Virus record (IMG/VR): IMGVR_UViG_3300020159_002763
Coordinates: 1-43,843 of that record
Source of the DNA: a virus
Strand: one strand, 5' to 3'
Length of the DNA stretch: 43,843 nucleotides
The notes below the pieces were generated by a model, which was given only the letters and a program-made list of their open reading frames with translations, had not been told where the DNA came from and searched no databases. A program made the translations under genes and the position numbers. Below, piece by piece: positions 1 through 43,843 of the stretch (positions within the stretch are counted from its first letter, which is position 1; every line of letters starts with the position of its first letter).

Positions 1-1059
1 CGCTCTAATACTAATCTATGGAATGATTTTTGTTCCTGGATTACTTCAACTAACAACCGTCTATATGTTGGGTGGTTTGGTGTATTGATGGTGCCTTGCT
101 TACTTGCTGCTACCATCTGCTTCATAGTTGCATTTATTGCAGCTCCCCCAGTGGACATTGATGGCATTCGTGAACCAGTAGCAGGTTCTCTAATGTACGG
201 AAACAACATCATCTCTGGTGCTGTTGTTCCAAGTTCTAATGCTATTGGTCTTCACTTCTATCCTATCTGGGAAGCAGCAAGTCTTGATGAATGGCTCTAT
301 AATGGTGGTCCATTCCAACTTGTTGTATTTCACTTCCTCATTGGCATTTATGCTTATATGGGTCGTGAATGGGAACTCTCTTACCGTCTAGGTATGCGTC
401 CTTGGATTATGGTTGCTTACTCAGCACCTGTTGCTGCTGCATCTGCTGTATTCCTGGTCTATCCTTTTGGTCAAGGTTCTTTCTCTGATGCTATGCCTCT
501 TGGTATTTCTGGCACATTTAACTATATGCTTGTCTTCCAGGCAGAACATAACATTCTAATGCACCCCTTCCATATGTTGGGTGTTGCTGGTGTCTTTGGT
601 GGTTCACTTTTCAGTGCTATGCATGGTTCACTGGTGACTTCTTCACTGGTTCGTGAAACCACTGAAACTGAATCCCAGAATTATGGTTATAAGTTTGGTC
701 AAGAAGAAGAGACATACAACATTGTTGCTGCTCATGGATACTTTGGGAGACTTATCTTCCAATATGCTTCTTTCAACAACAGTCGTTCACTGCACTTTTT
801 CCTTGCTGCCTGGCCTGTTGTAGGCATTTGGTTTGCTGCACTTGGTGTTAGCACCATGGCATTCAACCTGAATGGTTTCAACTTTAACCAGTCTCTGCTT
901 GATAGTCAGAACAATGTTATCCCTACTTGGGCAGACATTCTAAATCGTGCTGGTCTTGGTTTTGAGGTAATGCACGAGCGCAATGCTCACAACTTCCCAT
1001 TGGATCTTGCTGCTGCTGAGACAACACAAGTTGCCTTGACTGCACCAACCATTGGTTGA
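1..1059 (+). CDS. psbA: Photosystem II D1 protein, 5'-truncated by the window edge
   Basis: Encodes the D1 reaction-centre core protein, which phages use to keep photosystem II working in the infected thylakoid. The reading frame is open from base 1 and starts at about residue 8 of D1 ([13 protein letters not shown]), so about seven codons lie outside. The whole D1 fold is readable: [15 protein letters not shown], the [10 protein letters not shown] stretch, [14 protein letters not shown], and the C-terminal [13 protein letters not shown] followed by a 15-residue tail that would be cut after Ala344. Position 130 (D1 numbering) is Gln, as in low-light D1:1 forms. No intron interrupts the visible part. 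Codon and base use look richer in G+C than in the neighbouring genes, consistent with a host origin. A terminator follows directly. Identification is essentially certain. Confidence 0.98.
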
Positions 1060-1084
1060 TACCTTAACTGGTATAAAATAAATC

Positions 1085-1107
1085 AATCCCCTTCTGGGGA
1101 TTTTTTT
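1085..1107 (+). terminator. Rho-independent terminator after psbA
   Basis: Seven-base-pair stem AATCCCC/GGGGATT (1085-1091 with 1096-1102), a TTCT loop, and a T tract through 1107. It lies 26 bases after the psbA stop codon and separates psbA from the HNH gene. Confidence 0.88.
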
Positions 1108-1112
1108 ATGTA

Positions 1113-1120
1113 AATAAATA
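1113..1120 (+). promoter_or_regulatory. Late-promoter-like octamer AATAAATA
   Basis: AATAAATA followed by C lies 20 bases upstream of the HNH start codon and just after the psbA terminator. T4 late promoters use TATAAATA as their only core element. The position matches the other octamers in this window, which sit 20-33 bases before a start codon. The assignment rests on motif and position only. Confidence 0.45.
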
Positions 1121-1140
1121 CCTATAAGTCGCAGGTACTT

Positions 1141-1512
1141 ATGGTTCCTCTGCATTCGCCTAAGGACTATCTGTTTAATCTTCACACATCATCCAAGAGT
1201 GAAGCAAAACGATTATGGAGGCAGAATATAAAGGATGCATGGGATAACCAATGTGCTTATTGTGAATCTAAAGAATCTATAACACTAGATCATATCCTTC
1301 CCCAGTGTAAGGGTGGTCTAGATGTCAAAACAAATGTAGTTGCCTGTTGTCATTCTTGCAATCAATCCAAAGGACATACTCCTTGGGAGGAATGGTATTG
1401 TAACCAAGACTTTTATTCAGATGATAACTATAATAAGATTAGAACCTGGATGAAACCAGAAAAACCATCTAATTTGTACAGATATCCTCCTAGAAGAAAT
1501 TATGTTCCTTAA
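1141..1512 (+). CDS. HNH homing-endonuclease-like protein downstream of psbA
   Basis: A 123-residue protein with a compact HNH/zinc fold: CAYC (C38, C41), the LDHILP motif (D50-H51), an Asn at 65 in KTNVVACC, and a second CxxC (C70, C73) followed by NQSKG. HNH enzymes of this kind cut DNA using one divalent metal. The position right after psbA is the same as that of F-CphI, the free-standing HNH endonuclease of cyanophage S-PM2, which cuts psbA near an intron insertion site. Homology to F-CphI in particular is inferred from position and domain type, not from an alignment. It has its own late-like octamer and its stop is followed at once by the ATG of the next small ORF. Confidence 0.85.
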   Translation: MVPLHSPKDYLFNLHTSSKSEAKRLWRQNIKDAWDNQCAYCESKESITLDHILPQCKGGLDVKTNVVACCHSCNQSKGHTPWEEWYCNQDFYSDDNYNKIRTWMKPEKPSNLYRYPPRRNYVP

Positions 1513-1641
1513 ATGATAACCTCAGAAACTTCTTATAAACTTGTAGAAATTATCCATGATACTTGGCCTAACCTTTACAGACCAATAAAAAGGGATTATA
1601 ATAAAACAAAAGAATTAAAACCCAAGAATGAAAAAGTATAA
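1513..1641 (+). CDS. Small hypothetical protein, 42 aa
   Basis: ATG follows the HNH stop codon with no gap, and the reading frame (MITSETSYKLVEIIHDTWP...) ends 14 bases inside the next gene. The product is basic in its C-terminal half (many Lys residues) with no recognisable domain. Tight packing on both sides and the lack of other coding in this stretch support it. Comparison with other cyanophages would be needed to confirm it. Confidence 0.5.
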   Translation: MITSETSYKLVEIIHDTWPNLYRPIKRDYNKTKELKPKNEKV

Positions 1642-1945
1642 TACAGAAGATTACTTTTCTGTAAGAGAAAGAAGGACTGGAAGAAAAATTTGTGACTGTG
1701 GGGATTTTGAAGATGCAAGAATGCTCATGCATATGGATGCACCAAATCGTGAAATTGTAAAAAACAAAACACTTATGGGTGCAGTTATTGATGTAGAAAT
1801 GCCCAAGGCACTTCCTACTAATGAGATAGTACAAGGTGGTGTTGGTAATTCTTGGGAAACTCCAATGCCATCTGGTAATGGACCTGGATCATTACCTCAA
1901 ATCAAACTACCAGAAAGACAACAAGAACCTTTTATTGTTAATTGA
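1628..1945 (+). CDS. Hypothetical protein, 105 aa
   Basis: I do not recognise a family. The N-terminal half is charged (MKKYNTEDYFSVRERRTGRK) with a CDCGDFEDA segment; the C-terminal half is rich in Pro and Gly and looks unstructured. It overlaps the upstream 42-aa ORF by 14 bases and its stop lies one base before the ATG of the glycosyltransferase, so it is probably co-transcribed with the cassette. No clear Shine-Dalgarno sequence precedes the ATG. Confidence 0.65.
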   Translation: MKKYNTEDYFSVRERRTGRKICDCGDFEDARMLMHMDAPNREIVKNKTLMGAVIDVEMPKALPTNEIVQGGVGNSWETPMPSGNGPGSLPQIKLPERQQEPFIVN

Positions 1946-1946
1946 T

Positions 1947-2705
1947 ATGAAAGTATGCCATGTAGTTTTTTCTACCAATAGGGTAGAGTTTTTGAAAAAA
2001 ACATTTGAAGCACAAAAGAAATTTAATTATACTGGAGTAGAAGTACATAAACTTTTTATAGATGATTATCCTCTAGGTAGAGACAATGATGCTTTAGTTG
2101 AATTTGTAAAATCTTATGGTTATAATGAAGTAATCCTTCATGAAGAAAACCTTGGAATTACAAAAACTTGGCAACAGCTTTTTGATATAGTTAAGGATAG
2201 GGATTATGATTATATTCTACATCAAGAAGATGATGTGGAAATCATGTACCCATTAAAAGTTCTTGATATGATTGAAATTCTTCAACAGGATCCTACTTTA
2301 TCTCAAGTTCAATTGAAGAGAAATAATTGGTATGGTCATGAGACAGAAGAGATAGGACCTAGAGAAGATGATGTAGTTTTTAAACATTATAGATATGAAA
2401 AGGCAACTCCATATTTTTGGATGTTAACTTCTCTTTATCCTGCATGGATAGCAAAAGAACCTATTCTAGAAAGAACTGGATATAATCCTTCAGAATCAGT
2501 TATTGCTCAATATTTACAAATGCAATATAATATTGGTGCAGCATTATTAAAAACTGATACTGGTGGAATGATGGTCAATCATATTGGCGATTATTTTCAT
2601 GGTAAAAGAGTTGCAGAAGGAGAACCTGGATGGGATAGATTTCATATGCTTAATCCAGATATAAAATATTGTTCACGAACAGGAGATTATTGGAATGAAA
2701 GTTGA
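1947..2705 (+). CDS. Glycosyltransferase (GT-A fold), 252 aa
   Basis: Starts at the ATG one base after the previous stop; an in-frame upstream start at 1836 would overlap the previous gene by about 110 bases and is less likely. The N-terminus (MKVCHVVFSTNRVEFLKKT) has the opening beta-strand of GT2-type enzymes. ENLGITKTW (67-75) and the acidic EDD cluster at 94-96 (HQEDDVEI) correspond to the nucleotide-sugar and metal-binding elements. It would transfer a sugar from a nucleotide donor; donor and acceptor cannot be read from the sequence. It overlaps the next gene by 11 bases. It opens a five-gene cassette of glycan- or protein-modifying enzymes. Confidence 0.82.
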   Translation: MKVCHVVFSTNRVEFLKKTFEAQKKFNYTGVEVHKLFIDDYPLGRDNDALVEFVKSYGYNEVILHEENLGITKTWQQLFDIVKDRDYDYILHQEDDVEIMYPLKVLDMIEILQQDPTLSQVQLKRNNWYGHETEEIGPREDDVVFKHYRYEKATPYFWMLTSLYPAWIAKEPILERTGYNPSESVIAQYLQMQYNIGAALLKTDTGGMMVNHIGDYFHGKRVAEGEPGWDRFHMLNPDIKYCSRTGDYWNES

Positions 2706-3258
2706 TATGATTATTGCTGATAATTTTTATGATGATGCATATTCTATAAGAAATTATGCTCTATCTCAGCAATTTAATGTAAAAGGAAATTTCCCAGGGG
2801 CTAGAACTAATCCTTGCCTTACTGATGAAATGAAGGGAGCTATAAATGCTTTAGTTACTTATCCTGGAGGGGGAGTTACTGATTGGTTAAACAATCCAGA
2901 TGGGACAGGATATACTGGAGCATTTCAAATTTGCACTGCAAATGATAGAACTTGGATTCATGCTGATTACAATAATATGTGGGCAGGAGTTTGTTACTTA
3001 ACTCCAGATGCTCCTCTTAGTGGAGGAACTGCCATATACAGGTATAAAGAAACTAAAGAAATTCAATATACTAATACTGATTATGGATTTGATGGGTATG
3101 ATATGACCAAATGGGAACTTGTGGATAGAATTGGAAATATTTTTAATAGACTTATTCTTTATAGAGGAAATCTTTTTCACTCATCTATAGATTATTTTGG
3201 ATCTACCACAGATAATGGAAGACTATTCCAAACTTTCTTTTTTAATACCGCTTATTAA
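2695..3258 (+). CDS. 2OG-Fe(II) oxygenase-like protein (DUF6445 type), first copy
   Basis: A 187-residue protein with the facial-triad pattern of cupin-fold 2-oxoglutarate/Fe(II) oxygenases: H89-x-D91 (WIHADYNNMWAG), a distal H162 (GNLFHSS) and R176 as a possible 2-oxoglutarate anchor. The segments VCYLTPDAPLSGGT and RLFQTFFF are shared almost word for word with the protein at 3832-4416, so the two are paralogues. Such enzymes hydroxylate or otherwise oxidise proteins, sugars or small molecules; the substrate is unknown. The DUF6445 assignment is from memory of the family. Overlap with the glycosyltransferase (11 bases) suggests coupled translation. Confidence 0.7.
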   Translation: MKVDMIIADNFYDDAYSIRNYALSQQFNVKGNFPGARTNPCLTDEMKGAINALVTYPGGGVTDWLNNPDGTGYTGAFQICTANDRTWIHADYNNMWAGVCYLTPDAPLSGGTAIYRYKETKEIQYTNTDYGFDGYDMTKWELVDRIGNIFNRLILYRGNLFHSSIDYFGSTTDNGRLFQTFFFNTAY

Positions 3259-3260
3259 TC

Positions 3261-3848
3261 ATGAGAGTTTATAATGAAGGAACTTCTTATCATGAAGTTC
3301 CTTGGGAGATGGGAAAATTTAGTTATGGACCAGAATGTGGACATGTTCACATTCAACAATTCTTTGAAAATACTAAATTATACATAGGAAATTATACTGC
3401 CATAGGTCCAAATACAGCTGTTTATTTGGGAGGCAATCACATTACTAATTGGGCAACTGCTTTTCCATTTAAAGCATATTATATGTTCAATAAAGCAAAT
3501 CCTTTAATTAATTACAGTAATGGTGATGTAGTTATTGGCAATGATGTTTGGATTGCTGCCAATACAACTATTATGAGTGGAGTTACTATTGGGGATGGAG
3601 CAGTAATTGCTAATAATTCTCATGTGGTTAAGGATGTAGAACCCTATACTGTTGTTGGAGGAAACCCAGCTAAAGTAATTAGGAAGAGATTCTCAGATAA
3701 TATTATAGAACTACTTTTGAAATTAAGATGGTGGGAGTTTGAGGATGATCAAATTAATGACATGCTTCCAATACTCCAAAAAGATCCCACAGAAATAGAA
3801 ATAAAAGATTTACTTAATAGGTATAGGTCCCATGAACATAATGTTTAA
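3261..3848 (+). CDS. Hexapeptide-repeat O-acetyltransferase (CatB/VatD-like)
   Basis: A 195-residue protein with left-handed beta-helix hexapeptide repeats: IGNYTAIGPNTAVYLGGNH, then VVIGNDVWIAANTTIMSGVTIGDG and VIANNSHVVKDVEPYTVVGGNPAKVIRKRF. The GNPAKVIRKRF ending followed by LLLKLRWWEFEDD is typical of xenobiotic/sugar acetyltransferases of the CatB type, which move acetyl from acetyl-CoA to a hydroxyl group. In this setting, between two oxygenase-like proteins and two glycosyltransferases, a sugar hydroxyl is a more likely acceptor than an antibiotic (inference). It overlaps the next gene by 17 bases. Confidence 0.88.
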   Translation: MRVYNEGTSYHEVPWEMGKFSYGPECGHVHIQQFFENTKLYIGNYTAIGPNTAVYLGGNHITNWATAFPFKAYYMFNKANPLINYSNGDVVIGNDVWIAANTTIMSGVTIGDGAVIANNSHVVKDVEPYTVVGGNPAKVIRKRFSDNIIELLLKLRWWEFEDDQINDMLPILQKDPTEIEIKDLLNRYRSHEHNV

Positions 3849-4416
3849 TACAACTATTAATCAAGATTTTTCAAAAAGAATCTTTGTAGTAGATAATTTT
3901 TACTCAGATCCTTATGCAGTAAGAGAGTTTGCTTTACAGCAAGAATTTATTGCAGATCTTAGATATTATAAAGGAAAAAGAACCCAAGAAAAGTTTTTTG
4001 TTCCAGGTACAAAAGAAGTTTTTGAATCTATCATTGGATCTCAAATTAATATTTGGGAAGAATATGGTGTGAATGGAGTATTCCAAACATGTAATGCAGA
4101 AGATGCTCTTGTATATCATACAGATTTACAACAATGGGCAGGCATGGTATACTTAACTCCAGATGCTCCTTTTGAGTGTGGAACTTCTACGTATGCTCAT
4201 AAAGAAACTAGAGCAAGGCATACATCAGATCCTGGGATTGAAAATGCATTTGCTGGAGGTTTTTATGATAAAAGTAAATTTGAATTAGTTGATACTGTTG
4301 GTAATGTTTTTAATAGACTTGTTATTTTTAATGGCAAGTGTATACATTCTGCCTCAGAATACTTTGGCCAAACATTAGAAGATTCCAGATTGTTCCACAT
4401 GTTTTTCTTTGATTGA
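3832..4416 (+). CDS. 2OG-Fe(II) oxygenase-like protein (DUF6445 type), second copy
   Basis: Paralogue of the protein at 2695-3258. It keeps H96-x-D98 (VYHTDLQQWAG), H172 (GKCIHSAS) and R186 (DSRLFHMFFF), and the shared blocks YLTPDAP and GNVFNRLV. Length is 194 residues from this ATG; a second in-frame ATG at 3841 would shorten it by three. The two copies differ mainly in the N-terminal third and in the loop before the distal His, which may mean different substrates. It lies between the acetyltransferase (17-base overlap) and the glycosyltransferase-methyltransferase fusion, one base away. Enzymatic activity is inferred from residues only. Confidence 0.7.
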   Translation: MNIMFNTTINQDFSKRIFVVDNFYSDPYAVREFALQQEFIADLRYYKGKRTQEKFFVPGTKEVFESIIGSQINIWEEYGVNGVFQTCNAEDALVYHTDLQQWAGMVYLTPDAPFECGTSTYAHKETRARHTSDPGIENAFAGGFYDKSKFELVDTVGNVFNRLVIFNGKCIHSASEYFGQTLEDSRLFHMFFFD

Positions 4417-4417
4417 T

Positions 4418-5674
4418 ATGAAAAAATACAAGTTTAGTATTATTACTCCAGAGCATAGTAAAAAAAATATTCCTTTCCTAGTTGAATTGTATGAGACAAT
4501 TAAGGGACAAACTTATACTGATTGGGAATGGATTCTTTATTTGAATGGTGAATGTAAAACCTCAGACATTCCAGATGAAATTAAAGCAGATAAAAAGGTA
4601 AAGATCCATACAGGAATAACTAATTCTAATATTGGGTTTATTAAAAACAAAGCTTTTTTCCTAGGGACTGGAGATATTCTAGTAGAAGTAGATCATGATG
4701 ATTTACTTTCTTTAGATTGTTTAGAGGAACTCAATCTAGCTTTCCAAGATGAAGAAATTGGATTTGCTTACAGTGAAAATCTTCTTTATGATATGAGAGG
4801 GAACGAGTTTAAAGTTCCTTGGAACCCTGAAAATGGATGGACCAATACTTGGGTCAATTTTAGGGGGGAAGATTTTATGAAAATAGATCAGTTCCCAGCA
4901 ACCAGTCAGAGTGTAAGTATTATTTGGTATGCTCCAGACCATGTTAGATCTTGGAGAAAGGAAATCTATCATGAATTGGGTGGACATAATCCAGAGTTAA
5001 ATATCTGTGATGATCATGAATTAGTAATTAGAACTTATCTTAAAACTAAATTTAAATTTATCAAGAAAATTCTTTATTACTATAGATGGTTGCCAGGAGG
5101 AGATAATACTCAACTGATTAGAAATGAAGCAATTCAAATCAAAACTTTTGAATTGATGAGGGAATATTCTCAACTGTTAGCAGAAAGAGATGCTGACCTT
5201 AAGGGTTTGATGAAGGTTGATATTGGTGGAGGATTGTTTCCAAGACCTGGATATGTTACTATTGATCAAGAAGGTGGTGACATTACTTGTGATTTAAATG
5301 AAGGAATTCCACTGCCAGACAATAGTGTTGGTGTTATTAATGCAAGTCATGTATTAGAACACCTAAAGGATCCAATCAAATCCATGAAAGAAATTTACAG
5401 AGTTCTTTGTGATGGGGGTTGGGCATTCATTGAAGTTCCTTCTACAGATGGAAGAGGAGCTTTCCAAGATCCAACTCATGTTAGTTTTTGGAATGAAAAT
5501 AGTTTCTGGTATTATACTAGAAGAGATAAAGCACAATTTATCAGAAATGATACAATTAAGTTTCAAGAGTTTAGACTTGATACTACATGGTGGCAAGATA
5601 ACATAGCAGTAACAAGTGCTTGGCTTTGTGCCATAAAATCAAATACACGTAGACCACATCCAGTTAGAATTTAA
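4418..5674 (+). CDS. Glycosyltransferase family 2 - SAM methyltransferase fusion
   Basis: A 418-residue two-domain protein. Residues 1-225 form a GT2-type domain (KFSIITPEHS at the start, DHDD at 92-95 as metal-binding cluster, a CDDHELVIRTY segment near 197). Residues 265-418 form a class I methyltransferase of the type 11 kind: VDIGGG (267-272) as the SAM-binding glycine loop, then LPDNSVGVINASHVLEHL, a typical post-I to IV segment. It could add a sugar and methylate it or its carrier. The ATG at 4418 is preferred to an in-frame TTG at 4409, which overlaps the previous gene. It closes the cassette; glutaredoxin follows four bases later. Confidence 0.85.
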   Translation: MKKYKFSIITPEHSKKNIPFLVELYETIKGQTYTDWEWILYLNGECKTSDIPDEIKADKKVKIHTGITNSNIGFIKNKAFFLGTGDILVEVDHDDLLSLDCLEELNLAFQDEEIGFAYSENLLYDMRGNEFKVPWNPENGWTNTWVNFRGEDFMKIDQFPATSQSVSIIWYAPDHVRSWRKEIYHELGGHNPELNICDDHELVIRTYLKTKFKFIKKILYYYRWLPGGDNTQLIRNEAIQIKTFELMREYSQLLAERDADLKGLMKVDIGGGLFPRPGYVTIDQEGGDITCDLNEGIPLPDNSVGVINASHVLEHLKDPIKSMKEIYRVLCDGGWAFIEVPSTDGRGAFQDPTHVSFWNENSFWYYTRRDKAQFIRNDTIKFQEFRLDTTWWQDNIAVTSAWLCAIKSNTRRPHPVRI

Positions 5675-5678
5675 AGTT

Positions 5679-5927
5679 ATGAATTTTACAGTTTACAGCA
5701 AAAGAGGTTGTCCATATTGCGACAAAATTAAAACAGTTCTTGGGGATCTTAGTATCAGAAAAGGGATCCCTGTAATTTCATATGAACTTGGTACTGATTT
5801 TACCAGAGAAGAATTTTATTCAGAATTTGGTCAAGGATCTACTTTTCCTCAAATCATTATGGATGGGAAGCATCTTGGGGGGTGTTCTGATACAGTTAAA
5901 TATCTGAGTGAACAATCACTTCTTTGA
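5679..5927 (+). CDS. grx: Glutaredoxin, 82 aa
   Basis: A classic dithiol glutaredoxin: CPYC active site (C11, C14) in YSKRGCPYCDKIK, the TFPQI segment with the cis-Pro that binds glutathione, and a GGCSD motif near the C-terminus. It reduces disulfides with glutathione; in T4-like phages the matching protein (NrdC) supplies electrons to ribonucleotide reductase. Its stop codon overlaps the ATG of the next gene (TGATG). Confidence 0.92.
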   Translation: MNFTVYSKRGCPYCDKIKTVLGDLSIRKGIPVISYELGTDFTREEFYSEFGQGSTFPQIIMDGKHLGGCSDTVKYLSEQSLL

Positions 5928-6106
5928 TGAGTTCTATAAATAATCAAAGAACCCCTGATATTAATAGGGGTGTTGAGTTGCTATTAAGAAGAAGGACACC
6001 TGAAAAGAAAACATTTTCATTTGTTTTTCAAAAGATGGTCTCTTTTTTAAGGAAAGATATAACCATTTACTTTAATATTTCTCTTGATATCAAGAGACAA
6101 AAGTAG
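5927..6106 (+). CDS. Small hypothetical basic protein, 59 aa
   Basis: Starts at an ATG that shares one base with the glutaredoxin stop; a TTG three bases earlier is less likely. The product opens MSSINNQRTPDINRGVELL and is rich in Lys/Arg, with an alternating hydrophobic stretch FSFVFQKMVSFL. I see no known domain. The tight junction upstream and the good Shine-Dalgarno of the following gene suggest a real gene in an operon. An exact TATAAATA lies at its very start. Confidence 0.6.
   Translation: MSSINNQRTPDINRGVELLLRRRTPEKKTFSFVFQKMVSFLRKDITIYFNISLDIKRQK
5935..5942 (+). promoter_or_regulatory. Exact T4 late-promoter octamer TATAAATA, inside a gene start
   Basis: TATAAATA occurs at codons 3-6 of the 59-aa ORF, about 180 bases before the next start at 6121. 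It could drive the 6121 gene and those after it, or be chance: the codons ATA AAT AAT explain most of it. Less convincing than the octamers placed 20-33 bases before a start codon. Confidence 0.25.
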
Positions 6107-6120
6107 TAAGGAGTACTAAA

Positions 6121-6336
6121 ATGATAGCAATAACACTAGTTTTCTCAGTAATGTTTTTCATTATGTCTTTAGTGGTTGGAGGATTAGTTGGTTGGGTTTA
6201 TAGAGAACATGCTTGGTCCCAACAAGTTGCAAGATTACATCCAGAAATGTATGATGAAAATGGAAATGTTATTCCTGATGAAATTATTGCCTTTAGATTT
6301 GAAGGAGATCTAGAGGAAGACGATCCTGAAGATTAA
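6121..6336 (+). CDS. Small membrane protein, 71 aa
   Basis: One N-terminal transmembrane helix (about residues 3-26, AITLVFSVMFFIMSLVVGGLVGWVY) followed by a soluble acidic tail ending EGDLEEDDPED. A strong Shine-Dalgarno (TAAGGAG at 6107-6113) sits seven bases before the ATG. The shape fits a single-pass inner-membrane or thylakoid protein with its tail in the cytoplasm. The function is unknown. Confidence 0.75.
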   Translation: MIAITLVFSVMFFIMSLVVGGLVGWVYREHAWSQQVARLHPEMYDENGNVIPDEIIAFRFEGDLEEDDPED

Positions 6337-6354
6337 TTAATTGGAGTTAAACCT

Positions 6355-6792
6355 ATGAAATTACCACCAAATCAATTGGTGTCTGAAATTATTCAAAGAG
6401 TTTCTAATGCAAAAACTAGAGACGAAAAGATTCAAATTTTAAGACACTATGATTCCCCTGCTCTTAGAGCAGTTCTTATATGGAATTTTGAAGATAAAGT
6501 ATTATCTGATCTACCTCCTGGAGAGGTCCCATATACCCCTAATGATGCTCCCATTGGCACAGAACACTCAAAACTTATTCATGAGTGGCAGAAGTTTAAT
6601 CACTTTGTTCAAGGGGTGACTAATGTTACTAAAATTAGAAAAGAAGTGATGTTTATTCAACTTCTAGAAGCTCTACATTCATCTGAATCTGAGTTAATTT
6701 GCGTTATGAAAGATAAGCAACTACATAAAAGATTTAAAATTACAAAAGCAGTTGTTCAAGATGCTTTCCCAGAAATTCAATTCTCCTCTTAA
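6355..6792 (+). CDS. Conserved phage protein, 145 aa (possibly DUF6433)
   Basis: A soluble, mostly helical protein (MKLPPNQLVSEIIQRVSNA ... LRAVLIWNFEDKVLSDLPPG ... IRKEVMFIQLLEALHSSES ... FPEIQF). I believe it belongs to a family annotated DUF6433 in cyanophages, but cannot verify this here. A GGAG lies about ten bases before the ATG. No catalytic motif is seen. It sits among genes for small metabolic and regulatory proteins. Confidence 0.72.
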   Translation: MKLPPNQLVSEIIQRVSNAKTRDEKIQILRHYDSPALRAVLIWNFEDKVLSDLPPGEVPYTPNDAPIGTEHSKLIHEWQKFNHFVQGVTNVTKIRKEVMFIQLLEALHSSESELICVMKDKQLHKRFKITKAVVQDAFPEIQFSS

Positions 6793-6812
6793 TTAAATTG
6801 AGGTAAGTAGAA

Positions 6813-7064
6813 TTGAAGGTTATTCATAAAGATTGTGCTAAAGAATGCTCAAGAGATAAATCTCTCCCAAGAGATAGTTACTTAGTTACATATATTGATA
6901 AGGATAAACTTAAATATGATATAGTTCAAGCATCTAGTGTAGTGGAAATTTTTGATGTCTATTATGATGACCTTGGAAAAGGTGGCATTCAAAAAATTCA
7001 ATGGACTGATGGAACTATAAACCCTAGAATGTATGGGGAAAAACCTAAGAAAAAATCTAAGTAA
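6813..7064 (+). CDS. Hypothetical protein, 83 aa, TTG start
   Basis: The frame has no ATG near its 5' end; a TTG at 6813 is preceded at nine bases by GAGG (6800-6803), which decides the start. The product is MKVIHKDCAKECSRDKSLPRDSYLV... with a two-Cys cluster near the N-terminus and a Lys-rich end (KPKKKSK). It reads like a small beta-sheet domain (YLVTYIDKDKLKYDIVQASS). Unknown function. The next gene begins one base after its stop. Confidence 0.68.
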   Translation: MKVIHKDCAKECSRDKSLPRDSYLVTYIDKDKLKYDIVQASSVVEIFDVYYDDLGKGGIQKIQWTDGTINPRMYGEKPKKKSK

Positions 7065-7065
7065 T

Positions 7066-7395
7066 ATGATGGGGAAACATTATTTACTAAACCTATATGG
7101 ATGCTCATTTGTTCTTTTGAATGATGAGCGTTGCCTTATAGACTTACTAGAAAATGCAGCAGTTGCAAGTGGTGCCACTGTGGTTAAAACTATCTCAAAA
7201 AAGTTTGACCCACAAGGAGTTACTGTTCTTTGTTTGCTGTCTGAAAGTCATATTAGCATTCATACTTGGCCAGAGGATGGTAAAGCTTCTGTAGATGTAT
7301 ATACCTGTGGTGATTGTAATCCTAAAATTGGTTGTGATATTATCATTCAACAACTGTTTGCAACAAATCACACTTTAAGTTATATTGAAAGATAG
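7066..7395 (+). CDS. speD: S-adenosylmethionine decarboxylase proenzyme
   Basis: A 109-residue SpeD/SpeH-type proenzyme. The motif ESHISIHTWPE contains the Ser (S61) that becomes the pyruvoyl group on self-cleavage, His66 as the processing residue, and C81 in VYTCGDC as the catalytic acid. It makes decarboxylated SAM, the aminopropyl donor for spermidine. Two ATGs in tandem (7066, 7069) follow the previous stop; a longer frame from 7033 would overlap the previous gene. A sigma70-like promoter begins on its stop codon. Confidence 0.93.
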   Translation: MMGKHYLLNLYGCSFVLLNDERCLIDLLENAAVASGATVVKTISKKFDPQGVTVLCLLSESHISIHTWPEDGKASVDVYTCGDCNPKIGCDIIIQQLFATNHTLSYIER

Positions 7396-7421
7396 ACAAA
7401 AGAGACAACAAGCCATATAAT
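7393..7421 (+). promoter_or_regulatory. Sigma70-type promoter TAGACA-17-TATAAT
   Basis: TAGACA (7393-7398) and a consensus TATAAT (7416-7421) are 17 bases apart. The -35 box overlaps the speD stop codon. Transcription would start near 7428, about 19 bases before the ATG at 7447, in the only real gap in this gene string. Confidence 0.65.
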
Positions 7422-7446
7422 TAGAGATGTGTTTGCTATACACATT

Positions 7447-7659
7447 ATGTCACGCACTTATAGGTCAACAGAAGGATGGCACAGTGGAGCACTTAGGTTC
7501 CCACATACATTCAGTGAGATTAAACAGTTAGATGGAATTTTACATGAAGAGGACTTAGAGGGTCTTCCTGTTTCTGGAATCAATCATATGAGAGCAAGAG
7601 AGCATCAATTGCCTACTGCTTGGGATGATAAAGTAATTAGTGCCTACTATGAAGTCTAA
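7447..7659 (+). CDS. Hypothetical protein, 70 aa
   Basis: The ATG at 7447 (MSRTYRSTEGWHSGALRFP) is preferred to an in-frame GTG at 7429, because the promoter just upstream would place the transcript start at about 7428. Small, basic in its N-terminal part, with HMRAREHQLPTAWDD near the end. No domain recognised. It overlaps the following gene by 11 bases. Confidence 0.68.
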   Translation: MSRTYRSTEGWHSGALRFPHTFSEIKQLDGILHEEDLEGLPVSGINHMRAREHQLPTAWDDKVISAYYEV

Positions 7660-7834
7660 GTGGAATGTAGATCCCACTAAAGCAGTAACAATCGCCCGTC
7701 TAATTGGAGAATTAGAGGGCGTTTCTTATATCTTGGATTGCTTAGATGAACCAGAAGAGTATGGGTATATTCAAAATATGAAACAAAAGTATTATAAAGA
7801 ATACTTTAAAAGAAAAAAAGAAGGGAGAGATTGA
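7649..7834 (+). CDS. Hypothetical protein, 61 aa
   Basis: Starts at ATG 7649 inside the end of the previous gene (MKSKWNVDPTKAV). Charged and helical, with a Lys/Arg-rich C-terminus (YYKEYFKRKKEGRD). The codons for IARLIGELEG lie in a strong RNA hairpin (7693-7721), and the last codons form the left arm of a terminator. Unknown function. Confidence 0.65.
   Translation: MKSKWNVDPTKAVTIARLIGELEGVSYILDCLDEPEEYGYIQNMKQKYYKEYFKRKKEGRD
7693..7721 (+). other. Strong intragenic RNA hairpin
   Basis: CGCCC (7693-7697) pairs with GGGCG (7717-7721) and TCTAATT (7699-7705) with AATTAGA (7710-7716), a 12-pair stem with one bulged G and a GGAG loop. It is followed by GTTTCTTAT, a weak U-rich tail. It lies about 45 bases into a 61-aa gene and about 265 bases downstream of the 7393 promoter. 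It might act as an attenuator or RNA-processing site, or be a chance effect of the protein sequence. Confidence 0.5.
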
Positions 7835-7850
7835 CTTCTCTCCTTTTTTT
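7824..7850 (+). terminator. Rho-independent terminator
   Basis: GGAGAGA (7824-7830) pairs with TCTCTCC (7837-7843) around a six-base loop and is followed by seven T (7844-7850). The stop codon of the 61-aa gene lies in the loop region. It should end the transcript from the 7393 promoter. Confidence 0.85.
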
Positions 7851-7881
7851 GTGTAAAATTGAAAGAGACTATACATTTTTT

Positions 7882-8034
7882 ATGGATAGAGAAAAAGTTA
7901 GAATGATTGTTAGAAACCTGGATCTTTTAGTTCGTTCCTTAAGGGAAGAAATAGAAGGACCTCCTGCAAAAATTGTAATAGAGGATGATGCTATAGTCAC
8001 TCCTTACAGTGAAGATTATGATGAGGTGTATTGA
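7882..8034 (+). CDS. Small hypothetical protein, 50 aa
   Basis: ATG at 7882 (MDREKVRMIVRNLDLLVRSL) follows the terminator; a TTG start at 7831 would lie in the terminator and is rejected. Helical N-terminal half, acidic C-terminus (SEDYDEVY). Its stop overlaps the ATG of the next small ORF (ATGA). No function can be assigned. Confidence 0.6.
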   Translation: MDREKVRMIVRNLDLLVRSLREEIEGPPAKIVIEDDAIVTPYSEDYDEVY

Positions 8035-8195
8035 TGAAGTTCTCAGATGCTGCTAGACTAGCAAAGGTAGCCCTTAAACAACCTTGGTTATATGAGGAAA
8101 ATGAACTGAAGTATATTAAAAAGGCAAAAAAACTTGCACAGTATGCACTTAAACTAAAACATATGAAAGGAGAAAATGATGAGTTCCAAAGTTAA
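8034..8195 (+). CDS. Small hypothetical basic protein, 53 aa
   Basis: ATGA overlap with the previous stop; the product begins MKFSDAARLAKVALKQPWLY and is a predicted amphipathic helix rich in Lys (YIKKAKKLAQYALKLKHMKG). Its end overlaps the start of thyX in another frame and covers the thyX Shine-Dalgarno, which suggests coupled translation. Unknown function. Confidence 0.65.
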   Translation: MKFSDAARLAKVALKQPWLYEENELKYIKKAKKLAQYALKLKHMKGENDEFQS

Positions 8196-8868
8196 ATTAG
8201 TTTCAGTTACTCCTAATGCTGAACAAACAATGGCATACATTGCCAGAGTTAGTAATCCAGGCAACCAAGAGAACCCAAACTATGCTGGACTACTAAAGTA
8301 TTGTATCAAGCACAATCATTGGAGTGTGTTTGAACAAGCAACAATGACTCTAGAAATTGAAACTACTAGAGGAATTGCAGCACAAATCTTGAGACATAGG
8401 AGTTTTACATTCCAAGAGTTCTCCCAGAGGTATGCTGACACAAATCTGATTACATCAGATATTCCCCTACCAGAACTTCGTAGGCAGGATACAAAGAACC
8501 GTCAGAATTCCACTGATGACCTTCCAGCAGACCTTAGGATTGAACTCTACTCCAAGATCCAAGATCACTTTGATGCTGCTCAGAACCTCTACAAGGAACT
8601 TCTAGAGGCAGATGTGGCAAAAGAGTGTGCAAGGTTTGTTCTTCCTTTAGCAACTCCTACAAGATTGTATATGACTGGTTCTGTGCGTTCTTGGTTGCAT
8701 TATATTGATCTGCGTTCTGCACATGGAACTCAAAAAGAACATATGCAAATTGCAGAAGAAGTTCGCTGTATCTTTACCTGTCAATTTCCTGCAGTATCTG
8801 CTGCTCTTGAGTGGACTCGTGAAGAATGTCCAGAGTGTCAAGATGCTCCGTCTATTTGTATAGAATAA
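8179..8868 (+). CDS. thyX: Flavin-dependent thymidylate synthase
   Basis: A 229-residue ThyX. The family signature RHRx7S is present as RHRSFTFQEFS (residues 72-82), with the following QRY. It makes dTMP from dUMP with methylene-tetrahydrofolate and FAD/NADPH, supporting phage DNA synthesis. Two tandem ATGs exist; AGGAG at 8168-8172 stands six bases before the second (8179) and only three before the first, so 8179 is chosen. The N-terminal KHNHWSVFEQATMTLEIET and the R/LHYIDLRSA segment fit the substrate-binding regions. Confidence 0.95.
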   Translation: MSSKVKLVSVTPNAEQTMAYIARVSNPGNQENPNYAGLLKYCIKHNHWSVFEQATMTLEIETTRGIAAQILRHRSFTFQEFSQRYADTNLITSDIPLPELRRQDTKNRQNSTDDLPADLRIELYSKIQDHFDAAQNLYKELLEADVAKECARFVLPLATPTRLYMTGSVRSWLHYIDLRSAHGTQKEHMQIAEEVRCIFTCQFPAVSAALEWTREECPECQDAPSICIE

Positions 8869-8892
8869 ATATTTTTGTATTTGATATATCTT

Positions 8893-9135
8893 ATGGCAAT
8901 TTATCCGATTATACACAAGGAAACTGGGGAAACTAAAGTTGTAGAAATGAGTATTAATGAAATTACTCAATGGTATAACGATAATCCAGAATGGAAAAGA
9001 GATTGGTCACAAGGATGTGCAAGTCCAGGAGAAACTGGTGATTGGAGAAACAAACTAATTAGTAGAAATCCAGGATGGAATGATGTCCTAGGTAAAGCAA
9101 GTAAAGCCCCTGGCTCTAGAGTAAAAAAAATCTAA
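8893..9135 (+). CDS. Conserved small phage protein, 80 aa
   Basis: ATG at 8893 gives MAIYPIIHKETGETKVVEM and a C-terminus KASKAPGSRVKKI. The beginning and end resemble short FmdB-like regulatory proteins found in phages, but the zinc-binding cysteines are absent (a single Cys is seen in SQGCASPGE). An upstream TTG at 8875 is possible but less likely. Its stop shares a base with the phoH start. Function unknown. Confidence 0.68.
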   Translation: MAIYPIIHKETGETKVVEMSINEITQWYNDNPEWKRDWSQGCASPGETGDWRNKLISRNPGWNDVLGKASKAPGSRVKKI

Positions 9136-9893
9136 TGACAAGAAAAAAAAGAAGCAATGACCTGCATCCAATTGGCATTGGGATGACTTCAAAACAAATG
9201 AAAAGAAGGAAACCAATCAATACAGATCTATTACTGGATATAAATCCAGTAACTGAAAATCAAGGTAAACTTTTTGATGCTTATAATTCAGATAAACATC
9301 TTTTTGTTTATGGTTGTGCTGGAACTGGTAAAACATTTTGTGCGTTATACTTAGCACTTAAAGATGTTCTTAGTGAAATTACTCCATATCAAAAGATTGT
9401 TATTGTTAGATCTCTAGTTGCAACTAGAGAAATTGGGTTTCTTCCTGGGGACCATGATGATAAGTCTGCACTTTATCAGATCCCATATAAGAACATGGTC
9501 AAGTACATGTTTGAAATGCCATCTGATGCAGAATTTGAAATGCTCTATGGAAGTTTAAAAACTCAAGAGACTGTTACTTTTTGGAGTACTTCTTTTATTA
9601 GAGGAACAACCTTAGACAATTCTATTATCATTGTAGATGAAGCACAAAACTTGAACTTTCATGAACTTGATAGTATAATTACAAGGGTTGGAGACAACTC
9701 AAGGATTGTGTTTTGTGGAGATGCTACACAATCAGATTTAACTAAGAACAATGAAAGAAATGGTATTTTAGATTTTATGAAAATCATTCAAAGAATGCCT
9801 GAATTTGAAACCATTGAATTTGGTGTAGATGATATTGTTAGGTCTGGATTAGTTAAATCTTATATTGTTAATAAAATAGCTGCTGGTTTTTAA
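9135..9893 (+). CDS. phoH: PhoH-family ATPase
   Basis: A 252-residue P-loop protein: Walker A GCAGTGKT (60-67), Walker B IIIVDEAQN (D168-E169), and a sensor-like IVFCGDATQSDL. These features and VRSLVATREIGFLPGD are typical of PhoH, a helicase-superfamily-1-like ATPase common in cyanophages and often induced by phosphate stress in bacteria; its role in phage is not settled. The start overlaps the previous stop and the end overlaps the start of the nuclease gene by one base. Confidence 0.93.
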   Translation: MTRKKRSNDLHPIGIGMTSKQMKRRKPINTDLLLDINPVTENQGKLFDAYNSDKHLFVYGCAGTGKTFCALYLALKDVLSEITPYQKIVIVRSLVATREIGFLPGDHDDKSALYQIPYKNMVKYMFEMPSDAEFEMLYGSLKTQETVTFWSTSFIRGTTLDNSIIIVDEAQNLNFHELDSIITRVGDNSRIVFCGDATQSDLTKNNERNGILDFMKIIQRMPEFETIEFGVDDIVRSGLVKSYIVNKIAAGF

Positions 9894-10573
9894 TGTTTAA
9901 TCATATTGATATTAGTCTCCCTCAATTAGAGAGGGAGACCATTGATGGTGTAAGATATTATAAAGTACCTGATGGAGATGAACTTCTAAAGTTTGTCTCT
10001 ATTACTTCTGTAACCAGTCACCACAATAAACATATTTTCGAGAACTGGAGAAAAAAGGTAGGAGAAGAAAAAGCAAATAGAGTCAATAAAGCAGCAACAA
10101 GTAGAGGAACAGATTTACACTCTCTAGTAGAAAATTATCTTTTCAATTCTTTAGAACTTCCAGAAGTTCAAATTATTTCTAAACATTTATTTAAAATCAT
10201 TAAACCAGATATTGATAAGATAAATAATATTCATGCTTTAGAGAGTTCTCTGTACAGCAAGCAATTAGGAATTGCAGGTACAGTTGATTGTATTGCAGAA
10301 TACAATGGAGAACTCTCTGTAATTGACTTTAAAACTTCTAAGAAGCCAAAACCTAAAGAATGGGTTGAGCATTATTTTGTACAAGCAGCAGCATATGCCT
10401 GCATGTTTTATGAATTGACTGGAATCTCGGTTAAAAAACTTGTCATTATCATGGCTTGTGAAGATGGTGATTGCGTTGTTTATGAAGAGTATGATAAAAT
10501 GAAATACATCAAACTTCTTTCACAGTACATTAAAGATTTTATACAATTTAAATTAAAAGAATATGGAAAGTAA
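9893..10573 (+). CDS. RecB-like / MGME1-type PD-(D/E)XK exonuclease
   Basis: A 226-residue nuclease. The core is GTVDCIAEYNGELSVIDFKTSKK: D132, D145 and K147 give the metal site, with an upstream RGTDLHSLVE (H76) and a downstream Q164-AAAY, the order seen in RecB and MGME1 nucleases. It probably digests single- or double-stranded DNA ends during host DNA breakdown or recombination. It sits between phoH and gp33 and overlaps the latter by 11 bases. Confidence 0.85.
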   Translation: MFNHIDISLPQLERETIDGVRYYKVPDGDELLKFVSITSVTSHHNKHIFENWRKKVGEEKANRVNKAATSRGTDLHSLVENYLFNSLELPEVQIISKHLFKIIKPDIDKINNIHALESSLYSKQLGIAGTVDCIAEYNGELSVIDFKTSKKPKPKEWVEHYFVQAAAYACMFYELTGISVKKLVIIMACEDGDCVVYEEYDKMKYIKLLSQYIKDFIQFKLKEYGK

Positions 10574-10820
10574 ATTAAAATCTGCATTAGAATCAAAGTT
10601 TTTATGCCAAGCAAAATTTTCTCAACTAATTGAAGATCTAGTTAAGGTTAATAAAAATATGAATTATATTGATGCAATAGTTCATTATTGTGATCAAAAT
10701 AATATTGAAGTAGATTCTGTTGGTAAACTAATTAGCAAACCTTTGAAAGAAAAACTCAAATGTGATGCTATCAATTTAAATTTTCTAAAGCGTACATCTA
10801 GAGCAAAACTTTTAATATGA
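10563..10820 (+). CDS. 33: Late-transcription coactivator gp33
   Basis: An 85-residue protein with the C-terminal pattern of cyanophage gp33: MNYIDAIVHYCDQNNIEVDS, then ISKPLKEKLKCDAINLNFLK. In T4, gp33 bridges the RNA polymerase flap to the sliding clamp gp45 and represses unenhanced transcription, so late promoters fire only with replication. Synteny (nuclease, gp33, gp59, gp32) supports the call. It ends with an ATGA overlap into gp59. Confidence 0.75.
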   Translation: MESKLKSALESKFLCQAKFSQLIEDLVKVNKNMNYIDAIVHYCDQNNIEVDSVGKLISKPLKEKLKCDAINLNFLKRTSRAKLLI

Positions 10821-11410
10821 CACCATTTGATGCTTATAAAACTTACCTTGCACTGAAAAATCATTTTAGCAAAAACAATTATGATTATCACAAGTATGCA
10901 GGTAGGTCTAGAGCATCAATAGAATCATTTAATAAAAGAAAAGATAAGTATTGGTTTGAAAAACTTAGCAGACAAAAGAGCGATGAGGAGATTAAAAACT
11001 TCTGCATCGCTAATTTTGTAGAAGCAGATGATCCAAACAGTTTGTGGATTGGTAATGTCATCAGAGCAGGAGATATTTATTACAAGGAGTGGGTTAAAAG
11101 ACAGCAAAGTTTGCAGTATATTTTTACCCAACAATCACAAGAGATGTTGTCTTCAAGCAACTTAGAAGAGTTATTTGATTGTTCAAGGCAACATCCTCCT
11201 ATTCTTAAAATGTTCCTGGGCGGGAAAATTGATATAGAAACACTAGTGATTTGGGATAAGATATTCCTGTTCAGGAACAATTTTGACAAGAAACTTTTAG
11301 ATCCAATTTGGGAATCTGTGTCATTAAAAATAAAGAAGTACACACCATTTCTAAATATCGATGTGTTCAAGTATAAGAAGATTTTAAAGGATACAATTAC
11401 AGGAGAATAA
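10817..11410 (+). CDS. 59: Loader of DNA helicase gp59
   Basis: A 197-residue protein beginning MTPFDAYKTYLALKNHFS, the usual start of cyanophage gp59, with SFNKRKDKYWFEKLSRQKSDEEI and FVEADDPNSLWIG as further conserved blocks. In T4, gp59 binds fork DNA and gp32 and loads the gp41 helicase. Length is close to T4 gp59 (217). Its place just before DUF1825 and gp32 agrees with that partnership. Confidence 0.85.
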   Translation: MTPFDAYKTYLALKNHFSKNNYDYHKYAGRSRASIESFNKRKDKYWFEKLSRQKSDEEIKNFCIANFVEADDPNSLWIGNVIRAGDIYYKEWVKRQQSLQYIFTQQSQEMLSSSNLEELFDCSRQHPPILKMFLGGKIDIETLVIWDKIFLFRNNFDKKLLDPIWESVSLKIKKYTPFLNIDVFKYKKILKDTITGE

Positions 11411-11411
11411 A

Positions 11412-11741
11412 ATGTCTTTTTTTGATTCAGAAATGGTTCAAGAAGAAATGAATACTATTGCAAAGATTCAAAAGAAGATCGTAAAAGAACTTCCATCATT
11501 TTTCATTATGGATGCTAATGAAAAATTAGAACATATAAATCTTCTTTCTGAACTTTTAGAAAAACAACAAATTCTTTATACTAGACTAACTCTTTCTGAT
11601 GATCCAGATGCTCTGAGACTGAAAGAACAAATGATAGAATCAGCAAAGATATTAGGGTTTGGACCAAATCCTGATGTGAATGTTGTATTTAAATCTATGC
11701 AGAAAACAATTGATAGTCTTAGAAAAAGAACAGATAAATAA
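11412..11741 (+). CDS. DUF1825 family protein
   Basis: A 109-residue, largely helical protein starting MSFFDSEMVQEEM, the signature of DUF1825, a family shared by cyanobacteria and their phages. LEKQQILYTRLTLSDDPDA is the conserved middle segment. AGGAG stands just before the ATG. The function is unknown; the position between gp59 and gp32 is typical. Confidence 0.85.
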   Translation: MSFFDSEMVQEEMNTIAKIQKKIVKELPSFFIMDANEKLEHINLLSELLEKQQILYTRLTLSDDPDALRLKEQMIESAKILGFGPNPDVNVVFKSMQKTIDSLRKRTDK

Positions 11742-11743
11742 GG

Positions 11744-11772
11744 TTGACAAGAGTGTTTGGTTGTGCTATAAT
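11744..11772 (+). promoter_or_regulatory. Consensus sigma70 promoter for gp32, with an overlapping dyad
   Basis: Perfect TTGACA (11744-11749) and TATAAT (11767-11772) with the ideal 17-base spacer. Transcription should start near 11779, giving a leader of about 40 bases to the gp32 ATG. An 8-bp inverted repeat, ACAAGAGT (11747-11754) and ACTCTTGT (11773-11780), brackets the promoter and could be an operator. Confidence 0.92.
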
Positions 11773-11786
11773 ACTCTTGTGATCTC

Positions 11787-11819
11787 AATCCGATCAATCC
11801 AATTAATCCGAGGTAATCC
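11787..11819 (+). promoter_or_regulatory. gp32 leader with four AATCC repeats and Shine-Dalgarno
   Basis: AATCC occurs at 11787, 11796, 11805 and 11815, spaced 9, 9 and 10 bases, up to the ATG at 11820; the Shine-Dalgarno GAGGT sits between the last two. The leader lacks strong secondary structure. T4 gp32 represses its own translation by binding an unstructured leader after nucleation at a pseudoknot. These spaced repeats are a candidate counterpart (inference); I see no obvious pseudoknot. Confidence 0.45.
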
Positions 11820-12731
11820 ATGTCCTTTTCAGACATTAAAAAACAATCCAAGCTTGGTTCTCTTACTTCTAAACTAGTACAAGAAGTAGAGAAGATGAAT
11901 ACTTCAAGTAATTCTGCAGATGATAGACTGTGGAAACCTGAAGTAGACAAAGCAGGTAATGGATTTGCAGTTATTAGATTTCTTACTGCTCCAGAGGGAG
12001 AAGATCTTCCATGGGCAAAAGTATATAATCATGCCTTCCAGGGAACTGGTGGATGGTTAATTGATAATTGTCTTACAACTCTTGGTCAACAGTGTCCAGT
12101 TTGCGAAGCAAATCGTGAACTGTGGAATACTGGAAGCAAAGCAAACCAAGAAATTGTTCGTCAAAGAAAGCGTAAACTTTCTTACTACTCCAACATCTAT
12201 GTTGTGAGTGACAAGGCACACCCTGAGAATGAAGGTAAGGTGTTCCTGTTTAAGTATGGCAAGAAGATCTTTGATAAGATCTCTGCTGCTATGCAACCAG
12301 AGTTCGATGATGAGACTCCTATTGATCCTTTTGACTTCTGGAATGGTGCAAACTTCAAAGTGAAGATCACCAAGAAGGATGGTTATTGGAACTATGATAA
12401 GTCTGAGTTTGAGGCTCCATCAACCTTGGGTAACTTTGAGGATGATACCCTTGAAGGAATTTGGAAAAAGGCATACTCTCTTCAGGAGTTTATGAAGGTG
12501 GAAAACTTTAAGCCTTATGAGCAACTTGATAGCAGACTGAAAGCAGTTCTTGGTAAGAAGACTACTCCTAAGCAAGATGAATCTACTGAAGGAGAAGATG
12601 ATAGTCGTGGTGTTCTAGAAGAAGAAGTAGTTGATCTTCCTAGGTTTACTTCTAATAGTAAAGCATCACAATCTTCTGATGATGAAGATGATGATGCTCT
12701 GAGTTATTTCCAAAGATTGGCTGAAGAATGA
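11820..12731 (+). CDS. 32: Single-stranded DNA-binding protein gp32
   Basis: A 303-residue gp32. The N-terminal basic segment (IKKQSKLGSLTSKL) matches the cooperativity region. The zinc site is H71, C84, C92 and C95 (HAFQ, NCLTTLGQQCPVC), close to T4's H64, C77, C87, C90. The C-terminus is strongly acidic (SSDDEDDD), used to contact other replication proteins. It coats single-stranded DNA in replication, repair and recombination. It has its own consensus promoter, and a terminator follows eight bases after the stop codon. Confidence 0.96.
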   Translation: MSFSDIKKQSKLGSLTSKLVQEVEKMNTSSNSADDRLWKPEVDKAGNGFAVIRFLTAPEGEDLPWAKVYNHAFQGTGGWLIDNCLTTLGQQCPVCEANRELWNTGSKANQEIVRQRKRKLSYYSNIYVVSDKAHPENEGKVFLFKYGKKIFDKISAAMQPEFDDETPIDPFDFWNGANFKVKITKKDGYWNYDKSEFEAPSTLGNFEDDTLEGIWKKAYSLQEFMKVENFKPYEQLDSRLKAVLGKKTTPKQDESTEGEDDSRGVLEEEVVDLPRFTSNSKASQSSDDEDDDALSYFQRLAEE

Positions 12732-12738
12732 TTATATC

Positions 12739-12767
12739 AAGGAGGTGCTTAGTCACCTCCTTTTTTT
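12739..12767 (+). terminator. Terminator after gp32
   Basis: AGGAGGTG (12740-12747) pairs with CACCTCCT (12754-12761) around a six-base loop; seven T follow (12761-12767). The stop codon of the convergent gp53 gene lies in the loop. There is no matching A tract on the left, so it should work mainly for the plus strand. Confidence 0.9.
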
Positions 12768-13498
12768 GTTTTTATATCTACATACTGAGTTGAAAATCCA
12801 TAGGACATTATTTCTTCCATATCATCTATAATAGTCTGTAAGAATCTTGGTTTTAGTACATAGATATTTCTCTTCTTATCATTTTGAGCAATCTCATACT
12901 CATAAATGCTCACTGATTTTACTGGGTTGATAGTAACTGTATCTCCTTGTATGTTTTCTACTACTTGTGCTGAGTCAAATTTAACCAAAGTTGAATCAAA
13001 TTTTTGTAATGTTGAATCAAATGAAAATGGTACAGTGATTACATTAATCTGTTGAATAGATGGTTCAAAGTATGTAACAGTAAAATTAGAATCAACTAGT
13101 TTTTCAGAGGGGACTATAAGTTTTCCTCTTCTATCATAGTGAGATACTGTTTCATAGTGATGTGCTTCTGTTAATTGTTGTGAAGTATATTTTCTAAAAA
13201 TATACTCATCAAATTCAGAGTCTGATAAGGGCCATTCAGTTCTAACATTAATTATATTGTTTGATAGTAAAACTACCCAATCAAATGAAGGACTTCCATA
13301 TATTTTTTCTGCAACTTGTTCTGGTCTTTCTTCGCCAATAACTTTATACTTAGTAAATGCCACTGCACTATTAAGTATGTCTTCACGAATTTTAGATCTA
13401 CGAAAAAGATTTTTAACTCTTATTAAATCAGAGGATGAATTTTTAGATTGTAGTTGAGAAGGATATAAAATATCCGAAAAGTTTCTAAAGTATGACAT
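12749..13498 (-). CDS. 53: Baseplate wedge protein gp53
   Basis: A 249-residue protein with the gp53 pattern: MSYFRNFSDILYPSQLQSK, then YKVIGEERPEQVAEKIYGSPSFDWVVLLSNN, a LysM-like stretch typical of gp53 and related wedge proteins. In T4, gp53 clamps neighbouring wedges around the hub. It is the last gene of the minus-strand unit gp4 - unknown - gp48 - gp53 and runs convergently into gp32. A short triple repeat of FDST/FDSA (SFDSTLQKFDSTLVKFDSAQ) lies in the C-terminal part. Confidence 0.88.
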   Translation of the reverse strand: MSYFRNFSDILYPSQLQSKNSSSDLIRVKNLFRRSKIREDILNSAVAFTKYKVIGEERPEQVAEKIYGSPSFDWVVLLSNNIINVRTEWPLSDSEFDEYIFRKYTSQQLTEAHHYETVSHYDRRGKLIVPSEKLVDSNFTVTYFEPSIQQINVITVPFSFDSTLQKFDSTLVKFDSAQVVENIQGDTVTINPVKSVSIYEYEIAQNDKKRNIYVLKPRFLQTIIDDMEEIMSYGFSTQYVDIKTKKGGD

Positions 13499-13499
13499 G

Positions 13500-15164
13500 T
13501 TATACTCCTCTTACTCCAAGTCCAAAATCTTGACCAAATGCATTAGGATCAAAGTCAAGTCCTGGAACTGCAGTTGATCCTCCTGGTTGAAATACTCTTG
13601 TTGGTAATGCTACTGCAGCACTTGCCCCTCCTGCTGAAGATCCAGAATTGTCAGAATTATTTGGAGTCTCTCCTGTTCCTGTAAAGTTATATGATTCTAA
13701 ACTGTCAAGATTTGGATCATCTCCAAATCCAACATGATCATCTGCTCCATAGTTATCTTCATATATTGGGGTTAACTCTGAGAATGACATAGTTATATTA
13801 GTTGCTATTGGTTGAGAACCATTGGCAGATGAATCTTCATAGGATGCATATAAACCATCTGCGGTATAGTCAACTGTAAAATTAGTTAGGGCACAGGTTT
13901 TAATTTGAGTAATACTTTTTAATTGTTTACCATTTGACATAAATCTAATTTGAAATACATTTGGTGCTCCTAAGAAAAATGAATTTTCTCCTATATTTGA
14001 TCTTTGAGCAGCCATTCCTTTCTTAAAGAATTTAATAATCCTTCTAATATTTTGTGCTTCTTTTTGACTTCTTGGTGTCATTTTAATTTGGAATTGAAAT
14101 GACCTTAATTTTGGACCTTGGAATAACAATTCAAGATTTGGGTTGACTACTGTTCCTGTAGCTCTTGATCTGAATGCAGATGGATCTACATTAAGTCCCA
14201 ACGTGCTAACTATTTTTGCTCCAGCATTTAAAGTTGCTAAGTCTACTATAGCTTTTGAAGCAGCAGCACCTCTAACTCCTTGAAGTCCTTGACCTAAATT
14301 GGTTTTAACCCCAGCAAAATCTAAGTTAGTGATATCGCCTGCTAGACCTACTCCTGTTGCTAATGCTGCTGCTGATAAAGTAGAAAGTTCATTTGACCCC
14401 CATCCAGTTTCATTTGCCTCAGATATATTGCTTGGCATAGGAAGAGTTACAGATCCTTTTGAGTCTGTCTTTACTGTACCAAATTGCCTTGCACTTAAAG
14501 ATATATCACCTAAAATATTACCTGCATTTGTGGAATCAAACCCAGATTTAAATACATCAGGAACAACATATTTAAATTGACTTATTACCATATGATCTTG
14601 ACCTTGATTTATATTTTCTGGATATCTAATATTTTCTGGATAGTTTTCATTTTTTCCATATGTACTTAGTATATTTTTGTCAAATGATACTGATCCTCCA
14701 GCACCTCCTGTATTTGAAGGATTAGATCCTGCATCAGGAGCATTTGGATCTCTATTTGGTGGAGCTGGTTGTTGTGCTTGATTAAATCTACCTAAAGAGT
14801 TTAATCTTTGTTCTTGAACTCCAGTAAGATCTAAATTTTCTCTTGCCCAATTTGCATAAGATTGATCTACTCTTTGTAGAGCAGTAACATCTAGTCCTCC
14901 TCCAGCCTTAAGATCTTTTATTAACTGGGAATTTACATTTACTGGTTTATATGGAGCACTTCCATTTACTTGCCATATATTTTGTCTGTTTATTCCACTA
15001 GTTAAAATATTAGACCCTCCAGTTCTTGTGTTGAATTCATAAATTAAATCTGAGGGAGCGTTTCCTACTGTAGATTTGTTTATGTAAGCTCGGTAAATAT
15101 CTGGGTCACTACCATCTTGATACCATCCTGGTTTTACTTGCTTGTCTCCAGAAACTATAGACAT
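13500..15164 (-). CDS. 48: Baseplate tail-tube cap gp48
   Basis: A 554-residue protein. The recognisable tube-like core is NPNLELLFQGPKLRSFQF, then IKMTPRSQKEAQNIRRIIKFFKKGMA and CALTNFTVDYTADGLYASYEDS, as in cyanophage gp48, which caps the hub and nucleates the tail tube with gp54. It is longer than T4 gp48 (364), with a low-complexity Pro/Asn/Gly linker near residues 130-160 and a Gly/Ala-rich helical insert near 255-310. It lies one base upstream of gp53. Confidence 0.82.
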   Translation of the reverse strand: MSIVSGDKQVKPGWYQDGSDPDIYRAYINKSTVGNAPSDLIYEFNTRTGGSNILTSGINRQNIWQVNGSAPYKPVNVNSQLIKDLKAGGGLDVTALQRVDQSYANWARENLDLTGVQEQRLNSLGRFNQAQQPAPPNRDPNAPDAGSNPSNTGGAGGSVSFDKNILSTYGKNENYPENIRYPENINQGQDHMVISQFKYVVPDVFKSGFDSTNAGNILGDISLSARQFGTVKTDSKGSVTLPMPSNISEANETGWGSNELSTLSAAALATGVGLAGDITNLDFAGVKTNLGQGLQGVRGAAASKAIVDLATLNAGAKIVSTLGLNVDPSAFRSRATGTVVNPNLELLFQGPKLRSFQFQIKMTPRSQKEAQNIRRIIKFFKKGMAAQRSNIGENSFFLGAPNVFQIRFMSNGKQLKSITQIKTCALTNFTVDYTADGLYASYEDSSANGSQPIATNITMSFSELTPIYEDNYGADDHVGFGDDPNLDSLESYNFTGTGETPNNSDNSGSSAGGASAAVALPTRVFQPGGSTAVPGLDFDPNAFGQDFGLGVRGV

Positions 15165-15734
15165 TTATCTTCCCCACACTTTATTTGATGGAATTGGAAT
15201 TTCTACACCACCCAAATCCATCACAAATTCTTCTAATGGTAGTACACATATGGTTTCCCATTCTGCTTCAGCAAGATCTAGGTAAGGGGTTTTAACCTCT
15301 GATAATAAGTATTTATGTGCTCCAGTTTCAAATCTTGGAATTTTATTTTTGATCAAACTTTGAACTATTCCTATTCTTTGTTCTGGTTTATAGTAATGTA
15401 AATTTACAGCAAAGAATGATTTTGGTTTAAAGTCTAATACAAATGCCAAAGGATATTTATCATAGTATGGAAGTTCTTCTCTATACTTTGCTTTATACTG
15501 GAAGAGCATAAGACTAAACAATTTTGGGAATACCCTCATTGTATTTTGATCTCTTTTTAAAACATTGTCAGACTGATCATAATTCTCTTGTCTGATTAAT
15601 TTTGTAGGATCATTTTCATATTGTATAGTTTTAGCAGCAAATACTTGAGTTCTATACCATTCTCTAGAAGGAGTTCCTTTTAATTCTTGATTTGATTTTT
15701 CTTTAACTTCTTCAAAAATGGTTTTATACGCCAA
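15165..15734 (-). CDS. Conserved T4-like virion-module protein, 189 aa, TTG start
   Basis: The start is a TTG with a strong Shine-Dalgarno GGAGG (complement of 15741-15745) six bases upstream, overlapping the end of gp4 by 11 bases. The middle carries FPKLFSLMLFQYKAKYREELPYYDKYPL, then FFAVNLHYYKPEQRIGIVQ, a segment I associate with a protein common in T4-like marine phages, whose name I cannot fix; DNA end protection or tail completion roles are possible. Its place between gp4 and gp48 supports a virion assembly role. Confidence 0.7.
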   Translation of the reverse strand: MAYKTIFEEVKEKSNQELKGTPSREWYRTQVFAAKTIQYENDPTKLIRQENYDQSDNVLKRDQNTMRVFPKLFSLMLFQYKAKYREELPYYDKYPLAFVLDFKPKSFFAVNLHYYKPEQRIGIVQSLIKNKIPRFETGAHKYLLSEVKTPYLDLAEAEWETICVLPLEEFVMDLGGVEIPIPSNKVWGR

Positions 15735-16158
15735 GGTTATCCTCCGTTAGTATTTGAAATTTCCATTTTCTATCAGCACAAAATTCTTCTGCAGCAGCCC
15801 ACTTTGCTTGATTTTTTGCAAACTCCTTTATTTCATATACTTGTTTCTGAGAAACTTTTTTACCAAGTTTAGGTCCAGCAACTTGTCTTTTTGGTTTTAC
15901 TTCTATTAGACTTTCACTTATAGATTTCTCTTTGTCTATGTACTTGATGTAAAAATCAGGAAAGTACTTATGAATTCTTTTATCTAATGGAGATACGTAT
16001 GGTATCCAAATTTCTTCACTAGACCATTTAATAATATTTTCATTCTTATCACAGTAATTCATAAACTTTAATTCCCATAAAGATCTGTAGATTATATTAC
16101 TATAATCTCCAATATATTTTTGAGGAACTGATGGTTTAAATATTCCCTTATAACTCAT
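15724..16158 (-). CDS. 4: Head completion protein gp4 (gp50/65)
   Basis: A 144-residue protein: MSYKGIFKPSVPQKYIGD, IIYRSLWELKFMNYCDKN, IHKYFPDFYIKY and LIEVKPKRQ. E29, D68, E86 and K88 form a PD-(D/E)XK-like pattern (PDF...EVK). In T4, gp4 acts late in head completion before tail joining. ATG at 16158 is chosen because an in-frame GTG six codons earlier overlaps a TATAAT-like stretch and lacks support. A minus-strand late-like octamer lies 24 bases upstream. Confidence 0.85.
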   Translation of the reverse strand: MSYKGIFKPSVPQKYIGDYSNIIYRSLWELKFMNYCDKNENIIKWSSEEIWIPYVSPLDKRIHKYFPDFYIKYIDKEKSISESLIEVKPKRQVAGPKLGKKVSQKQVYEIKEFAKNQAKWAAAEEFCADRKWKFQILTEDNLGV

Positions 16159-16182
16159 ACATATATTATAAGGCACTTAAGT

Positions 16183-16190
16183 TATTTAGA
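16183..16190 (-). promoter_or_regulatory. Minus-strand late-promoter-like octamer TCTAAATA
   Basis: Read on the minus strand, 16190 to 16183 is TCTAAATA, one mismatch from the T4 late octamer, 24 bases before the gp4 ATG. It overlaps the first base of the divergent gp54 start codon. Confidence 0.5.
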
Positions 16191-16957
16191 TGACAGTAAC
16201 TAATTACCAACAATTATATTATACAACTGATCAGTTAATAAAAAAGTTTAAACCTGCTCTAACATCATACTTTAGTGTTTTTATTCCTGGCAAATATGGT
16301 AACGCAGATAATGATGATGTAAATTTTTTGGCATATGAAGCTGTTCTTCCAGGAACTTCATTTGAAACTGGTCAAGTTTTTGGAGACAGACAAGGAATCA
16401 CAGAGCAGTATGCAAATAAAAGAGTTTATCCTTCAGTGGATGTAAGTTTTTATATAGATCAAGACTATAAGGTTATAGAATTCTTTGAGCAATGGATGTC
16501 AAAAATATCTCCAAATGAAGGAGAGAGTGGAAATATTGATTCATATAATAAGTTTCAATATCCAGATAAGTACGAAACAAATGTTATAATTACAAAATTT
16601 GAAAAAAACTTTAGAGAACCTAGTCAAAGATTAGTTAAAGCTGGTATGTATTCTATGCCTAGAAATAGGGTTGAGTACAAGCTTCTAAATGCTTATCCAA
16701 TAAACATAATTTCTATCCCTGTATCTTATGGTCAAGCAGACATATTAAGAACTACAGTAACATTTAATTATGATGTGTATAGATATACACCCTTTGCTGA
16801 TGATAGACAAATTGGTGGTAATGATGAAGGACGTGCTCGTGTTGTAGGTCCAGGAGGAGATACAGGAACATTAGGTGAATTAAATAACCAAGTTAGATTA
16901 ATTAATCAAAATATTCCTACCACTGGACTAAATCCTAATCCAAGGAATGTTGGATAA
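16190..16957 (+). CDS. 54: Baseplate tail-tube initiator gp54
   Basis: A 255-residue tube-fold protein: LTSYFSVFIPGKYGN, YEAVLPGTSFETGQVFGDRQ, and VYPSVDVSFYIDQDYKVIEF, the pattern shared by tail tube gp19 and its paralogue gp54. The position with gp48, gp26, gp51 and gp27 rather than with the sheath gene favours gp54, which starts tube polymerisation on the hub. The C-terminus (after about 215) is a Gly/Asn-rich tail. A late-like octamer overlaps its stop codon and serves the next gene. Confidence 0.78.
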   Translation: MTVTNYQQLYYTTDQLIKKFKPALTSYFSVFIPGKYGNADNDDVNFLAYEAVLPGTSFETGQVFGDRQGITEQYANKRVYPSVDVSFYIDQDYKVIEFFEQWMSKISPNEGESGNIDSYNKFQYPDKYETNVIITKFEKNFREPSQRLVKAGMYSMPRNRVEYKLLNAYPINIISIPVSYGQADILRTTVTFNYDVYRYTPFADDRQIGGNDEGRARVVGPGGDTGTLGELNNQVRLINQNIPTTGLNPNPRNVG

Positions 16958-16960
16958 ATA
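16953..16960 (+). promoter_or_regulatory. Late-promoter-like octamer GATAAATA overlapping the gp54 stop
   Basis: GATAAATA covers the TAA stop codon of gp54 and lies 26 bases before the gp26 ATG. Spacing matches the octamers at 33592 and 42821. Confidence 0.6.
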
Positions 16961-16986
16961 ATCATACCTGAATTGTATATTTCAAA

Positions 16987-17718
16987 ATGCCTTTACCAAA
17001 AGTAGTAACTCCTTCTTATGAGTTGACTCTTCCTTCTAATAAAAAGCAAATTAAATATAGGCCATTTTTAGTTAGGGAAGAAAAAATTCTAATCATCGCT
17101 ATGGAGAGTGAAAGTCCTAGCGAAATTAGAGATGCAATTAAAAATGTATTGAAAGAGTGTATTCTTACTAGAGGAATTAAAGTAGAAACTCTTCCTAGTT
17201 TTGATATTGAATATTTGTTTTTAAACATTAGAGCAAAATCAGTAGGTGCTCTAATAGATCTTATTGTTACTTGTCCAGATGATAATGAAACACAAGTAGA
17301 AGTAAGCATAAGTGTTGATGAAATTGAAGTTGATGTTCCAGAAGGTCATAGTTCTGAAATTAAAGTTGATGATAGTATCACAGTGAAGATGAAGTATCCT
17401 TCTCTTCAAGAATTCATTGATAATAATTTTGATTTTACTAAACCAAATAATAGTGAAGAAACTATCAATAAATCTTTTGATGTTGTAGCATCTTGTGTTG
17501 ATATGGTTTATACCAAAGAAGAATCTTGGTCTGCTTCTGATTTAACTAAGAAGGAACTTGTAGAATGGTTACAAACTTTTGATTCCTTGCAATTTAAAAA
17601 TATTGAAAAGTTTTTTGATACAATGCCTAAGTTATCTCATACACTTAAAGTAACTAATCCAAAAACTAAAGTAGAAAATGAGATAATATTAGAAGGGTTA
17701 TCAAGTTTTTTCGGATAG
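16987..17718 (+). CDS. 26: Baseplate hub protein gp26
   Basis: A 243-residue protein: MPLPKVVTPSYELTLPSN, YRPFLVREEKILIIAMES and RAKSVGALIDLIVTCPDD, the usual blocks of cyanophage gp26, a T4 hub assembly protein related to phage tail-assembly chaperone-like proteins. The middle VTCPDDNETQ region resembles the zinc-ribbon position of relatives, but only one Cys is present. gp51 follows two bases later. Confidence 0.82.
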   Translation: MPLPKVVTPSYELTLPSNKKQIKYRPFLVREEKILIIAMESESPSEIRDAIKNVLKECILTRGIKVETLPSFDIEYLFLNIRAKSVGALIDLIVTCPDDNETQVEVSISVDEIEVDVPEGHSSEIKVDDSITVKMKYPSLQEFIDNNFDFTKPNNSEETINKSFDVVASCVDMVYTKEESWSASDLTKKELVEWLQTFDSLQFKNIEKFFDTMPKLSHTLKVTNPKTKVENEIILEGLSSFFG

Positions 17719-17720
17719 TG

Positions 17721-17897
17721 ATGGGGCATGAAAGTTTAGAAACTTTCTATAGAATTAATTTTGCTTTGATGCAGCATCATAAATATTCATTGACAGATAT
17801 TGAAAACATGATGCCTTGGGAAAGAGAAGTTTATCTTTCCTTGTTGGAACAATATATTGAAGATGAAGAAAAAAAAGCAGCCAAGGCAAATAGATGA
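17721..17897 (+). CDS. 51: Baseplate hub assembly catalyst gp51 (short form)
   Basis: A 58-residue protein read directly: MGHESLETFYRINFALMQHH, then SLTDIENMMPWEREVYLSLL and a Glu/Lys-rich end. The MPWEREVYLSLLEQY block is what I know from the short cyanophage gp51. In T4, gp51 is an assembly factor for the hub and is absent from the mature baseplate. It stands two bases after gp26 and overlaps the next gene by ATGA. Confidence 0.72.
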   Translation: MGHESLETFYRINFALMQHHKYSLTDIENMMPWEREVYLSLLEQYIEDEEKKAAKANR

Positions 17898-19987
17898 ACG
17901 TAACAGATGCACCATCTGGAATACTAGACCCAAAGCAACCTTATTGGCCTGCTGATAAGGTTGGTGAGAGAACTTGGTTGCGTCTTAAAGGAAAATTAAC
18001 TGGCAGACGAGTAGAAGGGTTGAGTGAAAACTTTACATCTTATGTAAAACTTGGTGATGCTGATGCTGATAAATTGATTGCAAATATTAAAAAGTATGGT
18101 CAGTATCCACAAGTTAGTCAGAATGATAAGTATGGTGGTGCATATAATGCTGAAGCATATCAGAAGTGGTTGGTAGAAGAGTTTCTTGAGAAACCCTTTC
18201 AACAACAGACTAATCAAAAGATTGAAGATGCTGCAATAGAATCTAGACTAAAAGAGATACAAGAAGAAAGGAAACAAAAAGCAACATCATTTATTTCTGG
18301 AGCAACTTCATTCAGACCTGGCAAAAAAATGTCTCTGAATGTGACTAAAATGCAGGGGATAATTCCAAAAAGATCTATCCCTTCGGAATTAGTACAAAAG
18401 ATATCATCTCCTGTAGATACATCAAATATACAACCAAAAGAAGAAGAAGACTCTTCTTCCTTCGGAAGATTGTTATTAAACTTTGTTCAAATTAATAATG
18501 ATTTAGATGCCATAAAGGAAGTAATAGAGGAAGACTTTAAAACTACAAAAGAAAAAAACAAACAAGAAGTAGATGAGTATAAAAAAAGAGTAGCAAATAG
18601 AGGAAGAAAACTTACAAAGAAAGAACTTGGATCAGATAAAAAAAGTGTAGCAGAGTCTATCAAACCTTTTATAAGTAATTTCTTTTCTGGTGCTGGTGGA
18701 GCAATAAGATCTCTGGCATTATTAAAAATGCTTCTTGGCATTTTGAATGGAGATATTTCTTCAGTATTTAAAGGTCTTTTTGGTATTGGATTATCGTTCT
18801 TACCAAAGATTGGAATGATGATTGCTGGAGGAATACTTAAGAACCTCCTAGCATCAATGGCAGGTAGAGCAGTTGGTGGTGGAATTTCAAGGGGTGTTGG
18901 TGGTGGAATGAGAAGAGCACCTATTGCACCATCGTCTGCTGGGTTTGGGAAGTGGGCTAAGATTGCATCTTTAGGTACTGGAGCACTGGCATTAGGATCT
19001 GCTTTATCAATATCCAATCAAAATCAACAACAAGAATCAGTCCAACAACCAGAAACACAAAAAAGATTAGAAGAACTAACTCTCCAACAAAAATCTTCTC
19101 CTGAAGTAAGTTCAATAGCTCAAGAAGATCTCAAAAAGTTTGAAGCATTAAACATAAGATTTGAGAAAGCACTTGAATTTTTTATTGAAACTTACAAAAA
19201 AACTATGGGTGAAAGTGGTCAGCAAAGGTCATCATCTTCTGGAGGAGGTGGAGGTGGGTCTATGGCTAATCCATATGATATACCAGGATTGACAGTTGAT
19301 CAGGGATCAATTTCAACTTTGGATCAATTTAAGAGTGTTCTTAAAGGAACTCCTATGGAAGCAGAAGCAGAAGCAGTATACAATATGGCTCTCAAAGAAG
19401 GATTGAATCCTGCATTTGTAGCAGGACTTGCTGGTGCTGAATCTAGTTTTGGATCTAAAGGAAAAGCAGTTGGTAGAAATAATCCATTTAACTATGGAGT
19501 ATATCGAAACCAAACTTATGGATCTTATGCAGAATCTACACAGGGATTAGCAAGAGCACTTAGGGATCCTAAAGGATATTATTATGGAGAAGGGAGAAAA
19601 GATCTTCAATCTATTTTGCAAAAATATTCTCCCTCATCTGATGGTAATAATATACCTGTTCATATGAGAAATATTATGGGCATTGGTGCCCGTACTGGTG
19701 GTGATGCTAATACTATTTTTATACCATTAAATTCAAGTCCATCCATTACTCCAAACCAACCCACAATTCAACCATCTCCAAGACCAGTTGGTAGAGGAGC
19801 AAGTGCTTTATCTGGATCAGGATCTCAACCAAATCTTTCAGTTACTGTAGTCCCAGTTTCTTCAAATAAACCAGGAGCAGTAGCACCAAATGCAGGAACT
19901 AACCTTCCAAACATTGACCCAAATTATCCTGGTGATATATTTTCAGGGTTAACAAAAGGGGGATTAAATTTATATGGAAGTTACTAA
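17894..19987 (+). CDS. Hub/tape-measure-like protein with glucosaminidase/lysozyme-like domain
   Basis: A 697-residue protein. Residues 90-260 are charged, partly coiled coil. Residues about 260-375 hold a motif (ISNFFSGAGG...ILNGDISSVFKGLFGIG) and hydrophobic Gly/Ala-rich helices. A Gly linker (SSSSGGGGGGS, about 446-456) leads to a catalytic-like domain at about 476-580: EAEAVYNMALKEGLNPAFVA, GLAGAESSFG, NNPFNYG and YAESTQGLARAL, which resembles FlgJ/glucosaminidase and lytic transglycosylase folds with E at GAESSFG as likely catalytic acid. The C-terminus is Pro/Ser-rich. Position after gp51 corresponds to the T4 hub region (gp28/gp29). It may set tail length and digest peptidoglycan; both roles are inferred. 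Confidence 0.72.
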   Translation: MNVTDAPSGILDPKQPYWPADKVGERTWLRLKGKLTGRRVEGLSENFTSYVKLGDADADKLIANIKKYGQYPQVSQNDKYGGAYNAEAYQKWLVEEFLEKPFQQQTNQKIEDAAIESRLKEIQEERKQKATSFISGATSFRPGKKMSLNVTKMQGIIPKRSIPSELVQKISSPVDTSNIQPKEEEDSSSFGRLLLNFVQINNDLDAIKEVIEEDFKTTKEKNKQEVDEYKKRVANRGRKLTKKELGSDKKSVAESIKPFISNFFSGAGGAIRSLALLKMLLGILNGDISSVFKGLFGIGLSFLPKIGMMIAGGILKNLLASMAGRAVGGGISRGVGGGMRRAPIAPSSAGFGKWAKIASLGTGALALGSALSISNQNQQQESVQQPETQKRLEELTLQQKSSPEVSSIAQEDLKKFEALNIRFEKALEFFIETYKKTMGESGQQRSSSSGGGGGGSMANPYDIPGLTVDQGSISTLDQFKSVLKGTPMEAEAEAVYNMALKEGLNPAFVAGLAGAESSFGSKGKAVGRNNPFNYGVYRNQTYGSYAESTQGLARALRDPKGYYYGEGRKDLQSILQKYSPSSDGNNIPVHMRNIMGIGARTGGDANTIFIPLNSSPSITPNQPTIQPSPRPVGRGASALSGSGSQPNLSVTVVPVSSNKPGAVAPNAGTNLPNIDPNYPGDIFSGLTKGGLNLYGSY

Positions 19988-21932
19988 GTTATTAAACCTC
20001 CCTAAAGAGGAGCCAACTACAACTCCAACCATAGTTGCTAAGACAACAAAAATAAAATCGCTTATTGCTATTAGTGCAGACACTAAAAAAACTTCTAAAA
20101 AATTAAGAACTATTTTTGAGAAAGGAGTTTATCAAAAGAAAACTCAACTATCAGTTTTAACTAGGTATAAAAAAAGATTAGATTCTATAGAAAAGCAAGA
20201 AGAATCTAAGCAGAAAAAAACATTACGTAAAAAATTATCTCCTAAAAATGCTTTACCAGAATTTAAAAGTAACTTTTTTTCTGGACAAGATGATGTATTT
20301 AATAATCTTGCGCAACTAGCAGCATTTAAAGCATTCTTAAATTTTGGAAAGGGAGATATATTTACTGGACTTGGACAATCATTACTTGCTGGGGGACTAT
20401 TACTTGGACCAGCCATGCTTGGTGGTGCTGCTAAAGGATTTTTTGGAAAGAATCAAAAAATTCCTAGAAACTATGGTAATAATTTGGGATGGGAAAGGGC
20501 AAAGCAGGGAAGGTATGGAGATAAAGGGGGATATGCTGGTGCAGAAAAAGACATAAGAGAAAGATATACAAGAAGATATGGTGAAAGAGCAGCAAATAAA
20601 AAATTTGCAGGAGAGGCAGTAGAAACTGCAACAAAAGGAGCAAAAGTAGGAAAGGCATTTGGTAGATTTGGGGCAGCATTAATTCCTGGAGTTGGTGCTG
20701 CAGTTGGTGTTGCAGATGCCGCACTTAGATCTCAATCTGGAGATCAAACTGGATCTGCAATTGCTGGAACTGCTGCTGCTTTAGATGCTGCTGCTGCAGC
20801 AAGTGCTGTAACTGGAATTGGATTACCTGTTGCAGGGTTACTTTCTGTAGCATCTTTTGCTTTGGATGCAACTAATTTAATTAGAGATTTATCTGGGGCA
20901 AGTTCAAGAGAAGAGGAGAAAAATAAATTAGTACAACCACAACAAACAAAGATAGAAGATAGACTAAAAGAAGAAACACAAAAACAAAAAGAACAAACTA
21001 GAGCAAGTAGTTCTACTTTATCTTTTAAAACAACTCTTATAAGTTATGAAAAAGCATTAATAAAGTTTGATGAGTTTGTTAAAGGATTTAATGGCACTAT
21101 GGGAATGAATGAACAACAAGTAAGAGAAACAGCAGCAAGAATTGAAGACTTGGGTGGTGGGTCAACTCCAATTTCAGCAGCAGGATATGAGTTTACAAAT
21201 GAATCATCATTCTCTCAGTATTTGACTGGAGATCCAAATGCTCCTGGGGGAGCATATGATGCATCTCATGGAACAGTATCTAATTATCATGATCACTTAG
21301 CATTTAAAGATGCAGCCACTGCAAAAAGAGCTTATGATTTCTTACAGAGTAAAGGACTTACTGTAACTGAACTTGGGGTAACAGAAGGACATAGCCCAGG
21401 ATCTGCTCATTACTCTGGACGTGCATTTGATGTTCCTGGGAGACAGTGGGGAGGAAGTCCAGGAAGTCCTATAGGACAAAGAGAATATGCAGGATCTGCA
21501 AAAGTCAGGGCATTTATGAATGACTTCTACAATTTAGAAAGACAAAGATCTAGAGGTCCTGATGCTGTTCCAACACCTAGACCTTCTGGTACTCCTCAAC
21601 CACCTAGACCTTCTGGTACTCCTCAACCACCTAGACCTTCTGGTACTCCTCAACCACCTAGACCTGTTCAATCAAGACCATCCACTTTACAACAATTACA
21701 AGATCTAGGAATTCCAGTTCAATCTGGAACTCAAATTCAATCTTCTAATGTAGATCCAATAAAAAGAAATCCTATTGTATCAGCAATTAATTCTCCAATG
21801 ACAAGATCCATCACTGTTCCATTTCCATTACCACCTCAAACTCAACAGATGGCTATGGGAGCATCACCACAGATGCCTCTAAATAATGAAAAGAGTCTAG
21901 AAAGATCCATAATGTATAAGGCATTTTCATAA
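19974..21932 (+). CDS. Hub/tape-measure-like protein with peptidase M15-like domain
   Basis: A 652-residue paralogue of the previous protein. The shared block is KSNFFSGQDDVFNNLAQLAA, then GKGDIFTGL and a Gly/Ala-rich hydrophobic stretch. Residues about 410-520 carry NYHDHLAFKDAATAKRAYDF and EGHSPGSAHYSGRAFDVPG; SxHxxGxAxD is the zinc motif of M15-type D,L-peptidases. Then come three copies of RPSGTPQPP and a Pro-rich tail. It could be a second tail-associated wall hydrolase that cuts peptide cross-links. Its gene overlaps the previous one by 14 bases and gp27 by one base. Confidence 0.72.
   Translation: MEVTKLLNLPKEEPTTTPTIVAKTTKIKSLIAISADTKKTSKKLRTIFEKGVYQKKTQLSVLTRYKKRLDSIEKQEESKQKKTLRKKLSPKNALPEFKSNFFSGQDDVFNNLAQLAAFKAFLNFGKGDIFTGLGQSLLAGGLLLGPAMLGGAAKGFFGKNQKIPRNYGNNLGWERAKQGRYGDKGGYAGAEKDIRERYTRRYGERAANKKFAGEAVETATKGAKVGKAFGRFGAALIPGVGAAVGVADAALRSQSGDQTGSAIAGTAAALDAAAAASAVTGIGLPVAGLLSVASFALDATNLIRDLSGASSREEEKNKLVQPQQTKIEDRLKEETQKQKEQTRASSSTLSFKTTLISYEKALIKFDEFVKGFNGTMGMNEQQVRETAARIEDLGGGSTPISAAGYEFTNESSFSQYLTGDPNAPGGAYDASHGTVSNYHDHLAFKDAATAKRAYDFLQSKGLTVTELGVTEGHSPGSAHYSGRAFDVPGRQWGGSPGSPIGQREYAGSAKVRAFMNDFYNLERQRSRGPDAVPTPRPSGTPQPPRPSGTPQPPRPSGTPQPPRPVQSRPSTLQQLQDLGIPVQSGTQIQSSNVDPIKRNPIVSAINSPMTRSITVPFPLPPQTQQMAMGASPQMPLNNEKSLERSIMYKAFS
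21582..21662 (+). repeat. Three tandem 27-bp repeats
   Basis: Three exact in-frame copies of a 27-bp unit (21582-21608, 21609-21635, 21636-21662) encode a PSGTPQPPR linker right after the M15-like domain. In-frame copy number can change without breaking the gene. Confidence 0.93.
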
Positions 21933-23212
21933 TGGCATCATATTTTAATTACAAAATATTAGAATTTTCAGTAGAAATATCAGAAGGGAAATTCATTTCT
22001 CTGTTGGAAACTGTTGCATCAATAGAATATATTGAAAATATATTATCTCCAGTAGTATATGTAAGTCTGGTGCTGCTTAATACTAGTGGAATTATTTCTA
22101 ACTTAAAATTAAGAGGAGGAGAAAAAGTAAGACTGCATATATCTCAACCTGCAACAGGTAAAAAAATTCTATTTGATGAGACAAGTAAAGTATTTTATAT
22201 AAGCAGAATAGGTGGATCTAGTACACAATCAACAAAAGAACTTCTTTCTATGGAGTTAGTTCCTAGAGAACTTTTAACTAATGAAACTGCTAGAGTCTTC
22301 AGGAGATATGATAGTACTATTGATAAAACTGTAGTTAAGATATTAACAGAGGAGTTAGACACTAAAAGATTTAGTTCTTCCACTATTGATTCTACAGTAA
22401 ATTCTTATTCTTTTATGGGGAATGCCAGAAAACCATTTACTGTTTTGACATGGTTGTTACCAAAAGGTATTCCACAAACTTCTTCGGGTTCTTCAGGAAC
22501 AGAAAAAGGAACTGCTGGATATTTATTTTATGAAAATAAAAATGGATATAATTATAAGAGTGTAGATTTTCTTTTTTCTCCAGATAGACAACCTGCTGAA
22601 AAGTATTTTTATAGTGAAACTGTTTTAACTCCAGCAGATTCTAGAATAAACTTTAAGATGATAACCACTCCAATTTTTAGTAAGAATGTAAATGTAATAG
22701 ACAATTTAACAGTTGGAATGTATTGTAGTATGAATTACTTTCTAGATTTCAATGCTAGAAAATTTTATGCTAACAAGTATAAGTTGTCTGAAAGTTATAA
22801 TATAATGAATCATGCCAGCAATAAAGATTCATCTCCAATAATTCCAAATGGTCTTCAAGATTCTCCATCTAGATTGATGGTTAGAATGTTAGATAATGGA
22901 CAGATGAATAAGAGTGGAAAATTAGAAACCTTGGATAACAGAATGAAGTATCAGGCTCAAAGTGTTACTAGATATAATTTGTTGTTTAGTCAAACGTTAA
23001 ATATAACTATACCATTAAATTTAAACTTGTGTGTTGGCGATGTTATTGAACTAGAATTTCCAAATATCACAAAAGACAAAGATAAAAAAGGATTAAAAGA
23101 TAATAGTAAATCTGGAAAATATTTGATAAGTAAATTAAAGCATTCACTAGAAGGCGTAAAAGGTCTTACTGGGTTAGAACTACTAAGAGATTCTTATGGA
23201 GTAGCAAAATGA
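21932..23212 (+). CDS. 27: Baseplate hub protein gp27
   Basis: A 426-residue protein close to T4 gp27 in size (391). MASYFNYKILEFSVEISEG, IEYIENILSPVVYVSLVLLNT, then LNLCVGDVIELEFPNIT and KSGKYLISKLKH match the beta-barrel (gpD/VgrG-like) hub pattern: an early 'sub-structure' block and a late 'can be written as vector' block. gp27 trimers form the hub torus holding gp5. It is followed by a microprotein and gp5. Confidence 0.75.
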   Translation: MASYFNYKILEFSVEISEGKFISLLETVASIEYIENILSPVVYVSLVLLNTSGIISNLKLRGGEKVRLHISQPATGKKILFDETSKVFYISRIGGSSTQSTKELLSMELVPRELLTNETARVFRRYDSTIDKTVVKILTEELDTKRFSSSTIDSTVNSYSFMGNARKPFTVLTWLLPKGIPQTSSGSSGTEKGTAGYLFYENKNGYNYKSVDFLFSPDRQPAEKYFYSETVLTPADSRINFKMITTPIFSKNVNVIDNLTVGMYCSMNYFLDFNARKFYANKYKLSESYNIMNHASNKDSSPIIPNGLQDSPSRLMVRMLDNGQMNKSGKLETLDNRMKYQAQSVTRYNLLFSQTLNITIPLNLNLCVGDVIELEFPNITKDKDKKGLKDNSKSGKYLISKLKHSLEGVKGLTGLELLRDSYGVAK

Positions 23213-23427
23213 ACCATAAATCAATTCAAGATCACCTAGAACAAGACATTCAACAACTTTCAGATCCTTTGATAAATTCTCAAAGAAAAAGGCATCTTGA
23301 AGGTGAGTTGGATGAACTTAATAGATATAGAATGACTCATCCAAATGATGATCATGATCCAACTCCTTTTGAATTATATTGTAATGACAATCCAAGTTCA
23401 CTAGAATGTAAAATTTACGATTTATAA
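23209..23427 (+). CDS. Microprotein with a CP12 C-terminal motif, 72 aa
   Basis: Overlaps gp27 (ATGA) and gp5 (one base). The C-terminus FELYCNDNPSSLECKIYDL has the Cys pair (C58, C67; eight residues between) and the NP...EC.IYD pattern of CP12, the small Calvin-cycle inhibitor that binds GAPDH and phosphoribulokinase. The N-terminal Cys pair and the AWD motif for phosphoribulokinase are missing; HLEGELDELNRYRMTHP stands in that place. The N-terminal half is a charged helix. It may be a GAPDH-binding decoy made with tail proteins, or a structural part that only resembles CP12. Confidence 0.6.
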   Translation: MNHKSIQDHLEQDIQQLSDPLINSQRKRHLEGELDELNRYRMTHPNDDHDPTPFELYCNDNPSSLECKIYDL

Positions 23428-25619
23428 TGTTACTAGAACAAAGTTTAGTTAATCCAAATTTTATTGGTAAAGATTCTTTTAGGTGGTTTGTTGGACAAGT
23501 TACCAAATTTAAAAACACGGAAAATGGTTATAAAGTAAAGGTTAGAATTATTGGACATCACCCTGATGCTGCTAGTATAGTCAAGGATGAAGATCTTCCT
23601 TGGGCTCATGTATTAATACCATTAAATATGGGTGTTGGTGAAGGTGGTACTGGAGTAAGTTTTAATCCAAGAGGATCAGAGACTGTCATTGGATTTTTTG
23701 CTGATGGGGAAGATGGACAACAACCAGTTGTAATAGGTGCTCTTTTTTCTGGGGCTACTATTGTTCATCCAAATGGATGGAATACTGGAACTAATGGATT
23801 TAAACCATTTAAAGCAGAACCAGGATCTCAAGTCAATCAAAGTAATATTATAGCAGAAACTGGAAAGCCTCCTGAGGCAGGAATTCCAAATGCAGATGGA
23901 ACTATTCCAAATGCAAAAGGGGAAAATAAAGAGACACAAAGACAAAAAACAGCAGCATCTAATGAGAGTCAAGTAGTAACTATAGTTCCTTCATGTAAGA
24001 GTAGTGAAGATATTTTTGGAAAAATAGCACAAGCTTTAAGAAAATTCGTAAAAATATTAAACACCATTACTAATTTTGCAGACACTTATATAAATCCAGT
24101 TCTCAATTATATTCAAGATATTCCATCTTTAATTTTTGAAATAGCAACAGCAGTTTCTGATGGCATTTCTGAGTATATTAAAATAGTAAGAGACACTATA
24201 ATTGCAGAAATATATGATAAGTTGAAGGGTATTATAGAAGGATTCCTTCCTAAAGATTTAATATTAATTAAAAAAATAGCTACTGATAAAATAGTAGATG
24301 GAATTTGGTGTCTTTTTCAAAATATTCTTAAAAAATTATTTAAATTTGTATTTGATTTTCTTTTCCAGATGGTTGGAAAAGTAGTATCCATTCCACTTTG
24401 TGCAGCAGAAAGTTTTATTGGAAGCATTATGCAATCTCTTGCTAATGAGATTCAGGAAGCAATAGGTCCAGCATTATCTGAAGTTACTTCAATTCTTGGA
24501 GGAGGTATTGGAAAAATTACTTCATATATTGCAAAAGCAATAGGATATGCAAGATTAGCTTTATCTTTCTTAACTTGTGAAAATGCAGAGTGTCAAGCAG
24601 TTTTTGATTATGAAATGAATAAAGGATATGTTCCAAAGGGTGATGTTAACTTTGCCAAAATTTTAAATTATAGTCCTGCTCAAGGTGTTAGAAATTTATT
24701 TAATGATGGAACATCTCAAGCTAAAACTTGGTTTGGTTCTGTTGGAATAGGTGAAGGAGTTACTACAGGATCAAATGGAGAATTAATTCCTGGATTGGGG
24801 TTTGGATTAAATAATGCCTTAGGATTTTCTGGTGGATGTGATTCTTCTATTCTTGATTGTGGATTCCCTAAGGTTACTATATTTGGGGGAGGGGGATCTG
24901 GTGCTTCTGGTAGTGCTATTGTAGATACTTTTGGACAAATTATTGGAGTTAATATTTTAGACCCAGGATCTGGATATACATCAGAACCTTATATTTCTAT
25001 AGATGATAATTGTGACAATGGAGTTGGAGCAAGAGCATATTCTACATTGAATCCAAATGGATCAATTAATAGAGTAGTAATTACATATCCAGGATCTGGA
25101 TATATTGGACCAGATAGTGTTTCTACTGGAACTGATGGAACTGGAACTGATGGAACTACTGGAACTGGAACTGATGGAACTACTGGAACTGGAACTGGTG
25201 GAACTGGAACTGATGGAACTGGTGGAACTGCTACTGGATCGGATGGAACTAAAACAGATCCTTGTGATGTAAATCCAGTTGATGAAAATGGAAATGAAGT
25301 TGTAGCATTTATTAAAGATGTTATAGTTTTAAACACTGGAATTTCTTACAAGACTACAGATAAAATAATAAATTCAACTTGCACTACTGATGTAGAAATT
25401 TATCCTAAAGTAGATCCTGATGGTAGAATAATAGGAGTAACCATAGTAAATCCTGGAACTGCAATCAGAGTATATCCAGAATTAGTAATAAATACTGAAG
25501 ATGGTTTTGGTGCTACTTTACTTCCAGTTTTAGAGTTTAGACCTATAAAACCAGTGTCTATAGAAACCAATAGACAAAAAGTTGAACAAGTAATTCTTTG
25601 TGCAGAAAATCATGAGTGA
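23427..25619 (+). CDS. 5: Baseplate hub/spike protein gp5, lysozyme domain absent
   Basis: A 730-residue protein. Residues 1-120 are the gp5 OB-fold (RWFVGQVTKFKNTENGYKVK, ... DLPWAHVLIPLNMG, GSETVIGFFADGEDGQQPVVIGAL). T4 gp5 next has a lysozyme domain; here residues 120-185 are a linker, and 190-390 form a long series of amphipathic/hydrophobic helices. Residues 470-730 carry PGSGYTSEP-type beta modules, a Gly-Thr-Asp repeat, and a further such module. The usual beta-helix needle is not evident in this chain and may be supplied by the next gene. Confidence 0.8.
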   Translation: MLLEQSLVNPNFIGKDSFRWFVGQVTKFKNTENGYKVKVRIIGHHPDAASIVKDEDLPWAHVLIPLNMGVGEGGTGVSFNPRGSETVIGFFADGEDGQQPVVIGALFSGATIVHPNGWNTGTNGFKPFKAEPGSQVNQSNIIAETGKPPEAGIPNADGTIPNAKGENKETQRQKTAASNESQVVTIVPSCKSSEDIFGKIAQALRKFVKILNTITNFADTYINPVLNYIQDIPSLIFEIATAVSDGISEYIKIVRDTIIAEIYDKLKGIIEGFLPKDLILIKKIATDKIVDGIWCLFQNILKKLFKFVFDFLFQMVGKVVSIPLCAAESFIGSIMQSLANEIQEAIGPALSEVTSILGGGIGKITSYIAKAIGYARLALSFLTCENAECQAVFDYEMNKGYVPKGDVNFAKILNYSPAQGVRNLFNDGTSQAKTWFGSVGIGEGVTTGSNGELIPGLGFGLNNALGFSGGCDSSILDCGFPKVTIFGGGGSGASGSAIVDTFGQIIGVNILDPGSGYTSEPYISIDDNCDNGVGARAYSTLNPNGSINRVVITYPGSGYIGPDSVSTGTDGTGTDGTTGTGTDGTTGTGTGGTGTDGTGGTATGSDGTKTDPCDVNPVDENGNEVVAFIKDVIVLNTGISYKTTDKIINSTCTTDVEIYPKVDPDGRIIGVTIVNPGTAIRVYPELVINTEDGFGATLLPVLEFRPIKPVSIETNRQKVEQVILCAENHE
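25127..25250 (+). repeat. Gly-Thr-Asp low-complexity tandem repeat in gp5
   Basis: Irregular repeats of GGAACTGATGGAACTGG and GGAACTACTGG encode GTGTDGT/TGTGTDGT units between two beta modules. It is probably a flexible linker and prone to slippage. Confidence 0.85.
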
Positions 25620-26175
25620 GCCACAACCAGGGTATGTATTTAATGATTCTAGATTTGGATCTTTGTTCATTGGATCAGACAAAGGAGGAACAAAGGTAAA
25701 AAGACCAAGACAAGTAGAACTTCATTCAGCATCAAATGGACATTTAAAATTATTTGATGATGGTGGATTTGAACTGACTAGCAATCCCACAGCAAGAGAA
25801 TCCGATAATATTAATAGTAATGCTAAAGATGGATTAAATATACAAGGAAATAATATTAGAATTGATGCTAGAGGTGGAGAACTTACATTAGCAGCAAGAG
25901 TTATTAGGTTTGAGTCTTCTGCTAGTGATCAAACTTTGGTCTTTAGATCTTCTAATAACATTGAGATAGAAGCAGCAGATACAGTAAGAATATGTGCTGC
26001 TAATATTGCTATTGGTGCTAAAAATAAATTAATAATTTCAAGTAAAGGTCCTACATACATTAGAGGTACTGGTGGCGTTACCATTATAGAACCTAGAGCT
26101 AAATTAATTCCAACTAGTCTTAATGAACTAGTGGAAAAAATTATAGAAACAATTTTACCTGATGCTGGTTGTTAA
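25612..26175 (+). CDS. Spike-like beta-helical baseplate protein
   Basis: Starts at ATG 25612, overlapping the gp5 stop by eight bases; a GTG at 25600 is less likely. The 187-residue product has regular short strands: GHLKLFDDGGFELTS, GLNIQGNNIRIDARGGELTL, VFRSSNNIEIEAADTVRICA, ANIAIGAKNKLIISSKG. This pattern fits the triple-stranded beta-helix of the gp5 C-terminal domain/VgrG spikes. It may complete the spike as a separate chain. The C-terminal LNELVEKIIETILPDAGC is a short helix. Confidence 0.65.
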   Translation: MSEPQPGYVFNDSRFGSLFIGSDKGGTKVKRPRQVELHSASNGHLKLFDDGGFELTSNPTARESDNINSNAKDGLNIQGNNIRIDARGGELTLAARVIRFESSASDQTLVFRSSNNIEIEAADTVRICAANIAIGAKNKLIISSKGPTYIRGTGGVTIIEPRAKLIPTSLNELVEKIIETILPDAGC

Positions 26176-26177
26176 TT

Positions 26178-26873
26178 ATGGCATTTATTAATACTGTAGA
26201 AACAGAAGGAGTTCAAGCTGGATTAGCAGCAGCTCCCCCTTTAGCTACTGTTGACATTTGGCAAAGTTTAGATCCAACTAGACCTTTTGCACTACAAACT
26301 ACAGGAATTAATCAACTTAATGGATTGACCAATCAAATTGGAACACATAATGCATTTGGATTATCTAATGCTTTTGGATCTCACTTAAAGTTTGGGGTAA
26401 GTAATACTTTTGGAGGTAAATTTGACTTAGGATTTAAAGTAGATGCAATTAAAAAGAAATTTGAAGCTACTCCAAAATGGAATGCTGCATCTCCTTTTGG
26501 TAAGTATTTTGGGAAATTAAATGTTATTGGAGTATTATTAAAAAATGGAGTTCCTGTAGATACAGTATCTGATATTAAAGTAAAGACCAATATTAAACCA
26601 CTTCAAAATTGCTTAGAAAAAGTTCTAAATTTACAGGGTGTAGAATACGACAGAGTAGATATTGAGAGACATGAAATTGGGATGATAGCTCAGGAAGTTG
26701 AAAAAATTGTTCCTGATCTTGTTCAAGAGGATTCTGAGGGATTTAAAATTCTCCACTATAAAAATATAACCGCACTATTAGTAGAGGCAATCAAGGAACA
26801 GCAAGAACAGATCAATTCCCTCAAGGGGACAGTTCAGGAACTGTCCACTAAGTTGGCAGATTGCTGCCCATGA
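26178..26873 (+). CDS. Short virion protein with peptidase S74 (intramolecular chaperone) domain
   Basis: A 231-residue protein. The C-terminal half is a peptidase S74 domain: VSDIKVKTNIKPL with the Ser131-Asp132 dyad, VEYDR, IGMIAQEVEKIVPDLV, LHYKNITALLVEAI, then a coiled coil. Such domains help homotrimers of fibres or spikes fold and then cut themselves off. The N-terminal part is small, with repeats like NAFGLSNAFGSHLKFGVSN that look like beta strands. It ends the hub operon and might be the spike tip or a short fibre. Confidence 0.82.
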   Translation: MAFINTVETEGVQAGLAAAPPLATVDIWQSLDPTRPFALQTTGINQLNGLTNQIGTHNAFGLSNAFGSHLKFGVSNTFGGKFDLGFKVDAIKKKFEATPKWNAASPFGKYFGKLNVIGVLLKNGVPVDTVSDIKVKTNIKPLQNCLEKVLNLQGVEYDRVDIERHEIGMIAQEVEKIVPDLVQEDSEGFKILHYKNITALLVEAIKEQQEQINSLKGTVQELSTKLADCCP

Positions 26874-26882
26874 TGCTATGAT
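26853..26882 (+). promoter_or_regulatory. Sigma70-like promoter TTGGCA-18-TATGAT
   Basis: TTGGCA (26853-26858) and TATGAT (26877-26882) with an 18-base spacer overlap the end of the S74 gene. The start would be near 26889, about 20 bases before the 56-aa ORF. A short dyad TAGGTA/TACCTA (26886-26891, 26903-26908) lies in the leader. Confidence 0.5.
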
Positions 26883-26910
26883 GGATAGGTAAGCAAGACC
26901 AGTACCTACC

Positions 26911-27081
26911 ATGCAGATTGACCGCACCCAACTTGATGAACTCAATGGTATTCTTGAGGATGTTGCCTCTCATTTTTGTGAAGAAAATATGGTGAGTGGC
27001 GAAACTTTTTGGACTTGTGTTGAGTGCTTTGCAACTGCTAAGATTGCTGAACTGAAAGGTGAACTTGTTTATGAGGGTTGA
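26911..27081 (+). CDS. Small hypothetical protein, 56 aa
   Basis: ATG at 26911 gives MQIDRTQLDELNGILEDVAS, then HFCEENMVSGETFWTCVECF and AKIAELKGELVYEG. It is acidic and helical with three Cys residues. Codon use (CGC, ACC, CTC) is less AT-rich than in the virion genes around it. The -35 box of the next promoter overlaps its stop codon. I do not recognise a family; a small early protein is likely from the promoter type. Confidence 0.62.
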   Translation: MQIDRTQLDELNGILEDVASHFCEENMVSGETFWTCVECFATAKIAELKGELVYEG

Positions 27082-27106
27082 CAGTATAGGTTGGGTACTC
27101 TATACT
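27078..27106 (+). promoter_or_regulatory. Sigma70 promoter TTGACA-17-TATACT with overlapping dyad
   Basis: TTGACA (27078-27083) and TATACT (27101-27106), 17 bases apart. An 8-bp perfect inverted repeat ACAGTATA (27081-27088) and TATACTGT (27101-27108) overlaps both boxes. The start would be near 27113, ahead of two hairpins and a tRNA; no protein gene follows before the terminator. Confidence 0.82.
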
Positions 27107-27126
27107 GTTGAGGTCCGTGTGAAGGT

Positions 27127-27182
27127 TTTAAAGGAGTAATAACTCCTTTAAATGTGCTAATTGGGAGAGTTATTACTCTCCC
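27127..27182 (+). ncRNA. Structured leader with two hairpins of complementary loops
   Basis: Hairpin 1: an 11-bp perfect stem TTTAAAGGAGT (27127-27137) with ACTCCTTTAAA (27142-27152), loop AATA. Hairpin 2: an 8-bp stem GGGAGAGT (27163-27170) with ACTCTCCC (27175-27182), loop TATT. The two loops are reverse complements, and so are 12-base cores at 27134-27145 and 27167-27178. No T tract follows either, so they are not terminators. They lie between a strong promoter and the tRNA, hence probably are in the tRNA precursor. Confidence 0.7.
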
Positions 27183-27189
27183 TAAATTT

Positions 27190-27262
27190 GGGAGTGTAGT
27201 CCAGCGGAAGAGACAGAACACTTAAAATGTTTCCAGCGGTGGTTCGAATCCACTCACTCCTA
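27190..27262 (+). tRNA. tRNA with anticodon UAA (Leu codon UUA), short variable loop
   Basis: Full cloverleaf: acceptor GGGAGTG (27190-27196) with CACTCCT (27255-27261), discriminator A; a 3-bp D stem GTC/GAC with GG in the loop; anticodon stem GAACA/TGTTT around CTTAAAA, anticodon TAA at 27223-27225; T arm GGTGG-TTCGAAT-CCACT. CCA is not encoded. Bacterial tRNA-Leu normally has a long variable arm, but here it is five bases (27233-27237). The UUA codon is frequent in these AT-rich genes. Charging by leucine is inferred from the anticodon only. Confidence 0.88.
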
Positions 27263-27296
27263 TTTCAAAATCAACTTTTAATTCCAAAAAAAGGGC

Positions 27297-27336
27297 AAAA
27301 AAAACTCTGGGCAAAAATTGCCTGTAGGGTTTTTTA
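27297..27336. terminator. Bidirectional terminator between the tRNA and the minus-strand gene
   Basis: The inner stem GGGCAA/TTGCCT (27309-27314, 27318-27323) is extended by AAACTCT/AGGGTTT after a two-base bulge. Six T (27330-27335) follow on the plus strand, and eight A (27297-27304) give a T tract for the minus strand. It serves the tRNA transcript and the convergent gene ending at 27334. Confidence 0.85.
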
Positions 27337-28125
27337 TAACCATTGTGAATTTGCAGGATCTTGTAAGAAAGATATAATAGAATTACTAGAAGAAATTTCT
27401 TCATTTAAATCTTCCTTTTGCCTATCAAATCCATATTTTCTAATTTGAAATTGAGATCTTTCTGCTTTTAAAAAGTTTAATTTTTGCATTAACCCATTTC
27501 TTTCTGTTTGAAGAGGGGTTATTTGTGAATTTAAATTTGATATTGAAGTTGCATATCCAGTACAATTAGTAACCCCTGGACAAACAGGAAGAGTTGTTCT
27601 TGCAACTCCAACATCTCCATAATAAACACCAAGAGAAATTGGAACAATTATATCTTCTGTGCCTATTCCAATATTTCCAGTATTTAATGTTCCATCAATT
27701 TCTGCATATGGATTTGGAGATGTATAAGTATATCCTCTATATTGAAGACCATCTGCATATGCTGTAATTGTATTAATACCAAGAAAGAATGGATTATAAG
27801 TGAATGGAAATATTCCTGAAGTACTAAATCCTGTAGCCCCACCACAACCACAATCATTAGCAGTTTGCCCAACACTCAAGATGGTGTTTTGAAGTCCTAC
27901 AATTTTTACATTTATTTCTATTATTTTGGCATCCAATTTATTAATAGGACCATTAAAATATTCTAAAGTTTCTTGAATACCATATAATTTATACTCAGAC
28001 CCATCTTGTAAAGGAACAGTAAACCCATTTTCTGTTGTTATTACTTGTTGAATTTGCTCAGTATTAGATCTTATTTCTTGTTGATATAAAGATATCAATG
28101 CTTCAGTGGTTGTGGTAATTGCCAT
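27334..28125 (-). CDS. Coiled-coil protein, probable virion component, 263 aa
   Basis: Helical N-terminus (ALISLYQQEIRSNTEQIQQV) and a long C-terminal coiled coil (SISNLNSQITPLQTERNGLM ... LNEEISSSNSIISFLQD) flank a middle part with NDCGCGGATGF and Tyr/Gly/Thr-rich beta-like sequence (GINTITAYADGLQYRGYTY). The two coils could pair to form a trimeric or antiparallel rod. It has its own late-like octamer, divergent from the large fibre gene, and a bidirectional terminator. No family is recognised; a structural role is inferred from the late promoter and neighbours. Confidence 0.72.
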   Translation of the reverse strand: MAITTTTEALISLYQQEIRSNTEQIQQVITTENGFTVPLQDGSEYKLYGIQETLEYFNGPINKLDAKIIEINVKIVGLQNTILSVGQTANDCGCGGATGFSTSGIFPFTYNPFFLGINTITAYADGLQYRGYTYTSPNPYAEIDGTLNTGNIGIGTEDIIVPISLGVYYGDVGVARTTLPVCPGVTNCTGYATSISNLNSQITPLQTERNGLMQKLNFLKAERSQFQIRKYGFDRQKEDLNEEISSSNSIISFLQDPANSQWL

Positions 28126-28148
28126 AAATTACAAAATGTAGGTAATGG

Positions 28149-28155
28149 TATTTAT
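28149..28155 (-). promoter_or_regulatory. Minus-strand late-promoter-like ATAAATA
   Basis: TATTTAT on the plus strand reads ATAAATA on the minus strand (AATAAATACC in context), 23 bases before the start of the coiled-coil gene. It is back to back with the plus-strand octamer at 28157. Confidence 0.55.
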
Positions 28156-28156
28156 T

Positions 28157-28164
28157 GATAAATA
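28157..28164 (+). promoter_or_regulatory. Late-promoter-like octamer GATAAATA
   Basis: Lies 32 bases before the ATG of the 1799-aa fibre gene and one base from the divergent octamer. The RBS of the fibre gene (GTAAGGAT) is downstream at about 28181-28188. Confidence 0.58.
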
Positions 28165-28196
28165 AGACAGAAGAAATATAGTAAGGATACTCTACA

Positions 28197-31100
28197 ATGC
28201 CTTTAGCGAGACTAGAGAACTTTTTGAAGAATTTAAATGGAAATACTTTATATGTAGATCCTAATGAATTAGATAGCTCAGATTCTATTGAAAACAGAGG
28301 AAACTCTAGAATTAGACCATTTAAAACGATCCAAAGGGCTTTAATTGAAGCTGCAAGATTTTCATATATACCTGGACCTAATAATGATCTATTTGACCAA
28401 ACAACGATTTTAATTTCTCCAGGAACTCATTTTATTGATAATAGACCTGGATTTTATGTAGATCAAAATCAGGTTCTTAGAGATATTAATAATTCATCAA
28501 GGACTATATCTGAATTAAATATTTCTTCAAATTTTGATTTAGATGACCCAGCAAATGTACTGTACATATTTAATAGTGCAGATGGAGGAGTAATATTACC
28601 TAAGGGAACATCTATTGTTTCTACTGATCTCAGAAAAACTAAGATTAAACCAAAGTTTGTCCCCAATCCTATCAATGATTTAATTGCTCCTGCTGCTATT
28701 TTTAGGCTTACTGGTGCTTGTTACATTTATGGATTTACTATTTTTGATGGAGATCCAGTAGGAAAAGTTTATAGTAATTACACTACAAATACTTCAGTAC
28801 CAAATTATTCTCACCATAAATTAACTGCATTTGAATATGCAGATGATAGTAATACTTTAATAAGAAATGGAGTAGATACTGGATATACAGATTTAGAAGC
28901 ATATTACTATAAATTAAGTCTAGCATATGGTGCTCAATCTGGAAGAAGTATTATTGATGGATTTACCAATTTCCAACCAAATGTTGATGAAAATAGAATA
29001 GTTGGTGAGTTAGGTGTTGGATCAATCAGCATTATAGCTGCAGTTTCTGGTAATGGTACTTCAGGAACTAATGTCATTACGGTACAGACTCAAACACCTC
29101 ATGGACTTTCTCCATTAACGCCAATTCTACTTTCTGGTCTTGGACAAGATGAAGGACCAACAAGTGAATTAGAGTATAATGGAAATTATGTTGTTGCCCA
29201 GGTAACTAGCGAAACTGAGTTTACATATTTACTTTCAAATGTTCCTACTCAAACTCTAAATCCAAGTGTTTCTGGAGCAACAGTTAAGGTAATCTCAGAT
29301 ACAGTATCATCTGCATCTCCATACATATACAATTGTAGTTTGAAATCCGTCTATGGCATGAATGGTATTCATGCTGATGGTTCTAAAGTATCTGGATTTA
29401 AATCAGTTGTCACTGCACAATTTACTGGAATTTCTCTACAAAAAGACGATAGGGCTTTTGTAGAATATGATGAAGCAGTTGGTGGATATAATTACCAAGA
29501 AAATTATGGTGTTGATAAATTCCTTCACCAATCATCTAGAGCAAGATATAGACCATCTTGGGAAAGTTTCCATGTAAAGGCAAGCAATAATTCATTCATT
29601 CAGTGTGTATCTATTTTTGCTATTGGTTATGCTAAGCAGTTTGTAACTGAAAGTGGTGGTGATCAATCAATTACAAACTCCAACTCTAACTTTGGATCTA
29701 TATCTTTATTCTCAACTGGTTTCAAAGATACTGTTTTAGCAAAAGACAATCATGCATTCATAACCCACATTATCCCACCAAAAGATATCTCATCAATTGA
29801 AAGTGATGTTAGATATGTTGATATAGATGCTACCTTAACATCAGCAAAAGCACCTTCAAATCAAAATACTAGAGTATATCTGAAAGGATATATTGATTTG
29901 CTAGATCCACCTCCAAATAATGTTAGAAATTTTGTTATTGGTGGTAAGCAAAATGATACTATATCATTTAAGAGAGCAAATGATCAATATTCTATTCCTA
30001 TAAATCCAAGTTATAAATCTGAGTATGATGTAACTGGAATTGATACTGATACCAATATCATTACACTTTCTAGTGTATCTGGAATATCTACAGGAATATC
30101 TGGTAAAATTATTTCTGGTACTGGAGAACTTCCAGATGGAATAGTAGTAGATAAACTTTATAATTTAAGATTGACTGGAGGAACTGGAATTAGATTATAT
30201 TCTAATTCTCTTAATGCAGAAACAAATACTGCACCAATAGATATAAAAAATAGCGTAGGATTAACTACATCAAATTTAAAATTTGTTAGTAGAATTTCTG
30301 AAAAAAATTCTGGTGATGTTGGAAGTCCTGTTCAATGGGATGAAACTGCTTTAAATTGGTATGTTGGAGTAAACTCAGTAGGTTCTGGCGCAACTGACTT
30401 TTTCTTAAACTTAATTGGAGTTACTGCTCCAGGTTCATTCTTTACTAGAAAAGTTGATTCAAGATTCAATAAAGATAAACTCTATAGAGTAAGAATAGTA
30501 ATACCAAAAGAATCAGAAAACTCTTCTGATTTATCCTCTGGATTTATAATTCAAAAAGCATCTAATGCTTTAGATTCAGCATTATATCAAGCAGATAGTG
30601 AGCAATTAGTATCTTCTAATCCAATTAATCAAATAAGAAATGATGGAGCTATTGTAGATGCTTGGTATTCTTCTGGGACAGCTACTATAGTAACTAGCAA
30701 ACCACATAAATTAAATGTTGGGGATGCTATTGAAGTATACAATTTAAAGAGTACTAATGAACCAAACCCAGTAGGATTGGGTAGTGCAACAGGATATAAT
30801 GGAAGATTTACTGTTGCAAGTGTAATTAATGAAATTAGGTTTACATATACAATTTCAAGAAATCCTGGAACAATAACTTTAGGAACTTCTGCTGTTGCAA
30901 GTTGGTTGACAGAAAGGGATTGTGCTCAAACTTCAAATTATAGAGTTCCTCCATACACAATTTATGATACAAATAGAAATAATTTACCATATTTTGTCAA
31001 TAAAAAGATAATTAATGATTATCAACTATATGATATTGAGACCATTCAGGAATATGTAGAACAAACTACTGATGGCATTTATCATGTAACCTTAAATGCA

Positions 31101-33596
31101 TTTAAAAATACTCCTACTATTGTTCCATTTAATACAGAACAATATAAACTATCTCAAAGTATAGAAAAATTATATCCAACTCAAGATTTAGACAATCCAA
31201 TTGCAGATCCAGAAGGAACTATTAGTTTAGCTTCCAGAAAACAAATTGGCACAGTGTCAGTTAATGATGTTAAAAAAAGCGTTACTAGGGAAACACTAAC
31301 ATCATACCTTAAGGATTTTAATTTAACATCTAAAATTTCAGGTATTACTACATATTATGATTCTGGAACATCATCTGGTATTGGAACAGTAACAACTTCA
31401 ATTCCTCATGGATTAGGTGGAATTAGAAGACTTACTGTTACAACTGCAGGAACAGGATATGTTAATGGATTATTTTATGATGTTCCTCTTTGTGGTGGAA
31501 GTGGATCTAATGCAACAGCAAATATTAGAGTAGCATCTAATGTAGTAGCAGAAGCTAGTATTCAAAATCAAGGATCTGGTTATCTCTCTGGAGATCTATT
31601 AAGAGTTAGGGGAATTCCTGGATCTACTAATGACTGTTTCTTAACTGTATCCACTGTTAATTACAGTGCATCAGATACTGATACAATTCAAATCCTTGGA
31701 TGTGCCAAAGAACAAAATAATGGAACATTTGTTATACAATCAGTAAAATCAAATACAATTACATATTATAATAATAATGTAACTCCAGAAACTCCTGCAA
31801 ATGCAGTATCATTCTTATCTGGAATTGGATACCAAATAAGAAATAGTCCAGATGGATCTGTATATAGTGCATTAACAGATACTACAACAATAACTACTCA
31901 ATTACCACACTCATTTGCTGTTGGTAGTAAAGTTATTTTTGATGATGCAATTGGAAATCCAGCTCAAAAAATTGGAATTTCTACTATTTCTACAGTTACT
32001 GGAATTACTACATTTACTGTAAAAGGAGATGCCAGTAATGCAGTAAGAGTATTTGGTGCAGGTTTACTTTCAAATCCAAAAGATACTTCAATTACTAATG
32101 AAAATTTAAACTCAAGACTGTTTACTATTCTTGGTGGATATAAAGGAGCAATCTCTCAACAAATATCTGCATCAGTTTCTAATTTCTTAATAAATGATCT
32201 TTATGGATTAGATAAAGGAGATTTTATACAAATCAATTCAGAAATTATGCTTATTACCAGGATTTCTGGTGGTGAAATTTATGTTAAGAGAGCATTATTT
32301 GGAACTAGAGCAGTAGCGCATGAAAATAATTCAAATATTAAGAGAATTAAAATAGTACCAATTGAACTTAGAAGAAATTCTATCATTCGTGCATCTGGTC
32401 ATACCTTTGAATATACTGGATTTGGTCCTGGTAACTATTCAACAGGAATGCCAACAAACCAAGATAGAATTCTTTCTGATACTGAGGTATTAACTTCACA
32501 ATCTCTGAATAGTAGAGGAGGTTTAGTAGTTTATACTGGAATGAATAGTGATGGTGAATTTTATATTGGTAAAACTAAATTTGATGCAGTAACTGGCAAG
32601 CAAATTGATGTTGGACTTCCAGAAGCAGAATCTTCTAATGCTGCAACTCTTGATGTTGTTGTTGCTAACAAAGTAATTATTAATGATGAATTGGATGGAA
32701 CAACTGCTGCAGCAAATCTTAATAAACTTACAGTATCCACTGATGCATTTATTGTTGGAATTACTACAGTAGCAAGCATTCAAGATACTACAGATCCTTC
32801 TAATGGAGCTTTAGTTGTTCTTGGTGGAGTTGGAATAGATAAAAGTGTTAATATTGGAGAAAACTTAAAAGTAATTGGAACTGCAGGTATTTCATCAATA
32901 AGAATTGGAATTGCATCAGCATCTACTATTGATACTTCTGCACAAAATTTATATTTAAATTCTGCTGGTGGAAATGTTATTGTTAATGATAATTTACATG
33001 TATCTGACAATATAAGAGTTGCTGGACTTTCTACCTTTGTTTCTAATGTAAGTGCTGGTGCTAGTATAACTTCAGTTGGAGATATTGTTGCTGGTTCTAG
33101 TGCTCAGTTCAAAGGATATGGAACTATCCCTATTAGTGGAATCATCATGTGGTCTGGATCTGTAGCAACCATTCCTTCTGGATGGGCTCTTTGTGATGGT
33201 ACAAGTGGAACTCCAGATTTAAGAGAAAGATTTATTGTTGGTGCTGGTGGCGATAATCCAGCAGTTGCTGGAACAGTTGGATACACACCAGGAACTCAGG
33301 GTGGATTAAATTCAGTAACATTAGATTCTACTCAGATTCCAGCACACACCCATCTAGCAACATCTACTACAACAACTACAATATCTCCTGCCACTGTGTT
33401 AACTAGTTTAACTACTGCAACTGCAGCAAGGGGAACTCAGGGATCTACTGCAATTATCTCAATCACTGAAAATTCATCAGGAACTAGTGGTATTTCTACA
33501 ACTAACACAACAATTCAACCTAATACTGGTGGTGGTGGATCTCATGAAAATAGACCTCCATATTATGCACTTGCATTTATTATGAGAACTTTATAA
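28197..33596 (+). CDS. Very large tail fibre/adhesin with C-terminal phage collar domain, 1799 aa
   Basis: The N-terminus (MPLARLENFLKNLNGNTLYV, then RIRPFKTIQRALIEAARFSY) resembles pectate-lyase-type beta-helix proteins with a 'PFKTIQ.AL' start. The middle is Ser/Thr/Gly-rich beta sequence with a GTGYVNG...GSGYLSG module (about 1080-1140). The C-terminus is a tail-collar/MdpB-like domain: MWSGSVATIPSGWALCDGT, PDLRERFIVGAG, QIPAHTH, and SHENRPPYYALAFIMRTL. The collar domain in T4 gp12 and microcystin-dependent proteins forms trimers and binds a receptor or metal. It is likely a receptor-binding fibre. A late octamer overlaps its stop codon. Confidence 0.8.
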   Translation: MPLARLENFLKNLNGNTLYVDPNELDSSDSIENRGNSRIRPFKTIQRALIEAARFSYIPGPNNDLFDQTTILISPGTHFIDNRPGFYVDQNQVLRDINNSSRTISELNISSNFDLDDPANVLYIFNSADGGVILPKGTSIVSTDLRKTKIKPKFVPNPINDLIAPAAIFRLTGACYIYGFTIFDGDPVGKVYSNYTTNTSVPNYSHHKLTAFEYADDSNTLIRNGVDTGYTDLEAYYYKLSLAYGAQSGRSIIDGFTNFQPNVDENRIVGELGVGSISIIAAVSGNGTSGTNVITVQTQTPHGLSPLTPILLSGLGQDEGPTSELEYNGNYVVAQVTSETEFTYLLSNVPTQTLNPSVSGATVKVISDTVSSASPYIYNCSLKSVYGMNGIHADGSKVSGFKSVVTAQFTGISLQKDDRAFVEYDEAVGGYNYQENYGVDKFLHQSSRARYRPSWESFHVKASNNSFIQCVSIFAIGYAKQFVTESGGDQSITNSNSNFGSISLFSTGFKDTVLAKDNHAFITHIIPPKDISSIESDVRYVDIDATLTSAKAPSNQNTRVYLKGYIDLLDPPPNNVRNFVIGGKQNDTISFKRANDQYSIPINPSYKSEYDVTGIDTDTNIITLSSVSGISTGISGKIISGTGELPDGIVVDKLYNLRLTGGTGIRLYSNSLNAETNTAPIDIKNSVGLTTSNLKFVSRISEKNSGDVGSPVQWDETALNWYVGVNSVGSGATDFFLNLIGVTAPGSFFTRKVDSRFNKDKLYRVRIVIPKESENSSDLSSGFIIQKASNALDSALYQADSEQLVSSNPINQIRNDGAIVDAWYSSGTATIVTSKPHKLNVGDAIEVYNLKSTNEPNPVGLGSATGYNGRFTVASVINEIRFTYTISRNPGTITLGTSAVASWLTERDCAQTSNYRVPPYTIYDTNRNNLPYFVNKKIINDYQLYDIETIQEYVEQTTDGIYHVTLNAFKNTPTIVPFNTEQYKLSQSIEKLYPTQDLDNPIADPEGTISLASRKQIGTVSVNDVKKSVTRETLTSYLKDFNLTSKISGITTYYDSGTSSGIGTVTTSIPHGLGGIRRLTVTTAGTGYVNGLFYDVPLCGGSGSNATANIRVASNVVAEASIQNQGSGYLSGDLLRVRGIPGSTNDCFLTVSTVNYSASDTDTIQILGCAKEQNNGTFVIQSVKSNTITYYNNNVTPETPANAVSFLSGIGYQIRNSPDGSVYSALTDTTTITTQLPHSFAVGSKVIFDDAIGNPAQKIGISTISTVTGITTFTVKGDASNAVRVFGAGLLSNPKDTSITNENLNSRLFTILGGYKGAISQQISASVSNFLINDLYGLDKGDFIQINSEIMLITRISGGEIYVKRALFGTRAVAHENNSNIKRIKIVPIELRRNSIIRASGHTFEYTGFGPGNYSTGMPTNQDRILSDTEVLTSQSLNSRGGLVVYTGMNSDGEFYIGKTKFDAVTGKQIDVGLPEAESSNAATLDVVVANKVIINDELDGTTAAANLNKLTVSTDAFIVGITTVASIQDTTDPSNGALVVLGGVGIDKSVNIGENLKVIGTAGISSIRIGIASASTIDTSAQNLYLNSAGGNVIVNDNLHVSDNIRVAGLSTFVSNVSAGASITSVGDIVAGSSAQFKGYGTIPISGIIMWSGSVATIPSGWALCDGTSGTPDLRERFIVGAGGDNPAVAGTVGYTPGTQGGLNSVTLDSTQIPAHTHLATSTTTTTISPATVLTSLTTATAARGTQGSTAIISITENSSGTSGISTTNTTIQPNTGGGGSHENRPPYYALAFIMRTL

Positions 33597-33599
33597 ATA
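33592..33599 (+). promoter_or_regulatory. Exact late-promoter octamer TATAAATA on a stop codon
   Basis: The exact T4 late octamer includes the TAA stop of the upstream fibre gene and lies 26 bases before the ATG at 33626. Confidence 0.75.
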
Positions 33600-33625
33600 A
33601 TACAAAAGGGGGATAGTGGAACCCG

Positions 33626-36600
33626 ATGCCATCACAAGAAAACTATTTTGTAGTAAGAACTGGTCTTGGTGTAGGAACACAAGCACTGTATGTGGATTCC
33701 AACACAAGAACAGTTGCTATAGGAAAGACAGTAGTAAGTGATAATGTAACTCTTGATGTAACAGGAGATATAAGGTCAACAGAAAGTATCTATGCAGAAA
33801 CGTCTTTTGGCGTAGGTACTATTAACCCAACTGTAGAATTTGATGTAATTGGAACTGGATTAGTTTCTGATCAGTTTGGTGTTAATACTGATGCTGCTTC
33901 TTTAAGTGATTATAAAGTAAAGATTAATACAGATTATACAGAATCAGTTGTAATAACTGGACTTGGTTCAGTTGGTATTGGAGTATCTATTCCAAAATAT
34001 GAATTAGATGTTCTAAAGAATTTCAGAGTAACTGGATTTTCTTCAATAACTACTGCATATGTTGGATTTGCAACCATTGGAATTGCAACAATTGCATCTT
34101 CATACCTTGGAGTTACTACCATAGGTTTTGGAACAATTACAGCTTCCAGAACAGGTGTTGCCACTATTTCAGAAGCATTTGTTACTAATGCCAGAATAGG
34201 AATATCTACAATTTCTTTTGCTAATATTACAGATGAGCAAGTAGGAATATCTACTGTAGGGTATGTAAATGCAACTGATGTAAGAACAGGTATTGCTACT
34301 GTTGGATTTGCTACTATTACTAGTGCAATAATAGGTATTACTACAACAGATGTAGCAACAATTGGACGTGAAGTAGTTGGAATTTCATCAATTACATCTG
34401 CTTATATTGGATTATCAACTATTGGTCAAACTTATATTGGTATTGCTACAGTAGGTTTTGCCACTATTACTGATGCTAGAATAGGAGTTGCCACTGTTGG
34501 TGTTGTAAGCATTACATCTGCTTATATTGGATTATCAACTATTGGTCAAACTTATATTGGCATTGCCACAGTAGGAATTGCTACTGTAGGTATTCTAACT
34601 GCATCTCAGTTCTTAACTGGCGTTGCTACAGTTGGAATAGCATCAATTGGATCAGAAACTGTCATAAATTCTGAAATTGTAAATCTTTTAGTTACTGGAA
34701 TTACTACCACAGCAAAACTAGATGTTGGTATTGGTGGTACAATTATAACAGCAGAACGATTTACTACTGAAGATGTATATGGAACAATTGGAACAGATTT
34801 TGTAAAAACAATTAATCCATTAGTTGGAATTAACACCACAGTTGCAACTAGAACTTTAGATGTAAATGGTGATGTTAGAATTAGAGGAGAAGTAGTAGAT
34901 GCATATAATAATGTAGGATTTGCATATTCAGTTCTTTCTTCTGGTTATAATATTCCAGGAAGATTTTTAGATGCTGCAAATCTTTTAACAAGAAATAAAG
35001 AATTTATTGCTAATGAAATTGTAGGATTTATAACCAGTACAGATGGTCCTTTTGGTTATTATGGTCCTGATTTTGATTATGGAAGAGTTGGGGTTGCTAC
35101 TGGAAGAGCAAAGTGTAGAAGAGATATTGGTTTAGTTATTGATGCAATAGCATTTGATATTTCAAAGGGAGGAAATTCAAAATCTGTTGGAGCTGGTTTA
35201 TCATATTACTCAGGAGTATCTTTACAGTACTTAGATGATTCTGTAGTAATACCAACAGGATTTTCTACTGGATATGTAAAGAGAGCAACACTTGTTGGAT
35301 TTAGCAGTATTGCAAGTCTATCAAGATATGTAATCAATAATGCTATTATTCCAAAATCTTACCAAGTTCCACCAATATCTGGAAAAAATGCAGATGCTAC
35401 TAGAGTAATTCTTGCAAATAAGCAATTAATTGCAGAAGTTGCAGTTGGTAGAATGTTAGCATTCTACACTGGATTTTCAGTTCCAGGTGGAAATCAAAAT
35501 TGTGTTGATGACATTGTAGATGTAATAGAAGCAATTTGTTATAATTTAGAGATTGGTGGAAATGATCAGGTTTATGATGCTGCTAAGATTTACTTAGAAA
35601 ATAATTATCTTCTCCAAGAAGAAGCACAATCAATCTACGCATTCAATCAAGCAAGAGATATGGCCATCCAGGCCATGAGAAATCAAAGTATTACTATTGG
35701 TGGGTATAGTGCATTAACTCAATATAAAGATAATACAATTGTAGGAGATATCTCTGGACTTCCAGGAGTTTACAATCTTGGAGATTGTTCTGATACTGCT
35801 TCAGCAATCACTACATTTTTCCAGATAATCACTAATGCAATTGATGTAAATGTACAAACACTTCCTGCAACTAGAACTATTGCTGGAATTGGAAGCATTC
35901 CACAATTAATTGATACTGAACTTCTTCCAGATGGTGATAGTAATATTAATCCAAATGCTTGTTCTAATGTAGTATCAGCAATTTATAGTTGTGTTGGCAT
36001 TGTTACAACTATTATTAATAGTGGCCCACTTGTTGCTCCAAAAATCAACAAACCAGTTGGGGAATTAGTTTGGTCTCCTCCAGGAGCAAAAGTTGGCAAT
36101 GAATGGTTTGTAAGTAAGTTTGGTAATGACAGCAACCAAGGATTATCTCCTGGAGATGCCTTCTTAACTATCAAAAAAGCATGTTCATTGGCTGAACCTG
36201 GAGATACAGTAAGAGTTTTTGCTGGACTTTATGTTGAAGATGGTCCAATTCAAGTAGCAGAAAGAGTTGCTGTTGTAGGAGAAGATTTAAGAAGAACCTT
36301 AGTTTCTGCTAGAGGACAAACTGACCTTTATCATGTAAGAAGAGGTTGTTATATTGCTCAACAATCTTTTGTTGGAATAGCAAATCCAAATGCTATGGTA
36401 TCATTCCCAACTCAAGGTCTTGGGTATGCTGATGGAACTGAGCAAAATTGGCAATCACCATATGTTCAGAACTGCACCAACTTTGTTCCTAATAGTGTTG
36501 GAATGAGGATTGATGGTAATAGAGCAGGTGGATTTAAGTCCATGGTTCTTGATGCATACACTCAATACAATCAAGGTGGAATTGGAGTTTCAATCACTAA

Positions 36601-38119
36601 CTTTGGATATGCTCAGTTAGTTTCACTATTCACAATTTGCTGTGATACTGCAGTATACAATGATAGTGGTGGCGTCTGTGACATGAACAACAGTAATGCC
36701 TCATTTGGTAATTATGGTTTGTGGGCAAATGGTACTACACCACTTCAATATGTTGGGGTAGTCACTGTCACTCCTACTGGTGATAATGTAGATACTCTTA
36801 TTCTTAATGTTGGTGCTGGAGTTACTCAGGCATCCTTAGATGCAGTAGATCTATTAAGAGCAAATGCAGATTTCATTGCAAATGAAGTTGTTGGATTTGT
36901 AACTAGTACAGATGGTCCATATGGAGCACTTGGACCAACATTTGATTATGGTGGATCAATCAAGGGAAGAGATTTCTGTAAGAGAGATTCTAAGATCATA
37001 GTAGAAACTATTGCATTAGATCTTCTTTCTCAAGGAAATGGAAATTCTATTGACAGTGGACTTGCATACAGAGATTCTCCTACTTATGCAAGAACTTATT
37101 TAAATGATTCATCCCCACGTCCAGTTGGATTTGCCACTGGTTATGTTGCAACAGGAGAAATTGAATCAATTAAATATCTTGCTGGAATTTGTACTTATGT
37201 TATTGCAAATCAAAATCTTCCAAAATCGTATCAAAGTGGCGTAAGTAGCATCAGTCAGTTTAAGAATACTAATAAGAATGGATACACTCCTACAATTAGA
37301 TCTTCAATTACAACTAATGCAGGAATTATCACAAGTATAATTGGAATAGGAACTACTTCTATCCCAGCAAGACAACTTCCAAGAGGTCAAAGACCTTATG
37401 ATGGACAAGTAACCTTTATTGGTACTCAATATTATACAGTTAATAGTATTAGAGTTACAAATCCTGGATATGGATATTTACCTGGAGCTGCAGTGGAAGT
37501 TCAAATTGGACTTCCTGCACTAGGTGATGATGCTATTCCTGCAGAAGTTACAATATTTGAAGATGGGGTTGGTTCTGATGGAACAGTTCAAGAAATTACT
37601 ATATTAGTTTCTGGTACTGGATATACTGAAACTCCTCCAACTGTGACAATTTCTCCACCTCCATTAGTTGGGCCAGGAATTGGAACAACTGCAACTGCAG
37701 TTGCTGTAATGGAAAAATTATTCTTTAATGTTGTTTCTTCTACAAAACCAGACCCAACTGGTATTTGCACAGTAACATTTGACCAATTTATTACTTATCC
37801 AGTTTCTGTTGGTGCAACAGTCAACTTCTTCCAAGCAAGTAAGATTATTGCATCAGGTATAACATTTGAATATATAGGTACAGGTACAGATATTGTCAAT
37901 TCTATTCCTTCTAAGGGTGCTGTTGCAATTGATGAAAATCAAATAGTAGCAACAGATGGGGGAAGAGTTCCTTTTACCAGTACTGATCAAGGAGGAAACT
38001 TTAGAATTAGTGAAGGAATTACTATTAATCAAAATACAGGAACCATTAGTGGGACCGCATTCAGTAAGAGTCTTCAATCTGAAGTCACTCCACTCATCAT
38101 TGCCCTAGGAGGAAGTTAA
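33626..38119 (+). CDS. Large repetitive fibre protein with beta-helix modules, 1497 aa
   Basis: Residues about 110-370 consist of degenerate short repeats such as ATVGFATITDARIGVATVG and STIGQTYIGIATVG, likely a beta-solenoid. A module starting FIANEIVGFITSTDGPFGYY occurs twice (about residues 450-580 and 1075-1205). Between them is a right-handed beta-helix-type block, KFGNDSNQGLSPGDAFLTIK, DTVRVFAGLYVEDGPIQVAE, typical of pectate-lyase-like adhesins. Near the end is a GYGYLPG...GTGYTETPP module. It is probably a long fibre or whisker; no enzymatic residue set is evident. Confidence 0.75.
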   Translation: MPSQENYFVVRTGLGVGTQALYVDSNTRTVAIGKTVVSDNVTLDVTGDIRSTESIYAETSFGVGTINPTVEFDVIGTGLVSDQFGVNTDAASLSDYKVKINTDYTESVVITGLGSVGIGVSIPKYELDVLKNFRVTGFSSITTAYVGFATIGIATIASSYLGVTTIGFGTITASRTGVATISEAFVTNARIGISTISFANITDEQVGISTVGYVNATDVRTGIATVGFATITSAIIGITTTDVATIGREVVGISSITSAYIGLSTIGQTYIGIATVGFATITDARIGVATVGVVSITSAYIGLSTIGQTYIGIATVGIATVGILTASQFLTGVATVGIASIGSETVINSEIVNLLVTGITTTAKLDVGIGGTIITAERFTTEDVYGTIGTDFVKTINPLVGINTTVATRTLDVNGDVRIRGEVVDAYNNVGFAYSVLSSGYNIPGRFLDAANLLTRNKEFIANEIVGFITSTDGPFGYYGPDFDYGRVGVATGRAKCRRDIGLVIDAIAFDISKGGNSKSVGAGLSYYSGVSLQYLDDSVVIPTGFSTGYVKRATLVGFSSIASLSRYVINNAIIPKSYQVPPISGKNADATRVILANKQLIAEVAVGRMLAFYTGFSVPGGNQNCVDDIVDVIEAICYNLEIGGNDQVYDAAKIYLENNYLLQEEAQSIYAFNQARDMAIQAMRNQSITIGGYSALTQYKDNTIVGDISGLPGVYNLGDCSDTASAITTFFQIITNAIDVNVQTLPATRTIAGIGSIPQLIDTELLPDGDSNINPNACSNVVSAIYSCVGIVTTIINSGPLVAPKINKPVGELVWSPPGAKVGNEWFVSKFGNDSNQGLSPGDAFLTIKKACSLAEPGDTVRVFAGLYVEDGPIQVAERVAVVGEDLRRTLVSARGQTDLYHVRRGCYIAQQSFVGIANPNAMVSFPTQGLGYADGTEQNWQSPYVQNCTNFVPNSVGMRIDGNRAGGFKSMVLDAYTQYNQGGIGVSITNFGYAQLVSLFTICCDTAVYNDSGGVCDMNNSNASFGNYGLWANGTTPLQYVGVVTVTPTGDNVDTLILNVGAGVTQASLDAVDLLRANADFIANEVVGFVTSTDGPYGALGPTFDYGGSIKGRDFCKRDSKIIVETIALDLLSQGNGNSIDSGLAYRDSPTYARTYLNDSSPRPVGFATGYVATGEIESIKYLAGICTYVIANQNLPKSYQSGVSSISQFKNTNKNGYTPTIRSSITTNAGIITSIIGIGTTSIPARQLPRGQRPYDGQVTFIGTQYYTVNSIRVTNPGYGYLPGAAVEVQIGLPALGDDAIPAEVTIFEDGVGSDGTVQEITILVSGTGYTETPPTVTISPPPLVGPGIGTTATAVAVMEKLFFNVVSSTKPDPTGICTVTFDQFITYPVSVGATVNFFQASKIIASGITFEYIGTGTDIVNSIPSKGAVAIDENQIVATDGGRVPFTSTDQGGNFRISEGITINQNTGTISGTAFSKSLQSEVTPLIIALGGS
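34391..34560 (+). repeat. Two identical 50-bp direct repeats 120 bp apart
   Basis: 34391-34440 and 34511-34560 are identical, encoding ITSAYIGLSTIGQTYIG. Exact identity at silent sites within an otherwise diverged solenoid suggests a recent in-frame duplication of 120 bp. Confidence 0.95.
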
Positions 38120-38125
38120 AATTAC

Positions 38126-38509
38126 ATGGCACAACAACCACTAAATACATACAAAACAGTTACTGGTATTGTTAGCACTACTGCTAACACAGAAATTTAT
38201 GCCACAAGAACAGGTTATACTAGCATTGTTCTTTTTGCACAAGTATCCAATACTGGATCTGGAATAGGAACAGTAACATTTTCACACAAAAGAGTCAACA
38301 GAAGTCAATCTGGAATATCTACTGATATTACAGAAGTTATTAGTGGGGGCATAGTTCCACCTAATGATGCTCTGATTCTTTTAGAAGGAAGATTGGTTTT
38401 AGAAAGGACCGCATTAAAAACTGATAGCATTGTAATGAGTGGAATTTCTACCACATCTCCAAATCATGTCAAATACACTGTAAGTATCCTGGAAACTCTT
38501 AATCAATAA
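38126..38509 (+). CDS. Small virion-module protein, 127 aa
   Basis: A beta-rich protein ([60 protein letters not shown]). The segment [19 protein letters not shown] looks like a small jelly-roll or Ig-like capsid or fibre accessory domain found in marine phages. It lies six bases after the preceding fibre gene and overlaps the collagen-like gene by one base. No name can be assigned. Confidence 0.68.
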
Positions 38510-41500
38510 TGGCAAAGTATCTTAGTCGCAGAGTAATAAGAACTCCACAATCCAGGTTAACTTCTGATAGGTATCAGTATCTTGGATTAAATCAGGCAGA
38601 GCCTAATTTAGGAGATCCACCATATTCTGGATCTATTCCAGTTGGAGATAGATATTTTTTAATTTCTATCCCCACCTATCCAGGACAAAGATTTTGGGTT
38701 CCTCTAGAAACTCTTCCTCTAGGATTTACAGTAAGGGATGAAGGAACTGTAGTTGGTGTAGCTAACTCAATTACTATTTTAGACTTTGTTGGAGTTAGTG
38801 TTAGTGTTGTAGGTTTTGCATCTGCTGGTGTAGGCATTGCAACTATTAGAGTTGATTCAAAAATTCCAGTAGTTGAGCCAGATGATGCACGCCCAAGATA
38901 CTTAGGATTTACTACTGAAAGATTTGGTGGATTAGTAACTACATTTGATATTGCTCCAAGTAATATAGTTTATATTCCTGCAGCTCAATCATTAGGAATT
39001 GGAACTAATAATCCAAATACAAATTATCAGTTGGACATACAAGTTCCAACAGTAAGAATAAAAGGAGATATTGCAAATAAAGATGGGAATGTTGGACTAT
39101 TCCCTCAAGTATTAACTTCATTAGGTCCAGGAGCAGGATTTACTTGGAACTCAGTTAGTGGATTTATTGGACCACAAGGACCTCAAGGATTTAGAGGACC
39201 TCAGGGATCACAAGGATTCCAAGGATTCAGAGGACCTCAGGGATCACAAGGATTCCAAGGTTTTCTAGGTCCACAAGGACCCCAAGGTTTCCAAGGACCC
39301 CAAGGATTTGGACCTCAAGGTGCTCAAGGACCTCAAGGTGCTCAAGGATTCCAGGGATTCCAAGGTCCTCAAGGCGCACAAGGATTCCAAGGATTCCAGG
39401 GAAACCAAGGCAATCAAGGATTCCAAGGAGACCAGGCACCACAGGGAATTCAAGGTCCTCAAGGATTCCAAGGTCCTCAAGGAGCTCAAGGATTCCAGGG
39501 ATTCCAAGGACCTCAAGGAGCTCAAGGATTCCAGGGAAATCAAGGATTCCAGGGATTCCAAGGTCCTCAAGGTGCTCAAGGATTCCAAGGAAACCAAGGA
39601 CCTCAAGGTTTACAGGGTCCTCAAGGTGTACAGGGAAATCAAGGAACTCAGGGATTCCAAGGATTCCAGGGACCTCAAGGGGTTCAAGGATTCCAAGGAT
39701 TTAGAGGACCTCAAGGTTCTCAGGGATTCCAAGGATTCCAGGGACCTCAAGGGGTTCAAGGATTCCAAGGATTTAGAGGACCTCAAGGACCTCAAGGTTT
39801 ACAGGGTCCTCAGGGCGTACAAGGATTCCAGGGAAATACTGGAACATCTATTACTATTGTAGGATCAGTTCCATCAGTTACTACTTCTTCACCAAATACA
39901 ACATTAACTGCTAACGATACTGGATTTCCATGGTATCCACCAACTGCTGGAGATGGAGTTATTGCTCTAGATACTGGAGATTTGTGGGTTTATAATGGGT
40001 CTGATTGGGATAATGTAGGTCAAATTAGAGGAGATACTGGATTCCAAGGTCCTCAAGGTGCTCAAGGCAATCAAGGAAACCAAGGCAATCAAGGATTTCA
40101 GGGTCCTCAAGGTAATCAAGGTAATCAAGGACCTCAAGGAGTCCAAGGATTCCAAGGTAATCAAGGATTCGAAGGACCTCAAGGTGCTCAAGGAAACCAG
40201 GGATTCCAAGGACCTCAGGGTGCTCAAGGATTCCAAGGATTACTAGGACCCCAAGGTAATCAAGGATTCCAGGGATTACTAGGACCTCAAGGAACACAAG
40301 GCACTCAAGGAGTATTAGGACCACAAGGACCCCAAGGATTACAAGGACCTCAAGGATTCCAGGGACCTCAAGGTTCTCAAGGTAATCAAGGTTTCCAAGG
40401 ACCACAAGGCGCACAAGGATTCCAAGGTAATCAGGGAAATCAGGGCAATCAAGGAGTTAGGGGTCCTCAAGGTGCTCAAGGTTTACAAGGTCCTCAGGGA
40501 TTCCAAGGACCTCAGGGTGTCCAAGGATTCCAAGGACCTCAGGGTGTCCAAGGATTCCAGGGAAATCAAGGCAACCAAGGAAATCAAGGTGTTCAGGGTG
40601 TAATAGGACCCCAAGGAACTCAGGGATTCCAAGGAATAGCAGGAAACCAAGGTGGAGATGGATTTTTTGGACCTCAAGGACCTCAAGGGGTTCAAGGACC
40701 TCAAGGATTCCAGGGAACTCAAGGTTTCCAAGGTCCTCAAGGATCTCAAGGAAATCAAGGTTTCCAAGGTAATCAAGGAAATCAAGGTTTCCAGGGATTC
40801 CAAGGACCTCAGGGTGCTCAAGGATTCCAGGGAAATCAAGGTTTCCAAGGAAATCAAGGATTTAGAGGACCTCAAGGACCCCAAGGATTACAAGGTCCTC
40901 AAGGATTTGGTCCACAAGGACCTCAAGGATTCCAAGGAAATCAAGGAAGTCAAGGATTCCAAGGAGAGGCTGGGGTAAGAGGACCTCAAGGTGCTCAAGG
41001 AACACAAGGAACACAAGGGAACCAAGGTAATCAAGGTAATCAAGGTAATCAAGGTAATCAGGGATTTAGAGGACCTCAAGGATTCCAAGGACCTCAAGGT
41101 TTGCAAGGTCCTCAAGGAACCCAAGGAACTCAAGGAAACCAGGGTAATCAAGGTGCCCAAGGATTCCAAGGACCTCAAGGTGTACAAGGATTCCAGGGTT
41201 TCCAAGGAAACCAAGGATTTACAGGACCTCAAGGTGTACAAGGATTCCAAGGCAATCAAGGCAATCAAGGAAATCAAGGATTTAGAGGACCTCAAGGCGT
41301 ACAAGGACCACAAGGTATTGCAGGTCCTCAAGGTGGATCTGGTGGAGCAGGATTCCAAGGACCACAAGGTTCACAAGGAAACCAAGGATTTAAAGGAGAA
41401 GTTGGACCACAAGGACCACAGGGATTCCAAGGACCTCAAGGTGTACAAGGATTCCAAGGTAATCAAGGCAACCAAGGTTTCCAAGGTTCTCAAGGACCAC

Positions 41501-42819
41501 AAGGTTTTCAGGGACCTCAAGGAGCTCAAGGATTCCAGGGAAATCAAGGCACCCAAGGATTTAGAGGACCTCAAGGTGCTCAAGGATTCCAAGGACCTCA
41601 AGGCACACAAGGATTCCAGGGAAATCAAGGTAATCAAGGTTTTAGAGGACCTCAAGGTGTTCAAGGACCTCAAGGATTCCAGGGACCTCAGGGACCAGCA
41701 GGAACAGCACTTGATATTAAAGGAACAGTTGCAACAGTAGGAAACTTACCTACATGCGATGGAACTACAATTGGAGATGCATATGTTGTTCAGGCAGATG
41801 GTAATCTTTATGTTTGTAATGGAGCTACTTATGACAATGTAGGCAAAATTCTTGGACCTCAAGGATTCCAGGGAAATCAAGGTAATCAAGGTGCTCAAGG
41901 ATTCCAAGGATTCCAGGGGAATCAAGGCAATCAAGGTAATCAAGGATTCCAGGGAAATCAAGGATTTAGAGGACCTCAAGGACCTCAAGGAATTCAAGGA
42001 AACCAAGGCAATCAAGGCAATCAAGGTGCACAAGGATTCCAAGGAAACCAAGGTCTACAGGGCACAGGTCCTCAAGGTGCTCAAGGAAATCAAGGTGTTG
42101 CAGGACCCCAAGGTGCTCAAGGACCTCAAGGAGCTCAAGGATTCCAAGGTAATCAAGGAAATCAAGGGTTCCAAGGACCTCAAGGTGTTCAAGGATTCCA
42201 AGGATTCCAAGGATTCCAAGGATTTAGAGGACCTCAGGGTGTTCAGGGTGGACAAGGACCTCAAGGTGCAGTTGGACCTCAAGGAGCTCAAGGTTCTCCA
42301 GGTTCTGGAGGAACACAGGGAACCGATGGTGCTATTGGACCCCAAGGTGCAAGAGGACCTCAAGGTGCTCAAGGATTCCAGGGATTCCAAGGAAACCAAG
42401 GAAACCAAGGATTCCAAGGTGTAGATGGAACAAATGGTACTCAAGGAATAAATGGTACTCAAGGATTCCAAGGTTTCCAAGGAAATCAAGGTCTTACTGG
42501 ACCATCAACAGTAGTAAATGCTACTAACACTACAGGTGATGCTACTTATTATCCAGTATTTGTTGATAGTGCTGGTGTTAATGCTACTCCTAGAATTAGA
42601 TCAACTGCTCCTGCACTATCTTATAATCCAGGAACAGGCGAATTATTTGTTGGAGGAGCAATTGCTCTTACTAAGAATCCATTTTTTAGAAACATTCCTA
42701 CAATTGCTGAAGACTACACAGTAACAACAACATATAATGAAATGAGTATTGGTCCTATCACTATTAACTCTGGCATCACTGTTACAGTTAACAGTGGAGC
42801 AACTTGGACTGTAGTTTAG
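38509..42819 (+). CDS. Collagen-like fibre protein with two knob domains, 1436 aa
   Basis: N-terminal domain (1-222) begins [20 protein letters not shown] and has a beta-sandwich part. Three runs of Gly-X-Y follow, at about 39172-39837, 40024-41700 and 41857-42500, by coordinates about 330 triplets in total. X is mostly Pro/Phe/Asn and Y almost always Gln (GPQ, GFQ, GNQ). Two knobs interrupt them: residues about 444-505 ([17 protein letters not shown]) and 1065-1116 ([17 protein letters not shown]), paralogous to each other. GFGPQ steps break the triplet register. The C-terminal 105 residues form a non-repeat domain that could start trimer assembly. Confidence 0.9.
39172..42500 (+). repeat. 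Collagen-like Gly-X-Y coding repeat tract
   Basis: Near-continuous 9-base and longer units built from GGACCTCAA, GGATTCCAA, GGAAATCAA and variants. The Gln codon is nearly always CAA or CAG. Frames on the opposite strand lack stops and produce long shadow ORFs rich in Ser/Leu; these are not genes. Confidence 0.95.
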
Positions 42820-42820
42820 A

Positions 42821-42828
42821 AATAAATA
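42821..42828 (+). promoter_or_regulatory. Late-promoter-like octamer AATAAATA
   Basis: It lies one base after the stop of the collagen-like gene and 23 bases before the next ATG at 42852; the following base is C, as at 1113. Confidence 0.55.
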
Positions 42829-42851
42829 CAAATAAGTAGGAAATTAAGAAT

Positions 42852-43172
42852 ATGGCAGTGCCATCAGTTAATTTAACAGTAGAGCAAGGAACTGATTTTT
42901 CCTTTGCTATGAGAATTAAATTGGATGGTGCTGCTTTGGATTTGAGCGGATATACCTTTTCATCAAAAATTAAAAAGCACTATGGAGCAGCTACTTCATA
43001 TCCAATAACAGTTGAATCAGAAGGTGATGGAATAATAACTTTATCAATAGCAAGCACAATAACTTCTACTATTCCAGTTGGTAGATATTATTATGATGTT
43101 TTATATGATAATGGACCAACTATTGTAAAAGCAGTTGATGGTATGGTGATAATTAGGGGAACTGCATCATGA
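42852..43172 (+). CDS. Small fibre-associated protein, 106 aa
   Basis: A beta-sandwich-like protein ([58 protein letters not shown]). The [10 protein letters not shown] pattern is seen in small phage tail-associated proteins such as the BppU N-terminal domain, which docks onto baseplates. It overlaps the second collagen gene by ATGA, so the two are probably made together, perhaps as attachment base and fibre. Confidence 0.72.
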
Positions 43173-43843
43173 TAGATATTGAGATTGGATCAAATTCAAA
43201 TAGTATTGAAATTGGATTAAATTCTTCACAATCTTTAGAAAGTTTTGTTAGTGGAAGAGGACCAAGAGGACCTCAAGGTTTCCAGGGTCCTCAAGGTGTA
43301 CAAGGATTCCAGGGTCCTCAAGGTGTACAAGGATTCCAGGGATTTCAAGGACCTCAAGGATTCCAAGGACCTCAAGGTGTACAAGGACCTCAAGGATTTG
43401 GTCCTCAGGGATCTCAAGGAAACCAGGGATTCCAAGGTCCTCAAGGTGTTCAAGGTTTCCAGGGAAATCAAGGAAATCAAGGAAATCAAGGAAACCAAGG
43501 AAATCAAGGATTCCAAGGACCTCAAGGAGCTCAAGGATTCCAAGGTAATCAAGGTAATCAAGGAAACCAAGGAAATCAAGGATTCCAAGGACCTCAAGGA
43601 TTTGGTCCTCAGGGATCTCAAGGAAACCAGGGATTCCAAGGTCCTCAAGGTGTTCAAGGACCTCAAGGATTTGGTCCTCAGGGATCTCAAGGAAACCAGG
43701 GATTCCAGGGTCCTCAAGGTGTACAAGGTTTCCAAGGTACACAGGGAAATCAAGGGTTCCAAGGACCTCAAGGTATTCAAGGTCCTCAAGGTGTACAAGG
43801 TTTCCAGGGAAATCAGGGTCCTCAAGGATCTCAAGGATTCCAA
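43169..43843 (+). CDS. Second collagen-like fibre protein, 3'-truncated by the window edge
   Basis: ATG at 43169 overlaps the previous stop. A 32-residue head ([20 protein letters not shown]...) leads directly into Gly-X-Y repeats: [18 protein letters not shown] and on. All 225 visible codons are open, with no stop before the edge. [11 protein letters not shown] steps break the triplet register at three places, each inside an exact 50-bp repeat. The head is much shorter than that of the first collagen gene. Longer minus-strand frames across this tract are shadows. Confidence 0.9.
43385..43707 (+). repeat. Three exact 50-bp direct repeats in the second collagen gene
   Basis: 43385-43434, 43589-43638 and 43658-43707 are identical and encode [16 protein letters not shown]; the first two stay identical for at least 20 more bases. 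They are likely sites of in-frame length change. Confidence 0.93.

Follow-up and report, generated by a model that had tools for sequence, protein, structure and literature searches.

The window, by which we mean the whole 43,843-nucleotide stretch analysed here, is a fragment of a T4-like cyanophage. Five genes, GT1, OX1, ACT, OX2 and GTMT, lie head to tail on the plus strand between positions 1947 and 5674. Their checked starts and stops bear out the sequence-only reading, which had placed five overlapping or nearly touching genes there: OX1 and GT1 overlap by 11 nt, and OX2 and ACT by 17 nt. The tight run extends beyond these five genes, hereafter the island, to ORF105 upstream and a glutaredoxin gene downstream, and two collagen-like reading frames lie near the end of the window.

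1628..1945, plus strand: ORF105, small protein without assigned function; opens the tight run, its stop 1 nt before GT1
1947..2705, plus strand: GT1, GT2-like glycosyltransferase of 252 aa with an EDD motif; partner of OX1
2695..3258, plus strand: OX1, DUF6445, predicted Fe(II)/2OG oxygenase of 187 aa; H89, D91, H162, R176
3261..3848, plus strand: ACT, hexapeptide acetyltransferase nearest the CatB/Vat group; in the exchangeable slot
3832..4416, plus strand: OX2, DUF6445, predicted Fe(II)/2OG oxygenase of 194 aa; H96, D98, H172, R186
4409..5674, plus strand: GTMT, fusion of an N-terminal GT2 domain and a class I methyltransferase; likely start ATG 4418
5679..5927, plus strand: glutaredoxin (nrdC), the usual downstream neighbour
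38509..42819, plus strand: collagen-like tail fibre of 1436 aa (Pfam Collagen, PHROG); proposed substrate
43169..43843, plus strand: another collagen-like ORF, truncated where the window ends; 229-codon open frame

ORF105 has no Pfam or PHROG match, and its relatives occupy the same place in many contigs. The glutaredoxin probably lies outside the function of the island. Hydropathy analysis detected a membrane segment in none of the five island proteins. The TATAAATA motif is not enriched (2 observed against 5.06 expected), and promoter-like sites between 900 and 7000 occur at chance frequency (32 against 29.3 expected).

The motifs named in the sequence-only reading (DHDD and EDD, VDIGGG, HxD...H...R and the hexapeptide repeats) were all found in the sequence or by Pfam. 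GTMT carries DHDD and VDIGGG; its N-terminal domain matches Glycos_transf_2 (residues 10-152, 32.0 bits against a cut-off of 23.3) and its methyltransferase matches Methyltransf_11 (residues 294-341, 40.0 bits against 21.2). GT1 falls below the Glycos_transf_2 cut-off (PF00535; 19.2 bits, E 0.0013, cut-off 23.3), and its relative in locus L062 lies slightly above it at 23.7 bits. No relative of GT1 was found at E 1e-5 among 50,697 phage records, nor any significant relative of solved structure. ACT is a Hexapep protein by Pfam whose best solved-structure match is to CatB/Vat acetyltransferases (6mfk, E 3e-37), yet it lies under the curated NCBIfam cut-offs of the CatB/Vat families (137.7 against 300 and 136.3 against 350 bits); its context suggests a sugar substrate.

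OX1 and OX2 score above the Pfam gathering cut-off for DUF6445 (PF20043; 47.7 and 41.8 bits against 24) and are 41% identical, in agreement with their earlier description as DUF6445-like and, judged by sequence, paralogous. No sequence of solved structure was matched significantly by the DUF6445 profile (best E 0.099), and fold search was therefore used. The predicted models (pLDDT 92.1 and pTM 0.88 for OX1; 91.4 and 0.85 for OX2) both have a double-stranded beta-helix fold, with VIA-align Z to 2OG oxygenases of up to 14.6 for OX1 and 13.8 for OX2. The top matches are OGFOD1, PHDs, P. putida P4H and PiuC for OX1 (Z 14.6-14.3), and OGFOD1, PHDs and SnoN for OX2. On these models the two proteins appear closest to protein prolyl hydroxylases, yet they tie with the small-molecule oxygenases SnoN and HalA and, for OX2, with HygX, which was solved with hygromycin B and ranks third in Foldseek. 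H89, D91, H162 and R176 (OX1 numbering) are invariant across 40 sequences; in a 35-row set that includes cultured phages, H162 is conserved in at least 90% and the other three are invariant. We take HxD...H to be the iron triad and the arginine to be the 2OG-binding residue. Structure prediction, which the sequence-only reading had proposed as a check, gave a 2OG-oxygenase fold together with the conserved HxD...H...R, and we confidently predict that both proteins are Fe(II)/2-oxoglutarate oxygenases.

Viral scans kept the best 80 loci of each scan, and loci with any identical 250-mer in common were chained into groups (300-mers in one earlier grouping). Among the matches listed, GT1, OX1, OX2 and GTMT are all present in the same order in 27 of 30 groups, these being IMG/VR contigs picked for holding OX1 plus OX2 or GTMT. 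The conserved unit is GT1-OX1-slot-OX2-GTMT, an arrangement beyond chance, and the slot holds ACT, a UDP-galactopyranose mutase with a glycosyltransferase, another 2OG oxygenase with a glycosyltransferase, or nothing. The exact order with ACT was seen in a single group out of the 30 among the matches listed, consisting of the window, the near-identical contig 3300020205_001531 and two further contigs whose GT1, ACT, OX2 and GTMT are 96-99% identical to those of the window. Because this order is rare, the 'five-gene cassette' first described is a single slot variant of a commoner island; its four-gene backbone stands, and its fixed fifth member does not.

Within the island, OX1 adjoins or is fused to GT1 in 73 of 89 groups among the matches listed (GT1 upstream in 31, downstream in 40, fused in 2), and GTMT adjoins OX2 in 33 of 41 (likewise among the matches listed). 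Slot genes intervene in at least three of the eight groups that lack the latter adjacency (L017, L030 and L038), and in L010, another of the eight, the predicted ORF starts overlap. With OX1 paired to GT1 and OX2 to GTMT, the island thus comprises two oxygenase/glycosyltransferase pairs. DUF6445 is fused to GT1 in L048 and L055, to GT2 and TPR in L131 and L134, to GT2 and a methyltransferase-like domain that scores below cut-off in L132, to GT17 and a methyltransferase in L294, to GT17 in L469, and to TPR and FkbM in L468. Separate occurrence of the genes in most relatives, which the sequence-only reading had named as evidence against itself, was largely not what we found. The conserved order and the fusions support the view that the island genes act as a unit, although the conserved unit is four genes with an exchangeable slot in which ACT is replaceable. 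Since ACT is a replaceable slot gene, the earlier suggestion that two oxidations flanking an acetylation mark two distinct steps was rejected.

The same virus that encodes these oxygenase and glycosyltransferase genes encodes a collagen-like fibre. The window fibre, 1436 aa in length and in summary about 1000 residues of collagen-like sequence, contains 328 G-X-Y triplets in runs and matches Pfam Collagen (497 bits) and PHROG tail fibre families. Gln occupies Y in 285 of the 328 triplets, and X is Phe in 90, Pro in 83 and Asn in 61. Lys occupies Y in just 1 of 328, so hydroxylysine is not the acceptor in this phage. Proline fills X in 25% of triplets in the window fibre, against 64-70% in seven OX1-GT1 loci, 13 and 36% in L048 and L055, and at most 14% in the GT::OX2 fusion loci L131, L132 and L135; a link between OX1 and proline-rich repeats was dropped as support, the phages being few and related.

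An ORF was counted as collagen-like when at least 36 residues lay in runs of at least six G-X-Y triplets, and a fetched locus was the gene with up to 6 kb on each side. By this measure, 16 of 35 non-redundant GTMT loci among the matches listed carry a collagen-like ORF, against 0 of 27 for phoH and 0 of 18 for an unrelated phage glycosyltransferase from the S-SSM7 sugar cluster. The collagen-associated GTMTs are distant relatives (at most 63% identity), and none of the six loci with at least 67% identity has collagen in the locus. DUF6445 is absent from 14 of the 16 collagen-bearing loci, and the association supports fibre glycosylation, not a need for hydroxylation; S-CRM01 has GTMT and collagen, with DUF6445 absent. 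The direct link between DUF6445 itself and neighbouring collagen is weaker (3 of 25 non-redundant loci in one count and 5 of 34 in another, among the matches listed).

In records of at least 30 kb found via phoH or gp32, collagen is present in 14 of 16 with DUF6445 versus 4 of 12 without it (Fisher two-sided p 0.005, a statistic that ignores phylogeny). The set drew on 14 phoH-anchored records of this length and six more from 16 further records (11 gp32-anchored, 5 phoH-anchored). Collagen accompanies DUF6445 in 8 of 8 of the first 20 records and is found in 4 of the 12 without it (p 0.005); eight records (G001, G004-G009 and G015) were added. One record that tells against the association, G061, is a truncated near-copy of the window phage, and excluding it gives p = 0.003; the 34 kb contig 3300020205_001531, which carries the cassette, was left out of the test. 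The fragments G007, G008 and G010 have the backbone and no collagen match. OX1 relatives occur in 23 phage records, some of them duplicate entries, and collagen was checked in ten; three of the ten named cultured phages with DUF6445 have a collagen match, one of them marginal (E 9.9e-4), which makes the link weak in this set. Among named phages, Synechococcus phage DSL-LC02 is the best candidate for DUF6445 next to such a fibre. PF01391 missed S-CREM1, where one gene is annotated as collagen-like.

Neck genes gp13-gp15 lie at most 4.5 kb downstream of OX1 in 25 of 87 groups among the matches listed, and 16 of these 25 have a collagen-like ORF in the locus; L062, for example, reads collagen fibre-GT4-ORF-OX1-GT1-gp13-gp14-gp15-collagen. 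A window-type place is seen in 33 of the 87, in the same region as the phoH control, and among the matches listed the fetched loci of these groups contain no collagen-like ORF. It may be that the neck genes simply adjoin the fibre cluster: the sole fetched locus with neck genes and without DUF6445 also carries collagen, so the neck association has no control.

We tentatively propose, as a reading that falls somewhat short of an even chance, that the island is a soluble pathway modifying a virion protein of the phage, with the collagen-like tail fibre, whose gene lies 33 kb off, as the most likely substrate. Its enzymes probably introduce hydroxyl groups and attach decorated sugars. What we observe is the gene order, the pairings, the fusions, the predicted fold and its conserved residues, the fibre gene of the same genome and the statistical associations; each chemical step, the sequence of steps, the residue that serves as acceptor and the target (the last from gene neighbourhoods) we infer. 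In the G-X-Gln repeats, OX1 would place hydroxyls on side chains, with proline as the best guess, and OX2 would hydroxylate a second site or residue type. GT1 would put the first sugar on the new hydroxyl, GTMT would attach a sugar and O-methylate, and the slot enzyme would complete the glycan, by O-acetylation in the window and by galactofuranose or further oxidation in relatives. The sequence-only reading had placed sugar transfer before oxidation; hydroxylation first seems to us the better reading.

According to PMC9546862, mimivirus L230 is a lysyl hydroxylase and glucosyltransferase, R699 also takes part in collagen modification, and the collagens are encoded by the same virus, an arrangement that resembles the hydroxylase and glycosyltransferase functions predicted here. 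Oxygenase and glycosyltransferase share one protein, as in L230, but only in island relatives (L048, L055, L131, L134, L294 and L469 among them); they are separate genes in the window. Unlike mimivirus, the window phage is a bacterial virus that would use DUF6445 oxygenases and GT2-type transferases with predicted methylation and acetylation, on a fibre that has hardly any lysine in Y to serve as a mimivirus-type acceptor. In Dictyostelium, a cytoplasmic prolyl 4-hydroxylase makes hydroxyproline in Skp1, which is then glycosylated (PMC3515798). This Dictyostelium enzyme (6t8m, Z 12.3) is one of many fold matches of the OX2 model; Skp1 is a signalling protein, and the proposed substrate here a repeat-rich virion fibre. 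PBCV-1 vCPH (5c5t), a viral collagen prolyl hydroxylase, is similar in fold to OX1 (Z 13.3), with 11% identity in the structural alignment.

It is quite possible, if on the doubtful side, that the enzymes instead remodel a glycan of the host envelope (lipopolysaccharide or exopolysaccharide), for example excluding other phages, with the oxygenases acting on sugars and the slot altering surface type. UDP-galactopyranose mutases and O-acetyltransferases, whose genes sit in the slot, are common in envelope-glycan synthesis, and slot exchange would fit surface-antigen variation too. The match of OX2 to HygX also favours a host glycan, as do S-SSM7 and Sf-FS3, where the DUF6445 gene lies within NDP-sugar/glycosyltransferase clusters. 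Cyanophage glycosyltransferase clusters have been so interpreted in print (PMC7824862; also PMC7029224). The lipopolysaccharide/capsule clusters of P-SSM2 and S-SSM7 are likewise variable and contain phage glycosyltransferase and 2OG-oxygenase genes (PMC7824862 and PMC3037559), but they carry NDP-sugar enzymes and the five island genes include none. GTMT relatives and many OX1-GT1 units adjoin collagen-like or neck genes, which argues against a host target, whereas the S-SSM7 glycosyltransferase is not found near collagen. Mimivirus collagen-modifying enzymes were themselves formerly annotated as lipopolysaccharide enzymes, according to PMC9546862.

Modification of some other virion protein by the same logic, be it another tail fibre, the baseplate or the capsid, we consider unlikely. 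The S-WAM2 gene adjoins neck genes and non-collagen fibres, the ACG-2014j gene lies close to a short tail fibre, and collagen is matched in neither phage; 9 of the 25 neck-linked groups have no collagen-like ORF in the locus. The PHROG label of the family, 'minor coat protein', points the same way but is an annotation without a stated basis, and such a target would leave the collagen associations unexplained. Less probable still is that the product of the island is a glycosylated small molecule in free form, or that its enzymes modify a non-virion peptide, an alternative that has been published for a second cluster in cyanophages (PMC7824862). The fold ties with the natural-product oxygenases SnoN and HygX and the cellular OX1 relatives found in Streptomyces and Nocardia are consistent with this, but a biosynthetic core enzyme is absent from the five genes by Pfam, and structural genes lie nearby in the 25 neck-linked groups. 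Modification of DNA bases by a hydroxylase and a glycosyltransferase is an existing scheme, and the formal analogy extends to hypermodification of the phage DNA by base hydroxylation and then glycosylation. We set this aside as very improbable: the Pfam and NCBIfam matches include no DNA-base-modifying family, and the predicted OX2 fold is of prolyl-hydroxylase type despite a PHROG match labelled DNA endonuclease V (E 1e-7). Of the targets listed in the sequence-only reading, the evidence favours a virion protein, the collagen-like fibre, ahead of host lipopolysaccharide, with DNA disfavoured.

Returning to the fibre as target, it is tempting to speculate, although we regard this as rather doubtful, that in cyanophages and their relatives a dedicated operon of two oxygenase/glycosyltransferase pairs hydroxylates and then glycosylates the phage's own collagen-like fibres, the slot being swapped among related phages to yield a virion glycan 'serotype'. 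To the same doubtful degree, bacterial viruses would then have, in DUF6445 enzymes, their own counterpart to the collagen modification of animals. DUF6445, a family whose function was formerly unassigned, gains a predicted chemistry and partners. The usual view has cyanophage glycosyltransferases and 2OG oxygenases acting on the lipopolysaccharide or metabolism of the host, and the proposal offers a testable alternative. Should it hold, the tail fibres of phages would be glycoproteins that are hydroxylated and bear exchangeable glycans, and one exchangeable gene would alter their decoration; this would bear on how hosts are recognised, on the stability of the fibres and on efforts to engineer collagen in bacteria.

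All five genes that the sequence-only reading had placed at 1947-5674 were found as described, on the plus strand of the window: GT1 (a GT2-like glycosyltransferase), the paralogues OX1 and OX2, the hexapeptide acetyltransferase ACT and the glycosyltransferase-methyltransferase fusion GTMT. With ORF105 in front and a glutaredoxin gene behind, they form a near-continuous gene run. In Pfam, OX1 and OX2 are DUF6445, ACT is Hexapep, GTMT is Glycos_transf_2 plus Methyltransf_11, and GT1 matches Glycos_transf_2 only under the cut-off. The window is a 43.8-kb IMG/VR virus record. The psbA gene at its start encodes 324 aa (about 359 in relatives) and is apparently truncated there; with phoH, gp32, genes for the baseplate and tail tube, and long tail fibres also present, the window is a T4-like cyanophage fragment. 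A free-standing HNH endonuclease gene (1141-1512) lies between psbA and ORF105; HNH genes occur near the island in loci L038 and L004 at other places than in the window, and they may help the slot exchange described below.

Viral contigs contain 417 relatives of OX1 and 105 of GTMT (best 80 of 417 and best 80 of 105 taken further), 41 of OX2 (40 distinct loci) and 19 of GT1. Counting contigs with a common identical 250-base stretch as a single group, OX1 occurs with OX2 or GTMT in 30 groups among the matches listed. GT1, OX1, OX2 and GTMT were all seen in 27; of the other three, two are without OX2 and one showed no GT1. Between OX1 and OX2, the slot holds a 2OG-FeII_Oxy_3 protein and a glycosyltransferase in 11/30 groups, UDP-galactopyranose mutase and a glycosyltransferase in 13/30 (in 3 of these between OX2 and GTMT) and ACT in one; it is empty in three, and two have no OX2. 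The cassette is thus real and conserved, as proposed, but the conserved part is a backbone of four genes, into which an exchangeable slot is set, rather than all five genes. Exchange is suggested by group L005, where contigs share 89-94% identity (99% over one stretch) downstream of the slot and yet have three different contents in it. ACT is similar to Vat/CatB proteins but scores under the curated cut-offs of both resistance families.

In two contigs, L019 and L020, GT1, ACT, OX2 and GTMT are 96-99% identical to the window's, against only 65% for OX1 (window 2695-3258), which suggests that a divergent allele has taken the place of OX1. The nearest other relative of the window's OX1 among the matches listed (75%) is in L004, with an HNH gene and a collagen-like gene as neighbours; directly before it stands a 742-aa protein (489-2717) with RXYLT1/GT47-like and FkbM methyltransferase regions. 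At L163 (6001-7248) the GTMT match is spread over several frames; either the gene is broken or the sequencing was in error.

Among the matches listed, counting all groups with readable flanks, GT1 adjoins or is fused to OX1 in 73/89 groups and GTMT adjoins OX2 in 33/41; the remaining 16 and 8 showed none within the set limits. The pairing survives rearrangement, since GT1 follows OX1 in 40 groups and precedes it in 31. Several loci carry the partners as fusions.

Fusions of DUF6445 proteins, by locus
L048, L055: DUF6445 fused to GT1
L131, L134: DUF6445 fused to a GT2 with TPR repeats
L132: DUF6445 fused to a methyltransferase-like region and a GT2
L294: DUF6445 (under the Pfam cut-off, but E 1e-68 against alignment A1) fused to a GT17 and a methyltransferase
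L469: DUF6445 fused to a GT17
L468: DUF6445 fused to a TPR-FkbM methyltransferase

In mimivirus, the collagen-modifying enzyme L230 likewise carries glycosyltransferase and 2OG hydroxylase on a single polypeptide (PMC9546862). From the pairing and the fusions we infer that hydroxylation would prepare a site for the sugar.

The AlphaFold2 models are confident (mean pLDDT 92.1 for OX1, 91.4 for OX2). The best PDB relative of OX1 is OGFOD1 (Z 14.6, 159 residues, rmsd 2.6), followed by Trichoplax PHD (14.5), P. putida P4H and PiuC (both 14.4) and PHD2 (14.3); the PBCV-1 collagen prolyl hydroxylase scores 13.3. With matches within 1 Z unit treated as ties, the small-molecule enzymes SnoN (13.7) and HalA (13.6) are included. 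OX2 matches OGFOD1 (13.8), Trichoplax PHD (13.4), PHD2 (13.3) and SnoN (13.2); in Foldseek, HygX is its third-ranking match. In an alignment of 40 sequences the His-Asp-His-Arg residues never vary. The predicted fold supports an oxygenase, and fits protein and small-molecule substrates alike.

A candidate substrate is the window's collagen-like fibre, with 1436 residues, 328 G-X-Y triplets in runs and a Pfam Collagen score of 497 bits; position X is taken by Phe 90 times, by Pro 83 times and by Asn 61 times. Y is Gln in 285 of these 328 triplets and Lys in one, a Gln bias common to most collagen-like ORFs examined near GTMT or OX1 genes. The fibre ORF is at 38509-42819, and further collagen-like sequence follows at 43169-43843. 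Among the matches listed, 16/35 non-redundant GTMT loci have a collagen-like ORF, 6 as immediate neighbour, against 0/27 for the phoH control (Fisher p 2e-5) and 0/18 for a control with a glycosyltransferase of the S-SSM7 sugar cluster (p 3e-4). All 16 are only distantly related (<=63% identity) and 14 have no DUF6445 in the locus; at >=67% identity collagen appears in 0/6 loci. What this association links to collagen-like fibres is therefore the GTMT family, and on hydroxylation it is silent. The 14 DUF6445-free loci (within L140-L170, 37-56% identity), where the fusion stands beside fibre genes, are possibly a simpler fibre-glycosylation system.

DUF6445 loci themselves have a collagen-like ORF in 3/25 cases, and further relatives in 5/34. 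Over whole records (Collagen at E 0.001), matches occur in 24/28 IMG/VR records carrying the island or GTMT/OX relatives and in 14/19 found by DUF6445. Records of at least 30 kb found through phoH or gp32 have collagen in 8/8 with DUF6445 versus 4/12 without; adding eight earlier-examined records gives 14/16 versus 4/12 (p 0.005). Among the matches listed, 25/87 groups place OX1 at most 4.5 kb upstream of one of the neck genes gp13, gp14 and gp15, and in 16 of these 25 the locus also contains a collagen-like ORF; for comparison, neck genes without DUF6445 were seen in one locus, which has collagen too, and this is too few for a proper control. In window-type groups (psbA, nrdC or speD nearby) such an ORF is in the locus in 0/33, and in the other groups in 3/29.

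Host-envelope modification is the strongest rival, a doubtful but serious one. Cyanophage clusters have been read as serving the host surface or a secondary metabolite (PMC7824862, PMC7029224), and in S-SSM7 and Sf-FS3 a DUF6445 copy sits within a sugar-nucleotide/glycosyltransferase cluster. Of ten named cultured phages with DUF6445 that were examined for collagen, Synechococcus phage DSL-LC02, S-SCSM2R and, marginally, S-SSM7 match; the other seven gave no match. P-HM1 has its DUF6445 gene alone between gp55 and gp47, and S-CRM01 has GTMT and collagen without DUF6445. In DSL-LC02 the gene lies between fibre genes, near collagen-like and mannosyltransferase-like genes; an adjoining 717-aa protein (L214, 6794-9537) has TPR, FkbM methyltransferase, radical SAM and SPASM regions, the latter two suggesting peptide modification. 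Synechococcus phage S-CREM1 (L223, 3233-8723) has nine genes in a row with 2OG oxygenase or JmjC annotations; nearby are a tryptophan halogenase and a protein annotated as collagen-like.

A virion target is favoured over host envelope glycans, not strongly, with the collagen-like fibre as first candidate. We tentatively propose that these enzymes would hydroxylate and then glycosylate a protein of the virion, with the collagen-like tail fibre as the probable substrate. In the literature set searched, no paper came up for DUF6445, and among the papers listed none reported a phage system joining collagen-like fibres with a hydroxylase, glycosyltransferase or glycosylation. PMC9301287 places a prolyl 4-hydroxylase of viruses next to the collagen of tail fibres and says that its viral use 'remains cryptic'; PMC3037559 connects genes of this kind with DNA repair or with 2-oxoglutarate/nitrogen status. 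Viral protein modification as such is already known, and the system in this window would be a new variety of it.
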